This document shows, one piece after another, positions 1-64,000 of a stretch of DNA of 64,000 nucleotides; the first letter of the stretch is position 1; each line of letters starts with the position of its first letter. This stretch comes from Calothrix sp. PCC 7716 (GTDB lineage: Bacteria; Cyanobacteriota; Cyanobacteriia; Cyanobacteriales; Nostocaceae), in contig NZ_AP025018.1 of NCBI RefSeq assembly GCF_019977735.1, forward strand, positions 3,100,001 to 3,164,000, in the 5' to 3' direction. The notes under the pieces are model-generated. The model had not been told where the DNA came from. It worked only from the letters and a program-made list of their open reading frames with translations, and searched no databases. A program made the translations under genes and the position numbers.

Positions 1-3000
1 TGGGTTGGAATTTAAATCTAAATGCCAAAAAATCACATTCCCTAACGAATCGGAAGAAGCTAAAATCTGACCATCTGGACTAAAACTCACGCTTTTAACC
101 CCTGCATTGTGACCTCCAAAGGTTTGTAAAATGTCCCCATCGCGCGTCCATAGTTTAATTACCTTATCTTCACTAGCTGTAGCAAAGCTTTTACCATCGG
201 GATGGAAAGCTAGATTATTAATTTCGCCTTCATGGCAGTATAAGGTTGATAATAATTCACCCTGGTAGTTCCAGAATTTAACGGTTCTATCTTTACTGAC
301 TGTGGCAATGGTTTGATTATCAGGACTTATAGCTACTGCTAAAACTCCTGCTTGATGTCCTCGCAGTGTTAATAATTCTTTACCTTGTCGGTTCCAAATT
401 TTAGCAGTTCCATCTTCGCTACCTGTAACGATGATTTTAGCGTCGGGACTAAATACAGCGCTTCTCACACCTGCTTGATGTCCTCGCAGTGTTAATAATT
501 CTTTTCCATCTAAGTTCCAAAGTTTGGCGGTATTATCCCAACTAGCAGTGGCAATTGTTTGACCATCGGGACTAAATACAACGTTTCTCACATCTGCTTG
601 ATGTCCTCGTAGTGTTAATAATTCTTTACCATCTAGGTTCCACAATTTGGCTGTTTTATCTCGACTGGTGGTAATAACCATTTTACCATCGGGGCTAAAT
701 TGTAAATTTCTCAATGTATCGGTATGACCTTGTAGAGACGTTACATGTAACGTCTCTACATTTGGCGCCCCTACATCTTGAAGGTTCCAAAGAATGGCAT
801 TATTTAACCTTCCTGTTGTACCTAAGATTTTGCCTTTCGGACTAAAACTAATACTTACAGAGGCGCCTTCACCTAAATTTTTACGCCAAGCAGTCGCAGT
901 TTTTATTTTAGATTTGGGATTTGTTCCTTCGAGGTTCCAAAGTCTAACGCTTCCATCCTCACCACTACTTGCTAGGGTTTTACCATCTTTGCTAAAGTTG
1001 ATACCCCAAACGGCATCTTGATGACCGTTTAAAACTTGTAACTGTTCGCCCTTACGGTTCCAAATTCTTACAGTTCTATCCCAACCCGCAGTAGCAATTG
1101 TTTTACCGTCACGACTGAAAACTGCGCTACCGACTGTATCTTCATGACCTTGTAGAGACGCGATATATCGCGTCTCTACACTGTGTAATCGCGTCTCTAC
1201 ACCGTTGAAATTCCACAGCTTCGCGGTTTTGTCACGACTCGCGGTAATCAAATTTTTACCATCTCGACTAAAATTAACATACATTACCCAATCGTTATGT
1301 CCCCGCAATGTAGCAATTTCCTTACCGTCCAAACTCCAAATTTTAGCAGTACCGTCTCGACTAGCGGTAGCAATCATTTCTCCCTTGGGATGAAAATGGA
1401 TGGCAACAACTGGGGAGTTGTGGGTTTTGAAAGTTTTTAACTGCTGTCCTTGCAAATTCCATAACCGCATTGTACCATTCCATTCCATTGCGGCAATTGT
1501 TTTACCATCAGGACTAAATCCAACACATGCTACCCAATCTTTGTGAGGTAGAACTAATAATTCTTTACCGTCTTCAACACGCCAAATTCTAACTGTTTTA
1601 TCTCGGCTGGAACTTGCTAATAGTTTACCATCCGGGCTATAATTTATGCTCCAAACTGCATCAGTATGTCCCCTGAGAGTATGGAGTAATTTGCCGTCAC
1701 GTTGCCATATTTTTACTGTTTTATCCCAACTAGCGCTTGCCAAGGTATTACCGTCGGGATGAAATTTGACGCGCGTGACAACATCTCCATGACCAACTAA
1801 GCGGTTATATTCATGTACCCAATAAAGAGATTGGCGAATTGTTCTTTCTACGTGTATCTGAAGCTCTGCGTTTTTATCTTGCCAACCTATCTGCTTTAAC
1901 TTCATACCAGCTTTTAAAGCGGATAGCAAAGCATCAAAGGTTTGTTGTGAATTGAAGGAAGCTTTTGAAGATATAGTTAAGGCTTTAATTTCACTTAGAG
2001 CAACCTGTTTTTTTTGTTGATTGGTTTGCCAAGCAAGCAACGCTGATAATCCCAAAAGGCTAATAGCTACCAAGGAAATTAATGATAGTCCAAGCAAACC
2101 ACGGCGAATTGTATTTTTAGCTTGCTTTTCGGCATTGAGAAGGATTTGGTTTGCTTGTTCCGAGGCAAGTAGCGCGCTTTGTACTTCCCGTTTCTCTAAT
2201 TCCTCACTTGCAGCTAAAAATCGATAATCTAGGTTGCTCAAACTTTTGCCCTTTGCCCAAAGTTGAGCATCTAAAAGCGCTTGTCGTCGTAAGAGGTTGC
2301 TTTCATCCTGATAATCTGATATCACCCACCTATTTAATAAATCGGCATAGGGTCGTAATTTCTTTAATTGCTTTTCTACCCACTCTTGATTAAAAACTTC
2401 TTGATATATACGATTATAAACTTGTAAATTACCTTGTTTTTTTACAACTAACCCCGACAGCAACAACTCAATTTGTTCTGGCGAATCGTCTACGGTAACA
2501 CCACTATTTTGTAATATTTGTAGATATAGTCCCAGTAACCTACTCGCGCGTTGTTCGTTGGAAAGTAATCTATCGCGTATCGTCCGCAAATGGGGTGGTT
2601 CATCCTGCGCTGCCCAATTATCAATAATATGTGTTCGTACAATTTCACAAACTTGGTCGGCAACCTCTTCTGGTTCTGCCAATATCTCCCGCATCAGTTT
2701 CGTCAAAAATGGTGATTCTGTAGAGACGCGACATGTCGCGTCTTTACATGTCGCGTCTTTATATATCGCGTCTCTACATGCCACATTCCCATATTCTGAC
2801 GCAACTAGCTGGCATAATTTCTGCGTGAGAAATGGTTGACCTCCTGTCCAAGCAAGTATCTCTCTTAGCACTGCTTGGGAATTATTTATTTTACCAGCTA
2901 AACCCAGTTCTAATACTTGGACTTCATGCAAATTAAACCCATTTAACTCAATCGCGCGTCCAATATTAAAAGGTGTGCGGGTTTTATCTGCTATTAAATC

Positions 3001-3552
3001 TGAAGGTGTTGCTACTCCTAAAAGCGCAAAAGTCAGGCGTTTATGTTCATGGCAAGAGCGGATAAGGGCAAAAAAATCATCAGTATTAAATGGTAAACTC
3101 AAAGTACTGTCTATTTCATCGAAAAAAATTACTATCGGTTGCTCAATTAACTCCGTTATGACCAATTGCAGCAACTCACCCAGGCGCCCGACTGGAGAAA
3201 AATCTGGTCTTTCTGCTAACCAATTACGTATATTAATCTGACCAGACAGATGGAGACTCCGCACCAACCGCATAATAATATCAGCATACCACTGGTCAAC
3301 TGTAATATTACGATTACCAATTCCTGACAAATCAACCGTTACGCAAACAATACCATCTTCTTGTAGGCGCCTAGCCACCTGCACCCGCAAACTCGATTTT
3401 CCCATCTGACGGGAGTTGAGAACATAGCAAAAATCACCTACCCTTAGAGCATTATAAAGTTCTTCATCACACGCGCGTACTACATAACTAGGCGCATCAA
3501 CAGGGAGACGACCGCCAACTTGGTACTCATAGGATGAAGTCAGGTTTTGCAC
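1..3552 (-). CDS. AAA-like ATPase with C-terminal WD40 propeller repeats, 3' end beyond the window
   Basis: The reading frame is open from a GTG at 3552 to the window edge (1184 codons), so the C-terminus is missing. The N-terminus carries a P-loop (NSRQMGKSSLRV, about residues 47-58) and an acidic Walker-B-like stretch near 3110-3120, as in the cyanobacterial AAA-like domain. From about 1800 down to 1 there are some fourteen WD40 units of roughly 126 bp, with recurring SFSPDG and LWNLDG-like motifs. Such proteins are thought to be STAND-type signalling or scaffold ATPases whose propeller senses a partner; the ligand is unknown. Three palindromic interspersed repeats lie inside the gene and are translated (731-760, 1151-1202, 2719-2778). 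The start is inferred from the conserved N-terminus; no strong ribosome binding site was seen. Confidence 0.88.
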   Translation of the reverse strand, partial: MQNLTSSYEYQVGGRLPVDAPSYVVRACDEELYNALRVGDFCYVLNSRQMGKSSLRVQVARRLQEDGIVCVTVDLSGIGNRNITVDQWYADIIMRLVRSLHLSGQINIRNWLAERPDFSPVGRLGELLQLVITELIEQPIVIFFDEIDSTLSLPFNTDDFFALIRSCHEHKRLTFALLGVATPSDLIADKTRTPFNIGRAIELNGFNLHEVQVLELGLAGKINNSQAVLREILAWTGGQPFLTQKLCQLVASEYGNVACRDAIYKDATCKDATCRVSTESPFLTKLMREILAEPEEVADQVCEIVRTHIIDNWAAQDEPPHLRTIRDRLLSNEQRASRLLGLYLQILQNSGVTVDDSPEQIELLLSGLVVKKQGNLQVYNRIYQEVFNQEWVEKQLKKLRPYADLLNRWVISDYQDESNLLRRQALLDAQLWAKGKSLSNLDYRFLAASEELEKREVQSALLASEQANQILLNAEKQAKNTIRRGLLGLSLISLVAISLLGLSALLAWQTNQQKKQVALSEIKALTISSKASFNSQQTFDALLSALKAGMKLKQIGWQDKNAELQIHVERTIRQSLYWVHEYNRLVGHGDVVTRVKFHPDGNTLASASWDKTVKIWQRDGKLLHTLRGHTDAVWSINYSPDGKLLASSSRDKTVRIWRVEDGKELLVLPHKDWVACVGFSPDGKTIAAMEWNGTMRLWNLQGQQLKTFKTHNSPVVAIHFHPKGEMIATASRDGTAKIWSLDGKEIATLRGHNDWVMYVNFSRDGKNLITASRDKTAKLWNFNGVETRLHSVETRYIASLQGHEDTVGSAVFSRDGKTIATAGWDRTVRIWNRKGEQLQVLNGHQDAVWGINFSKDGKTLASSGEDGSVRLWNLEGTNPKSKIKTATAWRKNLGEGASVSISFSPKGKILGTTGRLNNAILWNLQDVGAPNVETLHVTSLQGHTDTLRNLQFSPDGKMVITTSRDKTAKLWNLDGKELLTLRGHQADVRNVVFSPDGQTIATASWDNTAKLWNLDGKELLTLRGHQAGVRSAVFSPDAKIIVTGSEDGTAKIWNRQGKELLTLRGHQAGVLAVAISPDNQTIATVSKDRTVKFWNYQGELLSTLYCHEGEINNLAFHPDGKSFATASEDKVIKLWTRDGDILQTFGGHNAGVKSVSFSPDGQILASSDSLGNVIFWHLDLNSNP
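731..760. repeat. 30-bp perfect palindrome inside the WD40 gene
   Basis: The half-site TGTAGAGACGTTACA is followed by its exact reverse complement. The element lies between two WD40 units and adds ten codons without breaking the frame. Related copies are at 1151, 2719, 6051, 24592, 47515, 53544 and 58425. Confidence 0.9.
1151..1202. repeat. Palindromic repeat plus extra half-site inside the WD40 gene
   Basis: A 30-bp palindrome with half-site TGTAGAGACGCGATA (1151-1180) is followed by a further CGCGTCTCTACAC half. It belongs to the same family as 731-760 with a different centre, and is also translated between WD40 units. Confidence 0.85.
2719..2778. repeat. Tandem palindromic repeat (60 bp) inside the AAA domain gene
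   Basis: TGTAGAGACGCGACATG is followed by repeated CGCGTCTTTA and CGCGTCTCTACA halves. The 60 bp equal 20 codons and keep the frame open. The insertion lies in the linker between the ATPase core and the propeller, where it probably does little harm. Confidence 0.8.
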
Positions 3553-3644
3553 GGTTTTTGCCTCACGAAGTTAAATTATCATATTAGCCAGTTTAGGTAA
3601 TTTAACTTATATCGGTTGATGCTTTGGTTGTCGATACAGAAAAG

Positions 3645-4658
3645 TTAAGGATTTTGAGAGGGAACATTCGTATCTACTTTGCCGTTGTTATTATTTTCTG
3701 AGCGGACATTCGCGAGCAACCGCAGTGAATCACTGATGCGACGAGGTTTTGGAACTTCACTTTTACCTGCTGGCCATCCTTCACGCTGTCGCGAACGATT
3801 TCCATCTGTTTCTTCGGTTTGGTCGTGAAACAAAATTTGTCTGGTTGGATAAGGCAAATCAATGCCGTTTTCGTACAACTTTTGCTTGATTGCAGAAATT
3901 ACTTTATCTCGTGATCTAAGAGAATCTATGCGTCGTGGCGGTTTAATCCACCAACGCACGCGGATATTGACAGTACTTTCTGCTAGTTCCATCACTAGCA
4001 CATCAGGCGCCGGGTCTTTCAAAACTTCGTCCACACTATGCATGGCTTCGAGCATTAACTCTTTTGCCCAGTCGATATCATCACCGTAGCCAATGCCAAC
4101 GTCGTATTCAAGACGGCGGTTATCGAAAGCGGTGTTGACAGTAACAGAATTAGTAAATAATTGAGAATTGGGAATTACTATGCGGCGCCCATCGTAGGTT
4201 CTGATTGTAGTTGCTCTGGTCTCAATATTTTCTACCGTTCCTTCAAAATTATTAAACACAATTTGGTCATCAATTTGGAACGGTTCAGTTAAAAGAATTA
4301 AGATGCCAGATAAGAAATTTTGTAGGATATCGCGGAAAGCAAAACCAATCGCTACCCCACTAATTCCCAGCAATTGTATCAAATCGCCTGCCTTGAATGT
4401 CGGAATAACAATCGATAGAGCGACAAATAGTCCCACCAGAACTGTTATACCCTGTGCCAACCGTCCTAGCACTAATCCCAAATTCCTTGCTTGCCGACGG
4501 TTACGAGTTAAACGTTTGACTATCCGCTTAATTGCTCTAGCAACGAAAAAGAAAATGGCAAAAACAATTAATGCTAGCACTATATTAGGCAGCAGGATAA
4601 TAAACCCGTTAATCATGCCCTGAATCTTATCCCAAACTGCGGATATCTCTGCATTCAT
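3645..4658 (-). CDS. Small-conductance mechanosensitive channel, MscS family
   Basis: 337 residues. It has hydrophobic N-terminal segments (about 18-45, 65-85 and 95-120), a pore-lining stretch GISGVAIGFAFRDILQNF and the typical beta-domain motif EPFQIDDQIVF with GTVENIETRATTIRTYDGR, followed by an alpha/beta C-terminal domain. Such channels open on membrane tension and release solutes on hypo-osmotic shock. The tail after about residue 285 is basic and asparagine-rich and looks disordered. It is a single-gene unit downstream of the AAA/WD40 gene on the same strand. A second, unrelated-length MscS protein lies at 18480-20138. Confidence 0.92.
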   Translation of the reverse strand: MNAEISAVWDKIQGMINGFIILLPNIVLALIVFAIFFFVARAIKRIVKRLTRNRRQARNLGLVLGRLAQGITVLVGLFVALSIVIPTFKAGDLIQLLGISGVAIGFAFRDILQNFLSGILILLTEPFQIDDQIVFNNFEGTVENIETRATTIRTYDGRRIVIPNSQLFTNSVTVNTAFDNRRLEYDVGIGYGDDIDWAKELMLEAMHSVDEVLKDPAPDVLVMELAESTVNIRVRWWIKPPRRIDSLRSRDKVISAIKQKLYENGIDLPYPTRQILFHDQTEETDGNRSRQREGWPAGKSEVPKPRRISDSLRLLANVRSENNNNGKVDTNVPSQNP

Positions 4659-5184
4659 GTCATTTACTTACTTACTAGCAATGTCAATGATAGTAAAAAA
4701 CAGTGAGATTTAAATCTATCTGGAAAGGTATTTATAGCAATACAGTTAAAGAAACAATGTTATTGCGAACATAAGAACTACAATAATATGATTTTCCATA
4801 AGGGAACCAGGACTTACGCAAAAAATCATAGAAACCTGGAATATGAGTCGATAACTCGTAATCAAAACGAAGATTTGTCTGCGACAATGAATGCGTAGAA
4901 ACCTACTGAGATGCTACCCTGCGGGAAAGCTACCCTACGGGAAAACTGCGTTTACGCTTACGTTAACGTACCTCCGCATGACATTCATGGACACTTTTCA
5001 AACAACCTCTTACTCTTTCTTCTGATAGATGTGTTATAAAACATCAATAATTAAAATATATAGTATAAATTAAAAGTAAAACTTGATTCAAAATTTATAC
5101 TGAAAGCATACTTAAAAAAATTAAAAATTGTTAATAATGATTTTATTGATAAAACATTAGATATTAAACTTAGGAGAAAAATAT
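4659..5184. other. Intergenic region with short repeats
   Basis: No gene is supported. It holds GGACTTACGCA (4810-4820), a small cyanobacterial repeat also found near 21683, and a cluster built of CCCTGCGGGAAAG / CCCTACGGGAAAACTGCG units near 4917-4955 that is found inverted at about 5740-5800. An AT-rich stretch just upstream of the BON gene presumably carries its promoter. Confidence 0.5.
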
Positions 5185-5592
5185 ATGAGTTGGTTAAAGA
5201 GACAGTTTGGAAATTCACAACCAACTCTGGACGAAAGTACTAAAAACCAAAGCGCTGTTGAGGAATCTATGAGTCCTGGACTAACGGGCGAATATGACTG
5301 GGAATTACGTGAAAAGGCAGGAATGCGTCAACCTCCAGTCTTGCCCAAAAATATGGGGCTTGAGGGTGAATACGATGCCAATGGTTTAGCAAAGCGAGTA
5401 GCTGCTGCTTTTGATAAAAATCCAGATATAGAGGATGTTGAAACTTTAGAAATCTTCCAAGATGATTCTACAATCATCCTTAAAGGCTCAGTACCGAATC
5501 AGTCTATTCTCGACCACATGATAGATGTAGCTAGCAAGGTAGATGGTACCAAAGCTGTAGAAACTTCACAAGTGATAATTCAAGCTAGTTAA
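5185..5592 (+). CDS. BON-domain protein
   Basis: 135 residues. The start is supported by TTAGGAG nine bases upstream. The C-terminal half (about residues 65-130) fits a BON domain: alternating alpha/beta with DVETLEIFQDDSTIILKG and a conserved VDGTKAVETSQV end. BON domains bind phospholipid or other surfaces and are common in stress-related envelope proteins. No signal peptide is visible, so it is probably cytoplasmic. The N-terminal 60 residues are polar and glycine-rich. It stands alone; function beyond the domain is unknown. Confidence 0.75.
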   Translation: MSWLKRQFGNSQPTLDESTKNQSAVEESMSPGLTGEYDWELREKAGMRQPPVLPKNMGLEGEYDANGLAKRVAAAFDKNPDIEDVETLEIFQDDSTIILKGSVPNQSILDHMIDVASKVDGTKAVETSQVIIQAS

Positions 5593-5873
5593 TAAATGGC
5601 TTGACAGTTAGACAATATCAAAACTCGGCATGTTTTGTTTGTCTAACTTATAATCTATATTAATTTATAAATAAATTTCATAAATTTTTCAAGCAATTAA
5701 AATAAAGGGATAATTATTAACCTCGTAGATTGGGTTGAGGAACGTTAACGTAAACGTAAACGCAGTTTTCCCGTAGGGTAGTTTTCCCGCAGGGTAGTTA
5801 TCGCTTATGAAAACCCGACAAGCGTAAGATTTTGTTGGGTTCAGCAAAGCCTCCACCTAACCTACTAATATTT

Positions 5874-5890
5874 TTAACCGAGCAGTATTG
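5874..5890. repeat. Solo 17-bp terminal repeat of the MITE family seen at 42620 and 50481
   Basis: TTAACCGAGCAGTATTG matches the right end of the MITEs at 42620-42733 and 50481-50571 exactly. No left end is visible within 300 bp upstream, so this looks like a decayed copy. Confidence 0.7.
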
Positions 5891-5967
5891 GCATCCATCT
5901 TAGGTTAAAACCTTTTCTGCCAAAAGATATATATTATTAAAGATGTTTTTTAAGTAAAATAATTAAT

Positions 5968-5987
5968 TTATCCACGAGTTTTCCACA
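5968..5987 (+). promoter_or_regulatory. Conserved upstream motif TTATCCACGAGTTTTCCACA
   Basis: The same 20-mer with few changes occurs at 8130, 17852, 22736 and (minus strand) 20931, each in an intergenic region in front of a gene. It is followed by a loosely conserved TATTTAAA-like stretch. The binding factor is unknown. Confidence 0.5.
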
Positions 5988-6050
5988 ATTGATATTTAAA
6001 CTATGATTAGACATACAGCAATGCAAGCGTGTTCATAGTTTATAGTTCAT

Positions 6051-6080
6051 TGTAGAGACTAAACATGTTTAGTCTCTACG
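6051..6080. repeat. Palindromic repeat, TGTAGAGAC family
   Basis: TGTAGAGACTAAACATG followed by TTTAGTCTCTACG. Intergenic copy with a different centre sequence from the one at 731. Confidence 0.8.
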
Positions 6081-6166
6081 AGATTTTTCTATGAGGTTTG
6101 TATTTCCCGAACCTGAAATTTGCTTCATTTGAAGCACTTAATAAGCTTTGTGTATATTTCAGTCTG

Positions 6167-6321
6167 AGAGGATGTTTTAAAAGTTAAATACAGGTATAAT
6201 TTGTCATTCTGAACGGAGCGTAAGCGAAGTCAAGAATCTAGATGTCTCGTTGGGTTCGAGATGCTTCATTGCGCTTCGCTCCATTCAGCATGACACAAAA
6301 TATACTTTTAAAACATCGTCT
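6167..6321. mobile_element. MITE-like element, about 155 bp
   Basis: The left end AGAGGATGTTTTAAAAGT and right end ACTTTTAAAACATCGTCT form imperfect terminal inverted repeats. The interior contains GTCATTCTGAACGGAGCG and GATGCTTCATTGCGC units in inverted order. A related element with the same ends lies at 28962-29128. No coding capacity; the target duplication is unclear. Confidence 0.6.
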
Positions 6322-6429
6322 GATATGCTTATAAACAAATAAAATATTTATATTGTACGAGCGTATTTATTGCTTAATATTTTTGAGTTTATATATACAA
6401 ACTATTTAATTTTTTATAAGGGATTTATC

Positions 6430-7632
6430 ATGCGTAGTTCTTTTAAATGGTTTAGAGTAAAATCTACATTCTTAGCTTTTGGAGCGGTAACAACTACTGC
6501 TGTTTCCACAATTATTAATCAACCAGCTAAAGCTCAAGTCATTCCAAGTGCAAACCCAAGCCAGAATATAGCTATCGCGCGTTATTTCTCTGACGTTAAA
6601 ACAGATTATTGGGCACGTCCATTTATTTCTGCTTTAACCGAGAGAAATATAATTACAGGTTTTCCTGATGGCACTTTTAGACCCGAACAACCTGTAAGTC
6701 GTGCTGAATTTGCAGCTATGATTCAAAAAGCTTTTAATCAAAATTCTGTTCGGCAGTTAAGTACAGGAGGATTTAGAGATGTACCTGCTGACTACTGGGC
6801 TATTTCTGCAATTCAAGAAGCTTATGAAACTGGATTTATGTCTGGGTATCCTGGGAATTTCTTTTTTCCTAATCAGCAAATTCCTAAAGTTCAAGCAATT
6901 GTAGCATTAACGAATGGCTTGAATTTGACGGCAAATGATACTGCAAGTCTCGCTAGCTATTATACTGATGTCAACGCTATTCCTAATTATGCAGCTGATG
7001 AAGTTGCGGCTGCAACTAGAGCAAATCTAATTGTCAACTATCCAGAAGTGCGACAACTTAATCCTTTACAACCTCTAACTCGTGCAGAAGCAGCAGCACA
7101 TTTGTATCAAGCGTTGGTCAGACAAGGAAAATTACAACCTTTAGCGAGTAATATTCCAGCAGCGAATTATATTGTTGGCACGATTGGTGGTACTCAAGCT
7201 GCGAATAACGTTTTTTCAGTTACCGCGTCGAATAATTCATTCACAACTTTTACTTCATTATTAAAAACCTCTGGCCTTGCTGGTATTTTAGAAACTCCTG
7301 GCTCGTTTACAATTTTTGCTCCTACAGACCAAGCTTTTGCTACATTATCACCGGAAACTTTACGACAGTTACAGCTACCAGAAAACCGAGAAACGCTGAT
7401 TCGGATTTTGAGATATCACGTAGTTTTGAAACAATTAACTGCAAATGAACTTTCATCTGGTGAAATCAAAACGCTTGGCGATAACCCTGTGAATATTCAA
7501 GTTAACACAGGCGCCAATCAAATTAGTGTCAATAATGCTCAAGTTGTTCAACCAAATATTCAAGCAAGTAATGGTGTTATTCACGCAATTAACACGGTGC
7601 TAATACCACCCAATCTTACCCTACGCCAGTAA
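6430..7632 (+). CDS. S-layer homology protein with C-terminal fasciclin domain
   Basis: 400 residues from ATG 6430, chosen because a signal peptide begins there (basic start, hydrophobic core, cut near AKAQ) and AAGGG precedes it; a longer frame opens at 6370. After the signal come three SLH motifs (about 40-220): YWARPFISALTERNIITGFPDGTFRP, split here as FSDVKTDYWARPF then GFPDGTFRPEQ; a second starting DVPADYW; and a weaker third. The C-terminal 140 residues form a FAS1 domain (FTIFAPTDQAFATL, LRYHVV, NGVIHAINTVL). SLH domains hold proteins in the peptidoglycan-linked envelope, and FAS1 domains act in adhesion. A sister SLH protein is at 23104-24027. Confidence 0.9.
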   Translation: MRSSFKWFRVKSTFLAFGAVTTTAVSTIINQPAKAQVIPSANPSQNIAIARYFSDVKTDYWARPFISALTERNIITGFPDGTFRPEQPVSRAEFAAMIQKAFNQNSVRQLSTGGFRDVPADYWAISAIQEAYETGFMSGYPGNFFFPNQQIPKVQAIVALTNGLNLTANDTASLASYYTDVNAIPNYAADEVAAATRANLIVNYPEVRQLNPLQPLTRAEAAAHLYQALVRQGKLQPLASNIPAANYIVGTIGGTQAANNVFSVTASNNSFTTFTSLLKTSGLAGILETPGSFTIFAPTDQAFATLSPETLRQLQLPENRETLIRILRYHVVLKQLTANELSSGEIKTLGDNPVNIQVNTGANQISVNNAQVVQPNIQASNGVIHAINTVLIPPNLTLRQ

Positions 7633-7684
7633 CTGCAACAGGCACAGACTAACACCGTAACACCATAATTCTTTTGTCAAAAAA

Positions 7685-8016
7685 ATGAGCCGCGTTCCTA
7701 ATCGACATTTTTGGCTGTTGTTATTAAGTCGCACTAGTCTTGTGTTAGGTGCTATTTTACTTGTGGGAATTATTGGAGGTAGTTGGTGAGTTTGGGTTTT
7801 TATCCAGCAACGATTAACACCGTTGAGTTAGGAGAAGCAGACCGCAGGGGAATTCAAACTTTAGCGCGCGCAGGTTACGACCAAAGAGCCATGATTGCAT
7901 TCTTACAAAAGTTACGCAATCAACCTACTCCTCCAACATTTTTAAGTACCCACCCGACGCCAGATGACCGCATTTCAGCCCTATTACGCACGATTAGTAG
8001 GAGCAATACTAGATAA
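7685..8016 (+). pseudogene. Remnant of an M48-type metallopeptidase
   Basis: An ATG at 7685 opens a 34-residue frame with a membrane segment (FWLLLLSRTSLVLGAILLVG) ending at a TGA near 7789. The next frame resumes with EADRRGIQTLARAGYD and STHPTPDDRI, the C-terminal signature of cyanobacterial M48 peptidases. The HExxH catalytic part is missing, so a large internal deletion joined the two ends in different frames. It follows the SLH-fasciclin gene by about 50 bp. Product assignment rests on the C-terminal motif; no activity is expected. Confidence 0.65.
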
Positions 8017-8397
8017 ACACTCAATATTAAAGAAGGTGTGTATTTATTCGCATCCCTCTAAGGTTAAAAAGTTTTACACCAAAAGATATAATTTATTAAG
8101 TATACTCTTTTATAAGCAAAATTTTGAATTAATCCACGAGTTTTCCACAATTAATATGTAAAATTTTGTAATTAAAGATAGTTGGTTTTTAAACTTAACT
8201 AAAAACTAATTTTTTTGCACGTATATATATGTGTGTGTTTATCTATACAGCATAAGACTGCTTGGAGCAGGCTACAAATGCTGTTTTGACGTGTTATTGA
8301 TAAAAATATATGTTTATTAAAAATATATATATCAATATATGTTAAGGCAAAAGTAAAAAGGCAGAAAAAGAAAGCTGTTTCAACTAACACGAAAGTT
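8017..8397. other. AT-rich intergenic region with upstream motif
   Basis: No gene is supported. It contains the conserved motif at 8130-8149 and long TATATA stretches directly upstream of the HdeD gene. Confidence 0.5.
8130..8149 (+). promoter_or_regulatory. Conserved upstream motif TAATCCACGAGTTTTCCACA
   Basis: Near-identical to the motif at 5968 (one change in twenty). It lies about 250 bp in front of the HdeD-type gene. Confidence 0.5.
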
Positions 8398-8976
8398 ATG
8401 ACACCAAATCTTGACCCAATAAGAATAGGAACCCGGTTAGCACGGAACTGGTGGACAATCGCATTGCGAGGAGCAATCGCCATTATTTTTGGTTTAGCTG
8501 CACTGTTTTTGCCAAGAATTACTCTGGCATCGTTAGTATTTTTGTTTGCTGCTTTTGTGTTAGGAAGTGGAATTTTACTAGTGACGATGGCGTTTAGAGA
8601 CCGTCTTAACAATGCCCACGGATGGATACTTTTAATCGAAGGAGCAATTAGCATCATACTAGGGGTGCTTGCTTTCGTCTGGCCAGCCATCACTGCTTTA
8701 GTATTACTTTACTTCATTGCAACTTGGGCAATCATGATTGGCATCTTGGAGATCATTGCTGCCATTGGACTGAGAAAAGAGATAGAGAATGAATGGTTAC
8801 TTCTTTTGGTTGGGATTGGGTCTGTGATCTTTGGCGTGTCGTTGTTAATTTGGCCTGGAGCTGGAGCATTAGCGATTCTGTGGGTTATTGGCATCTACGC
8901 AATTTTCTTTGGCATCCTTTTGTTAATGCTTGCCTTCCGACTACGCAGTTGGAAGCGTCAAAGAGGTGACATGTAA
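8398..8976 (+). CDS. HdeD-family acid-resistance membrane protein
   Basis: 192 residues, nearly all membrane: six hydrophobic segments arranged as three hairpins (about 22-60, 78-118 and 138-182) with GAIAIIFGLAALF, GAISIILGVLAFV and GIGSVIFGVSLLIWPGAGA, the repeated pattern of the HdeD/DUF308 family. HdeD is linked to acid resistance at high cell density in E. coli; in cyanobacteria the role is not settled. The gene stands alone, between an M48 remnant and an IS701 insertion. It is one of the genes preceded by the conserved TCCACGAGTTTTCCAC motif. Confidence 0.88.
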   Translation: MTPNLDPIRIGTRLARNWWTIALRGAIAIIFGLAALFLPRITLASLVFLFAAFVLGSGILLVTMAFRDRLNNAHGWILLIEGAISIILGVLAFVWPAITALVLLYFIATWAIMIGILEIIAAIGLRKEIENEWLLLLVGIGSVIFGVSLLIWPGAGALAILWVIGIYAIFFGILLLMLAFRLRSWKRQRGDM

Positions 8977-9091
8977 GAGAACTACTTTACAGAAGATTAG
9001 ATAAAGGTTTATCAGGCGCCTTTATTAATATCAATTTTTTAACATAAATTTAGATACTTTCGCTTAAAAAAGTAAATCAAAACATAGTTTT

Positions 9092-9262
9092 GTGAGGAAA
9101 AAATTAACAGCTTACCTAATACTACCTTTGATTTCTTTAACTGTAGGACTTTTGAGTAGCTGTTCAAGAGAGTTATCTAGGCAAACTTCTTTACCTACAG
9201 CTTCTCCAATACCAACAGTTACAGAAACGCAAAATCAAGCTAACGCTCTTTCATCACTCTAG
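9092..9262 (+). pseudogene. Small lipoprotein gene truncated by IS701
   Basis: A GTG at 9092 opens 56 residues with a clear lipoprotein signal (basic MRKK start, hydrophobic LILPLISLTVGL, lipobox LLSSC) followed by a Ser/Thr/Pro-rich linker. The last six codons and the TAG come from the left end of the IS701 element. Removing the IS and one CTAA copy would give only a slightly different short tail, so the native protein may also have been short. Function unknown. GTG was chosen because it precedes the signal peptide directly. Confidence 0.5.
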
Positions 9263-10682
9263 CTAGAGTATAATAAGGAACAAATTACTTGGTTTTAGAG
9301 TGAATCTATGGTAATGCCGAGACAACCAGCCCCCACTGTTGGCTTCATTGATGATTACTGTGCTGCATATCAAGATATATTTCCGGAGGTAAGAAGTTTT
9401 GAAAGTTTTAAATACCTTCATGTAGGAATGATGTCGGAAATAAAACGAAAATCTCTGCCAGCGATTGCAAAAATAGTAGGATTAGATAATGAACAGCCTT
9501 TACATCATTTTTTAACGGAATCACCGTGGGATATTAAAAATCTAGAAAATCGGAGATTATCTCTAACGTTATCAATGTTAAAAGGGGAATCATTTATATT
9601 AGTAATAGATGAAACTGGTGATAAGAAGAAAGGAGATAGTACGGATTATGTATCGAGACAATACATTGGAAATCTGGGAAAAGTAGACAATGGCTTAGTT
9701 TCAGTTAATGCTTATGGAGTTTGGGGAACAATAGTATTTCCTTTAATTTTTAAAATCTTCAAACCCTTATCAACACTTCAAGAAAATGATGTATATAAAA
9801 CTAAGCCACAACTAGCTGGAGAAATTATTGAAGAGTTACGAAATCTAGGATTTAAATTTGATGTGGTTTTAGCAGATTGTTTATACGGAGAAAGTCAGCC
9901 ATTCCGGACAGTTTTAGATGGATTTAAGTTAAAATATGTATTAGCAGTACGAAGTAATCATCAAGCTTGGTCAAATTCAGATAATGTAGAATATAGTGAC
10001 TGGCATACATTTGACCGAATATTTTCTAATGGAAACGAACAAATTTATTATATTCAGGAAATTATTTGTCAAAATAGTGAAGAGAACAGCGAAGATATTA
10101 GATATTGGAAAATTACTAAAGATATATTGAAAGAACGAAAAAACACGACCTGGTATATAATTAGTAATTTACCAGGTGAAATTAAAAAGACAGTTGGAAA
10201 TCTTTATGGATTTCGTAATTGGATTGAGTATGGGTTAAAACAAGCTAAGAATGAATTAGGATGGGCAGATTTTCGAGTAACTAATTATGAACAAATAGAA
10301 AGATGGTGGTCAGTTGTTTGTTGTGTTTATTTGATGATTAGCTGGCACGCCGCCGCGCGAGGAATAGACAGCAAAGCTGATGCTGAAATTCCCGATGGTC
10401 AGTCATATTCCAAGTCAGAACCATCAATTTATAGTCAACATAATTGGTGGGATTTTAGTGGAGGGTGGAAGTCTACTTTAAATAATTTACGTCTCATTAT
10501 TCAACCATATGGATTTTTCAATTTAATTAAGCCTTGGCTCACTATTTTTAATATTCCCTGCCTACAAACTGGATTTTTAAAGCTAATAAATATTATGAAT
10601 CAATTCAAGGGATATGTAGCATTTAGTTCCGAATAAAATTGACATGCAGTTATTTTACTTTAGCCAGAGTGATGAAAGAGCG
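9244..10682 (+). mobile_element. IS701-family insertion sequence, 1439 bp
   Basis: The terminal inverted repeats begin CGCTCTTTCATCACTCT at 9244 and end with the reverse complement at 10682, continuing imperfectly for about 28 bp. Direct repeats CTAA flank it (9240-9243 and 10683-10686); a 4-bp YTAR target duplication is the mark of the IS701 family. One transposase gene (9308-10636) fills the element. Ends, target site and frame all look intact, so this is a recent copy. Confidence 0.9.
9308..10636 (+). CDS. IS701-family DDE transposase
   Basis: 442 residues. The catalytic triad is readable: first Asp in VIDETGDKKKG, second Asp in VLADCLYG, and Glu in NWIEYGLKQAKNELGW, the YREK-like motif of IS4/IS701 transposases. 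The N-terminal 90 residues would bind the terminal repeats. It starts about 64 bp inside the left end and stops about 45 bp from the right end, as expected for a single-gene element. No frameshift is visible, so it is probably functional. Confidence 0.93.
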   Translation: MVMPRQPAPTVGFIDDYCAAYQDIFPEVRSFESFKYLHVGMMSEIKRKSLPAIAKIVGLDNEQPLHHFLTESPWDIKNLENRRLSLTLSMLKGESFILVIDETGDKKKGDSTDYVSRQYIGNLGKVDNGLVSVNAYGVWGTIVFPLIFKIFKPLSTLQENDVYKTKPQLAGEIIEELRNLGFKFDVVLADCLYGESQPFRTVLDGFKLKYVLAVRSNHQAWSNSDNVEYSDWHTFDRIFSNGNEQIYYIQEIICQNSEENSEDIRYWKITKDILKERKNTTWYIISNLPGEIKKTVGNLYGFRNWIEYGLKQAKNELGWADFRVTNYEQIERWWSVVCCVYLMISWHAAARGIDSKADAEIPDGQSYSKSEPSIYSQHNWWDFSGGWKSTLNNLRLIIQPYGFFNLIKPWLTIFNIPCLQTGFLKLINIMNQFKGYVAFSSE

Positions 10683-10816
10683 CTAATTACAGATCCGAGG
10701 GTGAGAACTAGAATCAGTGATAGTAACCCCAGTCCACCATAGATAAACCATTTTTTTGAAATTTTAGAACGCCGAGAAGGGGTTTGCTCGGTGGAAGACT
10801 GAGGTATTTGTTTCAT
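10655..10816 (-). CDS. Small single-span membrane protein with an IS-derived C-terminus
   Basis: 53 residues from ATG 10816, preceded by GGAG at good spacing. The N-terminus is polar and basic (TPSRRSKISKKW), followed by one membrane helix (YGGLGLLSLILVLTLGSVI). The last eight residues (ALSSLWLK) and the stop are encoded by the right inverted repeat of IS701, so the native C-terminus has been replaced. It lies 28 bp downstream of the thioredoxin lipoprotein gene on the same strand and is probably co-transcribed, which suggests a membrane partner for that protein. Function otherwise unknown. Confidence 0.6.
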   Translation of the reverse strand: MKQIPQSSTEQTPSRRSKISKKWFIYGGLGLLSLILVLTLGSVISALSSLWLK

Positions 10817-10844
10817 AAAATTCTCCGTGATGAACAGATAGAGA

Positions 10845-11402
10845 CTAACTTTGCGCCTTAGCAGTATCGAGTATTTTGCTGTAATCAGCCTTGTTCGGAT
10901 TATTTTTCAACATCGTTAAAATTTTGCCAGTTGCTGGATCAACAATAGCTACAGTGCTTGTTTTACTCTTATTAGCTTCCAAAAACTTACTTAGACCTAA
11001 TTTTTCTGCTTTAATTTGTGTCTCTTTAACCTTTGCTTGGTCAGTGACATCCAATACCACAAAGTTGACCTTGCCAGAATATTCCTGTTTCAACTGCGAA
11101 AGAGTGGGAGCGATATTCTTGCACCCAGCACACCAAGTAGCAAACACATCTACTACAACTGGTTTACCCTGAAGCTCTTTTGCTAAGGGCCCCCCTACAG
11201 AGGTTAATTTACCCGCACAGGGGTTTTTATCTTTAGCTGCACAGGGGTTTTTACCTGCACAGGGATCTGCCTGAGCTACTTCTTTAGCTGATGATGCTTG
11301 ATTTTGCCCAACATTATCTGATTTTGCGGCGCCGCATGATACCGTCAAAACCAGGCTGCTTAAACACAGTAGACTGAGCAAGAATTTGGTATGTTTATAC
11401 AT
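10845..11402 (-). CDS. Thioredoxin-fold lipoprotein with cysteine-rich linker
   Basis: 185 residues. A lipoprotein signal ends at lipobox LTVSC (about residue 23), then comes a linker with repeated PCAGKNPCAAKDKNPCAGK-like Cys units (about 47-65), then a thioredoxin domain (about 68-185) with active site WCAGC and following KNIAPTL. The TlpA/HCF164-like fold suggests thiol-disulphide exchange outside the cytoplasmic or thylakoid membrane. A GAGGA stretch precedes the ATG. A small membrane protein gene follows in the same orientation. The extra cysteines in the linker are unusual and could bind metal or carry disulphides; this is inference. Confidence 0.85.
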   Translation of the reverse strand: MYKHTKFLLSLLCLSSLVLTVSCGAAKSDNVGQNQASSAKEVAQADPCAGKNPCAAKDKNPCAGKLTSVGGPLAKELQGKPVVVDVFATWCAGCKNIAPTLSQLKQEYSGKVNFVVLDVTDQAKVKETQIKAEKLGLSKFLEANKSKTSTVAIVDPATGKILTMLKNNPNKADYSKILDTAKAQS

Positions 11403-11708
11403 GATGTCTTCTTATCCTCAAGCTTGTATAACAGAATACTGGCACAATCTTCGCGTCAAGATTGGATCGAATTGTGAATTGTGTTGCATTCTGTTACTAA
11501 GACGACTGAGTATCAAAATTGGATTTAAATAAAATCAAAAATAAGCGCTCGAGCATCCAATCCAATTCCATAGCACCAGTCGTCATATAAATGTAGATGA
11601 CACCCTTAACAGGAAATGTCTCTTAGTGCGCGTTATGGAGAGAGGTGATGGTACACAATTTACCCTTAACTTGTGACTGTATCAGTTTAGACATGGTTTA
11701 AAAATAGC
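11403..11708. other. Divergent promoter region between thioredoxin and sigma factor genes
   Basis: About 300 bp between two divergent genes. No ORF or clear repeat is seen; it should hold both promoters, possibly including one read by the ECF sigma factor itself. Confidence 0.4.
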
Positions 11709-12314
11709 ATGGAGCCTAAACTACCTGAGTCAAATTCGTTATTAGCTTCTGATGTTACCGATGAAGCTTTGTTTGTGGCGCTTAAAAATGGTGATGCTGC
11801 GGCATTAAGCGTTTTGTTCCAGCGTCATGGGCGCCTGGTGTATGGATTAGCACTAAAAATTCTAGGTAACTCCCAAGAAGCCGAAGATTTAACCCAGGAA
11901 ATTTTTCTCACGTTGTGGCGCAAAGCATCTACTAATCCTGATTGTCGCTTTTTTGTGCGCTATTTGGTGACGATAACGCGCTCGCGTGCGATTGATAAGC
12001 TACGTGCGCGAACTAGGCAACTAAAACTTGTAGAAAAATGGGGGCAAACAATGAGCAATGACGTAGCACCAGAACCAACACCCGTCGAACAGGCAAGTTT
12101 TGCCGAGCGCTCACAACGAATTAATCATGCTTTGCACCAACTTTCAGAAAAGCAACGCCAGGTAATCGAACTAGCCTATAACCAGGGATTAAGTCAATCG
12201 GAAATAGCCAAACAACTCGATATTCCCCTCGGCACAGTTAAAACATCCACTCGTCAAGGATTATTAAAATTAAAACAGATTTTACTCGATGCAGATATAT
12301 TAATATATGAATAA
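11709..12314 (+). CDS. ECF-type RNA polymerase sigma factor
   Basis: 201 residues. Region 2 is evident (LVYGLALKILGNSQEAEDLTQEIFL, about 50-80) with RAIDKLRARTR, and region 4 has a helix-turn-helix (SEKQRQVIELAYNQGLSQSEIA then GTVKTSTRQGLLKLKQ). There is no region 1 or 3, as in group 4 (ECF) sigma factors. The next gene overlaps by 8 bp and encodes an RskA-like anti-sigma factor, so the two form a regulatory pair. A cupin gene follows and may belong to the operon. The inducing signal cannot be read from sequence. Confidence 0.92.
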   Translation: MEPKLPESNSLLASDVTDEALFVALKNGDAAALSVLFQRHGRLVYGLALKILGNSQEAEDLTQEIFLTLWRKASTNPDCRFFVRYLVTITRSRAIDKLRARTRQLKLVEKWGQTMSNDVAPEPTPVEQASFAERSQRINHALHQLSEKQRQVIELAYNQGLSQSEIAKQLDIPLGTVKTSTRQGLLKLKQILLDADILIYE

Positions 12315-13122
12315 ATCTTTTGATTCCGAACATATAAAAAACTTGGCAGCAGGATTTGTTGTTGATGACCTCACCCCGGAAGAAGCTGAGGAATTTCGTC
12401 TGTTACTTAATGAGCATCCAGAGATGATTGCCGAAGTTGAGGATTTGCAGGAAGTTCTGCGACAGGTGTTAGATGGCTTTACCGAGGTGGAACCACCAGC
12501 CGATTTGTTACCAAAAATTCTCTATCAAGCTAAAGCATCGACTCAACAAGAAAATGTAAACGATATTCAAATTAAGCAAACCAATAAGTTACTAAGACCG
12601 AAATCTAGACGATGGACAAAAATAGCTGGTAGTTTTGCCGCATTGGTGGTGATCGCTTTAGGAGTTGATAACTATCGGTTGCGGCAAAACTTGAGTGTTG
12701 TCACCGCAGACAACCAAAAATTACGCCAGGATTTTGCCCAAGCTCAAGAGGTTAAAAGCTTATTGCAAAATTCACAAACACGATTATTTACCTTTCAAGC
12801 GGTCAATTCCACAAAAAACAGTTCGGGAAGTATAGTTATAAATCCTCAAAAACAAAAAGCGGTGATGGTTTTCCAAAATCTTCCCGCTCCACCCCCTGGA
12901 TATGTTTACCTACTATGGACAGTTGTGGCTGACCAAAAGCTACCCTGCGGTCAAGTCGCACCTTATTCCTGGGGAACTGCTTCTTATGAGTTACCATTTA
13001 CAAATCAAATGTATAACGAATTCAGTCACCCACAATTTTCAGGGTTAATCATTACCTTAGAGACAGATGCAAACGTTCCTCGTCCGACTGGAACAGTGGT
13101 TATGCAAAGCTCACAGATTTAG
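12307..13122 (+). CDS. Anti-sigma factor, RskA (anti-sigma-K) type
   Basis: 271 residues, start overlapping the sigma gene stop. The N-terminus (about 1-60) is a helical anti-sigma domain with AAGFVVDDLTPEEAEEF, lacking the HxxxCxxC zinc motif. One membrane span (about 105-125, IAGSFAALVVIALGV) is followed by a coiled-coil-like stretch and an extracytoplasmic RskA C-terminal domain (about 150-271, with PPPGYVYLLWTV and TGTVVMQ). It should hold the ECF sigma factor at the membrane until an outside signal leads to release. Confidence 0.9.
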   Translation: MNKSFDSEHIKNLAAGFVVDDLTPEEAEEFRLLLNEHPEMIAEVEDLQEVLRQVLDGFTEVEPPADLLPKILYQAKASTQQENVNDIQIKQTNKLLRPKSRRWTKIAGSFAALVVIALGVDNYRLRQNLSVVTADNQKLRQDFAQAQEVKSLLQNSQTRLFTFQAVNSTKNSSGSIVINPQKQKAVMVFQNLPAPPPGYVYLLWTVVADQKLPCGQVAPYSWGTASYELPFTNQMYNEFSHPQFSGLIITLETDANVPRPTGTVVMQSSQI

Positions 13123-13130
13123 TAGATTTT

Positions 13131-13766
13131 ATGATGTTCACAGAAGAAAATGACTGTACTGAGTGTCAAAACTGGCTAGTAACAGATGGTGGTGACTGCG
13201 TTGCCCTTAACCTTGAAGAACTCGCGTTACCAGAAAAACCTTATCGCTTATACCGATTTCTTACGGAACTGGAGGATATCCTTGATACTATCACTAATGA
13301 TTCTTTTCGTATCCAGGCAATTATACCACTGGTACGGAAGTTGCTTGCTAGTTCCTATTGGCTGCAAATGGAGTTTACAGAACCACCAACTGACCCAGGT
13401 TGGTCTGTCCAATTTCTATATGATGAGTATGAATTTCCTCTCACAGTACAAATGGTTGCTTGGCTACCTGGTCATGTTTCTCCCATTCATAACCACGCAA
13501 CTTGGGGAATTGTAGCTATTGTCAGTGGGCAGGAAAAAAATCAGTTTTGGCGCCGTTCTTCAACCTCAGAAAATCTATCAGGAATCAAATATATCGGTGA
13601 GAAAATTTTGGTTCCTGGTGATATTATTGCTTTTACACCCGATGCTATCCACAGTATTGAAGCGTTAGGTCAAGAGCCAGTTATTACATTTAATCTTTAC
13701 GGAGTTACGGCATATGACGAACGTTTTGAATTCGACACTATCAATCATAGTGTCAAAAACTTTTGA
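13131..13766 (+). CDS. Cupin protein, cysteine-dioxygenase-like
   Basis: 211 residues. The cupin core shows PGHVSPIHNHATWGIVAIVSG with the metal-binding His-x-His, and PGDIIAFTPDAIHSIEA with the later His. The overall layout resembles cysteine dioxygenase-type cupins, which oxidise thiols using iron; the actual substrate is not known. It starts 8 bp after the anti-sigma gene, so it may be part of the sigma regulon. Its 3' end overlaps the convergent response-regulator gene by 22 bp. Confidence 0.78.
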   Translation: MMFTEENDCTECQNWLVTDGGDCVALNLEELALPEKPYRLYRFLTELEDILDTITNDSFRIQAIIPLVRKLLASSYWLQMEFTEPPTDPGWSVQFLYDEYEFPLTVQMVAWLPGHVSPIHNHATWGIVAIVSGQEKNQFWRRSSTSENLSGIKYIGEKILVPGDIIAFTPDAIHSIEALGQEPVITFNLYGVTAYDERFEFDTINHSVKNF

Positions 13767-15583
13767 TAATATAGGTTCGTCCTAAATCTGTTGAAAATGC
13801 GAGTAAGTAATTCTGATTCTTGAATAGGCTCAATAATACAATCATCGGCGCCTTTATTAAATAACTGCATTAAAATATCTACTTGTGGGATATCAGTAAA
13901 AAAGATTATAGGCAGTGAGCAAAAATAAGGGTCATTACGCACTACTTGGCAAAGTTCAGTTCCATCTATATAAGGCATCTTTAAACCTAAGATGAGTACA
14001 TCAGGTAAAAATTCTGTCAAAGTATCCCAAAACTGGCGAGGGTCTTGGAGAGTTTTTAGCTTTATTCCCCTTGGTTCTAATAAGTTTTTAATTGTATTTA
14101 GTACATTTGAGTCATTATTTACAATCATGACTTTGGCAAACGGCATATGAACAGTTTGCAGCACTTTAGTAACATGCTGTAATATTTGTTCGTTCGACAT
14201 AGACTTGTGTAAAAAACCACGTCCACCAGAGCGCGCTACTTCTATGCGGTCATCAAAATTATTTCTATTCGTCAAAACTAAGACTGGTATTGATGGTGTT
14301 CGATTAGAAAATTCTGTCACTAGTTTCAGGCTATCTTTTATACCATAATCTGAATCGAGGTCGATTAGCACTACATCAGCGTTAGCAGATATTACTCCGC
14401 TTTTAGTAATGGAACTAGTAGTAGCAATATTTACAGTGACTATCCCAGTTGCAGCTTCTACCAACTGCTGGGCTATTTGTTCCGAGTCGCTTATTAATAA
14501 AAGTACACCTTGAGTTGGCTTGTTCGAGAGAAGTTCATTATTTGTTTGGATATCGGTTTGCTCTAACTCTTGTTGCAAGTCCACCACTAGCTTGTATAGG
14601 TGTAATGACTGTGCTTGGTTAATTGGCGCCACATCTTGAAACATATTATCTATTTTTTCGGCGATTTGTGAAGCGCGCGCGAAACCGAAACTACCTAACG
14701 AACCAGCTAGCTTATGAGCTTCTTGTGAAGCATCTTGCCATATATGTTTGTCAAGATCACCTTTACAAATTGCATGTGTTAGTTGCTTTAACACAGCTAT
14801 GCGCTCTCCAACTTTAGCTTTAAAGGCTTTTTGCTGAAGTGCAATTTCTGCCAACAGTAGTTGAGAAAGTTCTGAATTTGGCTCACTGTCAGTAATTTTC
14901 TCTTCAGGTAAAGGCTTTAGACGATAACCCATTCCGTAAACCGTTTCAATAAAATTATAGTCGCCGCCTGCTGCTTTGACTTTTCGCCGTAAACTTTTGA
15001 TATGAGATTTAATTGTGTCTTCCTCTGGTGGGTCTTTAAGGGCGCCCCAAAGGTTGTCTATAATAGCACCTCGGTTAAAAATGCGCTGGCTATTACGTAA
15101 AAAAAGCTCTAATATACTGAACTCTTTTGCTGTTAAATGTAGCACTTCATTTGCATAAGTTACCTCACAACTACTAGGGTCAAGACATAAACTTCCCCAT
15201 TCTAAAATAGGAGGTAAAAAAGAACTGCCCCGGCGCCCTAAAGCACGAATGCGCGCTGTTAACTCCTGAAAGTCGAAAGGTTTGACGACATAATCATCTG
15301 CTCCTGCATCTAAACCAATTACCTTGTCGCTTTTAGCATCAAGTGATGTTAAAAGCAAAATAGGCATTTGATAACCCTCTTGACGTAATTGCCGACAAAT
15401 GCTGATGCCGTCAAACTTTGGTAGTAATACATCTAGTAAAATTAAGTCATAATTACAAGCTACTGCCAACTCCCAACCATCTTGACCATCCGAAGCGATA
15501 TCAACTACATAATGTAGCTTGGTGAGAACCGCTGCAATAGCTTCAGCAAGCGAATTATCATCTTCAACTATCAAAATTTTCAT
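13745..15583 (-). CDS. Multi-domain response regulator: REC - OmpR DNA-binding - HPt - REC - REC
   Basis: 612 residues. A first receiver (1-120; DLILLDVLLP, Lys in VVKPF) is followed by an OmpR/PhoB winged helix (about 125-225; LTAKEFSILELFLRN and ETVYGMGYRLKP), an HPt domain with the phosphate-accepting His in AHKLAGSLGSFGF (about 285-300), and two more receivers (about 360-475 and 485-605). In the second the Asp is in VVLIDLDSD, in the third DVLILGLKMP lacks an Asp at the usual place, so the last receiver may be non-phosphorylated. The gene follows the hybrid kinase by about 120 bp on the same strand and is its likely partner in a phosphorelay. Confidence 0.9.
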   Translation of the reverse strand: MKILIVEDDNSLAEAIAAVLTKLHYVVDIASDGQDGWELAVACNYDLILLDVLLPKFDGISICRQLRQEGYQMPILLLTSLDAKSDKVIGLDAGADDYVVKPFDFQELTARIRALGRRGSSFLPPILEWGSLCLDPSSCEVTYANEVLHLTAKEFSILELFLRNSQRIFNRGAIIDNLWGALKDPPEEDTIKSHIKSLRRKVKAAGGDYNFIETVYGMGYRLKPLPEEKITDSEPNSELSQLLLAEIALQQKAFKAKVGERIAVLKQLTHAICKGDLDKHIWQDASQEAHKLAGSLGSFGFARASQIAEKIDNMFQDVAPINQAQSLHLYKLVVDLQQELEQTDIQTNNELLSNKPTQGVLLLISDSEQIAQQLVEAATGIVTVNIATTSSITKSGVISANADVVLIDLDSDYGIKDSLKLVTEFSNRTPSIPVLVLTNRNNFDDRIEVARSGGRGFLHKSMSNEQILQHVTKVLQTVHMPFAKVMIVNNDSNVLNTIKNLLEPRGIKLKTLQDPRQFWDTLTEFLPDVLILGLKMPYIDGTELCQVVRNDPYFCSLPIIFFTDIPQVDILMQLFNKGADDCIIEPIQESELLTRIFNRFRTNLYYQKFLTL

Positions 15584-15706
15584 ACAAAATACTTGCTTTT
15601 GAAAGCACCCTCACACTAGATCAATGCTTTTTTATTAATCTTATTTTTTATCTTGACTCTACCATCTATCAAGTTAAGGAAAAGCGCATATGTCAAAGGT
15701 GTTAAA

Positions 15707-17824
15707 TTAAAGTTTGCCAGACATTTGCCCCAAGCTCGCGACAACTGCTATTAACTCGGTTGCTCTTACAGGTTTAGCTACGTGTAGCTGAAAACCTGCT
15801 AGCAAAGCTTCTTTATAATCGTCAACTCTAGCATAGCCCGTTAGTGCCACAGCGGGAATGCGTCCGCCCATATCAGGTTCAAGCTCTCTAATTTTACGCA
15901 TTAAAGCGTAACCATCTTCATCTGGCATTCCGATATCACTTACTAATACATCTGGTCTTAATTGCTCGAGAGCATCCAATGCTTTAGCAGTTGAGTTAGC
16001 ACCAAAGACGGATGCTCCACACTGAGTAAGTACTACAGTTATCCACTGGAGTGTATCCGCTTCGTCATCCACAACTAAGACGCGCAACCTCTCTAATCTT
16101 AAAGAATTATCTGATGGTATTGCATCTTTAATAGGCGCCGGTGGTTGTATTAGAGGAATACTACTAACTTGAGTATTTTCTGCGTCATCATTTGTTCTAA
16201 TTGGTAGTTTAACTGTAAATGTCGCCCCTCGATTTACCCCTCGACTCTCCGCTTGAATAGTGCCACCATGTAGTTCTACTATATGACGCGCGATTGCCAA
16301 CCCTAAACCTAACCCTTTGTTTGACCTTGTACTTGTATTATCTGCTTGACAGAAACGTTCAAAAATATACGGTAGAAATTCAGGGTTTATACCAATACCA
16401 GTGTCGCTGACTTGAATTTGAGGGATAGGTTTTACCTCTAAGCGTATTTCAACTCGTCCACCGTTGGGTGTAAATTTGATAGCGTTAGAAAGTAAATTAC
16501 ACACAACTTGTTGTAATCGCTCAAAGTCACCCCAAATAACCTCTTGTGAAGTATCTAAAATAAATTCAAGTTTAATAGATTTAGCATCAGCTTTATGTTG
16601 TACAATTTCAATGGCTGCATTAATAACCGCAACCAAGTCAATGCTTTTAAAAGATAGCGAAAGGTCTCCCCGGACAATACGTGAAATATCCAAAAGGTCT
16701 TCGATAAGCTGCAATTGCGAGTTAGCATTACGTTCTAACGCCTCAAGTGCCTCTTTCATCTGGGAATCATCGAGCATACCTGTTTGCAACATCCCAGCCC
16801 ATCCGACTATTGAGGTCATTGGGGTGCGTAATTCATGAGAAACGATAGCTAAGAAATCATCCTTAGAACGATTTGCGGCTTCTGCTTCCGCGCGAGCGGC
16901 TTGTTCACGCAATAATAGTTGCTCACGTATTTCCTCTGCGTGCTTACGTTCGGTTAAATCTTGCAGAATTTTAGCAAAACCATGTAGCCTTCCATCTTGA
17001 GTTTCATCTCTTAAAGGAATAATAACACCATTCGCCCAAAACCTAGTGCCATCTTTACAAAGATGCCAACGATCATCCCTAGACATGCCATTGGTTACAG
17101 CAGTATTCAGTGCTAATTTGGGTCTACCTCGCTTAATATCTTCAGGTATAAAAATACACGAAAAATGCTGACCAATTATTTCCGCTTCTTTATACCCTAA
17201 AATTCTTTCTGCCCCTTTGTTCCAATCGGTCACCAAACCGTTTACATCTACCATGAAAATAGCGTATTCCCTAACTCCTTCAACAAACAAACGGTAGCGT
17301 TCTTCCGAAGCGCGCAAATTTTCTTGGCTCTTTAGCAAGCGCTCGTAATTTTGCTGTGAAGAAAGTGCATTAATTTGAGCTTGTGCTTGGGCTTCCCGTA
17401 GCCTTGAATTTAGTGAGCAAATTAGCACTGAAGCTAGCAGAAACTGAACTAAACCTACTATACTATTATCGTTAATGGATATAAAAGAAATCGGAGGTAA
17501 AAAGAAATAAGCGCAGACTAATGTAGATAAAACAGTTGTCAGCAACCCTGGTTTAAAGCCACCATACCATGAACTAACCATGACAGCAGCCAAAAATAAT
17601 GGGTAAATTGTCAAATTATACACCTGCCATAGTAGCCTGGTAAGCAGTAGAGCCGATATAACGGCTATTACAGCAACAATATAACTTTTGAGCAGAAAGC
17701 GCTTTAACTTTTGCATTTTTTTGGGTTGGGTGCTTTCGGGTATCTTTACTACAGTAGACAATGGCAGAGCTATTATCTTGTCTACATATAAAAATAGCTT
17801 CCCCCCATCGTCTGAAAGTGCCAC
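15707..17824 (-). CDS. Hybrid sensor histidine kinase (DUF4118 membrane - PAS - HisKA - HATPase - REC)
   Basis: 705 residues. The N-terminus has four close membrane helices of the DUF4118/KdpD type (about 48-140), then a coiled coil, a PAS domain (about 175-290; GYKEAEIIGQHFSCIF), HisKA with phospho-acceptor in AIVSHELRTPM, HATPase_c motifs (LSNAIKFTPNGG, VSDTGIGI, GLGLGLAIARHI) and a C-terminal receiver (DVLVSDIGMPDEDGY). The input signal is unknown; PAS in this place can bind small ligands or sense redox state. It is upstream of the multi-domain response regulator and divergent from a single-domain regulator at 17980. Confidence 0.93.
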   Translation of the reverse strand: MALSDDGGKLFLYVDKIIALPLSTVVKIPESTQPKKMQKLKRFLLKSYIVAVIAVISALLLTRLLWQVYNLTIYPLFLAAVMVSSWYGGFKPGLLTTVLSTLVCAYFFLPPISFISINDNSIVGLVQFLLASVLICSLNSRLREAQAQAQINALSSQQNYERLLKSQENLRASEERYRLFVEGVREYAIFMVDVNGLVTDWNKGAERILGYKEAEIIGQHFSCIFIPEDIKRGRPKLALNTAVTNGMSRDDRWHLCKDGTRFWANGVIIPLRDETQDGRLHGFAKILQDLTERKHAEEIREQLLLREQAARAEAEAANRSKDDFLAIVSHELRTPMTSIVGWAGMLQTGMLDDSQMKEALEALERNANSQLQLIEDLLDISRIVRGDLSLSFKSIDLVAVINAAIEIVQHKADAKSIKLEFILDTSQEVIWGDFERLQQVVCNLLSNAIKFTPNGGRVEIRLEVKPIPQIQVSDTGIGINPEFLPYIFERFCQADNTSTRSNKGLGLGLAIARHIVELHGGTIQAESRGVNRGATFTVKLPIRTNDDAENTQVSSIPLIQPPAPIKDAIPSDNSLRLERLRVLVVDDEADTLQWITVVLTQCGASVFGANSTAKALDALEQLRPDVLVSDIGMPDEDGYALMRKIRELEPDMGGRIPAVALTGYARVDDYKEALLAGFQLHVAKPVRATELIAVVASLGQMSGKL

Positions 17825-17851
17825 ATTTCTGATTTAAGCGCGAAAATTATT

Positions 17852-17871
17852 TTCTACACGAGTTTTCCACT
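17852..17871 (+). promoter_or_regulatory. Conserved upstream motif TTCTACACGAGTTTTCCACT
   Basis: Variant of the motif at 5968 located between the divergent kinase and response-regulator genes; followed by GAAGTTTAAAG, similar to the downstream part of the other copies. Confidence 0.45.
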
Positions 17872-17979
17872 TTTGAAGTTTAAAGTCATATTAGGAAAAG
17901 TAGTATAGCAATTATAATCATACTATATTTTATTATATAGGTAGTAATAATTGCAAAACCATAGCAAAATTATAGAACG

Positions 17980-18351
17980 ATGACAGCCAAGCAAATCTTA
18001 GTTATTGATGATGATTCGGACATCCGTAAATTAATCCAGACCTGTTTGGAGATTATGGGAGGTTGGCAAGTTCTGACTGCTTCTTGTGGTAGTGAAGGAC
18101 TGCTCTTGGCTCAAGCTGCTCAACCCGATGCCATCCTCTTAGATGTGATGATGCCTGATATGGACGGAACAGTCACGTTTCAAAAGCTACAAGCGAATCC
18201 ATTAACTAAGCATATTCCTGTGATTCTACTAACAGCTAGAGGACGCACTGCTAGACAAGGTTTGTTTCCCGAACTGGGCATTAAAGGCATAATTAATAAA
18301 CCCTTTAATTCTCAAAAACTAGCTGCTCAAGTAGAAGCAGCATTAGCATAA
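17980..18351 (+). CDS. Single-domain response regulator (CheY-like)
   Basis: 123 residues, only a receiver domain: acidic pocket VIDDDSD, phosphorylated Asp in AILLDVMMPDMDG, Thr/Ser in ILLTARG and Lys in NKPF. There is no output domain, so it would act by protein contact or as a phosphate relay. It is divergent from the hybrid kinase at 15707-17824 and is a plausible partner. An MscS-type channel gene follows about 130 bp downstream. Confidence 0.92.
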   Translation: MTAKQILVIDDDSDIRKLIQTCLEIMGGWQVLTASCGSEGLLLAQAAQPDAILLDVMMPDMDGTVTFQKLQANPLTKHIPVILLTARGRTARQGLFPELGIKGIINKPFNSQKLAAQVEAALA

Positions 18352-18479
18352 AATGTGTCAATCTACAACCAAAGTATCAATTAATAAACATTAAAATACC
18401 TCTTTTAGGTAGATATATAAAGTTTTAACTTTTGTTAAAATTATTATAATTAGCTTTTTTAGTAAAAATTTATTGCTAT

Positions 18480-20138
18480 ATGCGTTGTAATCATTCTCAG
18501 ATTCATTCTACTATCAGAACCACTGCTTTGATAGTAATATTAGGATGTTTTCTGCTAGTAATGCCTGTACAAGCGCAATCCTTACAAAATTTTCCGATTA
18601 CACTTGATGGGCGCCAGTTATTTAAAGTTAGTGACACAGGTCAAGTGAGTGCAGAAAATCGTGCTACCGATGCCAATTTAATTTTGAAGCAGGCGGTTCG
18701 TTCGAGAGAACCTGTAAAAATTGAGATTATAGAAAATAACCAGCTACCAGTTATTCGAGTTCAAGGGCGCCACTTATTAACTGTCACCTCACAAGATATA
18801 CCAACTGGTAGAACGAGAGAAGAACAAGCGAGAATTTGGGCACAAATAATTACTGAGGCAATACAGCAAGGTCAAGAAGAACGAAAGGCGAGTTATATAA
18901 CTCAGGCAATATTACTTGGTTTATTATCAATATTAAGCGCATTATTTATACATCAACTTCTAGGCTGGGTTTGGCGATATTGGTTACGCAGGCTAGTGCC
19001 AAGAGCTGCTAACGACCCCGAAACAGGAGCGCAACCGAAGGGTCTAGAATTGCTCTTGTACTTGACACTTTTCTTAATTCGTACAGGGTTATGGGTAGGA
19101 ATAATTATTTATATTACTGACTTACTTCCATTAACACGAGAGTGGAGTCAGCGCATAATAAACATCCTAGAAATGAGTTTAACATCTCCCCTAGTTTCTT
19201 TAGGTACTAAATCTTACTCAGTCATCAATATACTTATTTTAATTGGTTTATTTTTTGGATTACTGGGTGTTGCAGGAGCAGTCACAAACTTACTGCGCTC
19301 GCGCATTTTACGAATTACGCGCGTAAGTCGAGGTGTTCAAGAATCTATCGCTGTTATTTTCAACTATAGTTTTATATTTATTGGTACTGTTATCCTGTTA
19401 CAAATTTGGGGCTTAGATATCAGTTCTCTAGCTATTTTTGCCAGTATTTTGGGTGTTGCGATTGGTTTTGGCTTACAGGGAGTTGCCAGAGAATTAGTAA
19501 GTGGTTTAGTCATTACTTTTGAACGTTCAATTACTGTTGGAGATTTTATAGATATTGGCGAACATATGGGAACAGTAGAGCGTTTAAATGCTCGTAGCAC
19601 CCATATCCGCACTCTAGATGATATTTTGGTAATTGTGCCAAATTCTCGCCTGTTAGAAAAAGAAGTTAAAAATTGGAGTAGTCATAACCAAGCATCTCGA
19701 CTTGTGTTACCTATCCGTGTAGGTTATGGTTCAAATATGAATCAAGTACGTTCTGCATTACTAGAAGCAGCAAAAAGTCATTCGGAAGTTTTACACAAAC
19801 CAGCACCAAAGGTTTGGGTCAAAGCATTTGGTGAGGATTATTTAGATTTTCAGTTACTAGTTTGGATATCTAAACCTCGAAGGCAATTTCAAATAAAAAG
19901 CGACCTCTACTTTCAAATCGATGAAAATTTCCGACGCGATAAGATTTTAATTCCTTTTCCTCAACGTTCGCTTCATCTAAATTCAGGAAGTTTACCTTTA
20001 GAACTTTCACCCAAGTTAGAAGATTCTTTATTGAACATTTCCGCTATTTTAGCTTCTTTGTTGAATAAACAATCACAGAGTGATAGTTTTAATGGTTCTA
20101 GTAATTCATTATTAAATCCTAAAAAGAAAGACGAATAA
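18480..20138 (+). CDS. Mechanosensitive channel with periplasmic N-terminal domain, MscS superfamily
   Basis: 552 residues. An N-terminal signal peptide (cut near VQAQS, about residue 33) precedes about 100 residues of soluble domain. Several membrane helices follow (about 137-160, 190-215, 250-275, 292-312). The MscS core has FASILGVAIGFGLQGVAREL and a beta domain (ERSITVGDFIDIGEHMGTVE, LNARSTHIRTLDD). It is longer than MscS itself and resembles the larger cyanobacterial MscS-like proteins, which are thought to sense osmotic change. The C-terminal 35 residues are polar and Ser/Asn-rich. Confidence 0.9.
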   Translation: MRCNHSQIHSTIRTTALIVILGCFLLVMPVQAQSLQNFPITLDGRQLFKVSDTGQVSAENRATDANLILKQAVRSREPVKIEIIENNQLPVIRVQGRHLLTVTSQDIPTGRTREEQARIWAQIITEAIQQGQEERKASYITQAILLGLLSILSALFIHQLLGWVWRYWLRRLVPRAANDPETGAQPKGLELLLYLTLFLIRTGLWVGIIIYITDLLPLTREWSQRIINILEMSLTSPLVSLGTKSYSVINILILIGLFFGLLGVAGAVTNLLRSRILRITRVSRGVQESIAVIFNYSFIFIGTVILLQIWGLDISSLAIFASILGVAIGFGLQGVARELVSGLVITFERSITVGDFIDIGEHMGTVERLNARSTHIRTLDDILVIVPNSRLLEKEVKNWSSHNQASRLVLPIRVGYGSNMNQVRSALLEAAKSHSEVLHKPAPKVWVKAFGEDYLDFQLLVWISKPRRQFQIKSDLYFQIDENFRRDKILIPFPQRSLHLNSGSLPLELSPKLEDSLLNISAILASLLNKQSQSDSFNGSSNSLLNPKKKDE

Positions 20139-20219
20139 ACCTAACCCCCAACCCCTTTTGTTTAAAAATACAGAAGAACGAATTGTAGGCTATTGTATTG
20201 ATGTTTTTGTTACCTCCTA

Positions 20220-20288
20220 AGAAACCGGGCTTCTTTACGATAAATTAGGGTTTTATAGCGAAATTTTTGTGACTGTTGCCCGGTTTCT
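20220..20288. terminator. Long-loop inverted repeat between convergent genes
   Basis: AGAAACCGGGC (20220-20230) pairs with GCCCGGTTTCT (20278-20288). It lies between two convergent genes and overlaps the stop of the PRC-barrel gene. The same AGAAACCGGGCTTCT repeat family occurs at 24164-24229 and near 55690. It may terminate both transcripts or simply be an interspersed repeat. Confidence 0.5.
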
Positions 20289-20808
20289 AAGCCTCGTGCA
20301 AGATGTGTGTTACTTGACGACAATTTTTTCTACTCATCAACTTTTCCTCGTACATTTTGAGATTACGGTCGCTAACTTCATAAAAATAAGGCTCCAGCGT
20401 ATAATTATAAGTAGAAGCGTGATAAAATGCACTTAAATCAGTGATTGTTACTAACGGACGATAAACATCTCTGACTCGCTCCTCATAATCATTATCAATT
20501 ACAAAATTTTCATTAAATTCAGGTAAATTATCAATTTGCTCTTGTCTCAATCCTGGAACAAATAAGCGTTTATAATCATAGTCTACACTTGCCAAAGCAA
20601 CAGGCAACAATACTTTGATGCTAAAAATCCAAAAGCCCGTATCAATGACGAAATAACGGAAACGACCATTATCTCCATCAATTAATATATTGCTAACAGA
20701 ACCAATTAACTCATTATTGGCATAAACATAAAAATCTTTGATATCAAAATAAGCTAAAGTTTCGTCGCGATATTCAGGATAGTATTTATCTAACTTATAC
20801 AAAATCAT
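20287..20808 (-). CDS. PRC-barrel domain protein
   Basis: 173 residues. The first 90 residues fit a PRC-barrel beta fold (DIKDFYVYANNELIGSV, NGRFRYFVIDTGFW, RLFVPGL), followed by an acidic stretch and a tyrosine-rich tail. PRC-barrel proteins occur in the photosynthetic reaction centre H subunit and in RNA metabolism; in cyanobacteria many are stress-induced and uncharacterised. There is no signal peptide. The conserved TCCAC motif lies on the minus strand at 20931-20950, about 120 bp upstream. Confidence 0.75.
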   Translation of the reverse strand: MILYKLDKYYPEYRDETLAYFDIKDFYVYANNELIGSVSNILIDGDNGRFRYFVIDTGFWIFSIKVLLPVALASVDYDYKRLFVPGLRQEQIDNLPEFNENFVIDNDYEERVRDVYRPLVTITDLSAFYHASTYNYTLEPYFYEVSDRNLKMYEEKLMSRKNCRQVTHILHEA

Positions 20809-20930
20809 TTCTACTCCTATAATATCTGTGAATTCTAACTATAGACTTTACGGGGAATGATGTTAAAATGTAACTTGTGAGGGTTATTTAACAAACCAAA
20901 CTACTTTAAGTTTAAGGATATATCTTAAAA

Positions 20931-20950
20931 GTGGAAAACTGGTGGAAAAA
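20931..20950 (-). promoter_or_regulatory. Conserved upstream motif, minus-strand copy
   Basis: Read on the minus strand this is TTTTTCCACCAGTTTTCCAC, a weaker copy of the motif at 5968, upstream of the PRC-barrel gene. Confidence 0.4.
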
Positions 20951-21027
20951 CATGGGTAAGCAGTTTAAGTGTGTTGGTACAGGCGCCTCGGCTGGGTTGT
21001 TTATTTGGCTACATCCCAAACTATAAT

Positions 21028-21648
21028 TTAGAATAACGAAATTTTAGACATCAAGTAAAAAAAGTAGGCAGAGGTTTCTCGTACCAAAAACTTCAGCTTA
21101 CTTTCCATACTTTGGTAGCGGGTAGTAGGTGTAGCAGACGGATATGCATTCATACCTAAATCTCGTGCCATCAATGTGGCTCGTTTTAAATGTAAGGGGT
21201 CGCTGACAATGATAAACTTAGACAAATCTTGCCTCGACGCAACTTTTTTTGCGTTTTTGAGGTTTTGGAGAGTTGTATGAGATTTAGTTTCAATTAAAAT
21301 ATCTGATTCTCTGACTCCGCGCGCTATCGCATAACGCTTACCAACAGTTGCTTCTGCGATATCTTTATCTTCGCCAATTCCACCAGTAAAAATTATACTA
21401 CTAACCTTGCCTTTGTTATATAGATTGATTGCATGGTTAATTCGTTCTCTAAAAACAGGAGATGGTTCGTCTTGCCAAACTTCTGCTCCCAGTACAATTG
21501 CCGCATCAGCCGATTTGAGCTTGTTTTTAGTATTATAGAAATATATGTTAAATGCGGCTACTACTGAAGGCAAAATGACAAATGCAGTAACAAGTAAAGC
21601 AAACGCAGAGCATTGTTGTTTGATATAGTATTTTAGAAGCATAAGCAA
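21028..21648 (-). CDS. YdcF/SanA-like DUF218 membrane protein
   Basis: 206 residues. One N-terminal membrane helix (about 14-35) is followed by a DUF218 domain: DAAIVLGAEVW, the FTGGIGED loop, ESDILIETKSHTTLQNL and FIIVSDPLHLKRA. Family members (SanA, YdcF, ElyC) act in envelope biogenesis or bind nucleotide-like ligands; the reaction is not established. It is probably a single-gene unit; the peptidoglycan-binding gene lies upstream on the same strand but more than 100 bp away. Confidence 0.85.
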   Translation of the reverse strand: MLMLLKYYIKQQCSAFALLVTAFVILPSVVAAFNIYFYNTKNKLKSADAAIVLGAEVWQDEPSPVFRERINHAINLYNKGKVSSIIFTGGIGEDKDIAEATVGKRYAIARGVRESDILIETKSHTTLQNLKNAKKVASRQDLSKFIIVSDPLHLKRATLMARDLGMNAYPSATPTTRYQSMESKLKFLVRETSAYFFYLMSKISLF

Positions 21649-21754
21649 TTAATTCATCCATTTTGGTGAGTTTTTCACTTTTAGGACTTACGCAATTGGC
21701 ACATAAAAAACTAAAATCTGGGTAAATGCACTCTCTTTTTGGTTGAATTATTTA

Positions 21755-22405
21755 TTAGTTAATTGCAAGAGGATTACCAGCAGCGTTAATCATAGCAGCC
21801 CAAGTGCTTTGTCCAACTATTCCGTCATTCCCAACGCGCGCATCACGTCGTTGAAATGCTTCAACTGCTGTAGCGGTAGCATTACCGTAAATGCCATCAA
21901 CAGCACCAGTGTAAAATCCTTTCTGTTTCAAAAACCCTTGGATATCTCGCACAGCTTGTCCTCTACTACCAATACGTAATACTGGCGCCGTTTGTGGTGA
22001 GTATTTGTTTAGGTTACTAACAGGTGTTGGAGATGTGCGATTATCAGCTTTAATTAACGCTTCCCAAGTTCGCGAGTCAACTGCACCATTGGCAATTAGG
22101 TTTCTAGAACGCTGGAAAGTAATAACTCCGGAAGCAGTTTGGGCGCCGTAAATACCATCAATCGGTCCATAGTAAAACCCAAGTCGTCGCAACAAAATTT
22201 GAACATCTTGAACAGTTGACGATACGATACCACGTCTTAGAAGTGGTGCTGTAGAAGGCGAATATTCATTCAGATAACCATCAACTGTTATAATTAAAGG
22301 AGTTTGTGCTGTCGCTGGTTTAGTACTCAAAGGCAAAGCAGCTAAAGACATTGCAGAAACAACCCCAATTAACTTAAGACTTGATGGAATAAATTTATTA
22401 TTCAT
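21755..22405 (-). CDS. Secreted protein with two peptidoglycan-binding domains
   Basis: 216 residues with a signal peptide (cut near ATAQT, about residue 34). Two PG_binding_1 domains follow (about 58-115 and 140-200), each with the pattern VRDIQGFLKQKGFYTGAVDG, then IYGNATATAVEAFQ, and a final W. No catalytic domain is attached, so it probably only binds cell wall. It has an SD-like GGAG just upstream of the ATG. Such proteins are common in heterocyst-forming cyanobacteria. Confidence 0.88.
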   Translation of the reverse strand: MNNKFIPSSLKLIGVVSAMSLAALPLSTKPATAQTPLIITVDGYLNEYSPSTAPLLRRGIVSSTVQDVQILLRRLGFYYGPIDGIYGAQTASGVITFQRSRNLIANGAVDSRTWEALIKADNRTSPTPVSNLNKYSPQTAPVLRIGSRGQAVRDIQGFLKQKGFYTGAVDGIYGNATATAVEAFQRRDARVGNDGIVGQSTWAAMINAAGNPLAIN

Positions 22406-22489
22406 AGATTGCTCCTTTGAAAAATAAAAAAGTCAGAGATATACCCACTATAGGAATCCTCAATTATTTTTGAATTTTTTTTAATTTGT

Positions 22490-22511
22490 AAGGTGGGCAG
22501 TGCCCACCTTA
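22490..22511. repeat. Hairpin repeat AAGGTGGGCAGTGCCCACCTT
   Basis: A near-perfect inverted repeat typical of cyanobacterial dispersed hairpins. A sister copy with a TT centre is at 24550-24570. Confidence 0.75.
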
Positions 22512-22735
22512 CGCAGTATTTCAAAAATCAAACAGTAATCCTATATATACAAGTATCTCTTGCTGAAAGCTGATTGTTAGATTTTTTGCTTTAGATATAT
22601 AAACTATTATAAGCTCATGATTCGACTACAACGTCAGTCATCGGTTAGATTTGCTACTTACAATTTTTATAGCGAAGATGCCCAAAATATTTCTAAAGTT
22701 GTACTTTTGGTAATATATTTTGATAATATCTGAAA

Positions 22736-22755
22736 TTATCCACGAGTTTTCCACC
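22736..22755 (+). promoter_or_regulatory. Conserved upstream motif TTATCCACGAGTTTTCCACC
   Basis: 19 of 20 bases match the copy at 5968. It lies about 350 bp upstream of the second SLH gene; the first copy lies upstream of the first SLH gene. Confidence 0.5.
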
Positions 22756-23103
22756 ATTATGATTTAATCTCAAGTTATAACAACAGTCTGTAGTTTTCAT
22801 AACTCCATTTATGGTTTATGAGTTGAGCGCTCAATTCTCTTACTCCATTTAATTTGCATTGAAAATATGCAAATTGATTACATCCAATTTGGAATAATTA
22901 TTTTGAATTATAACTAATTAAATAAACTGTATCTTGTTCTACAAATTTTGTAACCTTCACTTCTTCTCGAACAACAGCTTGCTTTTGAATATCAGGAGTT
23001 TCTTCATAGATAGGCATCTGTATGGCTTTTTTGTTCCCGAAAGTTGCTTCTTTGTTAGAAACTACTACTATTAATTAAAATCTGAATGTGTGGAGAAAAT
23101 TGA

Positions 23104-24027
23104 ATGACTAATCTACTTAAAACTTTGTCAGTAGGCGCCCCTTTACCTGCTTTATGTATAATTGTACTAGCAGCAGGAGCATTAGAAAGTCATGCCCAAA
23201 CTTCAAGGCAAACCACCTTTCCTGATGTTCCCTCCAACTACTGGGCACAACCATATATTCAACGTTTAGCTGAAAGAAATATCATAACTGGTTATCCTGA
23301 TGGTACGTTTCGACCTGAGAAATCGGTTGATAGAGATGAATTTGCCGCAATAGTTCGCAAAGCCTTTGATGTTGAACCAATTCGTCAGATTCAAAGTGGC
23401 GCCGTATATAAAGATGTACCTGCGGGTTATTGGGCTTCTCGTCCCATCGAAGAAGCTTACCAACAAGGATTTATGACTGGCTACCCTGGTGGTTACTTTC
23501 GTCCACAACAACCTGTTTCTAAAGTTGAAGCGATAACGTCGTTAACAAAAGGTTTAAATATAACGGGTGGTACATCAGCAGTTACAGTACCAATAAATCA
23601 AGCAACTAGACGTAGAACTGCTAGAAAACCTATATTCGTTCCAATTGCAATTACTAGCTTGATGCAACCAATATTACAATCTAAAGTATCTGCTGCAACA
23701 CCTACCCCATCAACATCAACAACTAATAATCAAGCAGCAAATCTCAATCGTCCAGCATCATTCATCATTACCAATACTTACGCAGATGCTAACAAGATTC
23801 CACAATATGCTGTTGGTAATGTCGCAGCAGCTACTCAATCAAATATAGTAGTCAATTATCCCAATCCCAAAGTTCTCAATCCAACTAAACCTGCGACCCG
23901 TGCTGAAACTGCGGCTTTAGTTTATCAAACATTGGTTGCTCAAGGAAGAGCAGAACCACTTGCAAATAATTTACCTGCGGCTAAATATATTGTTCGGACT
24001 AATAACACAAATCCAAACAATCAATAA
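23104..24027 (+). CDS. S-layer homology domain envelope protein
   Basis: 307 residues. A signal peptide (cut near ESHAQT) is followed by SLH motifs: FPDVPSNYWAQPYIQRLAER with GYPDGTFRPEKSV, a second beginning YKDVPAGYWASRP with GYPGGYFRPQQPV, and a third after a Thr/Ser/Gln-rich linker (about 165-220) ending KVLNPTKPATRAETAALVYQ. It is close to the N-terminal part of the 6430 protein but has no fasciclin domain. It is expected in the peptidoglycan/outer membrane layer. Confidence 0.9.
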   Translation: MTNLLKTLSVGAPLPALCIIVLAAGALESHAQTSRQTTFPDVPSNYWAQPYIQRLAERNIITGYPDGTFRPEKSVDRDEFAAIVRKAFDVEPIRQIQSGAVYKDVPAGYWASRPIEEAYQQGFMTGYPGGYFRPQQPVSKVEAITSLTKGLNITGGTSAVTVPINQATRRRTARKPIFVPIAITSLMQPILQSKVSAATPTPSTSTTNNQAANLNRPASFIITNTYADANKIPQYAVGNVAAATQSNIVVNYPNPKVLNPTKPATRAETAALVYQTLVAQGRAEPLANNLPAAKYIVRTNNTNPNNQ

Positions 24028-24163
24028 CGGGATACTGTTAACGGTACAAAAAGTAAACCAACTACCAATTTGGTCGGAAAATCAAAAAGTTACAGATTAG
24101 CAATTCGTCGGTAACGACTTTCTAATAATGAATAAATACCCTCACATCTTGCACCAGTCCTAG

Positions 24164-24229
24164 AAACCGGGCTTCTTGACAAAGACTTTGCTATAAAACG
24201 TTGATTTTTCGTACAGAAGCCCGGTTTCT
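24164..24229. terminator. Inverted repeat AGAAACCGGGCTTCT with 36-nt loop
   Basis: Perfect 15-bp arms (24164-24178 and 24215-24229) followed by a short T run. It lies between the convergent SLH and PhoX genes and could act as a terminator; the same arms recur elsewhere in the window, so it is also a dispersed repeat. Confidence 0.5.
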
Positions 24230-24591
24230 TTAAGCTTATTGAGAATGCTGCAAGATGTAAGTTAACCAATTAAATTAACAATCTTGTGGAACGGGCATCC
24301 TTGCCCGTTTAATCAAATTATTTTCAACAACTGTGCAAAAATAGGGTATATAGTAATTTATTTGTCTATATTGCTTTGTTTTGTAAACAAAATTTATGCA
24401 AAAATTCTCAAACTTTAACAAAGCTATTTATAAGGCAAACTCAAAGAATATAATAATTATATACTATAAAATCAAAGCATCTTTAATTAAACGTTAGAAG
24501 TCTAGGCGCCGTTTATCTTTACGACTTTTAGTAATTTCGCTTTGGAATGGGTGGGCATTGCCCACCTTACTTATTACTTATCCTTTATTAA

Positions 24592-24618
24592 AGAGACGTT
24601 ACATGTAACATCTCTACA
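24592..24618. repeat. Palindromic repeat, TGTAGAGACG family
   Basis: AGAGACGTTACATGTAAC followed by ATCTCTACA; one arm base differs from the copy at 731. Intergenic, close to the 3' end of the PhoX-type gene. Confidence 0.75.
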
Positions 24619-24644
24619 TTGTGGGTAATCAACTGGACATGATA

Positions 24645-26903
24645 TCAACTAGTTGTAGATTTGGTAATAGCTACAACTGCTGGTAATGGTGGAGCATCAG
24701 GATTTTTGCTAGGCCAGTTGGAGCCAACTGGAACTTGACGAGTTTGCACAAATTCTTCGCCCGTGGTTGTTGTTACCATAAATTCTCTTGTTTCCAAGGC
24801 TTGATTTTTGCGAATGCCGTTTGCTTCTCCGGGATGTTGTATTGCAAGAAACATTGTTTGCTCGTCAGGGGTAAAGCAGGGGCCTGTGGTTTCACACTCC
24901 ATTGGTCCTGTTCCAAAAAGAAAAGCTTTACCCGCATCGGCGCCACTTGTAGGAATATACCATAAAGCATTGTTGCCAAATATACCAGATACACTGGCTG
25001 GCTTGCCATCATCACTGGTACGACTTTTAAGCTCTTTATTAAGTTTGGTTGTAGATATATCTGTTACCATCCATACATTGCCACTGCGGTCTATCAGCAA
25101 ATTATCTGGGTTGGCAAAACCAAGACCACCTGAGAAAGGTTCACCACCTGTTGCCATCATTTTCCAGCGAAAAGTATTTGCTGCGGGGTTGTTTCCATCT
25201 TCTGTTAGACGCATTATCCAACCATATTCGTAGGGAGCTTCACCTTTGGGACTTTTGAATATCCTGTTGTCGGGTCCACCTTCTTTATCAGCAGAGCCAG
25301 AGGTGAAGCTGATAAGTAAATCACCATTAGGTCCAATTTCTGTGTCTTCTGGACGAGCTGTATAAGTGGCGCCTACTGCATTAGCCGCATAGTGTGCGTC
25401 AATCAAAATAGCACCCTGTTTTTCTTCTGGGTTGCCCGTATAAAGGTCGTTGAGTTTTTTGAATTTTTTCTTGTACTGTGGAATTTGCTCGTCTTTATTG
25501 ACTTCTAAATATCCACCAGGGATAGGGTCTGGAAGTCTCAGTAAACTTTTTTGATTTGTTTGTTTTGATGTTTTGCTTTCGGGACCTTTTGGCAAACGAA
25601 TCAAATTACCAGCGATATTACCAGGAAGGTCTGGGTTAATAGGTGTATCTGCTTTTAGAGGTATCCAGCGACCTGTACCGTCTGCGTTAAATTTGGCTGC
25701 GTAGAGCATTCCTTGCTGTAAAAGCTTAGAATTGGCTTTATCTTTTGGGTTATTTACTTTTTTACTGCTAACAAATTTGTAAATGTGTCCTCCTCTACGG
25801 TCGCACCCAGAATAAAATGCTAGAGGTTTTCCCGCTTCTGCGCGAACACCTACAGCTTCGTGACGATAGCGTCCCAACCAAGTATGTTTGACACCATAGT
25901 CTTTAGCATTTGCTGGGTCTACTTCCACAATCCAACCATATTTATGGGCGCCTAATCCAAATACATTACCCTGCCCATAAAGTTCCTCATCATCAAGGGC
26001 AAAAGGTCGTTTACCTGGGTCAAAAGGCGTACCATCAGCATATACAGGTTCTGGTACTTGGGCTTGAAAGTTTTCTTCGGCACTCAGAACAGTACCCCAA
26101 GGTGTAGTTCCACCCGCACAGTTACCAAAAGTTCCAATAATGCGCTCTCCAAGTTTATCGATGTAACCTATACCTTGTTTTTTACGAAATACCGCAACAG
26201 CAGGACCAGTTGCTTTGAGGTAACGTTTATCCTCCAAACCAGAAATACCGCTAATTCGTCTGTCTGCACTCGAATTAGTTCTTTCCCAGTTACCATTACT
26301 ATTTCTGCGAATCGAAATAACACCTAATCCTTGGTCTAATAGCGCTTCAAAAGATATTTCTCTAATTTTCAACTTAATAGAGTCTTTATCTGCCAAACCA
26401 AAAGCATTGATTTCATTTTTTGTTGATGCTTTCTCCTTGAGAACTGCTTTTACCTCATCAAATGGCAGCGATTTTCCAATAACTTGTTGGTAAGTTTGCA
26501 TCCAGGGAATGGCACTAACATATTCAAAATTAATTACCAGATACCCTTCGTTTTCGCTTGTTGGGATAAAAGATAAATAATCATTATTGTAACCGAAACG
26601 GGAATCACCCACTTTATCTCCCCAAGCTGCAATCACTTGATACTGGTATCCATCTGGCAATGTCAAATCATCAACTACCTCAAAACTGCTATAGTTTTCC
26701 TTATGCTGTTCTGGTTTAAATCCATCAGTTTCTAGGGGAATTGAACCTTTGATTGGGTTGAATGAGAATGATGCTTGAACAATAGGTTTTGTCACTTGAG
26801 GACTAATTCCTACTTTCCGTTCGCATCCACTTAGTGAACCCAAAGCTACCGCACCGGCACTTCCTCCCATCAACAGCAAAAATTCACGACGTTTAATATT
26901 CAT
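24645..26903 (-). CDS. phoX: PhoX-type phosphatase (DUF839), Tat-exported
   Basis: 752 residues. A twin-arginine signal (KRREFLLLMGGSAGAVALG) ends in a possible lipobox LSGC. The body matches PhoX: an early GTFGNCAGGTTPWGTVLSAEENF stretch (shown here as GNCAGGTTPWGT then SAEENF), YGWIVEVDP, LGRYRHEAV, FYSGCDRRGGHIYKF, and late FTPDEQTMFLAIQHPGE. PhoX is a calcium- and iron-dependent alkaline phosphatase that frees phosphate from organic esters outside the cytoplasm. No Pho box was identified upstream. Related DUF839 proteins without proven activity exist, so the exact substrate is open. Confidence 0.85.
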   Translation of the reverse strand: MNIKRREFLLLMGGSAGAVALGSLSGCERKVGISPQVTKPIVQASFSFNPIKGSIPLETDGFKPEQHKENYSSFEVVDDLTLPDGYQYQVIAAWGDKVGDSRFGYNNDYLSFIPTSENEGYLVINFEYVSAIPWMQTYQQVIGKSLPFDEVKAVLKEKASTKNEINAFGLADKDSIKLKIREISFEALLDQGLGVISIRRNSNGNWERTNSSADRRISGISGLEDKRYLKATGPAVAVFRKKQGIGYIDKLGERIIGTFGNCAGGTTPWGTVLSAEENFQAQVPEPVYADGTPFDPGKRPFALDDEELYGQGNVFGLGAHKYGWIVEVDPANAKDYGVKHTWLGRYRHEAVGVRAEAGKPLAFYSGCDRRGGHIYKFVSSKKVNNPKDKANSKLLQQGMLYAAKFNADGTGRWIPLKADTPINPDLPGNIAGNLIRLPKGPESKTSKQTNQKSLLRLPDPIPGGYLEVNKDEQIPQYKKKFKKLNDLYTGNPEEKQGAILIDAHYAANAVGATYTARPEDTEIGPNGDLLISFTSGSADKEGGPDNRIFKSPKGEAPYEYGWIMRLTEDGNNPAANTFRWKMMATGGEPFSGGLGFANPDNLLIDRSGNVWMVTDISTTKLNKELKSRTSDDGKPASVSGIFGNNALWYIPTSGADAGKAFLFGTGPMECETTGPCFTPDEQTMFLAIQHPGEANGIRKNQALETREFMVTTTTGEEFVQTRQVPVGSNWPSKNPDAPPLPAVVAITKSTTS

Positions 26904-27054
26904 TGATTGATTGTATTAAAGTAGATAAATAATTTTAACTGTACTAGTTTAATTGTTTTATTTTAAGAAAAGGTTAAATATTTACTGTGGCTATATATGG
27001 TTTATATGTACTGGTACAATTGTTTTATGGGCTGCGGAGCGAAGAAATATTGCC

Positions 27055-27705
27055 ATGAACTATAAGCAAACCTTTGCAATTCTCTTAATGAACAGCATGT
27101 TGGGTGCAACGCCTGTACTAGCAGCAGATTTTCAACAATCATACAACCAAGGTGTGCAAAAGCTTGCCCAAGGTAACTTTAACGGCGCCATTACAGAATT
27201 TGACAAAGTAGTACAATTAAACCCTAAATATTCAGAAGCATATTGTTTGCGAGGACAAGCAAAAGCACAGCTTGGAGATATTCGAGGAGCGATAACTGAT
27301 ATAAGTCAAGCAATAAAATTAAATCCCGGACACCTTAATGCTTATAATTTGAGAGCCACAATATACGCGCAGACAGGAAATATAAACGCAGCAGTTGCTG
27401 ATTTTAATCAAACTATCAAAATAAATCCTAAGTTTGTTGATGGTTTTTACAACTTGGGACTTTTGAGTTACAGACAAGCGAATTATAAACAAGCCATAGT
27501 ACAATTTGACCAGGCACTAGCAATTAATCCTAATTTAGCAGATGCATACGGTAATCGCGGACTTGCACAACATGCTTTAGGAAATCGTAAGAGTGCTATT
27601 ACTGATTTAGAAAAAGCTGTAACTCTTTTCCAGCAACAAGGAAAAACCAATGCTTACCAGGAAACACAAACCTTACTTTACCTAATTAAAAATCGCAAAT
27701 TATAG
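27055..27705 (+). CDS. Secreted tetratricopeptide-repeat protein
   Basis: 216 residues from ATG 27055, chosen because a signal peptide starts there (cut near VLAAD); a longer frame opens at 26953. At least five TPR units follow, with the pattern AITEFDKVVQLNPKYSEAYCLRGQ, given here as FDKVVQLNPKYSEAY and recurring as AINPNLADAYGNRGLAQ. TPRs bind other proteins; in this setting it is probably a periplasmic scaffold. It is divergent from the PhoX gene across about 150 bp. Confidence 0.85.
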   Translation: MNYKQTFAILLMNSMLGATPVLAADFQQSYNQGVQKLAQGNFNGAITEFDKVVQLNPKYSEAYCLRGQAKAQLGDIRGAITDISQAIKLNPGHLNAYNLRATIYAQTGNINAAVADFNQTIKINPKFVDGFYNLGLLSYRQANYKQAIVQFDQALAINPNLADAYGNRGLAQHALGNRKSAITDLEKAVTLFQQQGKTNAYQETQTLLYLIKNRKL

Positions 27706-28127
27706 GATTTGGTTTATCTAGTGAGCGACACATTTAAAGAGCATGAAATAAATGTGTTTTCAATACTACTCAGTATAAGAATTTGATCCCCCCAACCCCC
27801 CTTAATAAGGGGGGCTATAAACTCTCTTTTTTGCCGCTTATTAAGGGGACTATAAACCCTCTTTTTCCCCCCTTATTAAGGGGGGTTAGGGGGGATTAAT
27901 TATGTTACACAAAGCTACCCCTTACAGTATTTAATGTGTCTTAGCTTCAAATTTCATCCTAATTTCATATTTAGAAGGCAGACTAAGTATTATAGACACT
28001 GCCGCAGCTATATGTTGTATATCGCGCGTATTAAGCAGTAATTACCGAACAAAGACTTGACTCTCTAGCTAACTGGAGAGTTCATAATCGACATATACAA
28101 AACTCTAGATGAATTCAACTAACATTT
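27706..28127. other. Intergenic region with G-run inverted repeat element
   Basis: Contains the CCCCCC/GGGGGG element at 27783-27899; otherwise no gene is seen. The last 100 bp should hold the promoter of the DUF305 gene. Confidence 0.5.
27783..27899. repeat. MITE-like element of nested CCCCCCTTA/TAAGGGGGG palindromes
   Basis: Outer arms TTGATCCCCCCAACCCCCC and GGGGGGTTAGGGGGGATTAA enclose two 19-bp palindromes, CCCCCCTTAATAAGGGGGG (27796-27814) and CCCCCCTTATTAAGGGGGG (27867-27885). This is a widespread kind of cyanobacterial dispersed repeat; no coding capacity. Confidence 0.7.
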
Positions 28128-28844
28128 ATGCGAATTAATCAATTAAAAACAGGCTTGATAGCGTTTAGCCTTACAATAGCTGCTACCTCTGCGGGTTTGT
28201 TAACTGCTTGTTCCACAACTGCATCTCAAAATCAGGTTCAATCAAATAATACCACTGCTACCGAAGCTACTAACAAGCAAGTGGCTCAAGGGAATATGAA
28301 TCATGATGGGATGCATCATAGCGGCATGAACCACAACATGGATTTAGGTCCAACTGATATAAACTACGATTTGCGATTCATTGATGGGATGATTCCCCAT
28401 CATCAGGGTGCAGTTGTCATGGCGCAAGAAGCTTTGCAAAAGTCAAAACGTCCAGAAATTAAAAAGCTGGCAAACGAAATAATAAAAGCTCAAGATAAGG
28501 AAATTGCTGAATTAAAACAGTGGCGCAAGGCATGGTATCCAACAGCACCCAACGAACCTCAAGCTTGGCACGCCGAAATGAAACATATGATGGCGATGAC
28601 TCCCGAACAAATCAAAGCAATGCGGATGGATATGGATTTGGGTGAAAGTAATGCAGAATTTGACCTGCGCTTTATTAATGCGATGATTCCTCATCATGAG
28701 GGGGCTGTTGTCATGGCAAGAGATGCTCTAAATAAGTCTAAACGCCCAGAAATTACAAAACTTGCTCAAGCAATTATTTCTAGCCAAGAAGCAGAAATTA
28801 ATCAAATGAAACAGTGGCGCCAAGCTTGGTATGGTAAAAAGTAG
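28128..28844 (+). CDS. DUF305 lipoprotein, CopM-like
   Basis: 238 residues. A lipoprotein signal ends in LLTAC (about residue 28). A Met/His-rich stretch (NMNHDGMHHSGMNHNMDL, about 60-80) follows, then two DUF305 halves, each with DLRFIDGMIPHHQGAVVMA-type motifs (second: DLRFINAMIPHHEGAVVMA) and a KQWR ending. In Synechocystis the DUF305 protein CopM binds copper outside the cytoplasm and supports copper tolerance; the Met/His stretch here fits that role. Copper genes occur on the far side of the CRISPR locus. Confidence 0.85.
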   Translation: MRINQLKTGLIAFSLTIAATSAGLLTACSTTASQNQVQSNNTTATEATNKQVAQGNMNHDGMHHSGMNHNMDLGPTDINYDLRFIDGMIPHHQGAVVMAQEALQKSKRPEIKKLANEIIKAQDKEIAELKQWRKAWYPTAPNEPQAWHAEMKHMMAMTPEQIKAMRMDMDLGESNAEFDLRFINAMIPHHEGAVVMARDALNKSKRPEITKLAQAIISSQEAEINQMKQWRQAWYGKK

Positions 28845-28961
28845 GCTATATCAATAACCCCCAAACTTTGGGGGTAAATTCTACTCTTTATCATCTTCTT
28901 TTTGAAATTCATTTATAGCTAATTTAATTTCCTCTGCTGTAACATCCTCTTGATCACTCTG

Positions 28962-29128
28962 AGAGGTTGTTTGAAAAGTGTTGTTTTATGTCATGCTGAG
29001 GAACGAAGCATCTCAGTGTACAAGCTCAAACCCTAGATTCTACCCTTCGGGAAAACTCCGTTTACGTTCCGTAAGACTCCACTCGCTTGGGACAATTTAC
29101 ACCTTATCTGACTTTTCAAACATCCTCT
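28962..29128. mobile_element. MITE-like element, about 167 bp
   Basis: Ends AGAGGTTGTTTGAAAAGT and ACTTTTCAAACATCCTCT are imperfect inverted repeats, closely related to the ends of 6167-6321. The interior carries TGTCATGCTGAGGAACG and a CCCTTCGGGAAAACTCCG unit shared with other repeats in this window. No ORF. Confidence 0.6.
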
Positions 29129-29149
29129 GAGAATATATTAGTAAAAGTA

Positions 29150-29379
29150 TAACAATTTCCCTTTCTAAATATCACTGTTAAGAATTCTTACTTTAAAAAC
29201 AGTATTCCTGTTCCAGCAATTTGATTACCAACAAAATCTCCTATTTCTAATTGTGCTATTGTTGGTTGAATATCAGAACGAACACTACGATACTTTTTAG
29301 ATAAAGTACGTAGACGACGCTTAAATTCATCTGTAAATTTAACTTGAACTGGAGGCTGCTTACTCTGCATATATATCAT
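29150..29379 (-). pseudogene. RelE/ParE-type toxin, frameshifted
   Basis: The intact part reads VQVKFTDEFKRRLRTLSKKYRSV and then VGNQIAGTG, the start of a RelE/ParE-family toxin. The frame then shifts: after GTG the original sense continues in another frame as KVRILNSDI, a TAG, then KGK, matching the usual family continuation. The remaining 63-residue ORF lacks the C-terminal catalytic strands, so the toxin is most likely dead. It overlaps the antitoxin gene by 20 bp, the normal layout of such pairs. Confidence 0.72.
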
Positions 29380-29602
29380 CCCAAAGTTCTGATATTGGTC
29401 TGGTTTGTCCAGATGAAGCTTGCTGCAATGAAGTGCGAAGACTATTTAATATAGATTCTTTTGACTCAAAGTCAGAATCTATTTCCGAATCTACAAACTG
29501 CACAATTACTTTGACACGACTATGCTTTGTAACTGCTAATGGTTCATCTAGGTACAGCAAACCATTTTCGTCAACGCTTCCCATAACTTCTTGCTTTCTC
29601 AT
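29360..29602 (-). CDS. Antitoxin of a type II toxin-antitoxin pair
   Basis: 80 residues. The N-terminus MGSVDENGLLYLDEPLAV with RVKVIVQFVD resembles short AbrB-like or cyanobacterial antitoxins, and the acidic tail ending PISELWDDIYAE would wrap the toxin. It is directly upstream of, and overlaps, the decayed RelE-like gene. With the toxin lost, it may remain as an orphan repressor or be on its way out. Confidence 0.65.
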   Translation of the reverse strand: MRKQEVMGSVDENGLLYLDEPLAVTKHSRVKVIVQFVDSEIDSDFESKESILNSLRTSLQQASSGQTRPISELWDDIYAE

Positions 29603-29814
29603 ATGCGCGCAGGTAGGGTATATGGTGATTTGTTTGTCTATATTGAATATTGTAATAATTATATACTATAAAAGCGAAGAATCTTTCTGTTTGCCTCATA
29701 TCCAAGGTAGGGAGCAATTTCATCTTGATTTCATATCTATCTGCAAAGCTTTAGAGTAGGTGCGAGTTCCCCAACGCGCGCACCCTAATAACCAAAGGAC
29801 ACTGCAAACGCACG

Positions 29815-30237
29815 ATGAGACCCTCTAACCGTAACCAACCACAAAAAGTAATTTATCGTCTTTCTGGCACGCTCATCAACTTGTTATTACTGGCAAGTCC
29901 AGCAGTTGTTTTGGCACATGGAGGACATGGGAATGAATTTAAAAGCGGTGGTGATACAGCAACCCCCAGTTCAGTAGAAGTTGACACTGATACAGCTAAC
30001 CGACTAGGTATTAAAACCGAATTAGTTAAGCGTCAACCATTAGCAGTAGGTATTAAAACTACCGGACAAATTGAAACATTACCCAGCCAAAAAGTAGAAG
30101 TTACTACTCCAATAACTGGCGCCAAAGTGGTTGAGTTATTATTAGAACCAGGCGCCACAGTTACACTCATGTCAACCCGTTGCTGTGTTAACAAGTCCTG
30201 GCAAATACACTTAGAAGATATTTGTATAGCATCTTAA
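29815..30237 (+). pseudogene. Truncated RND/CusB-type metal efflux adaptor
   Basis: 140 residues. The first 116 match the beginning of a periplasmic adaptor of the HlyD/CusB kind: signal peptide (cut near VVLAHG), His-rich GHGGHGNEF-like start, VEVDTDTANRLGIKTELVKR, TTGQIETLPSQKVEVT and GAKVVELLLEPGATV. After this point the expected lipoyl and barrel domains are absent and about 24 unrelated codons lead to a stop. The break lies just left of the CRISPR locus, so the event that placed the locus may also have cut this gene. CopB-like adaptors act with CopA/CusA pumps in copper export. Confidence 0.75.
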
Positions 30238-30291
30238 GTAAAGCTTTGAATCAAACAAATTGATTTTTAAAATCAACTTTACAAAACGAAA

Positions 30292-30486
30292 TTATCGATT
30301 GAGTTTGCTTTCTTGAATTAAGTAATTTTCTTGCTCTCGAATCTCATCCCAATTAATTACAGCGACCCAAACATTTTCTTCGGTAGAGTACCTAACAATT
30401 CCATCAACTTCTAAATCTTCACTGTATAGTGTTAATTCTTGAGCATCTTGCAACCAAATTTTTTGGCGGTTTAAACACATTGCCAA
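30292..30486 (-). CDS. Hypothetical small protein beside the CRISPR array
   Basis: 64 residues, acidic, with DLEVDGIVRYSTEENVWVAVINWDEI. It reads like a conserved cyanobacterial small protein, but no family is recognised. It ends the cassette left of array 1 and points away from it. A weak start context makes the exact N-terminus uncertain (M1 or M3). Confidence 0.45.
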   Translation of the reverse strand: MAMCLNRQKIWLQDAQELTLYSEDLEVDGIVRYSTEENVWVAVINWDEIREQENYLIQESKLNR

Positions 30487-30513
30487 CAGAATCTAGAATA
30501 GTGGCGCCTGTAT

Positions 30514-32259
30514 GTGATCAACGCCTTACGGCATCTAAGGTTTAAACACTTTAATTTCAAAGGATTGGAGAACAGCGCAATAATATTGTGATCAACGCCT
30601 TACGGCATCTAAGGTTTAAACACACCTCTTTAATTGCTATAACTCTTTTAACTTAATAGTGATCAACGCCTTACGGCATCTAAGGTTTAAACACATACTC
30701 AACAAACATAGACGAAATTATAGAAACAAGTGATCAACGCCTTACGGCATCTAAGGTTTAAACACAAATCACCACCACTAGCAGAAATCACCTGATAAAG
30801 AGTGATCAACGCCTTACGGCATCTAAGGTTTAAACACTATAAAATCAGCAAAATCAGCAAAAGTAGATTCTAGTGATCAACGCCTTACGGCATCTAAGGT
30901 TTAAACACTACTTGAAACTGTGGGCATTGTTCTCCGACTCCTGGTGATCAACGCCTTACGGCATCTAAGGTTTAAACACAGCAAATAATCGACCTTTAGG
31001 CGAGCGTGAATTTTGTGATCAACGCCTTACGGCATCTAAGGTTTAAACACAACAAAAGCTATGGAGCATGTAACACCTGATAGTGATCAACGCCTTACGG
31101 CATCTAAGGTTTAAACACTCGATTCTCTGCTTATATTGTTAACAGGTTCAAGCAAGTGATCAACGCCTTACGGCATCTAAGGTTTAAACACCAGCATATT
31201 TGTAAACCCAAACTTCACAGGAAGTAAGTGATCAACGCCTTACGGCATCTAAGGTTTAAACACGAATTGAGTTGAAAGTTTTATTGATATTCCTATTAGT
31301 GATCAACGCCTTACGGCATCTAAGGTTTAAACACTGATTTAAAGAGGCTGAGGAATAGCAATCAGTTTTCGTGATCAACGCCTTACGGCATCTAAGGTTT
31401 AAACACATTCTACCGATGCTTTCGGTAGCAACGACTGTGAGGTGATCAACGCCTTACGGCATCTAAGGTTTAAACACGTGTCCTTCACACTGTCTTTTCT
31501 GGATTAGACTAAGTGATCAACGCCTTACGGCATCTAAGGTTTAAACACATAATGCTCTATGTCCTAATAAAACTATTTCACTTTGTGATCAACGCCTTAC
31601 GGCATCTAAGGTTTAAACACCAATCCTGTTTACGGTAATTGTTGTTCCGGTTATGTGATCAACGCCTTACGGCATCTAAGGTTTAAACACATCTTACACA
31701 AGATACTTTTTGATTGCTGACGTATGGTGATCAACGCCTTACGGCATCTAAGGTTTAAACACCCGTTAACTTCTTTGTAGCCTATAATCTTGAAACTCTG
31801 TGATCAACGCCTTACGGCATCTAAGGTTTAAACACTGCATTGCCGTACCAAAAGCATTGATACCGCTTGGTGATCAACGCCTTACGGCATCTAAGGTTTA
31901 AACACCTTTTGGGACGAGGAAGAGAAGGTATTAGCGTACGTGATCAACGCCTTACGGCATCTAAGGTTTAAACACCGCACGCGCGCACCTCACGCGATAG
32001 CGAAGGAATGTGATCAACGCCTTACGGCATCTAAGGTTTAAACACGATTAGGATGCGACAATACAAGACAAGCTACAATAGTGATCAACGCCTTACGGCA
32101 TCTAAGGTTTAAACACACTTAGACCCGCGCGTTAAGGGTGAAATTAACAATGTGATCAACGCCTTACGGCATCTAAGGTTTAAACACTAAACTTGGTTTG
32201 CCTTGAACTGTTCCGTTTTTCAAGTGATCAACGCCTTACGGCATCTAAGGTTTAAACAC
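30514..32259 (-). CRISPR. CRISPR array 1: 25 repeats, 24 spacers
   Basis: The 36-bp repeat reads GTGATCAACGCCTTACGGCA then TCTAAGGTTTAAACAC on the plus strand, identical in all 25 copies counted (first 30514-30549, last 32224-32259). Spacers are about 32-38 bp. The leader lies on the right, next to cas2, so the array is transcribed leftwards and the working repeat is the reverse complement, beginning GTGTTTAAACC with a CCTTA...TAAGG stem. Uniform repeats up to the far end suggest an active array. Confidence 0.98.
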
Positions 32260-32430
32260 AGCGACGGCTGAAAGGCTTGAATGGCAATCGCTCTAGTCCA
32301 AGTTTACAAGTACCTCCTGAAAAAACCAATAACAAACTAAAATTTTTCAATTTTTCCTTAATTCCTGGCTGAGTTTATTGGCTAAAACCCTTGATATAAG
32401 GGTGTTTGAAAATTTTGCAAGCACCTCTGG
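32260..32430 (-). promoter_or_regulatory. Leader of CRISPR array 1
   Basis: AT-rich sequence between array 1 and cas2. Read on the minus strand it carries AGGTGCTTGCAAAAT (32412-32426) and AGGTACTTGTAAAC (32302-32315), 111 bp apart, with the second 42 bp from the first repeat. The leader of array 2 has the same two motifs at almost the same spacing. Confidence 0.75.
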
Positions 32431-32522
32431 GAGCGTCAAAATACCTCAAATCTTGTAGTGGCAAAGGTTTCAGGGATTACATCCGCTTTGATTACCCCAA
32501 CAAACAGAGATGCTTGTATTTT

Positions 32523-32816
32523 TCAGATAATCAAGTAAGGCTTACCTGTATTTTCCCATGCACCTGGTCGATTATATTTGGGTATGTCTTCCAAACATCT
32601 GTTACTCAAGCGCACAAATAAAATGCTGTCTTCCTTTGCCAAAATTGTCTCTAATTCCCAACGCAGTTTTTCGCGATTGCGCTGATTAAGAATACATCGA
32701 AAAATTGAATATTGTATTCTTTCCCCATGTCCTTGTAACAAACCGTAAGCTTTGCGCCAGCGTTTCTGGTTACGAATGTCGTAGCAAATCAAGTATATAT
32801 GTTGTGCTTCACCCAT
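32523..32816 (-). CDS. cas2: Cas2
   Basis: 97 residues from ATG 32816; an upstream TTG at 32840 is possible. The first strand HIYLICYDI carries the conserved Asp, followed by RRWRKAYGLLQGHGERIQYSIF-type motifs, seen as GHGERIQYSIFRC. Cas2 forms the adaptation complex with Cas1 and measures and holds prespacers. It follows the cas4/cas1 fusion by about 30 bp and is the last gene of the operon; the leader of array 1 lies directly beyond it. Confidence 0.93.
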   Translation of the reverse strand: MGEAQHIYLICYDIRNQKRWRKAYGLLQGHGERIQYSIFRCILNQRNREKLRWELETILAKEDSILFVRLSNRCLEDIPKYNRPGAWENTGKPYLII

Positions 32817-32846
32817 GATTCTACCAATCCAAAATCTCAAATCGCT

Positions 32847-34511
32847 TTACCGTACAATCAACTGACCAAACAAACCACCTTCACCCATCCATTCTTTTTC
32901 CAACAGTCGCACTTCTAACTCCAGCAAGCGACGGTAGGTAAGTGAGTAACCTGTTGCTGGATGCTTCCAGGTTTCCTGCTTACGGTTTTCGTAAAGTTCT
33001 ACGAATTTGCGTTTACCAGTTTCGCTCAACCAAACTTGTTTCCCACGGATATCAAAATCTGCTTTCACGTCCCACTGGTTGCGGTTGACAGAAGCCATTA
33101 CGGTCATGTCTACTAAGGGAACTCGGAAAATTTCCATTAAATCTAAAGCTAATGGTGCAGCTTGAGAGCGAGGTTGATGGTAAAAACCTAATGCTGGTTC
33201 TAGTCCAACTGTTAATATTGCGTTCATCACGTCTTTGATGAGCAAAGAATAACCAAAACCTAGCATGGCGTTGAATCTATCTCTAGGTGGGCGCCGATTT
33301 CTGCTGTCGAAGAGCATTTCCCGTGGTGCGTCTGGTGAAATTAAATCGGCTAAAGCGTCAAAGTAAAGTGCCGCCAAATTTCCTTCGTACCCTAACAGCG
33401 ATTGCAAAGATTTTGCTTGGGGAACAAGTTTAAGGACAGCTTTCATTTGTTCGGTCGCTTTTGTCAATTTTTCGTTAGCTTTGGCTTTACCTTTCCCACG
33501 CATCAAGAATTTACGCTGTCCTTGCGCGCGGCAAATCACTAGTTTACGTGCCAACTCTAAGCAAGTATTGGAATCAGAAAGTGCTGTGTATTGATGAATT
33601 CGACGTTGAATACTACCTTGACGAGTATCAAAACTACCCAGATATCGCCCTCCACCGGAGATAAAATGTATACCAATTCCTTGCTCGCGGCAAAAATGTA
33701 GTGCTTGGGTAGAAATTTGTGAAAAGCTGTGCAATACTAACTGCCCTATCTGACGCGCGGGAATAATTTCTACAGGTTGGTTGCGACGGGCAATTTTGAT
33801 TTGTTCTCCAGTTCTACCAACACTAGTTCCTGGTTCGATAACGTGAATTATTTGCCTATCGTCATCTTCAGGAAATAAACGGATTGGTTGCCACTCGCGA
33901 TCATGTGCAAGTCGCGCTTCTTCGGGTAAGCATACTGGAGCAAGGGAACAACGCGCGCATAAACGTTCGTTATCGGTTACTGGTGGTCGGTGAGTAGATT
34001 GTTTAAGTTTACGTGCTGTTTCAATTGCTTGTTGTACTGCTGCACGTCCTGCATCATCAAGAGGTACGTGAACCAGTACATTATCAGCATGGTAGCGAAT
34101 GCGACCTTCTTTAATAGGTAAACCAAGGGCTGATTCGAGTAAACAGCAATAAGCAAGGATTTGTAATTTATCGCTTTCCCAGGCTTGAGGTTGTTTATTT
34201 TCATCACGGTGACACTTACCGCGTTTGTGTTCGTAGGGTATAGTTTCGCCATTGCGGGTACGCAGTGCATCAACTCGTCCGCGAATACCTAATTCTTCGC
34301 TAACAAGAAATAATTCTTCCCAGTCTTCATCTTCTTGCTTTTCCAGTTCTGCGTGTAACCTACGTCCTGCAAATACTGCAGCATCTTGTGTATAAAGTTC
34401 TTCGACTTCTTCGAGGTAAAAAAGTCGAGGACAGTAGGCAAGAGCATGAAGAGCAGAAACACGAATTGTTTCTAATTTGGTGGCAAGTTCGAGATGTTCG
34501 ATAGTTTGCAT
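32847..34511 (-). CDS. cas4-cas1: Cas4-Cas1 fusion
   Basis: 554 residues. The N-terminal 200 are Cas4: ALAYCPRLFYLE with the first Cys, YEHKRGK of the RecB nuclease fold, and CARCSLAPVC with the three iron-sulphur Cys. From about 225 on it is Cas1 with the metal-binding Glu in LLGYEGNLAALYF, His in GFYHQPRS and Asp in ALDLMEIF. Cas1 integrates spacers and Cas4 trims prespacers and helps select the PAM end. The fusion is typical of the MYXAN-type systems. A degenerate CRISPR repeat lies between this gene and cas5. Confidence 0.96.
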   Translation of the reverse strand: MQTIEHLELATKLETIRVSALHALAYCPRLFYLEEVEELYTQDAAVFAGRRLHAELEKQEDEDWEELFLVSEELGIRGRVDALRTRNGETIPYEHKRGKCHRDENKQPQAWESDKLQILAYCCLLESALGLPIKEGRIRYHADNVLVHVPLDDAGRAAVQQAIETARKLKQSTHRPPVTDNERLCARCSLAPVCLPEEARLAHDREWQPIRLFPEDDDRQIIHVIEPGTSVGRTGEQIKIARRNQPVEIIPARQIGQLVLHSFSQISTQALHFCREQGIGIHFISGGGRYLGSFDTRQGSIQRRIHQYTALSDSNTCLELARKLVICRAQGQRKFLMRGKGKAKANEKLTKATEQMKAVLKLVPQAKSLQSLLGYEGNLAALYFDALADLISPDAPREMLFDSRNRRPPRDRFNAMLGFGYSLLIKDVMNAILTVGLEPALGFYHQPRSQAAPLALDLMEIFRVPLVDMTVMASVNRNQWDVKADFDIRGKQVWLSETGKRKFVELYENRKQETWKHPATGYSLTYRRLLELEVRLLEKEWMGEGGLFGQLIVR

Positions 34512-34532
34512 ATATGTCTATAAGGTAATTGT

Positions 34533-34557
34533 TTCGGCGCCTTACGACATCTGAGGT
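34533..34557 (-). repeat. Solo degenerate CRISPR repeat between cas5 and cas4-cas1
   Basis: CGCCTTACGACATCTGAGGTT matches the centre of array 1's repeat (CGCCTTACGGCATCTAAGGTT) at 19 of 21 positions. It lies in the 55-bp gap inside the operon, so it would be present in the cas transcript. Confidence 0.7.
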
Positions 34558-34566
34558 TAATAATCA

Positions 34567-35214
34567 TTAGTTTGGTTGGATTACCGTCCAAGCGGACTGA
34601 GGAAGAACATTGTCTGATGGTTCAAGTATTAAATACCTTTTCCATCGCGTACCCTTGGAACCAACATGGTCTACCCAATAGGGTAATGTTAATAACCCAT
34701 CCTCATCTTGCACTAACCATTGCAAAGATTGACTTTGATAGTTTTCTTGCAATATTGTTACAGAATTTACTAAATCTCGGCTCTCTCCCAAGCATAAACC
34801 ACCAAAACGGTTTATAGAAGCCGGATTTACAAATGCTTGTTGTAATCGTTCTGATAATGTTGGTTGTGATTTATCTTCTTGGGAATTAATCAAAGTAATA
34901 AATCGAACATTAGTCAGTAATTCTTGATAATCAGGTCTAGCATTGGTTGGGTCATGAATGTCTTTTTTCTTAAAACGGCGAAAAGTACGAATAACCGTTG
35001 ATTTCTGAGGTTGAGTGAGAAGAGCAATCGCAATCTTCACACCACAATGTTTATATCTGTCCATTTCCCCTACAATTGACAATAACATGCCGTAAACAGT
35101 CGATGGTGGGGGTGCTAAATAAGTTTGAGCATATTCCCTTGCGCTTGATTGACGAAAGCAAGCGATGGGAACTTCAATTTCTAATGCCAAAATTTTATTG
35201 GTTGCTGTTGTCAT
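34567..35214 (-). CDS. cas5: Cas5, MYXAN type (DevS)
   Basis: 215 residues. The N-terminal ferredoxin-like fold shows ALEIEVPIACFRQSSAREYAQTY with PPPSTVYGMLLSIVG, the usual Cas5 glycine-containing turn region; a basic RTFRRFKKKD stretch and FGGLCLGESRDLVN follow. Cas5 caps the 5' handle of the crRNA in Cascade. Its start overlaps the cas7 stop by 4 bp, indicating tight translational coupling. Confidence 0.9.
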   Translation of the reverse strand: MTTATNKILALEIEVPIACFRQSSAREYAQTYLAPPPSTVYGMLLSIVGEMDRYKHCGVKIAIALLTQPQKSTVIRTFRRFKKKDIHDPTNARPDYQELLTNVRFITLINSQEDKSQPTLSERLQQAFVNPASINRFGGLCLGESRDLVNSVTILQENYQSQSLQWLVQDEDGLLTLPYWVDHVGSKGTRWKRYLILEPSDNVLPQSAWTVIQPN

Positions 35215-36137
35215 CGGCTTAACTCTAATTGTGGCAATTTTAAATCTCTGGCAATCACTTGTTTAATACCTTGTACAGATGATTTTATTCCAGAAAAAAT
35301 ATGAACTCCACTATCTTTAAGTTTTTTTACTTCCTCAGATTCTGTGACGGCGCCAGCTATCCATAATTCTTGGGGATCAATATCCTGGTTTTTGACTTTT
35401 CTAATTAATCCTCCGATTGATATTTCTCTTTCATTCTCTTCAAAACAGTACAAGATACGAGGTGAAAAATCATGTGTCCATCTTAAAACTAAACTTTCAG
35501 GAGAAAAATCATAGAGAAAGCGTGAATGATTACCTGCAACTTCTCCCAAGGAATTTAAACCATCTAATACAGCCAGAATGCGAGATTTTTCTTTTAGTCT
35601 TTCTGGAGTTAGCGCAAACCCGTATTGATAAGAAGTTGCATGAACTTCTGTACCATAAAGTGAAGTTCTACTTTTTTTACCGCTTGCAGCATTAAAGGTT
35701 AAATCTCCACTAAAAGGTGTTGTGGAAATAGCACGAGTTACTTCTAAAACCCCTCGTTTTGCTGTTGTACTACCTTTAGGTGCAGCAGCTTTTTTGCCTT
35801 TTACTTTTGGTTCATCAGATGCTTCTGCTTTCGCAGCTTCCGCACGCATAAAACCTAAAACATCATCATCAATAAAAATCGTATCATCAAAATTTTCATT
35901 CTGCCAAATATTATCATTAGCATCATCATCCCAACGACGATTTACTTGATAGCTATTACCACAGGTTTGCCAATAATAACGTAATGCCCAGCGAATCGCT
36001 TCTGCGGAAACAGTTGTATGTACCTCTCCCTTCCAGAGAATTTTTTGAAGAGTAGTAATATTTCCTTCGTTTTCTCCTCTATTGTTTGCAGCAGTACCGT
36101 AACTAGTCAAGATGTTCCCAAATAAATGAAATGACAC
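35211..36137 (-). CDS. cas7: Cas7, MYXAN type (DevR)
   Basis: 308 residues from GTG 36137, chosen because AAAGGAG lies at proper spacing and the protein then starts like DevR (HLFGNILTSYGTAANNRGEN, then EGNITTLQKILWKGEVHTT); a longer frame opens upstream at 36206. The conserved RWALRYYWQ and the later ALTPERLKEKSRIL, DGLNSLGEVAGNHSRF are family features. Cas7 forms the crRNA-binding backbone of the interference complex. A lysine-rich insert (KVKGKKAAAPKG) lies in the middle. Confidence 0.92.
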   Translation of the reverse strand: MSFHLFGNILTSYGTAANNRGENEGNITTLQKILWKGEVHTTVSAEAIRWALRYYWQTCGNSYQVNRRWDDDANDNIWQNENFDDTIFIDDDVLGFMRAEAAKAEASDEPKVKGKKAAAPKGSTTAKRGVLEVTRAISTTPFSGDLTFNAASGKKSRTSLYGTEVHATSYQYGFALTPERLKEKSRILAVLDGLNSLGEVAGNHSRFLYDFSPESLVLRWTHDFSPRILYCFEENEREISIGGLIRKVKNQDIDPQELWIAGAVTESEEVKKLKDSGVHIFSGIKSSVQGIKQVIARDLKLPQLELSR

Positions 36138-36211
36138 TTTACAATCTCCTTTTAAAAATTGAAATGCTTGCTTGTAGTAGCGCTTTAGTACTTTGCTTGG
36201 TAACAAGAGGA

Positions 36212-37765
36212 TTAAATGCCAATATCAATAATACTTTCATCAGAAGCATTCTCATTAGCATTACTATCTTGGTTTAAATTTCCCTTGTCTTTATTAAAAT
36301 CTCCCTTACCTTTATAACTAGCTAATGCCAGCAAAGCTAAATCTCTAGACTTCTTCCAATTTTTTTCTAACATGACAAAATCGATCAATTCTTCCCAATG
36401 TTCCTGTAAAGTTGGTATTTTTCCCGCTCTTGACCAAAAATCAGTAATAAATTCTCGAAATGTTTCAGAATTCTTACATCGACCTAAACCGGTTCTAATA
36501 CGCACTGTCTCTCGATCAAAATTGGGTGATTCCCCTCTTTTAGTTGCCACGTCTGAGATTCTTCCGAAAGTATAATTAATAGCTTCATGGCAAGCTTTAA
36601 CGAATAGTTTTTCTCGTTCATCTGATTGAATTTTTTGAATCACGTGATATAGTCCTCCCCTTTCATAAGCTAACTTTTGGAAAAGCTCATTACTATTTAC
36701 TTTATCCGAAATTCCAGAATACCAAGGCAGATTTTTGGCTAAGTTCTCAGCAATTAATTCCTTTGCAAAGCTTGTAGCAACAAATCCCCCATCTTTACCC
36801 GCAATCGCTTTATCTTTTAACCAGTCATCACAAACTTGATAGTTATGACAAACTTCGTCGGTTACTTCTACTATATACAAATCTGTACGGGTTTTTTGTT
36901 GGGTTGACCATGCAACAGTTCCTAATGTCAAAACTTGGCAGCGCTGTACACCAAAAATTTGAGTAATGTTTACGGTTGCATCCAAAGTCAAAAATCTTAA
37001 ACCAGCATCACCCAAACCAGAAGCATGAAAGTCTTTATAAATTGCATTTCTTAGATTTTGATTTTGACGATACTGAGCATATTTTTCTAAATCAGTTATT
37101 TCTGGAATCACCAAAGCGTATTGCGCCTGTTTGTCTCGTAACTTAGATTTCAGGATGTAGTAATAACAGGCAACAGGTGCAAATAATAAGACGAAAGCAT
37201 TTTCTGAGAGTTCTTCAAAACTTGTATCAGAACTAAAAGCAACATGTTTTACTGCTGCACCAGGATTTAACCAACCCGCAACACTAATAGGTTTTGTTGA
37301 TAGTTTCCCGTTTCTATCACATAAATTACCAGCAAACTCTTGATAAACATAGTTTTGTAGACTTTTATATTTTACTTGAATTTCTGGTTCATTTTCGCCT
37401 AAAGATAAAGATTTTGTTACAACTCCATCAGATTTATGAGTACTAGTATGTTGTAAAAGCGTTCCTAAAATACCTTGATGTACTATTATCTGTGCATCTT
37501 CACGCATGGATTGCGAATCTAACCCACGTAATGCGATAATACCATTATTTAATTGAAAAGACTCTTTGAGTAACCATTCCAAAACATCTTGATCATTTCC
37601 ATCACAGCTTAATTTTACTTGGCGGGGACTTCGTTGCCAATTTAATCCCAATGGTACTTCTACTTTTTCTTTTTCTAATTGCTTTAAAGTCATCCATAAC
37701 CCAGCTAAACCAGCACGATGCAGCAAGGTAAAACTAGGATTACCCAAATCTAATTCTAGATTCAC
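36212..37765 (-). CDS. cas8: Cas8-type large subunit, Cmx8
   Basis: 517 residues, overlapping the cas3 stop by 4 bp. It begins NLELDLGNPSFTLLHRAGLAGLWMTL, given here as LDLGNPSFTLLHRAGLAGLW, the opening of the Cmx8/Csx13-type large subunit of MYXAN systems. Later parts contain GGLYHVIQKI and an asparagine-rich acidic tail. The large subunit normally recognises the PAM and recruits Cas3. Sequence conservation in this family is low, so the assignment rests on the N-terminus and on position between cas3 and cas7. Confidence 0.85.
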   Translation of the reverse strand: MNLELDLGNPSFTLLHRAGLAGLWMTLKQLEKEKVEVPLGLNWQRSPRQVKLSCDGNDQDVLEWLLKESFQLNNGIIALRGLDSQSMREDAQIIVHQGILGTLLQHTSTHKSDGVVTKSLSLGENEPEIQVKYKSLQNYVYQEFAGNLCDRNGKLSTKPISVAGWLNPGAAVKHVAFSSDTSFEELSENAFVLLFAPVACYYYILKSKLRDKQAQYALVIPEITDLEKYAQYRQNQNLRNAIYKDFHASGLGDAGLRFLTLDATVNITQIFGVQRCQVLTLGTVAWSTQQKTRTDLYIVEVTDEVCHNYQVCDDWLKDKAIAGKDGGFVATSFAKELIAENLAKNLPWYSGISDKVNSNELFQKLAYERGGLYHVIQKIQSDEREKLFVKACHEAINYTFGRISDVATKRGESPNFDRETVRIRTGLGRCKNSETFREFITDFWSRAGKIPTLQEHWEELIDFVMLEKNWKKSRDLALLALASYKGKGDFNKDKGNLNQDSNANENASDESIIDIGI

Positions 37766-40182
37766 TGTTCTGCTCCTACCTCTTCACTGTAGCGAATTCT
37801 ACCTTCTGGCGCCACAGGATAAAATCCTCTGCGTTTCCATGTATAATAATCATTTTCAATGCGGATAGGTACTGTCCATTTCTGTGCTTCTTGCTTAAAT
37901 AACTTCATACGCGATTCTTTTTTGCCTTGTTTAAGTAACTCTTGTTCTTTCTGTTCAGCAATCTTCCAAATTTCTTTTTCATCTTCGCCCAGAATTATAG
38001 TAATTGTGTATCCTGCTTCTCGTAAGGAATTTTGATACGTACACCAATTATCTTCCAACCAATTTGATTTCACTTCCTTAACTACTTCAGTATTAAGATT
38101 TGCCGCTAATTCTGCTAAATCTCGCTGAGAAATACCTATTTTACCAGAAAATTCTTGAATTAGTTTCTTGCCAGTTGAAATTTCAGCTTGATCATATGGT
38201 TTTGAATTATCCCAAGGATAAACAATTGCGAGTTTTGCTCCTTCTTCTATTGTTGTCATTCTACGGTTTAGCCTTCCCAAACGTTGAATTAAAGCACTTG
38301 CAGGCGCCATTGCGGATATTAATAAATCAGCACTTAAATCTAGAGACATTTCACAGACTTGGGTAGTAATTGCCAAAACAGGTGCTTCTTGTTTGAATCC
38401 TTCAATTACAGCTTGATGTTTTTTCAACCTATCTTTATAACGGAAACGACTATGATAAATTAATGGGCTGATACCTAGTTCTGGTAACTGTTCGATAAGT
38501 TTTATTTGTGCTGTGCGGTATATTTCAATACAATTTTTAACAGAATTTGTTACCCATAAAACTTTTTGTTTGTTTCTCAAAGCTGTAATCACAGGTACCC
38601 AAATTTCTGTTAATTCTTCCAAATTATTGATTTCAGAAATATAGGTAATCGAATAGCGCGGTAATTCTTCCAATTCTTTTGGTCCTTCAATAGGCTCTTC
38701 TAAATCTTCTCCCTGTTCTGCTAACACTTGACGTATAGCTGCTAACTGTTCGGGAGTAAAACTAGCACTCATTAATAGAATTGGCGCCCCTCGAAAAGCT
38801 TTAATAAACTTTAATAATGCTCCAAACAGGCTTTTGTCATAGGCATGGACTTCATCAAAAACAAAAGCAGATTGTGCTAATGGCGCCCATGAGTAAAGGG
38901 GTTTACGATTATTTTGAATTAAGCCTAACACTGAATCAACTGTACAGACAATTAATTTTTTTCGCCAAGCTTGAAAAGCCATTAATCGAGAATCAATTCC
39001 TTCAGAATCATCAGAATCGCCAGAAAAGAGTAATTCCCTATCTAAATCTGCACGTGAATGCATTAAAGCGGCTTCAATTTCCGTACCATGTGCATAGTCG
39101 ATATAACCCTGAGTTGCCGTTCCTGTAGTTGGATAGGAAAAAAATAATTTACGTCCAACAGCCCATTTTTTCCCCCAAGCATAAGCTCCTACAGTTTTAC
39201 CAGTTCCACAACCTGCTTTCACAAGTGTTACCCGACGCTTGGACGAAGCAATTAACTCTTGAAATGGTCGTAGTTTCTTACCATCCAGACGTTGATTGAC
39301 TAGTTTTTGTAATTCTTCTTCTGAAAGTAATAGAGACAGTACTTCTTCTATCCACTCTTTAAAATCTTCTTCCGCTAAAGGAGGTGCAGAACCAGCTAAA
39401 TCTGCTGCAATTACCGTTGCTTTAACTGCTGCTACAAACTTCTGCTGTTCCCAGTCTAATTGTGATTCAAATTGAATGAATTCATCACGTAATTTGTTCA
39501 AAGTTTCTTTTAATTGCTTTTTCGTCCAGTTCTCGCTTGGCGCCTCTGGTAACTTCTCTGGTAATCCCAAGGCTTGACTACCCATTTTTAAAACTGCTTG
39601 GAAATCAGAATGACGGGTATAAATTTTTAATTGGTCTCCTGTACCAGAAACAAATTCAGCTATCAAACCCGATGGTTTACCATCTTTACCTACCCCAACT
39701 TTTAAATGATGCCCCATTGCAGCCCAAACTGCAATTATCAGATTTGCATTTGAACATTGTTCAAGCCATTCTCGAAAGCTAGGTACTTGTAACGCTAAAA
39801 TACCGCTAATCACTTCATGACGTAGTATTTGCCTGTCTGAATGTGCTTTTGAAGATGCAGCAATCCTCTTTCTATAATCTTGAATTTTTACATCTGGTGA
39901 TTTTGGGTCGATGGTTTTTAAGTAAAGCATTTCCTGAAAATGTTGATTAGCTTTACCCCAATCATGTAAATATGCACTTAATCTTACTGTGGTTGCGAAA
40001 AAACTCAAATCAATATGCTCTAAACCCAATTGTCTGAGAATTGACATACCTACTTTGTCTACTAAAACATCAGCAGCTTGCATAACAAAACTGATGTGAC
40101 CAGTATATTTTGCTGCTCCTTTGATTTTGGGGTCATTCTGCTCTTGAACAGATAATGATTTAGCAAGTAAAGTTTTAAACAT
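37762..40182 (-). CDS. cas3: Cas3 helicase-nuclease with N-terminal HD domain
   Basis: 806 residues from ATG 40182, which has GGAGGT in front; a longer frame reaches 40275. The HD nuclease domain has LSAYLHDWGKANQHF near residue 70. Helicase motifs are KAGCGTGKTVGAY (Walker A), FVFDEVHAYD (DEVH), LMSASFTPEQ (motif III) and RLGRLNRR (motif VI). Cas3 is recruited by Cascade to unwind and cut target DNA. It overlaps cas6 by 8 bp. All visible catalytic motifs are intact. Confidence 0.95.
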   Translation of the reverse strand: MFKTLLAKSLSVQEQNDPKIKGAAKYTGHISFVMQAADVLVDKVGMSILRQLGLEHIDLSFFATTVRLSAYLHDWGKANQHFQEMLYLKTIDPKSPDVKIQDYRKRIAASSKAHSDRQILRHEVISGILALQVPSFREWLEQCSNANLIIAVWAAMGHHLKVGVGKDGKPSGLIAEFVSGTGDQLKIYTRHSDFQAVLKMGSQALGLPEKLPEAPSENWTKKQLKETLNKLRDEFIQFESQLDWEQQKFVAAVKATVIAADLAGSAPPLAEEDFKEWIEEVLSLLLSEEELQKLVNQRLDGKKLRPFQELIASSKRRVTLVKAGCGTGKTVGAYAWGKKWAVGRKLFFSYPTTGTATQGYIDYAHGTEIEAALMHSRADLDRELLFSGDSDDSEGIDSRLMAFQAWRKKLIVCTVDSVLGLIQNNRKPLYSWAPLAQSAFVFDEVHAYDKSLFGALLKFIKAFRGAPILLMSASFTPEQLAAIRQVLAEQGEDLEEPIEGPKELEELPRYSITYISEINNLEELTEIWVPVITALRNKQKVLWVTNSVKNCIEIYRTAQIKLIEQLPELGISPLIYHSRFRYKDRLKKHQAVIEGFKQEAPVLAITTQVCEMSLDLSADLLISAMAPASALIQRLGRLNRRMTTIEEGAKLAIVYPWDNSKPYDQAEISTGKKLIQEFSGKIGISQRDLAELAANLNTEVVKEVKSNWLEDNWCTYQNSLREAGYTITIILGEDEKEIWKIAEQKEQELLKQGKKESRMKLFKQEAQKWTVPIRIENDYYTWKRRGFYPVAPEGRIRYSEEVGAEQ

Positions 40183-40840
40183 TCTTACCTCCTCGATACG
40201 GGAGAAAATATCCACAACCAAGGTGTCTTTTACCACCAATTCCCCACTGCTGTAGTTTAAGAGAATCTTCCTCATTTAAACCAGAAACTTCTGTTGTAAA
40301 ACCAACTACCGTGTACCGCTTGACCTTAATTGTTTTACGACAGAATTCACCCCGTTTATCTTTGGGAATCGAAACTTGAGCGGAAATTTTTAAATCATCA
40401 AGCTGACGTTGTGCTGCCACTAAAAAAGATTCAGGTTCGCTGTATCCCTTAATTACAACAATTCTGGAATTGAGTTTACTTGCTGGTTTTAATGTAAATA
40501 TTTCAGGTATACCAATTTGAATATCATGTATTCCCAAACGAATTGACTTTCCAGCAAACTTATAAACCAAGGGTATTAATGGAATTGGTACGCGAATTCG
40601 TAAACAAGACTGTTCGGTAAGAATTATTTTCCCTTGCTTATCGGGAAAACCAGGAATTGTCAAAATACTGAGAGTATCTTGCTGACGTATTTCTGGATTA
40701 AGGTACACGCACGCAGCAAAAAGCGCGTACCCATGATCCGCAGGTAAATATTTTCCTCGCACTGGAAAACATAACTCAACGAATGGCTCAAGTCCACTAC
40801 CTGTATATTGAGACGCAGAAAAACCGACAGATGCGACCAT
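40175..40840 (-). CDS. cas6: Cas6 crRNA-processing endonuclease, MYXAN type
   Basis: 221 residues. The start VELCFPVRGKYLPADHGYALFAA and the glycine-rich C-terminal loop QWGIGGKRHLGCGYFLP mark Cas6; a His in the first part (ADHGYAL) is a possible catalytic residue. Cas6 cuts within CRISPR repeats to release crRNAs. It is the first gene of the operon; the promoter should lie in the 740 bp up to array 2, where degenerate repeats also occur. Confidence 0.9.
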   Translation of the reverse strand: MVASVGFSASQYTGSGLEPFVELCFPVRGKYLPADHGYALFAACVYLNPEIRQQDTLSILTIPGFPDKQGKIILTEQSCLRIRVPIPLIPLVYKFAGKSIRLGIHDIQIGIPEIFTLKPASKLNSRIVVIKGYSEPESFLVAAQRQLDDLKISAQVSIPKDKRGEFCRKTIKVKRYTVVGFTTEVSGLNEEDSLKLQQWGIGGKRHLGCGYFLPYRGGKNV

Positions 40841-40897
40841 TTCAGGATTCCCCCTAAATTCAAAATATTCGGGTACTTATCGAAATATCTAAAAATT

Positions 40898-41330
40898 TTC
40901 AAAACCTTTACGGCATCTGAGGTGAGACACGACGCTTACTTGCATTAGCTTTGCCATAGCCAAGCTTGCCGCATTTAACACGTCATCTTCAAAGTGAAAT
41001 CAAATTATATTTTTCAGCTTGAGCGAGCTTTTACTTTATAAACTCGAAACATCTGAGTAAAATAATTGTATGCATACTAACTCTAGCCTGTCAAGCTTTT
41101 TATTAAAATTATTCATCGCCTGACGGCATCATAGGTTAGGAGCAAGAAGGGTAATATTAAGCCCATCCGCCCTGTATCACTTGCAGCTTCTACACTTTTT
41201 AGACACGAAAGTGATCAACGCCAAACAGTCGCTTTACTCAAAGCTAACGGCATCAGAGTTTTTAAAATACAGAATAATCATAACTTAAAATCGATTTGGT
41301 TTTCTCTGCTGAAAACTGCAAGCACCTCTG
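40898..41330 (-). repeat. Vestigial leftward array: degenerate repeats and leader motif in front of cas6
   Basis: Three repeat-like sequences in array 1 orientation: CTTTACGGCATCTGAGGTG at about 40904-40925, ATCGCCTGACGGCATCATAGG at about 41113-41132 (one base longer when extended), and a copy split by a 22-bp insert at 41211-41266 (GTGATCAACGCC ... AACGGCATCAGAG). To the right, AGGTGCTTGCAGTT reads leftwards at 41314-41327, 48 bp from the split repeat, close to the 41-42 bp seen in the intact leaders. This looks like a decayed leader-array remnant or a kept regulatory RNA. Confidence 0.65.
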
Positions 41331-41394
41331 TTTGTGAAACCCAGTTTAAAAATAAAAGTAGTCGCAAGTCTTACCTAACAGGCGTTTGAACTAG

Positions 41395-41578
41395 ACAAAA
41401 TTAGTTTGAGGTGCTTGCAAAATACTTGAATTACTTATATTGTATAAGTTGTAGCAATTATAAAAGTCGTGTAAAAGTGCAGTCTCAACCCTTTTTTAGG
41501 CTCACGGTTGTGTCTTTGCCAGAGGTGCTTGTAAAATTGCTTAGGGAAGTACTCAGGGCAAGAATTTCCAAGGACAGC
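41395..41578 (+). promoter_or_regulatory. Leader of CRISPR array 2
   Basis: Carries AGGTGCTTGCAAAAT (41409-41423) and AGGTGCTTGTAAAAT (41523-41537), 114 bp apart, the second 41 bp before the first repeat. It mirrors the leader of array 1 and is divergent from the cas operon. Confidence 0.78.
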
Positions 41579-43450
41579 ATGTTTTAACCTTAGATACCGT
41601 CAGGTGTTGATCAGCTACTCCATCCATCATTTTCTTTAAAGAAAGTTTATGTTTTAACCTTAGATACCGTCAGGTGTTGATCAGTCAAATTTTGGATAGC
41701 GCAGGTGCCTTGCCAAGAGGATGTTTTAACCTTAGATACCGTCAGGTGTTGATCAGTGATGGTACATACAACTTTGACCAAACTGGGAGACATGTTTTAA
41801 CCTTAGATACCGTCAGGTGTTGATCAGTAAACTGTTTGATATCTTACCTGCGAGGTTATATAAAATGTTTTAACCTTAGATACCGTCAGGTGTTGATCAG
41901 AAAGAAAAACAAAACAAAGCAAAAAGAGTGAAAAATGTTTTAACCTTAGATACCGTCAGGTGTTGATCAGTAGGCGTCAAGGCATACAAACTCTTGCCGT
42001 TTGTATGTTTTAACCTTAGATACCGTCAGGTGTTGATCAGAATTCCCGTTTGGATTTTTCTTCGGTTCTCCCGTTTATGTTTTAACCTTAGATACCGTCA
42101 GGTGTTGATCAGTCGGATATGCTTCTATAAAGGTTGCTATTAATTGTTATGTTTTAACCTTAGATACCGTCAGGTGTTGATCAGAGCTACAACCGCATCA
42201 AAGAAGTGCTTACAGAATACATGTTTTAACCTTAGATACCGTCAGGTGTTGATCAGTTATAAGTTTGCTCAACATCACCTTCGTCAGTGTAGATGTTTTA
42301 ACCTTAGATACCGTCAGGTGTTGATCAGGAATACCATTTTAAGAATAAAAAGACTTCTTTTTATGTTTTAACCTTAGATACCGTCAGGTGTTGATCAGGG
42401 AACAAACTTTTTAACCCAGATATCACAGCTATAAATGTTTTAACCTTAGATACCGTCAGGTGTTGATCAGGCCAATGTAAGTAAAATAATATTGACGCAT
42501 AAGTATGTTTTAACCTTAGATACCGTCAGGTGTTGATCAGTCCTGTTTCTGGCATTGCAGAAAAGTTTCCTTTTGATGTTTTAACCTTAGATACCGTCAG
42601 GTGTTGATCAGATTCTTCTCAATACTGCTCGGTTAAGGCAATTGCGAAACGTGAAACTCCGCTCAGAGACGTGATTATTAAGAGCGGGACACTACGTGAA
42701 CACGTCTCTACATACGTTAACCGAGCAGTATTGAGATTCTTCTTCCTCTATCGTTGGTTGTCCTACTTTTATGTTTTAACCTTAGATACCGTCAGGTGTT
42801 GATCAGGATTAGGACAGAATAGCTGTGAGCAACTTAATAAATATGTTTTAACCTTAGATACCGTCAGGTGTTGATCAGGTTGTGATGGATGGAGTTAATA
42901 CGTTTCGGAAAGTCATGTTTTAACCTTAGATACCGTCAGGTGTTGATCAGTTTCCAAATGGTTGGCGCCAGGAAGTGGTGAATGATGTTTTAACCTTAGA
43001 TACCGTCAGGTGTTGATCAGGAATCCCTACAAAAGTGGATTGAGTTGTAATACTAATGTTTTAACCTTAGATACCGTCAGGTGTTGATCAGTTGAGCGCG
43101 CGCTCGTTGGTTCAGCCAGTTTTTGATGTTTTAACCTTAGATACCGTCAGGTGTTGATCAGGAAGAAAACAAGCCTAAATATGCATGGGCTTGCGACAAT
43201 GTTTTAACCTTAGATACCGTCAGGTGTTGATCAGACAAATATATAGTGTGGGGTGAGGATGCACGCGCTGATGTTTTAACCTTAGATACCGTCAGGTGTT
43301 GATCACATAAAGATTATGAATATTTAGTTAAAAATACTGAATATGTTTTAACCTTAGATACCGTCAGGTGTTGATCACAGAACCATTCTTAATACCTCTG
43401 TTTGTAAAACCAAGATGTTTTAACCTTAGATACCGTCAGGTGTTGATCAC
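41579..43450 (+). CRISPR. CRISPR array 2: 25 repeats, one spacer interrupted by a MITE
   Basis: The 36-bp repeat begins ATGTTTTAACCTTAGATACC and ends GTCAGGTGTTGATCAG. First copy 41579-41614, last 43415-43450. It matches the reverse complement of the array 1 repeat at 30 of 36 positions. Transcription is rightwards from the leader at 41395-41578. The last three repeats end in C instead of G, as in array 1, consistent with being the oldest. The spacer between 42576-42611 and 42771-42806 is enlarged to 159 bp by an inserted MITE; the other spacers are about 34-37 bp. Confidence 0.98.
42620..42733. mobile_element. 114-bp MITE inserted in a CRISPR spacer
   Basis: Terminal inverted repeats CAATACTGCTCGGTTAA (42620-42636) and TTAACCGAGCAGTATTG (42717-42733). 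The 10-bp direct repeat AGATTCTTCT flanks it (42610-42619 and 42734-42743). Removing the element and one copy leaves a normal 35-bp spacer. The interior has an AGAGACGTG/CACGTCTCT inverted pair related to the TGTAGAGACG palindromes. No transposase; a second copy with its own 10-bp duplication is at 50481-50571. Confidence 0.92.
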
Positions 43451-43701
43451 GTTATAAATATTTTAATCTTTAATGAAAGTAGTAGCTGTAATGCTGCTCA
43501 CTACTGTTTAACAACTATCAATTTGATTTACTACCAACTCCTAACTCTAAAAATTTAGTCTTCAAGTCTTCTTCACTTTCTCCGCAGTAATAATATTTCT
43601 GTTCTAGTAAATTGCTTAAGTAATAGCCATGCTTCCAAATAAAAAATATACAAAATTTTTTTGTAGGGTGGGCATCTTGCTTGACCTATGTATTAAATAG
43701 A
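43451..43701 (-). other. Region between array 2 and merR with a possible gene fragment
   Basis: The minus strand has an open stretch ending at a TGA at 43518-43520 (LSNLLEQKYYYCGESEEDL), without a start codon in frame. It may be the tail of a lost gene; no family recognised. The rest is AT-rich. Confidence 0.3.
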
Positions 43702-44115
43702 TTAATTTTTCTCAATAATTGGGCAAATTGTTTGCTGTGAGTTATCTGTCACCGCTTCCCATCCTGAAAGAAGTTCTTCTAACTCCTGTTTAAACATTAA
43801 AAGCTCTTGAATTTGCTTATCAATAGCTATCACCTTATTTTGGAGTCTAGCTTTTATATCATTGCAGGGTAAATTACCTTGGTCATGAACTGCTAAAAAA
43901 TCCTTAATTTCTGATAAACTTAACCCAAGGCTTTGCGCCCGTTTAATAAAATGTAAGCGAGATAAAACATCAGAGTCGAACAATCTAAACCCACCTTCTG
44001 TTCTACCTATGGCTTTGAGCAAGCCTAATTCTTCGTAGTAACGGATTGTTTTGATTGGTACACCACTTTCTTTGGCAACGGCGCCTATTTGTTTTGTATT
44101 TTCTTGCAGTAACAT
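43702..44115 (-). CDS. MerR-family metal-responsive regulator
   Basis: 137 residues. The N-terminal winged helix-turn-helix reads IGAVAKESGVPIKTIRYYEE, then GLLKAIGRTEGGFRLFD. A long dimerisation helix follows. Cysteines in LPCNDIK (about residue 82) and in TICPII near the C-terminus are placed as in metal-sensing MerR proteins (CueR, ZntR, PbrR groups). The metal cannot be fixed from sequence; the nearby copZ-copA operon carries a MerR-type promoter at 49384-49415 and is the likely target. An IS200/IS605 element now separates regulator and operon. Confidence 0.88.
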   Translation of the reverse strand: MLLQENTKQIGAVAKESGVPIKTIRYYEELGLLKAIGRTEGGFRLFDSDVLSRLHFIKRAQSLGLSLSEIKDFLAVHDQGNLPCNDIKARLQNKVIAIDKQIQELLMFKQELEELLSGWEAVTDNSQQTICPIIEKN

Positions 44116-44254
44116 ACGCGCACACCTCTACAATAATTTTTGGGAGTATTGAGCCGACTCCTCGCTCTAAAGAGACGAGGATTCTGGCGAAACCACAGAG
44201 CTATTGCTAACTCCATTTCTTCCTAACTTTTTGCCCTTTTTCAAAGCTATCTGG

Positions 44255-45784
44255 TTAGGCTGTTTCGTCTCTACACAGTTTGGCTCTGCGGGGGAAATGA
44301 CACCACCGAGCGAACGAACTAGTCTTCGCACTCGCCATTTTAAACTCACTCCACGCCTGTGTTAAGAACGGCTCCGTCCTTTCCCAATCTCTACGAGCTT
44401 GAGACACGTTGAGTTCATCGTTATCATTAATGAATCTAGCCAGATAAGCACTGAACAAATCTCTATGCATCTCAAAACCAGAAACATCTTTATGCACTCT
44501 TTCCGATAAAGATTTTTTGATTCTGGTTCCATCAAGATGCGTTTGAGATAACGCTGTTTTCTGGGTAGAAAATGTTGTGAATTGCCCACCAGCACTTTCA
44601 GCCTTGCGAGCTAATTCAGATTGGAAAAAACTTGGTGACGTGTTTGATATTGCTTTACCGTAACGGCGTTGCCAAGCCTTTACTGACACTTTCTCAGCTT
44701 TAATATTATTTCCAAATTCACGAAATATTTTATTCGCTAAACCTCGGTTTTGAGACTTAGCGTAGACGGCTTTACGTCTTTCTAATTCGCGCTTTTTTCG
44801 TGCATATTTTTTATAAGCACTACTTTGTTTCCAGCGTCGGGAGCCTTTTTTAACTTTACCTTTTTTGCGTTTATTACTACGCCCAGCTTTTTTCTCAAAA
44901 TCTGGTTCATAGTTTTCTGGATTGGTTGCACGACGCGACCGCTCCATCTTACGTTGTAAGGTTTTAATTTCTTGCTCAAAGGTTGGAACGTTTTCTGCAA
45001 ATGGAAATAAACCTGCTTTGTTGTCACCAACTACTGCAACGTTACTTACGTTTAAATCAATACCGACTAAGCCAGTATTAGAATTAACTTTGTTATGTAA
45101 TTTATAAGCTGGTGTTTCTTTATAAGGTATACCTTCGTTGATAAGTTGTACATACCAGCGACGTTTACCGTTTATTTCTCGCCACAAAATACGACAGTAT
45201 TTAACTGGTGAGCGATACCCGTATTCAAGTACCTCATTCCATTTGTCGGGGAACCTAATTGGAAGTACTAAATTTGACCCCCATTTTATATAGCAATCAG
45301 TACTACCAAAAAACCTTATTCCAGATGCGTTCGTTTTACCTTCTAAAGAATGAAATGCTATTATACTTTTAAATCTTACTTTTCTCGCTTTACCAAATAA
45401 TACACGCTCTGCGGCTTTAAATGCGCGTGTTCCTATTTTTTGAATTGTATGCGAATCTAATTTCTCTACAATCCACTTTGCATTTTTGGCTGTTATAGTC
45501 GCAAATTCCTGCAACTCGAAGTCAGAAAAGCGTGATTGCTTCCGTGCGGTTGAAAATAACTCATTCCTTAATTTCTTATCTTCCTCAGTTTTAACTTTTA
45601 ACTTTTTCGCTTCTTGATATGGCTCTGCCTTACGCACTTGTTGTACGCGAACCATCGCCTCACCTAGTACCGCATTATATAGCTGTCTGCCAGCTTCAAA
45701 TCTAGCATCTAGCTCTTTTTCTGAAGAACTTGTTATTATTAACTCAAATTCGGTAACAAACGATGGCTTTTTAACTCTCGCCAT
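44255..45784 (-). CDS. tnpB: TnpB-family RNA-guided nuclease, zinc finger lost
   Basis: 509 residues from ATG 45784, preceded by AAGGAGGTG; the frame also opens at 45829. RuvC motifs are present: Asp in VGIDLNVSNVAVVG, Glu in IKAEKVSVKAW and Asp in MHRDLFSAYLARF. The place of the usual CxxC...CxxC zinc finger reads LSQTHLDGTRIKKSLSERVH without any cysteine. The length exceeds the usual 400 or so residues because of a basic Lys/Arg-rich insert (KKGSRRWKQSSAYKKYARKK). TnpB cuts DNA guided by an RNA from the element's right end and helps keep the element in place. It lies between a CRISPR array and a copper operon. Confidence 0.85.
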   Translation of the reverse strand: MARVKKPSFVTEFELIITSSSEKELDARFEAGRQLYNAVLGEAMVRVQQVRKAEPYQEAKKLKVKTEEDKKLRNELFSTARKQSRFSDFELQEFATITAKNAKWIVEKLDSHTIQKIGTRAFKAAERVLFGKARKVRFKSIIAFHSLEGKTNASGIRFFGSTDCYIKWGSNLVLPIRFPDKWNEVLEYGYRSPVKYCRILWREINGKRRWYVQLINEGIPYKETPAYKLHNKVNSNTGLVGIDLNVSNVAVVGDNKAGLFPFAENVPTFEQEIKTLQRKMERSRRATNPENYEPDFEKKAGRSNKRKKGKVKKGSRRWKQSSAYKKYARKKRELERRKAVYAKSQNRGLANKIFREFGNNIKAEKVSVKAWQRRYGKAISNTSPSFFQSELARKAESAGGQFTTFSTQKTALSQTHLDGTRIKKSLSERVHKDVSGFEMHRDLFSAYLARFINDNDELNVSQARRDWERTEPFLTQAWSEFKMASAKTSSFARWCHFPRRAKLCRDETA

Positions 45785-45875
45785 ATCACTCACCTCCTTG
45801 AACTGTTGTTGTATTTGATTTGCTATCAAATCTAATATTATATGAAACAGTTGTCAAGAAGTTTTGTAGCCTAAG

Positions 45876-46290
45876 ATGGATAACAGAATTTATCGTCATA
45901 ATAATCACTCAGTAGGAAGTGCTACTGTACATTTGGTTTGGATTCCCAAGCGTAGGAAAAAAGTATTAGTTGCGCTTTGTTAAAACAATGCTAGCTGCTA
46001 TACTTTCGGAAGTGGCTTTCCTAGAATGGATGGATTATAAAAGCGATGGAGATTGCCCCCGACCATGTTCATTTACTTGTTGAATATCCTCAGTAGCGTT
46101 GCAATTAATCAAATCGTTAAAGCCTTTAAAGGGCGGTCTTCTTGTTATTTAAGGCGCGAGTATCCACACAAAGCTGCGTCTCCCATCCCTCTGGACAAAC
46201 GCTTATTTTTACGACACAACTGGCGCATGTTTCAACGACTGTTATTCAGGACTATATAAACGACCCACCAGAGCGCAAAACCATAATCTA
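45876..46290 (+). pseudogene. IS200/IS605 Y1 transposase tnpA, frameshifted
   Basis: Starts at ATG 45876 with NNHSVGSATVHLVWIPKRRK, followed in shifted frames by MEIAPDHVHLLVEYPQ (the HUH motif region), INQIVKAFKGRSS, YLRREYP and PSLWTNAYFYDTTG. Several stops and shifts are visible, so the element cannot transpose alone. It is divergent from tnpB, the normal arrangement. Confidence 0.8.
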
Positions 46291-46308
46291 ATATATAAAA
46301 TAGCGAGT

Positions 46309-46332
46309 GCGATTAAAATCGCACTCTCGGCT
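46309..46332. terminator. Hairpin GAGTGCGATTAAAATCGCACTC
   Basis: A strong 9-bp stem with a short loop followed by CGGCTTT. It could terminate transcripts coming from the decayed tnpA or be part of the element's end. Confidence 0.45.
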
Positions 46333-46463
46333 TTCATCCCCGTTATAAATAACATAAAAGTCTTAATTCTTTTTGGAATTAAGACTTTTATTACGGGGCT
46401 TTCAGCCTTTCACGCTAAACATGGTAAGGTGGCTATGCCGCACCTACTGGGAGTAATATTATC

Positions 46464-46709
46464 TTATACATTTTTTGATTTTGACTTACTCAGCAAAAAC
46501 CACCATATTTCTAAACCAATCAATCCTAAACCAGAGGCTGTAACTACTCCTTTTACCCATAGTGGTTGTTCAATACGTTGAAATTCACTTGTCTGTGATG
46601 TTTCAGATGTATGGGTTTGATGGGGCATTTGGGCTACTGTTCTATTGCTGGCGCCACCAAATAATAATCCCGAAGCAGCAATGCCAATAATTACCTTTCT
46701 AATCAACAT
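46464..46709 (-). CDS. Small exported membrane protein of the copper operon
   Basis: 81 residues. A signal-like N-terminus (IGIAASGLLFGG, cut near VAQMP) is followed by a short His/Met/Ser/Thr-rich segment (MPHQTHTSETSQTS) and a second membrane helix (VVTASGLGLIGLEIWWFLL). It starts 13 bp after copA on the same strand. It is probably co-transcribed and could help metal handling at the membrane; no family recognised. Confidence 0.6.
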   Translation of the reverse strand: MLIRKVIIGIAASGLLFGGASNRTVAQMPHQTHTSETSQTSEFQRIEQPLWVKGVVTASGLGLIGLEIWWFLLSKSKSKNV

Positions 46710-46721
46710 AATATATGCCCC

Positions 46722-49040
46722 CTATGCAATTAGTTTGGGTCGGAAGTTACGTAGACGCAATGCGTTTGTTAATACTGATACTGAACTGAACGCCATCGCG
46801 GCGCCTGCAATAATTGGGTTAAGCAACCAGCCGAAAATAGGAAAGAGAATACCAGCAGCAATTGGAATTCCTGCTACGTTGTAAATGAAGGCAAAGAATA
46901 AATTTTGACGAATGTTGCGAATTGTTGCATGGCTAAGTTGAATTGCTGTTACTACACCTTGTAAATCTCCAGAGATAAGTGTGATGTCACTAGCAGCAAT
47001 TGCTACATCTGTTCCTGTACCAATGGCTATACCCACATCAGCTTGAGCTAGTGCTGGGGCATCATTAATACCATCACCCACCATTGCAACAATTTTTCCT
47101 TCGCTTTGTAATTTTTTTACAGTGTCAGCTTTTTGGTCGGGTCGAACTTCTGCTAAAACATGTTTGATACCAACTTCTTTGGCAATAGTTTCTGCGGTAC
47201 GGCGATTGTCTCCTGTAAGCATTACTACTTCTAAACCCAATTTTTGCAATGATTTTATTGCTTGGGTGGAAGTAGGTTTGACGGCATCAGAAATACCCAT
47301 TAGTCCTTCGATTTTACTATCTACTGCAATATAAATTGCTGTTTTACCGAGGTATTCTAAGCGTTCTTTTTGTTGTTGCAATGCTTGTGTGTTTATATTT
47401 AACTCTGACATCCAGCGTTGTGTACCAATTTGTACTAATTGATTATCAATAATACCTTGTACACCGCTACCTGGTATTGATTCAAAATTGTTTACCTGTT
47501 GTTGGCGCCGTTGTTGTAGAGACGTTACATGTAACGTCCCTACATTTACATTATTGTTATTGTCTACATTTTGGGTTTGGGCGTATCTAACTACTGCTTC
47601 GGCTAAAGGGTGTTCTGAGTTGCGTTCGAGTGATGCTGCTAATTGTAATAATTTAATTTCATTAGCGTTTGCGGTTCCATTAGTGGTAATAAAATCTGTA
47701 ACTGTAGGTTTGCCTTGGGTGATAGTTCCAGTTTTATCTAGGACAATTGTTTTGATTTTGTGCGCTAGTTCTAAACTCTCGGCGCCTTTAATCAAAATAC
47801 CGTTTTCTGCGCCTTTACCCGTTCCTACCATTACTGATGTTGGAGTAGCTAAACCTAATGCACAAGGACAAGCGATAATTAAGACTCCTACTGTGGTAAT
47901 TAAAGCAAGGGTCAAATTACCCATGATATTAAACCAAATTATGAAAGTAAGCAGCGCAATTGCAATTACTACAGGCACGAAAAATCCTGTTACAGAGTCA
48001 GCTAATCTTTGGATAGGCGCCCTACTACCTTGAGCTTGCTGCACAAGCTGGACAATTTGTGCCAACACGGTATCTTTTCCTACTCGTGTTGCTTTAAACT
48101 TAAAGCTACCAGTTTTGTTGATGGTGGCGCCAATTACTTCATCACCTGGTTGTTTTTTCACTGCTACACTTTCACCAGTCACCATAGATTCATCAATAGT
48201 CGATGTGCCATCAACTACTTCACCATCAACAGGAATTTTCTCACCGGGACGAACTAAGATTACATCCCCAATTTGCACCTCTTCAATAGGAATATCAATT
48301 TCTTGTCCGTCACGAATTAAACGCGCGGTTTTTGCTTGTAAACCAATTAATTTACGGATAGCTTCGCCAGTTTGTTTTTTCGCACGGCTTTCTAAGAGTC
48401 TTCCCAATAATATCAAAGCAATAATAACAGAGGAAGCTTCATAATATACGTCGGGTCGTAAACCTTGAGATATAAAAAAGTTTGGAAAAAACGTAGGAAA
48501 TAGCGAATAAATAAATGCCGTACTTGTGCCTAATGCAACAAGAGTATCCATAGTTGCCGCATGGCGCTTAAAAGCTTTCCACGCATTACTATAGAAAGAT
48601 AAGCCGCACCAAAATTGAATGGGAATTGTTAGCACTAGTTGTAGCCAAGGGTCATGTAACCACATAGGGATGAAAGGTATGTGTAATCCTGTCATCATTG
48701 GTATAGAACCAATAACAATTATCCCACTGAGAATACCTGCAACAACTACTTTGCGGGTTAGTTCATTAGTTTCTCTTGATTGTCTACGTTTCTCAGCCTC
48801 ATCCTGTTGTGCAACTGGATTTTGTTCTTGTAATGGGTAAGCCGAATAACCAGCTTCATCTACAGCTTGTTGGATAGCTGTTACATCTGTTTTTCTAGGG
48901 TCATATTCTACTGTCGCTAGTTCGGCGCCATAATTCACAACACATTCCGAAACACCATTTACAGAACTAATTGCCTCCTCAACACCTCGCGCGCAAGAAG
49001 CACAACTCATACCACCCAACTTTAAAGTCGCATTTTCCAT
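46722..49040 (-). CDS. copA: Copper-translocating P1B-type ATPase
   Basis: 772 residues from ATG 49040, chosen because the metal-binding domain starts there and the upstream extension to 49157 is made of a tandem repeat. An HMA domain ([16 protein letters not shown]) comes first. Eight membrane helices with CPC in [15 protein letters not shown], the phosphorylation site [11 protein letters not shown] motif [10 protein letters not shown], and hinge [10 protein letters not shown] are present. The motifs fit copper(I) export (CopA/CtaA/PacS group). A TGTAGAGACG-family palindrome is inserted in frame within the nucleotide-binding domain (47515-47544), giving [12 protein letters not shown]. Confidence 0.94.
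47515..47544. repeat. 30-bp palindrome inserted in frame in copA
   Basis: TGTAGAGACGTTACATG followed by TAACGTCCCTACA; same family as 731-760 with one arm change. It adds ten residues to the N-domain of CopA, near a Gln/Asn-rich loop (NNNNVNV ... QQRRQQQ). Confidence 0.85.
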
Positions 49041-49075
49041 ATATTCTTTCTTCATCAAAATCTTATGGGATAACC

Positions 49076-49150
49076 CGGAATGTGGAGTGGGCATTAAAAT
49101 CTTGTGGAGTGGGCATCCAAATCTTGTGGAGTGGGCATCCTTGCCCGCCC
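49076..49150. repeat. Three tandem copies of a GTGGAGTGGGCAT unit between copZ and copA
   Basis: Units of about 23 bp (ATCTTGTGGAGTGGGCAT plus a short linker) repeat three times and end in a GGGCATCCTTGCCCGCCC hairpin. The open frame upstream of the real copA start runs through this repeat. Confidence 0.75.
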
Positions 49151-49160
49151 ACACCAAACA

Positions 49161-49355
49161 TCACCCAACCGAATAACCAGCAGCAATAACAGCCTCTTTA
49201 ACAACTACTTCAGGCGCCTGAGTCTCAACACTAACCAACTTTGTCTTCGGGTCAGCTTGCACCGTAGCATTAGGGTCAACAGCCTTTATCGCCTCTGTAA
49301 TAGTGGCGCCACAAGCAGAACAAGCCATATTGGGAACTTTTAATTGAAGTGTCAT
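49161..49355 (-). CDS. copZ: Heavy-metal-associated copper chaperone
   Basis: 64 residues from ATG 49355, preceded by GGGTGATG. The metal-binding MACSACGAT motif sits in a single HMA domain (LKVPNMACSACGATI, ending EAVIAAGYSVG). It should carry copper to CopA. It is the first gene of the operon; the MerR-type promoter is about 30 bp upstream. Two further upstream ATGs (to 49364) are possible starts. Confidence 0.9.
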   Translation of the reverse strand: MTLQLKVPNMACSACGATITEAIKAVDPNATVQADPKTKLVSVETQAPEVVVKEAVIAAGYSVG

Positions 49356-49383
49356 ATACATCACCCTATTAACAACTATTGTT

Positions 49384-49415
49384 ATTGTGAAATCTCCCCT
49401 CTACTGGAGAGTCAA
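49384..49415 (-). promoter_or_regulatory. MerR-type operator/promoter of the copZ-copA operon
   Basis: On the minus strand TTGACT (-35) is followed by a dyad CTCTCCAGTAGAGGGGAG and then CACAAT as -10, with a 20-bp spacer. The over-long spacer with a dyad between the boxes is the hallmark of MerR-regulated metal promoters. Confidence 0.7.
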
Positions 49416-49564
49416 GGGGGTGAAGAAAGTTTTTGCTGAAATTATTCAAAAAGTTTAGTTCAGCATCAACTCAAGGGCGTAGTATTTATTGTGTCCGAGG
49501 AAAATTAGTTTGGATTTATGGGGATTTATTAGTTAGTACATAATTATATCAAAAATATAGAAGC

Positions 49565-49900
49565 TTACATCACCGCATAATCACTCATTTCTCGCATATA
49601 GGGAGGATAAAACCCCAGCACAATATCTTGCTTTGCCACACTCAACTCAACCAAATCAGCAGCAATATCATGCTCTGTTGAATTGTTGAAAATCCATACC
49701 TTTTCATTCCGGATAGCCAGATGTATTATACAGTGATGTACCCATCGCTGATGGTGCCAACCAAAATGCATAATCTGATAATGGTTTCGTTGCGTATCGA
49801 AAATAGTTTCAACTTCAAATTCACCATAGGCAGGTTTACTTTGAGCATAACTTATCAACAATTCCTGTACTATTTGCTGATAGTGTGTTAGTTTATCCAT
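49565..49900 (-). CDS. xisI: XisI-family protein
   Basis: 111 residues with YGEFEVETIFDTQRNHYQI, then WHHQRWVHHCIIHLAIRNEKVWI and GFYPPYMR, the characteristic core of XisI (fdxN element excision controlling factor). Its start overlaps xisH by 13 bp. In Nostoc the XisH-XisI pair is needed for excision of the fdxN element by XisF, but most cyanobacterial genomes carry many unlinked copies and no element end is seen here. Confidence 0.9.
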   Translation of the reverse strand: MDKLTHYQQIVQELLISYAQSKPAYGEFEVETIFDTQRNHYQIMHFGWHHQRWVHHCIIHLAIRNEKVWIFNNSTEHDIAADLVELSVAKQDIVLGFYPPYMREMSDYAVM

Positions 49901-50304
49901 TGAACAATATCCTCATTTTTAACATTGTAAACAACTAGTTTTATCGAATTTTCTTGTATCATTGAAGCTGGAAAATCAAGTTGAAAAAAGGTGTTATAAG
50001 TTAAATCAGGTACTGCCAAATAAAGAATGCGATCGGCATCTTCACGGCGTAGTGCCGCTCGATAGTTGATAAATTGCCCCATTGCCATGTGGAACTGTGA
50101 GATTGTCGATGTACTGGCTAGAAAACTTTTAATTTCAACGGCAATTTTTTCAGTCCCTCGCTCCGCTGCTAATAATCGTTCCGCACCTAAATCAATCTCC
50201 ATATCAACACCACCTACCTTAATTTCTAGTATATCGTGAGTAATATTCCAACCATCCTTGATTAAGGCGTTTTTAACAACTTCATGAAAACGATCTTTAG
50301 CCAC
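49888..50304 (-). CDS. xisH: XisH-family endonuclease-like protein
   Basis: 138 residues. It begins KDRFHEVVKNALIKDGWNIT and contains IDLGAERLLAAERGTEKIAVEIKSF, given here as LGAERLLAAERGTEKIAVEI, with the acidic and lysine residues of a PD-(D/E)XK nuclease-like fold (E...EIK). It is the upstream partner of xisI. The pair may act as a mobile or addiction-like module; that reading is inference. Confidence 0.9.
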   Translation of the reverse strand: MAKDRFHEVVKNALIKDGWNITHDILEIKVGGVDMEIDLGAERLLAAERGTEKIAVEIKSFLASTSTISQFHMAMGQFINYRAALRREDADRILYLAVPDLTYNTFFQLDFPASMIQENSIKLVVYNVKNEDIVQWIN

Positions 50305-50424
50305 AGCAGATTAACCACCCATTGAGTTTGTGACTCTAAACTATCACATTACCCATGCATATGCCTGTTAGTACCAAGCTTCCAGGTAATACAATTAGAA
50401 CTCTTGTATTAACCATGCTTCGAT

Positions 50425-50858
50425 TCTTTTTCGGCGCCTACAGGAGGAGATGTAAAAATTTTATTAAATAGAAGTGACTACAATACTGCTCGGTTAAGCT
50501 TTTTTCGGCATGATAAACAACGATATTATAAGGGTTTCAGCCTACGTTATCTCCTTAACCGAGCAGTATTGGAAGTGACTATTATGCTGTAACTAAAGTT
50601 CAAGATACAGGTATTGGTATTCCACTTCAGGAACTTCCTCACATTTATGACCGCTTTTACCGTGTTTCGAGTGACCGTTCTCGCAGCACTGGTGGTTCAG
50701 GTTTAGGTTTATCTATTGTTCAGGCTATAGTTAGTGTACATAAAGGAAAGCTAAATGTAGAAAGTGAATTGTGTAAGGGTACCACTTTTACAGTTCAATT
50801 ACCTTTGGATAATACCAATTTTAAGAACAAAAGTTCTATTTCTTTATTCAAAGGTTAA
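50425..50858 (+). pseudogene. Histidine kinase C-terminal remnant interrupted by a MITE
   Basis: The left part reads TGGDVKILLNRSDY, then the MITE at 50481-50571, then YAVTKVQDTGIGIP, IYDRFYRVSSDRSRST, GGSGLGLSIVQAIV and a stop at 50856-50858. Deleting the MITE and one 10-bp repeat rejoins the frame. Only the HATPase domain is left: kinase and sensor parts are missing upstream, so the gene was already broken. Confidence 0.8.
50481..50571. mobile_element. 91-bp MITE with 10-bp target duplication
   Basis: Same 17-bp inverted ends as 42620-42733 (CAATACTGCTCGGTTAA). GAAGTGACTA flanks it on both sides (50471-50480 and 50572-50581). The interior differs from the other copy, so only the ends are conserved. 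Confidence 0.92.
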
Positions 50859-51236
50859 TATTACAAGACTCACTACAACTGCAATGAGGTGCAATATCTT
50901 TCGCAACAACTAAACCAGCACCAATAATATTACCCTTTTTAATAGTATTTTAGTGCTTACTTAGTTAAATTAAATACTTGATTTCTCAGTGGACTGAACA
51001 AGTCAGTACTATTTCTCAGTCAGAGATAGAAGTAAATTCATTGCTAAGTGCGGTATATAAGTAGACATAATATTAATTACATGATATCTTTACACTAAAG
51101 GGTTAAGAGCTTATTAAGGCTTCATTATTAATCAGTTATCCAGTGTGATAATAGTTGAAGTATTCAATAAGACATTATCAATATGAGCTTTAAATTGCAT
51201 CTGTCCCAAATATCTTACTTACGAAGGAAGACTTTA
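50859..51236. other. Intergenic region upstream of the membrane protein
   Basis: No gene is supported. The last 60 bp carry a GGAAGA ribosome binding site before ATG 51237. Otherwise AT-rich with no recognised repeats. Confidence 0.4.
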
Positions 51237-52196
51237 ATGAAAAGGGCAGAAAATAATATTGATGTGGAAAAGTTACTTGCAGAAAGTTTGACCAAAGCAG
51301 GTCTGATTGACGAAAAACAATTATGCTCTGTAGTTAAGCAGCAGCAGGTAAGCAAAAAAAGTCTCGAAACCATTTTAGTTGAACGAGGCTGGGTTAAACC
51401 ACAAACAATTACATATTTCAAAGAGAATTTACAAAATAGCTTTGAGCAACAAACAATTTTAGAGCCTGAAAATATAACTATTAATCTTTCTCCTAAACTT
51501 GCTTTCAGAGTTTTTATAACCATAATATCTTTTCTTGTATCTGCAGGTCTGATTGGAAGCTTAAGTCAGCGGTATCTCCCTGACTTTTTCTTACGTGATG
51601 CTTTTGCTATTGCATTTAATCTTGATGGAGAAATGAATATACCCGCTTTCTACTCAGCATCGGCATTACTCTTTTGCTCAATCATTTTAAGTTTCATAAC
51701 TTACATTAAAAAGAGTAGACATGATTCGTACACTCTTTACTGGGGGGGACTATCATTTATATTTGCTTTCCTGTCTTTCGATGAAATAGCTAGTCTGCAT
51801 GAACACATGGTCGGACCAGTACGAACAGCTCTTGGAACTAGTGGCTTTCTATATTTTGCTTGGGTCATTCCCGCAGGCATTGGTGTATTAATCTTTTTAC
51901 TAGTATTTTTGAAATTTATAACTAATCTGAATGCAAACACCAGAAACTTATTTTTGATAGCTGGTGCAACATTCATTGCTGGTGCAATAGGTTGTGAATT
52001 AGTAGGGGGCTATATTGTTAGCGTGTACACGAAAGAGTCTATCTTTTATATATTTGAGGTTACTTTAGAAGAGTTGTTAGAACAGTTAGGAGTAGCTATA
52101 TTTATATATGGACTTTTATCACATATTAGTTTTTATACTAAAGACGCATTTTTGAAAATTCGAGTTCCCCATCGAAATAGAACTTACGTTGCATAA
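51237..52196 (+). CDS. Multi-span membrane protein with type II secretion-like N-terminal domain
   Basis: 319 residues from ATG 51237, preceded by GGAAGA; a longer frame starts at 51183. Residues about 8-65 (VEKLLAESLTKAGLIDEKQL, LVERGWVKPQTITYF) look like the N-terminal domain of GspE/PilB-type ATPases. Some seven membrane helices follow (about 90-110, 135-160, 170-188, 205-230, 240-262, 272-300). A conserved-looking SFDEIASLHEHMVGP loop joins two of them and contains an acidic/histidine cluster. No known family could be named for the membrane part. Confidence 0.65.
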   Translation: MKRAENNIDVEKLLAESLTKAGLIDEKQLCSVVKQQQVSKKSLETILVERGWVKPQTITYFKENLQNSFEQQTILEPENITINLSPKLAFRVFITIISFLVSAGLIGSLSQRYLPDFFLRDAFAIAFNLDGEMNIPAFYSASALLFCSIILSFITYIKKSRHDSYTLYWGGLSFIFAFLSFDEIASLHEHMVGPVRTALGTSGFLYFAWVIPAGIGVLIFLLVFLKFITNLNANTRNLFLIAGATFIAGAIGCELVGGYIVSVYTKESIFYIFEVTLEELLEQLGVAIFIYGLLSHISFYTKDAFLKIRVPHRNRTYVA

Positions 52197-52232
52197 ACCG
52201 AGTTTATAACATTTTATGCGTAAGTCTTGTAT

Positions 52233-52334
52233 TCACCAGATAAAGATATAGAACCAGTATTTGATTTGCAAACTATATTAAATGAGTTATATGACCGTGC
52301 TAGCTATGATTTAGTAATCAATAAAAGAACTTAG
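52233..52334 (+). pseudogene. C-terminal scrap of a DUF4058 protein
   Basis: Reads DLQTILNELYDRASYDLVI before a TAG, the usual end of cyanobacterial DUF4058 proteins. No upstream part of the gene remains. Confidence 0.55.
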
Positions 52335-52650
52335 ATAAGTTTGGTAAATTTGTGTGGCAAGTAATAATGAGCGAACAAATGAGGTATCTAAAAAATGTTC
52401 TTTACCTTGTGTTTCTTCAGCTAATTTATCTGACATAAACATTTATAAATATTACTCTTCGGAAATATCATCAAAATTAATGCTACTTGGTATAGTATTA
52501 AAACCCAGTCTATCTAAAGCTATTATAGAGTTTTCAACGTCTGTATTATTAATGGTTCATTCCCATATGCGATGCAAGAGGTGGCGCTTATTAATACTCA
52601 TGTAACACCTATAACGTCCACAGGCTAGAAGCCTGGGGCTATTGATACAA
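52335..52650. other. Intergenic region without a supported gene
   Basis: An 83-codon ORF (52354-52605) lacks family resemblance and a ribosome binding site. The end of the region leads into two hairpins. Confidence 0.35.
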
Positions 52651-52676
52651 AGCCTACCTACGTAGGCTATTTTTTT
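52651..52676 (+). terminator. Rho-independent-like terminator
   Basis: Stem AGCCTAC-CTAC-GTAGGCT (52651-52668) followed by a run of seven T. Confidence 0.7.
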
Positions 52677-52697
52677 AAGCCCACTTTCTGTGGGCTT
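52677..52697. terminator. Second hairpin AAGCCCACTTTCTGTGGGCT
   Basis: Eight-bp arms AAGCCCAC and GTGGGCTT with a 5-nt loop, followed by TGTT. It may act on transcripts of either strand. Confidence 0.5.
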
Positions 52698-52735
52698 TGT
52701 TCGAGAACGCCACACCATTCTATGGTGTTGGCGGG

Positions 52736-52888
52736 TTAATGGTATGTCGGGTATGATGTGACGGAGTTTAATAAGAATGCTGATACGAAATTTGGCGCCG
52801 CGTAACCCAAGGTCTTTGTACCCACAACACTTCCAGCAACCACCGCACTGGTAAGCAAGAAATTACGCCGTGTAGTTTTTCCACTCAT
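52736..52888 (-). pseudogene. Orphan Tat signal peptide fragment
   Basis: 50 residues from ATG 52888: SGKTTRRNFLLTSAVVAG is a twin-arginine signal, then GSVVGTKTLGYAAP and a short tail to a stop. The mature protein is missing. It resembles the start of a Tat-exported binding protein; identity unknown. Confidence 0.55.
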
Positions 52889-52921
52889 AAGCTACTTGAT
52901 GTAATGGTGTCTTTTTATATT

Positions 52922-53524
52922 TTATCTAAGCTTAAAATTTTCAACTTGATTTTTTACTGCAATATCAACTTGTTTTAAAAGCGTTTCTATATTTTGAGAA
53001 TTATCAAGTACTACATTCGCACGCGCTATTTTTTCAGCAAGTGGCATTTGACTTTTAATTCTAGCTTGTGCTTGTTCTAAATTTAAGTTATTACGTTGCA
53101 TTAATCTTTCTAACTGCTGCGACTCTGAGCAGCTTACAACCCATGTTTCTGTAACTATATCAGTCATTCCTACTTCAAATAATAAAGGGATAACTAGTAT
53201 TAAAATATTATTGGATGATGTAATTATTTCTTGATAAAATCTTTCTTTTACATAAGGATGAATTAAACTTTCAACCCAAAGGCGTTCTGATTCATTATTA
53301 AATATAATCTCGCCTAATTTCGCACGGTTTAGTTCATTGTTTGTTAAGATATCTCTACCGTAACGTTGTGCGATTTTATTTAATATGGGAGAATTAGCGG
53401 CAACTGCTTCGCGCGCGTATATGTCAGCGTCTAATATGGGTAATTTATAAGTTTTTTCTAAATAGTTTGCTACTGTACTTTTTCCTGTGGCAATACCACC
53501 TGTTAGTCCTATTATACGTTTCAT
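52922..53524 (-). CDS. coaE: Dephospho-CoA kinase
   Basis: 200 residues. P-loop GLTGGIATGKSTVANYL at the start, then LDADIYAREAV, VIPLLFEVGM and RMQSQMPLAEK-like RIKSQMPLAEK. It phosphorylates the 3' hydroxyl of dephospho-CoA, the last step of CoA synthesis. It follows hemD on the same strand with a palindromic element between them, so co-transcription is possible. Confidence 0.95.
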   Translation of the reverse strand: MKRIIGLTGGIATGKSTVANYLEKTYKLPILDADIYAREAVAANSPILNKIAQRYGRDILTNNELNRAKLGEIIFNNESERLWVESLIHPYVKERFYQEIITSSNNILILVIPLLFEVGMTDIVTETWVVSCSESQQLERLMQRNNLNLEQAQARIKSQMPLAEKIARANVVLDNSQNIETLLKQVDIAVKNQVENFKLR

Positions 53525-53543
53525 TTAATAAAAGGTTATGAAT

Positions 53544-53607
53544 TGTAGAGACCGTATATGTACGGTCTTTGCTCCCGTTACGGAGACGTGACATGTCACG
53601 TCTCTAC
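53544..53607. repeat. Double palindromic repeat at the 3' end of hemD
   Basis: Two units of the TGTAGAGAC family in tandem: TGTAGAGACCGTATATG with TACGGTCTTT, then GGAGACGTGACATGTCACG with TCTCTACA. The hemD stop codon and last codons (VET) lie inside it. Confidence 0.8.
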
Positions 53608-54423
53608 ACCCCATTCAATTAGGGCTTGTGTTAATCCGGGTAAGGTGTATTCGACTGCTTCAACGTCTACGTGTCCGATAAGTTCGCGACAACTTTTTGA
53701 TGTTTGTGGACCGATGGAGGCTATACATACACCCTCTAAATAATTATCGATGGAATTGTCGCCGAATACTTGTTTTGCTAGTTCACAAAAATATTGCACT
53801 GTTTTGGAGCTAGCAAACGTAATGATGTCTACTGTACCACTTTGCAGTGCAACTTCTGCCGAAGGGGGGATGCTTTTAGGACAGCATGACTGGTAAGCAC
53901 TTACTTCGATGACTTCTGCACCCTTTGCACCCAATTCTTTTACTAAGACTTCACGTCCACCGCTTTCAACGCGCGGAAATAAAATCTTTTTATTTGTAAG
54001 TTCTTCTGGAAAGTTTTCAATTAATGAGTCTGCGACGAAGTTCGGGGGAATATAATCCGCACGTAGTCCTCTCTTTTCTAAACATTGAGCCGTTTTTTCT
54101 CCAACTACAGCAATTTTGACATTCTTTAATGAACGTGCATCGTAACCTTTCGTAAATAATCTGTCAAAGAAATATTCGACGCCATTGGTGGAAGTCAAGA
54201 CTAGCCAATCAAAGCTTGATATATTAGCTATTGCATCGTCTAATTCTGACCAAGTAGAAGGTTGACAAATTTCTAGTGCTGGCATTTCTATAACATTGGC
54301 GCCACAGTCAGTTAGCATTTGGGAAAATGGACTTGACTGTCCTGCTGCACGTGTTACTAAAATAGTTTTGCCAGCAAGAGGGAGGGTTTGTGTTGGTGGA
54401 AGGGGAGAGATGTTGGTAGGCAT
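53596..54423 (-). CDS. hemD: Uroporphyrinogen-III synthase
   Basis: 275 residues. It has LAGKTILVTRAAGQSSPFSQ, VLTSTNGVEYFFDRL, VAVVGEKTA-like IAVVGEKTAQCLEK, ITFASSKTVQYF and CIASIGPQTSKSCRE, the pattern of HemD. It closes hydroxymethylbilane to uroporphyrinogen III for haem, chlorophyll and sirohaem. It follows the methyltransferase gene by 13 bp, the usual cyanobacterial operon. The C-terminus ends inside a repeat. Confidence 0.93.
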   Translation of the reverse strand: MPTNISPLPPTQTLPLAGKTILVTRAAGQSSPFSQMLTDCGANVIEMPALEICQPSTWSELDDAIANISSFDWLVLTSTNGVEYFFDRLFTKGYDARSLKNVKIAVVGEKTAQCLEKRGLRADYIPPNFVADSLIENFPEELTNKKILFPRVESGGREVLVKELGAKGAEVIEVSAYQSCCPKSIPPSAEVALQSGTVDIITFASSKTVQYFCELAKQVFGDNSIDNYLEGVCIASIGPQTSKSCRELIGHVDVEAVEYTLPGLTQALIEWGVET

Positions 54424-54436
54424 AAATGGGTGAGTG

Positions 54437-55183
54437 CTACTTACCTATCGCTTGGTCGGTCTCTACATTGTCTGCTTGAAGGTACTTCCTGAGTTGAACT
54501 ACTTCACCAATTGTAATTACTATTGGTGAGAGTGAAATATTTGCTGTTATTTCGAGAATTGTTTCGAGCGTTCCCGTCCAGATTTGCTGTTGGGGTGTCC
54601 CACAATAACGTACCACAGCAATAGGTGTTTTGCGCGACTTACCATATTTTATTAGCCGATATATTACTTCTGGTAGAGTACTACCACCCATCAGCACAAC
54701 TAATGTTTCAATTGCCGCTAATGCCTCCCAGTTCAGTGCATCTGGTTCATGCGCTGTAAAAACTGCAAAACATCTACTCAGTACTGGGTCGGTTAAAGGT
54801 ATGCCTGCTAAGGTCGGCGCCGCTATTGCTGAAGAAAGACCTGGTATAACTTCAAACTCACAATTCGCTGCTTTTAATGCTTCAATTTCAGAAGTACATC
54901 GTCCAAATATAAACGGGTCTCCAGATTTTAACCGTACTACTTGTTTTCCCTGTTGACAATATTGCACTAACAACTCGTTGATGGAAGCTTGCGCTGTACT
55001 TGGTTTTCCTCCACGTTTACCAACATCAACTTTCAAACAATCTGATGGTACCAACTCTAATAACTCCGCGTCAACAAGTGCATCATAAATTAGTACTTCT
55101 GTATGTTGTAAAAGTTTATAAGCTTTTACCGTTAAATATGCCACATCTCCAGGTCCGGCGCCGACAAGATATACTTTGCCCAT
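54437..55183 (-). CDS. cobA: Uroporphyrinogen-III C-methyltransferase
   Basis: 248 residues. VYLVGAGPGDVAYLTVKAYK at the start, then VRLKSGDPFIFGR and VIPGLSSAIAAPTLAGIPLT mark the SUMT family; a tetrapyrrole methylase with SAM-binding GAGPGD. It makes precorrin-2, the branch point to sirohaem and cobalamin. The short length without CysG domains fits CobA. First gene of a cobA-hemD pair. Confidence 0.95.
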   Translation of the reverse strand: MGKVYLVGAGPGDVAYLTVKAYKLLQHTEVLIYDALVDAELLELVPSDCLKVDVGKRGGKPSTAQASINELLVQYCQQGKQVVRLKSGDPFIFGRCTSEIEALKAANCEFEVIPGLSSAIAAPTLAGIPLTDPVLSRCFAVFTAHEPDALNWEALAAIETLVVLMGGSTLPEVIYRLIKYGKSRKTPIAVVRYCGTPQQQIWTGTLETILEITANISLSPIVITIGEVVQLRKYLQADNVETDQAIGK

Positions 55184-55424
55184 TTGATATTATCGTAGGG
55201 CGGGTTTACAAATATCCACCCTTACTTAAATTCAGTATATCTACTAGTGCGGTTCATAAAGTTTTCTCTTATAACTTTGAGATGTGTTCCCCTGATCTCG
55301 GCTTAATAAAACTATTGATGTCAAAAGTTTATATCAAACTTGATATTCCTGATTTTTTAAGCGATTTAATTTTCTCCCATTAGGTAAGTTCTGTAGCGAA
55401 TCAATAACTGGCAGGTATATTGGT

Positions 55425-55682
55425 ATGTTGGCACAAATTAAATTTTCTTTACCGTATAAACGTTGCAAAGTATTAGTGAAATATAATACTGACAAAAGCT
55501 ATTATGTTCAGTATTTGAAAGACTTTGAGACAAAAAGTGTCGAATATTGTTGGTGTCGTGCTAACCAAGCTTTAGAAATTGGTACCGAGGTTGATGGCTA
55601 TTTATGTCCAAATAATAGTCTTGATAGTTTACCTACTCTTATTGTTGGTGAGTGTAAATCGATTATACCTAGCTTTGTTTAA
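55425..55682 (+). CDS. Hypothetical small protein
   Basis: 85 residues, with CKVLVKYNTDKSYYVQYL and CWCRANQALEIGTEVDGYLC. Five cysteines, no signal peptide or membrane helix. The composition is protein-like and the frame uses an ATG with a weak GGCAGGT upstream, but no family is recognised. It ends just before a repeat cluster. Confidence 0.5.
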   Translation: MLAQIKFSLPYKRCKVLVKYNTDKSYYVQYLKDFETKSVEYCWCRANQALEIGTEVDGYLCPNNSLDSLPTLIVGECKSIIPSFV

Positions 55683-55687
55683 AAACC

Positions 55688-55722
55688 CCTGAAACCCGGT
55701 TTCTTTTGGAAACCGGGTTTCT
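55688..55722. terminator. Inverted repeat GAAACCCGGTTTC / GAAACCGGGTTTC
   Basis: A strong short-loop stem (loop TTTTG) followed by TCTCG, right after the small hypothetical gene. Related to the AGAAACCGGGC repeat family. Confidence 0.55.
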
Positions 55723-55962
55723 CGTATTTACGCAGAATTTACAATAACGGTTTTTTGAGTTTTTGCGCTTCGTTTAGAAACCAGGTTTCCTTTGGGTGTA
55801 CTTGAAGGTTATTATAACTAGTGATGGGGAAACCTGGTTTCTCGTATTTACGCAGAATTTACAATAACGGTTTTTTGAGTTTTTGCGCTTCGTTTAGAAA
55901 CCAGGTTTCCTTTGGGTGTACTTGAAGGTTATTATAACTAGTGATGGGGAAACCTGGTTTCT
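55716..55962. repeat. 120-bp perfect tandem duplication
   Basis: Bases 55716-55842 are identical to 55836-55962, giving 2.06 copies with a 120-bp period. Each unit carries an AAACCAGGTTTCC / AAACCTGGTTTCT inverted pair. The second copy reaches into the 3' end of the GH31 gene and encodes its last residues. Perfect identity points to a recent event. Confidence 0.95.
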
Positions 55963-58283
55963 ATGAATTTGCCGTCGTCTTCAAAGCTTTGTTCACCATT
56001 ACCTTGTACTTTTACTATAATACGGCGCCTAATTGGTTTCCATTTTCCTTGTCTTGGTGCTATTTTTACGATAACTTGTTCTGCTTCAGTAGATACACTT
56101 ATTTTTGTTGTTGAGTAAATATCTTTTTGATATTCAAAGCTATTTCCATCGTCTTCGTAGAGTGTATATTCACTGTTTCCTGGAAAGATTAGCAGTTGTA
56201 ACTCGTTTAATGGATGTTCGTCAATGTATTGTGTGACTTGTTGCATGGGAATAACTGCACCTGCACGCGCGTATAATGGCATTCGCTCTAATGGTGCATG
56301 TGCCAAAATATGAGTGGCGCCATCTACATATTTTTCTCCTGTCCACCAATCGTACCAGGTACCACTCGGTAAGTATACAACACGATGCTCTACTCCCGGT
56401 CGATATATCGGCGCCGCCATTAAGTCACAACCTAATAATACTTGGTCATAAAGCATATAGGTTTTTGGGTCGTTGGGATATTCGTACACTAAAGGCCGTA
56501 AAATAGGCGCCCCAGTTGTAGCTGCTTGCCAAAATAAAGTGTAAAAAAAAGGTATTAATTGATAGCGCAAATTAATATACTCACGACAAATATTTTCTAC
56601 CCTTTCACCAAATACCCACGGTTCATGACGCGCGGTACTCATCGCTGAATGTGCCCGCATCAACGGATACAACATTCCCACCTGCATCCAACGCGCAAAT
56701 AATTCTGCCGTAGCATTACCCGCAAATCCACCAATATCACATCCAACAAATGCTACTCCCGAAAGCCCCATATTACAAAGCATTGGTAGCGACATTTCTA
56801 AGTGTTCCCACTGCGACTGATTATCACCCATCCATACACTAGAGTAACGCTGCACCCCTGCAAACCCAGAACGTGTCAATACGAACGAACGCTCGTTAGG
56901 GCGATGTTTAATTAAACCTTCTGCGCTAGATGCAGCCATATTCAAACCATAAAGGTTGTGAACTTCTGCATGGGTAGTATTATTTTCTGTTCCTTGTGGT
57001 GCATCGAGGGGAAACCAGATATGAGTACCACCATCACCGAATGGTCGGTCATTAATTGCGGGTTCATTCATATCGTTCCAAATACCAGCAATACCTATAT
57101 CAGTGAGAGACTTATGTAAATCACCCCACCATTTTTGAACATCCGCACGCAAAAAGTCAGGAAATACAGATTTATCGGGCCACACATAACCATGAAATAA
57201 TCTACCATCCGCTTGACGCACGAAGTAATCGTTTTTTATTCCTTCATCAAAAACATGGTAATTAGCTTCAGGTTCGTATTTTACTCCTGGGTCAATAATA
57301 GTTACAGTCTTGAAGCCATTTTGTTTTAAATCACTAATTAGTTTTTCTAGGTTCGAGAAGCGGGCAGGACTCCAAGTAAATACCCGAAAACCTCGCATGT
57401 AGTCGATATCTAGATGAATAACATCACAAGGAATACGACGAGTTCTAAATTCTTGTGCGAGTGTGCGTACTACTTCTTCTGATTCGTAACTCCATCTACA
57501 TTGGTGATAGCCGATTGACCATTTTGGTGGTAGCGGCATTTTTCCTGTAAGTTGGGTATATGTATCGAGTATTTGCGCTGGTTTGGGGCCATATATAATG
57601 TAATAGTCTAATTCCCCGCCGCGCGTTTCCATTTTCCATACACCAGGTTGTTCGGCGCCGATATCAAACTGGCTCCAAAAAGTGGTATTAAAGAAAATCC
57701 CATATGCAACATGTGGACGCAGCGCAATAAAAAATGGAATAGCGTGATACATTTCGTCAGTGAGCGAACCATAATCTAAAGCGTCTGTAGTCCAGTTTGT
57801 TTTGACTTCGCTGCGTTTATCGAGTAACCCAGTACGTTCGCCAAACCCATAAAAATGTTCGTCAGCTTCAATACACTTCCATCCTGCAACGGCGCCAAGT
57901 CTCCAACCCATATTAGTGGTAGCATCAGTAGCGAAAGGGCGCCCATCTAAATCAAAGCAAGTTATTCGACTTGAAGATTTATCTATATATATATGTATAG
58001 ATTCTGTTTTTATTTGGACAGATGTATCTGTATCATGCACCTCAAATGAGACTGGCGCCCATTCAGAATCATCACGTGTTACTGCCCAACTTGGACGCTC
58101 GGTAAACTCACCCTGTGGCGCCAAACGGACTCGTAATAAATTAGGCGCCAGTACAGCAATGGAAAACTTAGATGAGTCGCAATCAAAAATAATAGTTCTA
58201 TCGTATTGCTTCCAAGCTTGAACTTGACCGATTTTCGTCCAGGGTTGGTCTGTGGTAGGCAGTTTCCCGAAATATTGTGGCAT
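55938..58283 (-). CDS. Glycoside hydrolase family 31 alpha-glucosidase
   Basis: 781 residues from ATG 58283, chosen because the conserved start MPQYFGKLPTTDQPWTKIG begins there; a longer frame opens at 58340. Catalytic nucleophile Asp is in GIWNDMNEPA and the acid/base Asp in VWMGDNQSQWE; FYGFGERTG, HLDIDYM, RYSSVW and GCDIGGF are family motifs. It removes glucose from the non-reducing end of alpha-glucans. The last residues (IETRFPHH) are encoded by the tandem duplication, so the native end may have been changed. It stands alone. Confidence 0.93.
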   Translation of the reverse strand: MPQYFGKLPTTDQPWTKIGQVQAWKQYDRTIIFDCDSSKFSIAVLAPNLLRVRLAPQGEFTERPSWAVTRDDSEWAPVSFEVHDTDTSVQIKTESIHIYIDKSSSRITCFDLDGRPFATDATTNMGWRLGAVAGWKCIEADEHFYGFGERTGLLDKRSEVKTNWTTDALDYGSLTDEMYHAIPFFIALRPHVAYGIFFNTTFWSQFDIGAEQPGVWKMETRGGELDYYIIYGPKPAQILDTYTQLTGKMPLPPKWSIGYHQCRWSYESEEVVRTLAQEFRTRRIPCDVIHLDIDYMRGFRVFTWSPARFSNLEKLISDLKQNGFKTVTIIDPGVKYEPEANYHVFDEGIKNDYFVRQADGRLFHGYVWPDKSVFPDFLRADVQKWWGDLHKSLTDIGIAGIWNDMNEPAINDRPFGDGGTHIWFPLDAPQGTENNTTHAEVHNLYGLNMAASSAEGLIKHRPNERSFVLTRSGFAGVQRYSSVWMGDNQSQWEHLEMSLPMLCNMGLSGVAFVGCDIGGFAGNATAELFARWMQVGMLYPLMRAHSAMSTARHEPWVFGERVENICREYINLRYQLIPFFYTLFWQAATTGAPILRPLVYEYPNDPKTYMLYDQVLLGCDLMAAPIYRPGVEHRVVYLPSGTWYDWWTGEKYVDGATHILAHAPLERMPLYARAGAVIPMQQVTQYIDEHPLNELQLLIFPGNSEYTLYEDDGNSFEYQKDIYSTTKISVSTEAEQVIVKIAPRQGKWKPIRRRIIVKVQGNGEQSFEDDGKFIETRFPHH

Positions 58284-58788
58284 AAATAAGCGCGCTTTGT
58301 TTTTGATACCACAAATAAATGTAAACAAAATACGTGTCAATAAATTATCTATCTTAAGAAATACAATTAATAATTTTTTCTGCCTTGTATAGCATGTTCG
58401 GTAACGTAATCATAATAAAATTTATGTAGAGACGTTACATGTAACGTCTCTACGTATTTGTTTATAGGTATAAATACGTATTAATTAGCTGAAGAATCAT
58501 GAAATTTGATTTAAAGCACTTGTCTAATAAAGGGTGTCTCTATAACAACTATAAATAAGACTATTAATTACTTTCATTTAATTTATTAATTCAAGTTAGT
58601 TAGAAATTTAAACTTTGCTTTTACTAATTCATGTTAGACTAATATTACTTAGAATCAGGGTCTAAAGGCTTGGCGCCTTATTATCGAGTTTTGTCTACAA
58701 TCAGAATTAAAATTATTAAAAATAATTAATGTTTTGAACGAGCGCTTTGTTACATTTGCGTGTAATTTAGTATTTAATATAAATTTAT
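58284..58788. other. Divergent intergenic region with palindrome
   Basis: No gene is supported. A TGTAGAGACG-family palindrome lies at 58425-58454. The AT-rich remainder should carry the promoters of the GH31 and GAF kinase genes. Confidence 0.5.
58425..58454. repeat. 30-bp palindrome, TGTAGAGACG family
   Basis: TGTAGAGACGTTACATG followed by TAACGTCTCTACG, identical to 731-760 apart from the last base. Intergenic. Confidence 0.88.
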
Positions 58789-61017
58789 ATGAATATATCT
58801 GAAAAACAATTAATAATAAAGCAAGAAATATTACTGCATCGTATTGCGAATCGCGTTCGGCAATCATTGGAATTAAAAGAAATTTTGAGTGCAATGGTTG
58901 GAGAAATGCGCGCGTATTTAGACACCGACCGTGTTAAAATTTATCAGTTTAACTCAGATGGTAGTGGAGTTGTAATTGCAGAATCACTTGCAGAAAACCA
59001 ACTACCTTCTTTAAAAGGTTTGCATTTTCCTGCGGATGATATTCCTTTGTTTGCTCGCGAATTATTTGTACAAGCACGACAACGCACTATTGTAGATTTG
59101 ACGACGCAAGAAATTGGTGTTAGTCCTCTTAATCAGCAAGAAGAATATAACGAAAACCAAGATATTCGCTATCGTCCTATTGACCCATGCCATATTGAAT
59201 ATTTAAAAGCAATGGGGGTAAAATCATCTGTAGTTGTGCCGATAGTTTTGGAAAACGAGCAAACAGGCAAATATCAACCACCTTCACTACATTCATCAGC
59301 ACAACTATGGGGACTATTGGTATCACACCATTCTAAACCTCGCAAAGTCACAGAAGAAGAACTACAACTTATTCAAGCAGTGGTTGACCAAGTTTGCATC
59401 GCGATTAGTCATTCAATTTTACTCAACCAAGTTCGTGAACAAGCACGTCAAGAAGCAAATATAAATAATCTTACAAAAGTACTTTACACTTCTCCAACTG
59501 TAAAATTACAACCTGCGCTTGAAGAAGTGGTGAAAACCTTTAACGGTTCGGGAGGAAGGTTGTATCTGCTAGCTTCTGACAATCAACCAGTAGAAATTTA
59601 TACATGTGGAACCCAACCAGATTCAATAGACACCGAAGAAAGTCGAGTAGTTGAAGAAAATCAGTTGTGGCAAAAGTACTTACATTCAGTCGTAGAAACA
59701 TTAGTTGATCAAACTGGTTATAAACCTTGGTCAGTAGAGTGGATGCGAAACATGTACCGTATTGGTAAAGCTGATGTTGAAAACTCACAGGTTAATTCCA
59801 AATTATGGGCAATAGATGATTTATATAGAGAACCGCTATTTCGGACTTTAGCTCCATTTTTTGAATCGTCTCGAATTCGTAGTTTGTTAATTATCCCTTT
59901 GCAGTATGGTGAAAAAATTCTTGCTTGTCTTACAATTTTTCGCTCTGAAGTTGATACCGAAATTACTTGGGCAGGATATCATAACCCCGACACACGGCAA
60001 TTAATGCCACGACAATCTTTTGAAGTTTGGCGCCAAATTAAAACAAATCAAGCACAAGTTTGGAGTGAGAATGAGATTCGATATGCGAATGCAGTGGGTG
60101 AAAGATTTGCAACTGCTGTTGTACAATATCGTTTATATCAACAAGTACAAGCGCTGAATACAAACTTAGAATTACAAGTGCAAGAGCGCACCAATAACCT
60201 AAAACTTGCTCAAACACAGCTTATTCAAAGTGAAAAAATGTCAAGTTTGGGGCAACTTGTTGCAGGAATCGCACATGAAATTAATAATCCCATTAACTTT
60301 ATATATGGCAACATAACTCATGTTGATACCTATACTCAAACTTTATTAGATTTATTTAAAAACTATCAAAATAAATGTCCACACCTGACACAAAGCTTAA
60401 AAGAGAAAAATGAACAAACAGATATTGAATATATCTTTGATGATTTACCTAAACTTTGCGACTCACTAAAAGCAGGCGCCGAACGTATTAGCAATTTAGT
60501 AACTTCCCTACGAACCTTTTCACGTTTTGACCAAGCCGAAATCAAAAAGGTTGATATTCACGAAGGAATAGAAAGTACACTTTCACTATTACAACATCGT
60601 TTAGAACCGTCTGGTACTGGCGCCCAAATAGAAATCATAAAAAATTACAGCAAACTTCCCTTAGTAGAATGCTTTGCAGGTCAACTAAACCAAGTATTCA
60701 TGAACTTACTACTCAATGCCATCGACGAATTACAAGCATGTGACCAAAACCCCAAAAAAATCGTCGTAATAACCACTTCAGTGGTTGATAACTCCATCCA
60801 AATATCCTTTACAGACAACGGCAGAGGAATAAAACCATGCCATCAACATAAAATTTTCGACCCATTCTTTACAACCAAACCCGTAGGTAGTGGTATTGGA
60901 CTAGGATTATCAATTAGCTATCAAATAATTGAACAGCACAGAGGCAAACTTTCTTGCATATCCCAACCAAATCAAGGAAGTAAATTTATAATTGAAATTC
61001 CCATACAACTGTATTGA
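58789..61017 (+). CDS. GAF-domain sensor histidine kinase, phytochrome-like
   Basis: 742 residues. The first GAF (about 20-205) has LDTDRVKIYQFNSDGSG, LHFPADDIPLFARELF and DPCHIEYLKAMGVKSSVVVP, with a Cys-His at the bilin-binding position, so a linear tetrapyrrole could be attached. A second GAF (about 225-455) follows, then a coiled coil, HisKA with LVAGIAHEINNPINFIYGN, and HATPase (NLLLNAIDEL, DNGRGIKP, GSGIGLGLSISYQI). No receiver or DNA-binding domain is attached. It may sense light or a small ligand; a PHY domain is absent, unlike true phytochromes. Confidence 0.9.
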   Translation: MNISEKQLIIKQEILLHRIANRVRQSLELKEILSAMVGEMRAYLDTDRVKIYQFNSDGSGVVIAESLAENQLPSLKGLHFPADDIPLFARELFVQARQRTIVDLTTQEIGVSPLNQQEEYNENQDIRYRPIDPCHIEYLKAMGVKSSVVVPIVLENEQTGKYQPPSLHSSAQLWGLLVSHHSKPRKVTEEELQLIQAVVDQVCIAISHSILLNQVREQARQEANINNLTKVLYTSPTVKLQPALEEVVKTFNGSGGRLYLLASDNQPVEIYTCGTQPDSIDTEESRVVEENQLWQKYLHSVVETLVDQTGYKPWSVEWMRNMYRIGKADVENSQVNSKLWAIDDLYREPLFRTLAPFFESSRIRSLLIIPLQYGEKILACLTIFRSEVDTEITWAGYHNPDTRQLMPRQSFEVWRQIKTNQAQVWSENEIRYANAVGERFATAVVQYRLYQQVQALNTNLELQVQERTNNLKLAQTQLIQSEKMSSLGQLVAGIAHEINNPINFIYGNITHVDTYTQTLLDLFKNYQNKCPHLTQSLKEKNEQTDIEYIFDDLPKLCDSLKAGAERISNLVTSLRTFSRFDQAEIKKVDIHEGIESTLSLLQHRLEPSGTGAQIEIIKNYSKLPLVECFAGQLNQVFMNLLLNAIDELQACDQNPKKIVVITTSVVDNSIQISFTDNGRGIKPCHQHKIFDPFFTTKPVGSGIGLGLSISYQIIEQHRGKLSCISQPNQGSKFIIEIPIQLY

Positions 61018-61095
61018 AGAAAATGCTGTGATACGCGCGCTATGTTTTCTGACTTTCTATGCTAAGATATTTAGCACTCAGTATTGTTAAAGCCT

Positions 61096-64000
61096 GTGTT
61101 TCGTAGCCATTTTTTATTATTTGGGTTAAGATGTTTACATTTTTATTTAATAATCTGGCTTGGACAAACAGTTGTTCTTGCTGAGATTAAACCTGATAAT
61201 TCATTATTGAGTGAATCATCGTCAGTTAGGCAAGGGGTTAATGTTGGAGGAAAAATAGGAGAACGTATTGATGGTGGTGCAGTACGAGGCGCCAATTTAT
61301 TTCATAGCTTCACAGAATTTAATATTAATAATGGTCAACAAGTTTATTTTTCCAATCCCGCAGGAGTTGAAAATATCCTGACGCGCGTAACAGGGAGTAA
61401 CCGTTCTGATATTTTAGGAACGCTAGGGGTGTTGGGAAATGCAAATTTGTTTTTAATTAATCCCAACGGCATAATATTTGGAGCAAATGCACGGTTAGAC
61501 ATTGCAGGTTCGTTTGTCGCGAGTACAGCAGATAGCTTGATGTTTGACAATAGCTTTGCTTTTAGTGCTACTAATCGTCAAATTCCACCTTTATTAACTA
61601 TAAACGTACCTCTAGGTTTGCAATTTGCTACTACTGCTAAACCAATTCAAGTAGAAACAGGTAGGTTAGAAGTACCCACAGGTAAAGCTCTTGCTTTAGT
61701 AGGTGGTAATATTTTCCTTTCTGGCGCCACTTTACAAGCAACAGCAGGACGAGTTGACTTAAGTTCGATAGCAGAAAATGGGACTGTTGGAATAAACATG
61801 GAAAACAATCTTCTAAAATTCCGTTTTCCAGAAGCGGTTGCAAGGGGCGATATTTTTCTTTCTCAAGCAGCGCTGGTTAATACTAGTGGTGAAGGGGCTG
61901 GTGATATACAGCTATTTGCTAGACGGGTGTCTTTAACTGAGGGTTCTCGATTAGTTACAAATACCTTGGGCGCCAATATTGGTGGTAGTTTATTAATAGA
62001 TGCTTCTGAATCTGTAGACTTAGCAGGTATTCGAGCCAATAATAATTCAGGTGGAATATTTGCTCGAACGCTTGGAAGTGGCGCCGCTGCAAATGTCACC
62101 ATTAATACAAATAGGTTAACTGTTCAAGAAGGTGCAAGGATATCGACTGCCACGTTTGACCAAGGACGGGGTGGAAGTTTGCTAGTGAATGCCCAGTCAG
62201 TAGAAGTGATTGGTGCAACAGTTAGTGGAAAACCTTTTAGTGCTTTTTTCGTAGATTCGGAAGGTAGCGGAGATGCTGGAAATATTACGATTAACACTTC
62301 TAGTTTAATTCTCCGAAGTGGTGGATTTATTGGTGTTGCCACGGTTGGTGATGGACGTGGAGGAAATCTCATTGTTAATGCAAAAGAGTCTGTACAACTT
62401 CTTGGTACTACTCCTGATGGAAATATAGCAAGTAGTTTTGCTGCTTTTACACTCGGCGCCAAAGATGCAGGAAATGTAACTATTAACACTGGGAAGTTAG
62501 TTATTAATGATGGAGCGGACATTTTTGCTGCAACTTATGGAGCGGGTAGGGGTGGAAATATAACAGTCAATGCCGAAAATGTGGAAATTAGTGGCACTGG
62601 AAAGGTGGGAAATACTGTGTTTGCCAGTGGCTTAGTATCGCAAACCGAATCCCAAGCTACTGGTAATGCTGGCGATGTGTTTGTTACAACTGGCAAATTA
62701 ACTGTTAGAGATGGGGCAAGAATATCAGCTTCAACATTTGGTGCTGGCAAAGCTGGGAATGTAACTATTGATGCTTTTGAATCTGTAGACGTGTTTGGCA
62801 CTTCTTTTAATCAAGAGTTAGCTAGTCGGCTTTCTGCTCAAGTCAATACAGATGCTACAGGGAATGGTGGAGAATTACAGATTACCACAGGTAAATTCAG
62901 TGTTAGGGATGGCGCCCAAGTATCTGCTTCCACATTTGGTGCTGGTAATACTGGCATTTTAGTTATTAATGCTAGAGATTTGGTAGAAGTTAGTGGCGCC
63001 TCGGCTAATAATCGCATTGCCAGTGGATTATTTAATCAAGTTGGTAGTGGTGGCACGGGGAATGCCAGAGATTTTAGAATTGATACCAAACAGCTAATTG
63101 TAAGGGATGGAGCAGAAATATCCGCATCGACAAGAGGTAAAGGTAATGCAGGTAGCTTGGTAGTCAATGCTAGTGAGTCAGTGCGAGTTGTCGGTACAGG
63201 ACTTAGTGGTTCGCGCGTCACAAATTTGTCAGCACGTTCGTTTGAAGATGGTAACGCTGGAGATTTACGAATTACAACGGAGAAATTGTTCGTCGAAAAT
63301 ACAGGTAAAATCAGTGTTAGTGGTACAGGCGCCGGTCAACCAGGTAGTTTAGAGGTAACAGCAGGAACTATTTCTTTAAATCAAGGTAGGATTGATGCGG
63401 AAACTACTTCTGGTGGTAATGCCAACATTAGATTACGTTCTAATGATTATATATTGATGCGGAATCAGAGTTTAATTAATGCCAGAGCTTTGAATAATGG
63501 TAATGGTGGCAATATCAATATTAATACAAATTTTCTAGTTGCTGTTGACGACCAAGACAACGACATTATCGCCAATGCTTTTAAAGGTTCGGGAGGGCGC
63601 ATTAATATCAAAGCTGAAAGTATCTTTGGAATTGCACCACGCGACGAGTTAACTATAAGAAGTGATATTAATGCGAGTTCAGAACTGGGAGTTGATGGAA
63701 CTATAGATATCAATACACCTGATGTAGACCCTAGTCGCGGACTTATAGCTTTACCTACAAATTTGGTAGATGCTTCTCAGCAAATTGCTCAAAACTGTCG
63801 AACGGGAGGTGTAACAACTGCTAGCAAAAGTGAGTTTGTAATTACTGGTAGAGGTGGTTTACCAACTAACCCTAGCGAACCTATAAGTGGTGATGCTGTT
63901 TGGCAAGATTTGCAGTTTTATTCTGATAATGTAGAAGTATCGCGTGATGGTCGAACACCACTACCTGTTAACATTATCGAAGCTCAAGGATGGATTATTG
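61096..64000 (+). CDS. Filamentous-haemagglutinin-type exoprotein, 3' end beyond the window
   Basis: At least 968 residues from GTG 61096; the frame is open to the window edge. A signal-like N-terminus (FLLFGLRCLHFYLIIWLGQT) precedes the TPS secretion domain with NGQQVYFSNPAGVENIL, LGVLGNANLFLINPNGIIFG and ANARLDIAGSFVAST. After that come repeating beta-helix units (GNAGDLRITT, VRDGARISASTFG, GRGGNITVNA). These proteins are exported by a TpsB-type outer-membrane partner and act in adhesion; no partner gene is in the window. The start is uncertain. Confidence 0.9.
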   Translation, partial: MFRSHFLLFGLRCLHFYLIIWLGQTVVLAEIKPDNSLLSESSSVRQGVNVGGKIGERIDGGAVRGANLFHSFTEFNINNGQQVYFSNPAGVENILTRVTGSNRSDILGTLGVLGNANLFLINPNGIIFGANARLDIAGSFVASTADSLMFDNSFAFSATNRQIPPLLTINVPLGLQFATTAKPIQVETGRLEVPTGKALALVGGNIFLSGATLQATAGRVDLSSIAENGTVGINMENNLLKFRFPEAVARGDIFLSQAALVNTSGEGAGDIQLFARRVSLTEGSRLVTNTLGANIGGSLLIDASESVDLAGIRANNNSGGIFARTLGSGAAANVTINTNRLTVQEGARISTATFDQGRGGSLLVNAQSVEVIGATVSGKPFSAFFVDSEGSGDAGNITINTSSLILRSGGFIGVATVGDGRGGNLIVNAKESVQLLGTTPDGNIASSFAAFTLGAKDAGNVTINTGKLVINDGADIFAATYGAGRGGNITVNAENVEISGTGKVGNTVFASGLVSQTESQATGNAGDVFVTTGKLTVRDGARISASTFGAGKAGNVTIDAFESVDVFGTSFNQELASRLSAQVNTDATGNGGELQITTGKFSVRDGAQVSASTFGAGNTGILVINARDLVEVSGASANNRIASGLFNQVGSGGTGNARDFRIDTKQLIVRDGAEISASTRGKGNAGSLVVNASESVRVVGTGLSGSRVTNLSARSFEDGNAGDLRITTEKLFVENTGKISVSGTGAGQPGSLEVTAGTISLNQGRIDAETTSGGNANIRLRSNDYILMRNQSLINARALNNGNGGNININTNFLVAVDDQDNDIIANAFKGSGGRINIKAESIFGIAPRDELTIRSDINASSELGVDGTIDINTPDVDPSRGLIALPTNLVDASQQIAQNCRTGGVTTASKSEFVITGRGGLPTNPSEPISGDAVWQDLQFYSDNVEVSRDGRTPLPVNIIEAQGWII

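Follow-up and report, generated by a model that had tools for sequence, protein, structure and literature searches.

The insertion of a 114-bp element into unit 15 of a CRISPR array is a real event and an unusually clear one. Very probably, the element is a non-autonomous MITE that a resident IS4-type transposase moved to the junction of repeat 15 with spacer 15, with silencing of spacer 15 alone as the outcome. The insertion has the look of a clean, naturally occurring knock-out that affects a single spacer and leaves the CRISPR system complete in other respects. A simple rule also emerges, according to which a target duplication that overlaps the end of a repeat leaves the adjacent spacer whole and removes its handle.

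Insertion anatomy and CRISPR context

The analysed stretch of 64,000 nucleotides (the window, C1:3100001-3164000) belongs to a genome of 12.37 Mb in 10 contigs, and the contig that carries it comprises 11.4 Mb. The features relevant to the insertion are as follows, with positions referring to the window.

30514..32259, minus strand: second CRISPR array, 25 repeats found (GTGTTTAAACCTTAGATGCCGTAAGGCGTTGATCAC), related repeat, without abnormal gap
32523..32840, minus strand: cas2
32847..34511, minus strand: cas4-cas1 fusion
34567..35214, minus strand: cas5b
35211..36206, minus strand: cas7 (Cst2/DevR), without Pfam match
36212..37765, minus strand: cas8 (Cas8a1/Csx13, MYXAN type), TIGR03485 and TIGR03486 above cut-off, without Pfam match
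37762..40275, minus strand: cas3
40175..40840, minus strand: cas6 (PF09559; PADLOC Cas6b)
41579..43450, plus strand: CRISPR array, 25 repeats of 36 nt (ATGTTTTAACCTTAGATACCGTCAGGTGTTGATCAG; the last three end in C) and 24 spacers
42576..42611, plus strand: repeat 15, intact, upstream of the interrupted spacer
42610..42619, plus strand: target duplication, left copy AGATTCTTCT, two bases of repeat 15 and eight spacer bases
42612..42619, plus strand: spacer stub of 8 nt attached to repeat 15
42620..42733, no strand assigned: MITE with 17-bp perfect terminal inverted repeats, its ends identical to those of a resident 2184-bp IS of the IS4 family
42734..42743, plus strand: target duplication, right copy
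42736..42770, plus strand: spacer 15, complete 35-nt copy, preceded by the MITE end and not by a repeat
42771..42806, plus strand: repeat 16, intact, downstream of the interrupted spacer

All seven cas genes have open reading frames and family matches. Their arrangement as a cas6-cas3-cas8-cas7-cas5-cas4/1-cas2 operon (32523-40840, minus strand) adjoining the array is that of a type I-B system with a MYXAN-type Cas8. Among the repeats of the array, 22 end in G and the three right-most ones in C, which is the only base change and is expected of an old array end. A congener has a conserved counterpart of the left flank (80% over 41030-41310), and a second locus of the same genome shows 76% likeness to 41315-41613. 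Together, the conserved left flank and the variant repeats at the right end make left-to-right transcription of the array probable. An Rfam search of positions 41000-44000 yielded 26 matches to one CRISPR-repeat family, all below the gathering score, of which 25 coincide with the repeats and the remaining one lies on the minus strand (41211-41269); nothing was found at the MITE. The last spacer (spacer 24) matches at 43394-43411 the leader-side flank of its array (41324-41341) at 17 of 18 bases (ACCTCTGTTTGT[A/G]AAACC). Close to the array, a TnpB-like protein of 524 aa is encoded at 44255-45829 (NF040570 at 66.9 bits, below the cut-off of 100; without Pfam match), and its gene is flanked by those of a MerR-type regulator (43702-44115) and a heavy-metal ATPase (46722-49157).

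The element itself occupies positions 42620-42733. It starts with CAATACTGCTCGGTTAA and ends with 17 bases exactly reverse-complementary to this start, resulting in perfect 17-bp terminal inverted repeats, with AGATTCTTCT flanking the element on each side (42610-42619 and 42734-42743). Since the duplication begins with AGA and ends with TCT, a perfect inverted repeat of 20 bp can be read as well (42617-42636/42717-42736); unambiguous copies fix the borders at 114 bp plus 10 bp, for example the one at G000:C1:942133, which has GGTGCCGTTG on both sides. The initial annotation had given the length of the element, its inverted ends and the duplicated flanks correctly to the base. It had also placed the last two bases of the repeat within the 10-bp duplication, which is borne out by the sequence: AGATTCTTCT begins two bases inside repeat 15 and thus consists of the last 2 bases of this repeat and the first 8 of spacer 15. 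Chance can be ruled out as the origin of the element, since the counts of the terminal 17-mer lie far above expectation and above the reversed control. Allowing up to 3 mismatches, it occurs five times in the window against 0.22 occurrences expected, and with up to 2 mismatches the genome contains 95 occurrences, compared with 2 of the reversed control.

The spacer had been described as split by the element, and its identity as lost unless the RNA is still processed. Neither view can be maintained in this form. Because the duplication begins at the end of the repeat, spacer 15 survives in full: to the right of the element, AG is followed by all 35 nt of the spacer, after which repeat 16 begins, and the repeat side keeps a stub of just 8 nt. 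The original length of 35 nt was stated correctly, and the spacer is present as such at 42736-42770 with nothing to reconstruct. Its sequence is kept in the DNA, and the part that is lost is the upstream repeat junction, which corresponds to the 5' handle of the crRNA. Just upstream of the intact copy the sequence reads CAGTATTGAG; upstream of a normal spacer it reads TTGATCAG.

Two explanations that dispense with a transposition into the array were weighed against these data. Repeated sequences commonly cause assembly errors, and the join might accordingly be an artefact or a chimera. Such an artefact is unlikely, indeed very improbable, because the closest full-length copy (at C1:942133) is only 84% identical among the 40 of 104 first-look candidates that were scored, so that no identical copy was seen among them, and because the contig extends over 11.4 Mb; furthermore, the join carries a perfect duplication of the length that is typical of the family. 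The capture by the array of an over-long spacer already carrying the element is scarcely credible. No point in its favour was found, the two repeat bases within the duplication would then be a mere coincidence, and the 159 nt of unit 15 stand against 34-37 nt in all other 23 spacers.

Parent insertion sequence and family of short elements

The reading of the element as a MITE, proposed in the initial annotation, is supported by an IS4-family insertion sequence of the same genome whose 17-bp ends are identical and whose target duplication likewise measures 10 bp. Five pairs of ends bound this 2184-bp element, which is 100% identical in all five cases. It encodes, in an open reading frame, an IS4-family transposase of 469 aa (PF13006 and PF01609 above cut-off; NF033592 at 184.3 bits against a cut-off of 115) and, on the opposite strand, a protein of 126 aa for which no Pfam or NCBIfam match was obtained at E 0.001. 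A search of the genome for the transposase returned the five IS copies and one fragment (residues 1-53, 66%, C1:10118005). The left-most 19 nt and the right-most 17 nt of the MITE are identical to the IS; no common stretch of more than 10 nt was found between the interior of the MITE and the 2184-bp IS.

The likeness of the five IS copies extends over about 4.8 kb (99.6-100% identity) and takes in a second transposase-like gene of 453 aa. All five full-length copies (L061-L065, L133-L137) sit within this one repeat of ~4.8 kb, and the 453-aa protein is Tn5/IS50-like by eye. The 2184-bp IS seems to spread as a passenger of another IS. The five copies likewise show the 10-bp target duplication, and they represent one insertion event because they are carried inside the larger repeat. 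Target duplications in the IS4 family range from about 9 to 13 bp, and the 10 bp of the parent IS, counted as one event, fall within this range.

Independent support for the 10-bp duplication consequently comes from the short elements. A subset of the 95 end occurrences was examined, comprising 42 places (40 fetched and two in the window). These included 5 full IS copies and 21 short two-ended elements of 67-357 bp, one of which (L100) has a diverged left end and was placed by hand, and the remaining 16 were dropped as they lacked a recognisable pair of ends. Among the short elements, the 10-bp duplication was perfect in 10/21, matched at 9 of 10 bases in 4/21 and at 8 bases or fewer in 7/21. 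In a control with mispaired left and right flanks, 0 of 420 combinations reached at least 8 of 10 bases. The interiors of the short elements fall into several unrelated types, and the same end, with at most 1 mismatch, is present in 7/7 genomes of the genus, own genome included.

The element in unit 15 thus combines the properties of a MITE: it is short, lacks a transposase gene, has perfect ends and shares these ends and the duplication length with an autonomous IS of the same genome. It also belongs to a multi-copy group, as represented by the 21 short two-ended elements; among the 40 of 104 candidates scored, only one further full-length copy, at 84%, shares its interior well. A cyanobacterial IS4-type MITE family thereby gains a parent element and a 10-bp duplication. 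A second MITE of the window, with the same ends and 91 bp in length, is located at 50481-50571 and has the perfect duplication GAAGTGACTA. To its right lies, by eye, a sequence resembling a histidine kinase ATPase domain, and a gene may be interrupted there. A lone right end of the family is present at 5874-5890, followed by GCATCCATCT, without a recognisable left end.

Predicted consequences for the guide RNA and immunity

We propose that the resident IS4-family transposase mobilised the MITE in trans and that a 10-bp staggered cut at the boundary of repeat 15 and spacer 15 gave rise to the target duplication. As no empty site was found among the 217 family genomes or in genome_contigs, the order of these events is deduced from the duplication alone. 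In type I systems, cleavage by Cas6 takes place inside the repeat, about 8 nt of which stay on the guide as its 5' handle. Cas6 would presumably still cut the intact flanking repeats 15 and 16, and the guide derived from unit 15 would then contain a spacer part of 159 nt that begins with 8 nt of the former spacer and continues through the MITE hairpin into the full former spacer. Such a guide would not be expected to recognise the original target, and the other 23 spacers should remain usable. The complete spacer past the MITE would be inert because it has no repeat-derived handle, which is not to be expected where CAGTATTGAG precedes the spacer in place of TTGATCAG. Most likely, just spacer 15 is silenced and one immunity of 24 is lost.

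RNA folding is consistent with this arrangement. The 232-nt segment from repeat to repeat was predicted to form hairpins in both repeats and to place the MITE in a hairpin of its own (-71.1 kcal/mol, z -3.9, with 1 of 200 shuffled sequences folding as well). The MITE RNA folds far better than shuffled sequences on either strand (z -5.5 and -7.7, 0/200 as good). The hairpin of a repeat alone is weak (z -0.7), with 49 of 200 shuffles folding as well, and the fold therefore says little about cutting by Cas6.

The stability of the MITE hairpin raises the question whether it stops or weakens transcription, with the nine downstream spacers being silenced as well. The RNA hairpin is very stable and is followed by a T-rich stretch, which fits this idea, but a long run of T after the hairpin is missing. 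A terminator scan that allowed loops of 3-8 bases, a setting under which the MITE is undetectable, reported only one site (42966-42980) where 1.6 are expected from shuffled sequences. Altogether, we regard this wider effect as rather unlikely.

Another idea can be added to the silencing of spacer 15 without excluding it, namely that the MITE acts as a reversible off-switch. The duplication spans the repeat-spacer junction, so that a complete spacer without handle is stored, and precise excision between the 10-bp copies would restore the spacer, and with it one immunity, in some cells. Precise excision by slippage is established for other IS and Tn elements. The perfect duplication, the complete spacer copy and the perfect 20-bp stem, which is predicted to form a stable DNA hairpin (-29.6 kcal/mol, z -6.6), are all compatible with such a switch. 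However, a hairpin and a duplication are expected from any MITE insertion, the sequence of the empty site was not found in the family genomes or in genome_contigs, and there is no sign of selection for a switch, which makes this role quite improbable.

A 27-nt stretch of the intact spacer was detected, with up to 3 mismatches, in 1 of 217 genomes of the family, which was its own, and no empty site was found among them. A 20-nt core of the intact spacer gave no exact match in viral_contigs or genome_contigs, and the array as a whole had no match among the phages. Three plasmid records showed matches of 67-73% identity at the end of the array, across its last repeats and spacers, and are tentatively regarded as relatives of the repeats.

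Occurrence in other arrays and comparison with known systems

The same repeat family was surveyed in the window and in four fetched stretches, covering 259 repeats in eight array groups with 13 abnormal gaps. Inserted elements were seen in 2 of these gaps, that is, the MITE of unit 15 and a different MITE-like element in the congener G004. The five large gaps, which range from 541 to 6846 nt, were treated as intervals that divide distinct arrays, gaps of 45, 59 and 60 nt were left out, and those of 108, 110 and 111 nt contain, by eye, a degenerate or partial repeat. The element of G004 (L132:11477-11629) has the ends GGGAGCATCCC...GGGATGCTCCC and lies inside a degenerate CRISPR array, with a near-full-length relative of 74% identity in G004 and partial ones in G000. 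A flush target duplication was not found at its borders, where the two flanking GTTTTTA copies are out of register by one base.

A family-wide search was performed with a pattern composed of a repeat-like end, up to 30 nt and an exact MITE end, which detects only insertions near the end of a repeat. It produced 73 matches in 44 of 217 genomes. Among the 42 matches examined, CRISPR-like periodicity was present in three, namely those of the window, L171 and L172, and a similar pattern in genome_contigs was restricted to 1 stretch, the same as L172. No excess of MITE ends near repeats over chance is claimed. The two additional cases, from G193 (L171) and G195 (L172) of the same family, resemble the insertion described here in that array-side MITEs with an identical left 17-bp end (2 mismatches at the right end) are flanked by perfect 10-bp duplications, ACATCCATCC and AAACAGATAT, respectively. 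In contrast to unit 15, both are situated beyond the final repeat of the fetched stretch, a degenerate one, and interrupt no bounded spacer.

The initial annotation had called non-autonomous elements inside arrays rarely described. This is a fair statement, but the same kind of event is already on record, in Haloquadratum walsbyi HBSQ001 (PMC3119063) and, by a citing sentence, in Microcystis (PMC11448079), and a MITE in an array spacer is not new as such. The relevant parts of a study on MITEs and CRISPR in Sulfolobus islandicus contain no spacer-borne MITE (PMC3718332), those of PMC3542288, PMC7515739 and PMC3733652 contain nothing on MITEs in arrays, and the MITE end used as a text query of the literature gave no match. 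A complete spacer that has become handle-less through the duplication is not described in the passages on these precedents. Programs that read arrays between repeats will report one false long spacer at such a site, since the spacer survives without handle beyond the insert.

Insertions of IS elements into CRISPR loci are well known, for instance that of IS6110 in M. tuberculosis (PMC9241810). According to the passages on the CRISPR (DR) locus of the M. tuberculosis complex, insertion at the border of repeat and spacer hides spacers from typing, as would be the case here; unlike the MITE, IS6110 is a full IS that inserts inside the repeats near their ends, with a preferential site being described (PMC9241810). 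Mobile elements also disable CRISPR immunity by insertion into cas genes, as outlined in the part of PMC10359306 that also mentions IS insertion in a CRISPR locus. In those cases the cas genes are hit, whereas one spacer only is affected here.

Two of the precedents concern MITEs. In Microcystis, MITEs are present in cyanobacterial CRISPR sequences according to the citing sentence in PMC11448079, the source for this statement, which refers to Kuno et al. 2012. In H. walsbyi HBSQ001, the MITE HqIRS37 lies within one CRISPR spacer, and the ancestral spacer was recognised once the insert was disregarded, as set out in the corresponding passage of PMC3119063. HBSQ001 is an archaeon without cas genes whose CRISPR is described there as non-functional (PMC3119063), whereas the insertion in unit 15 is found in a cyanobacterium with seven open cas genes and 23 regular spacers.
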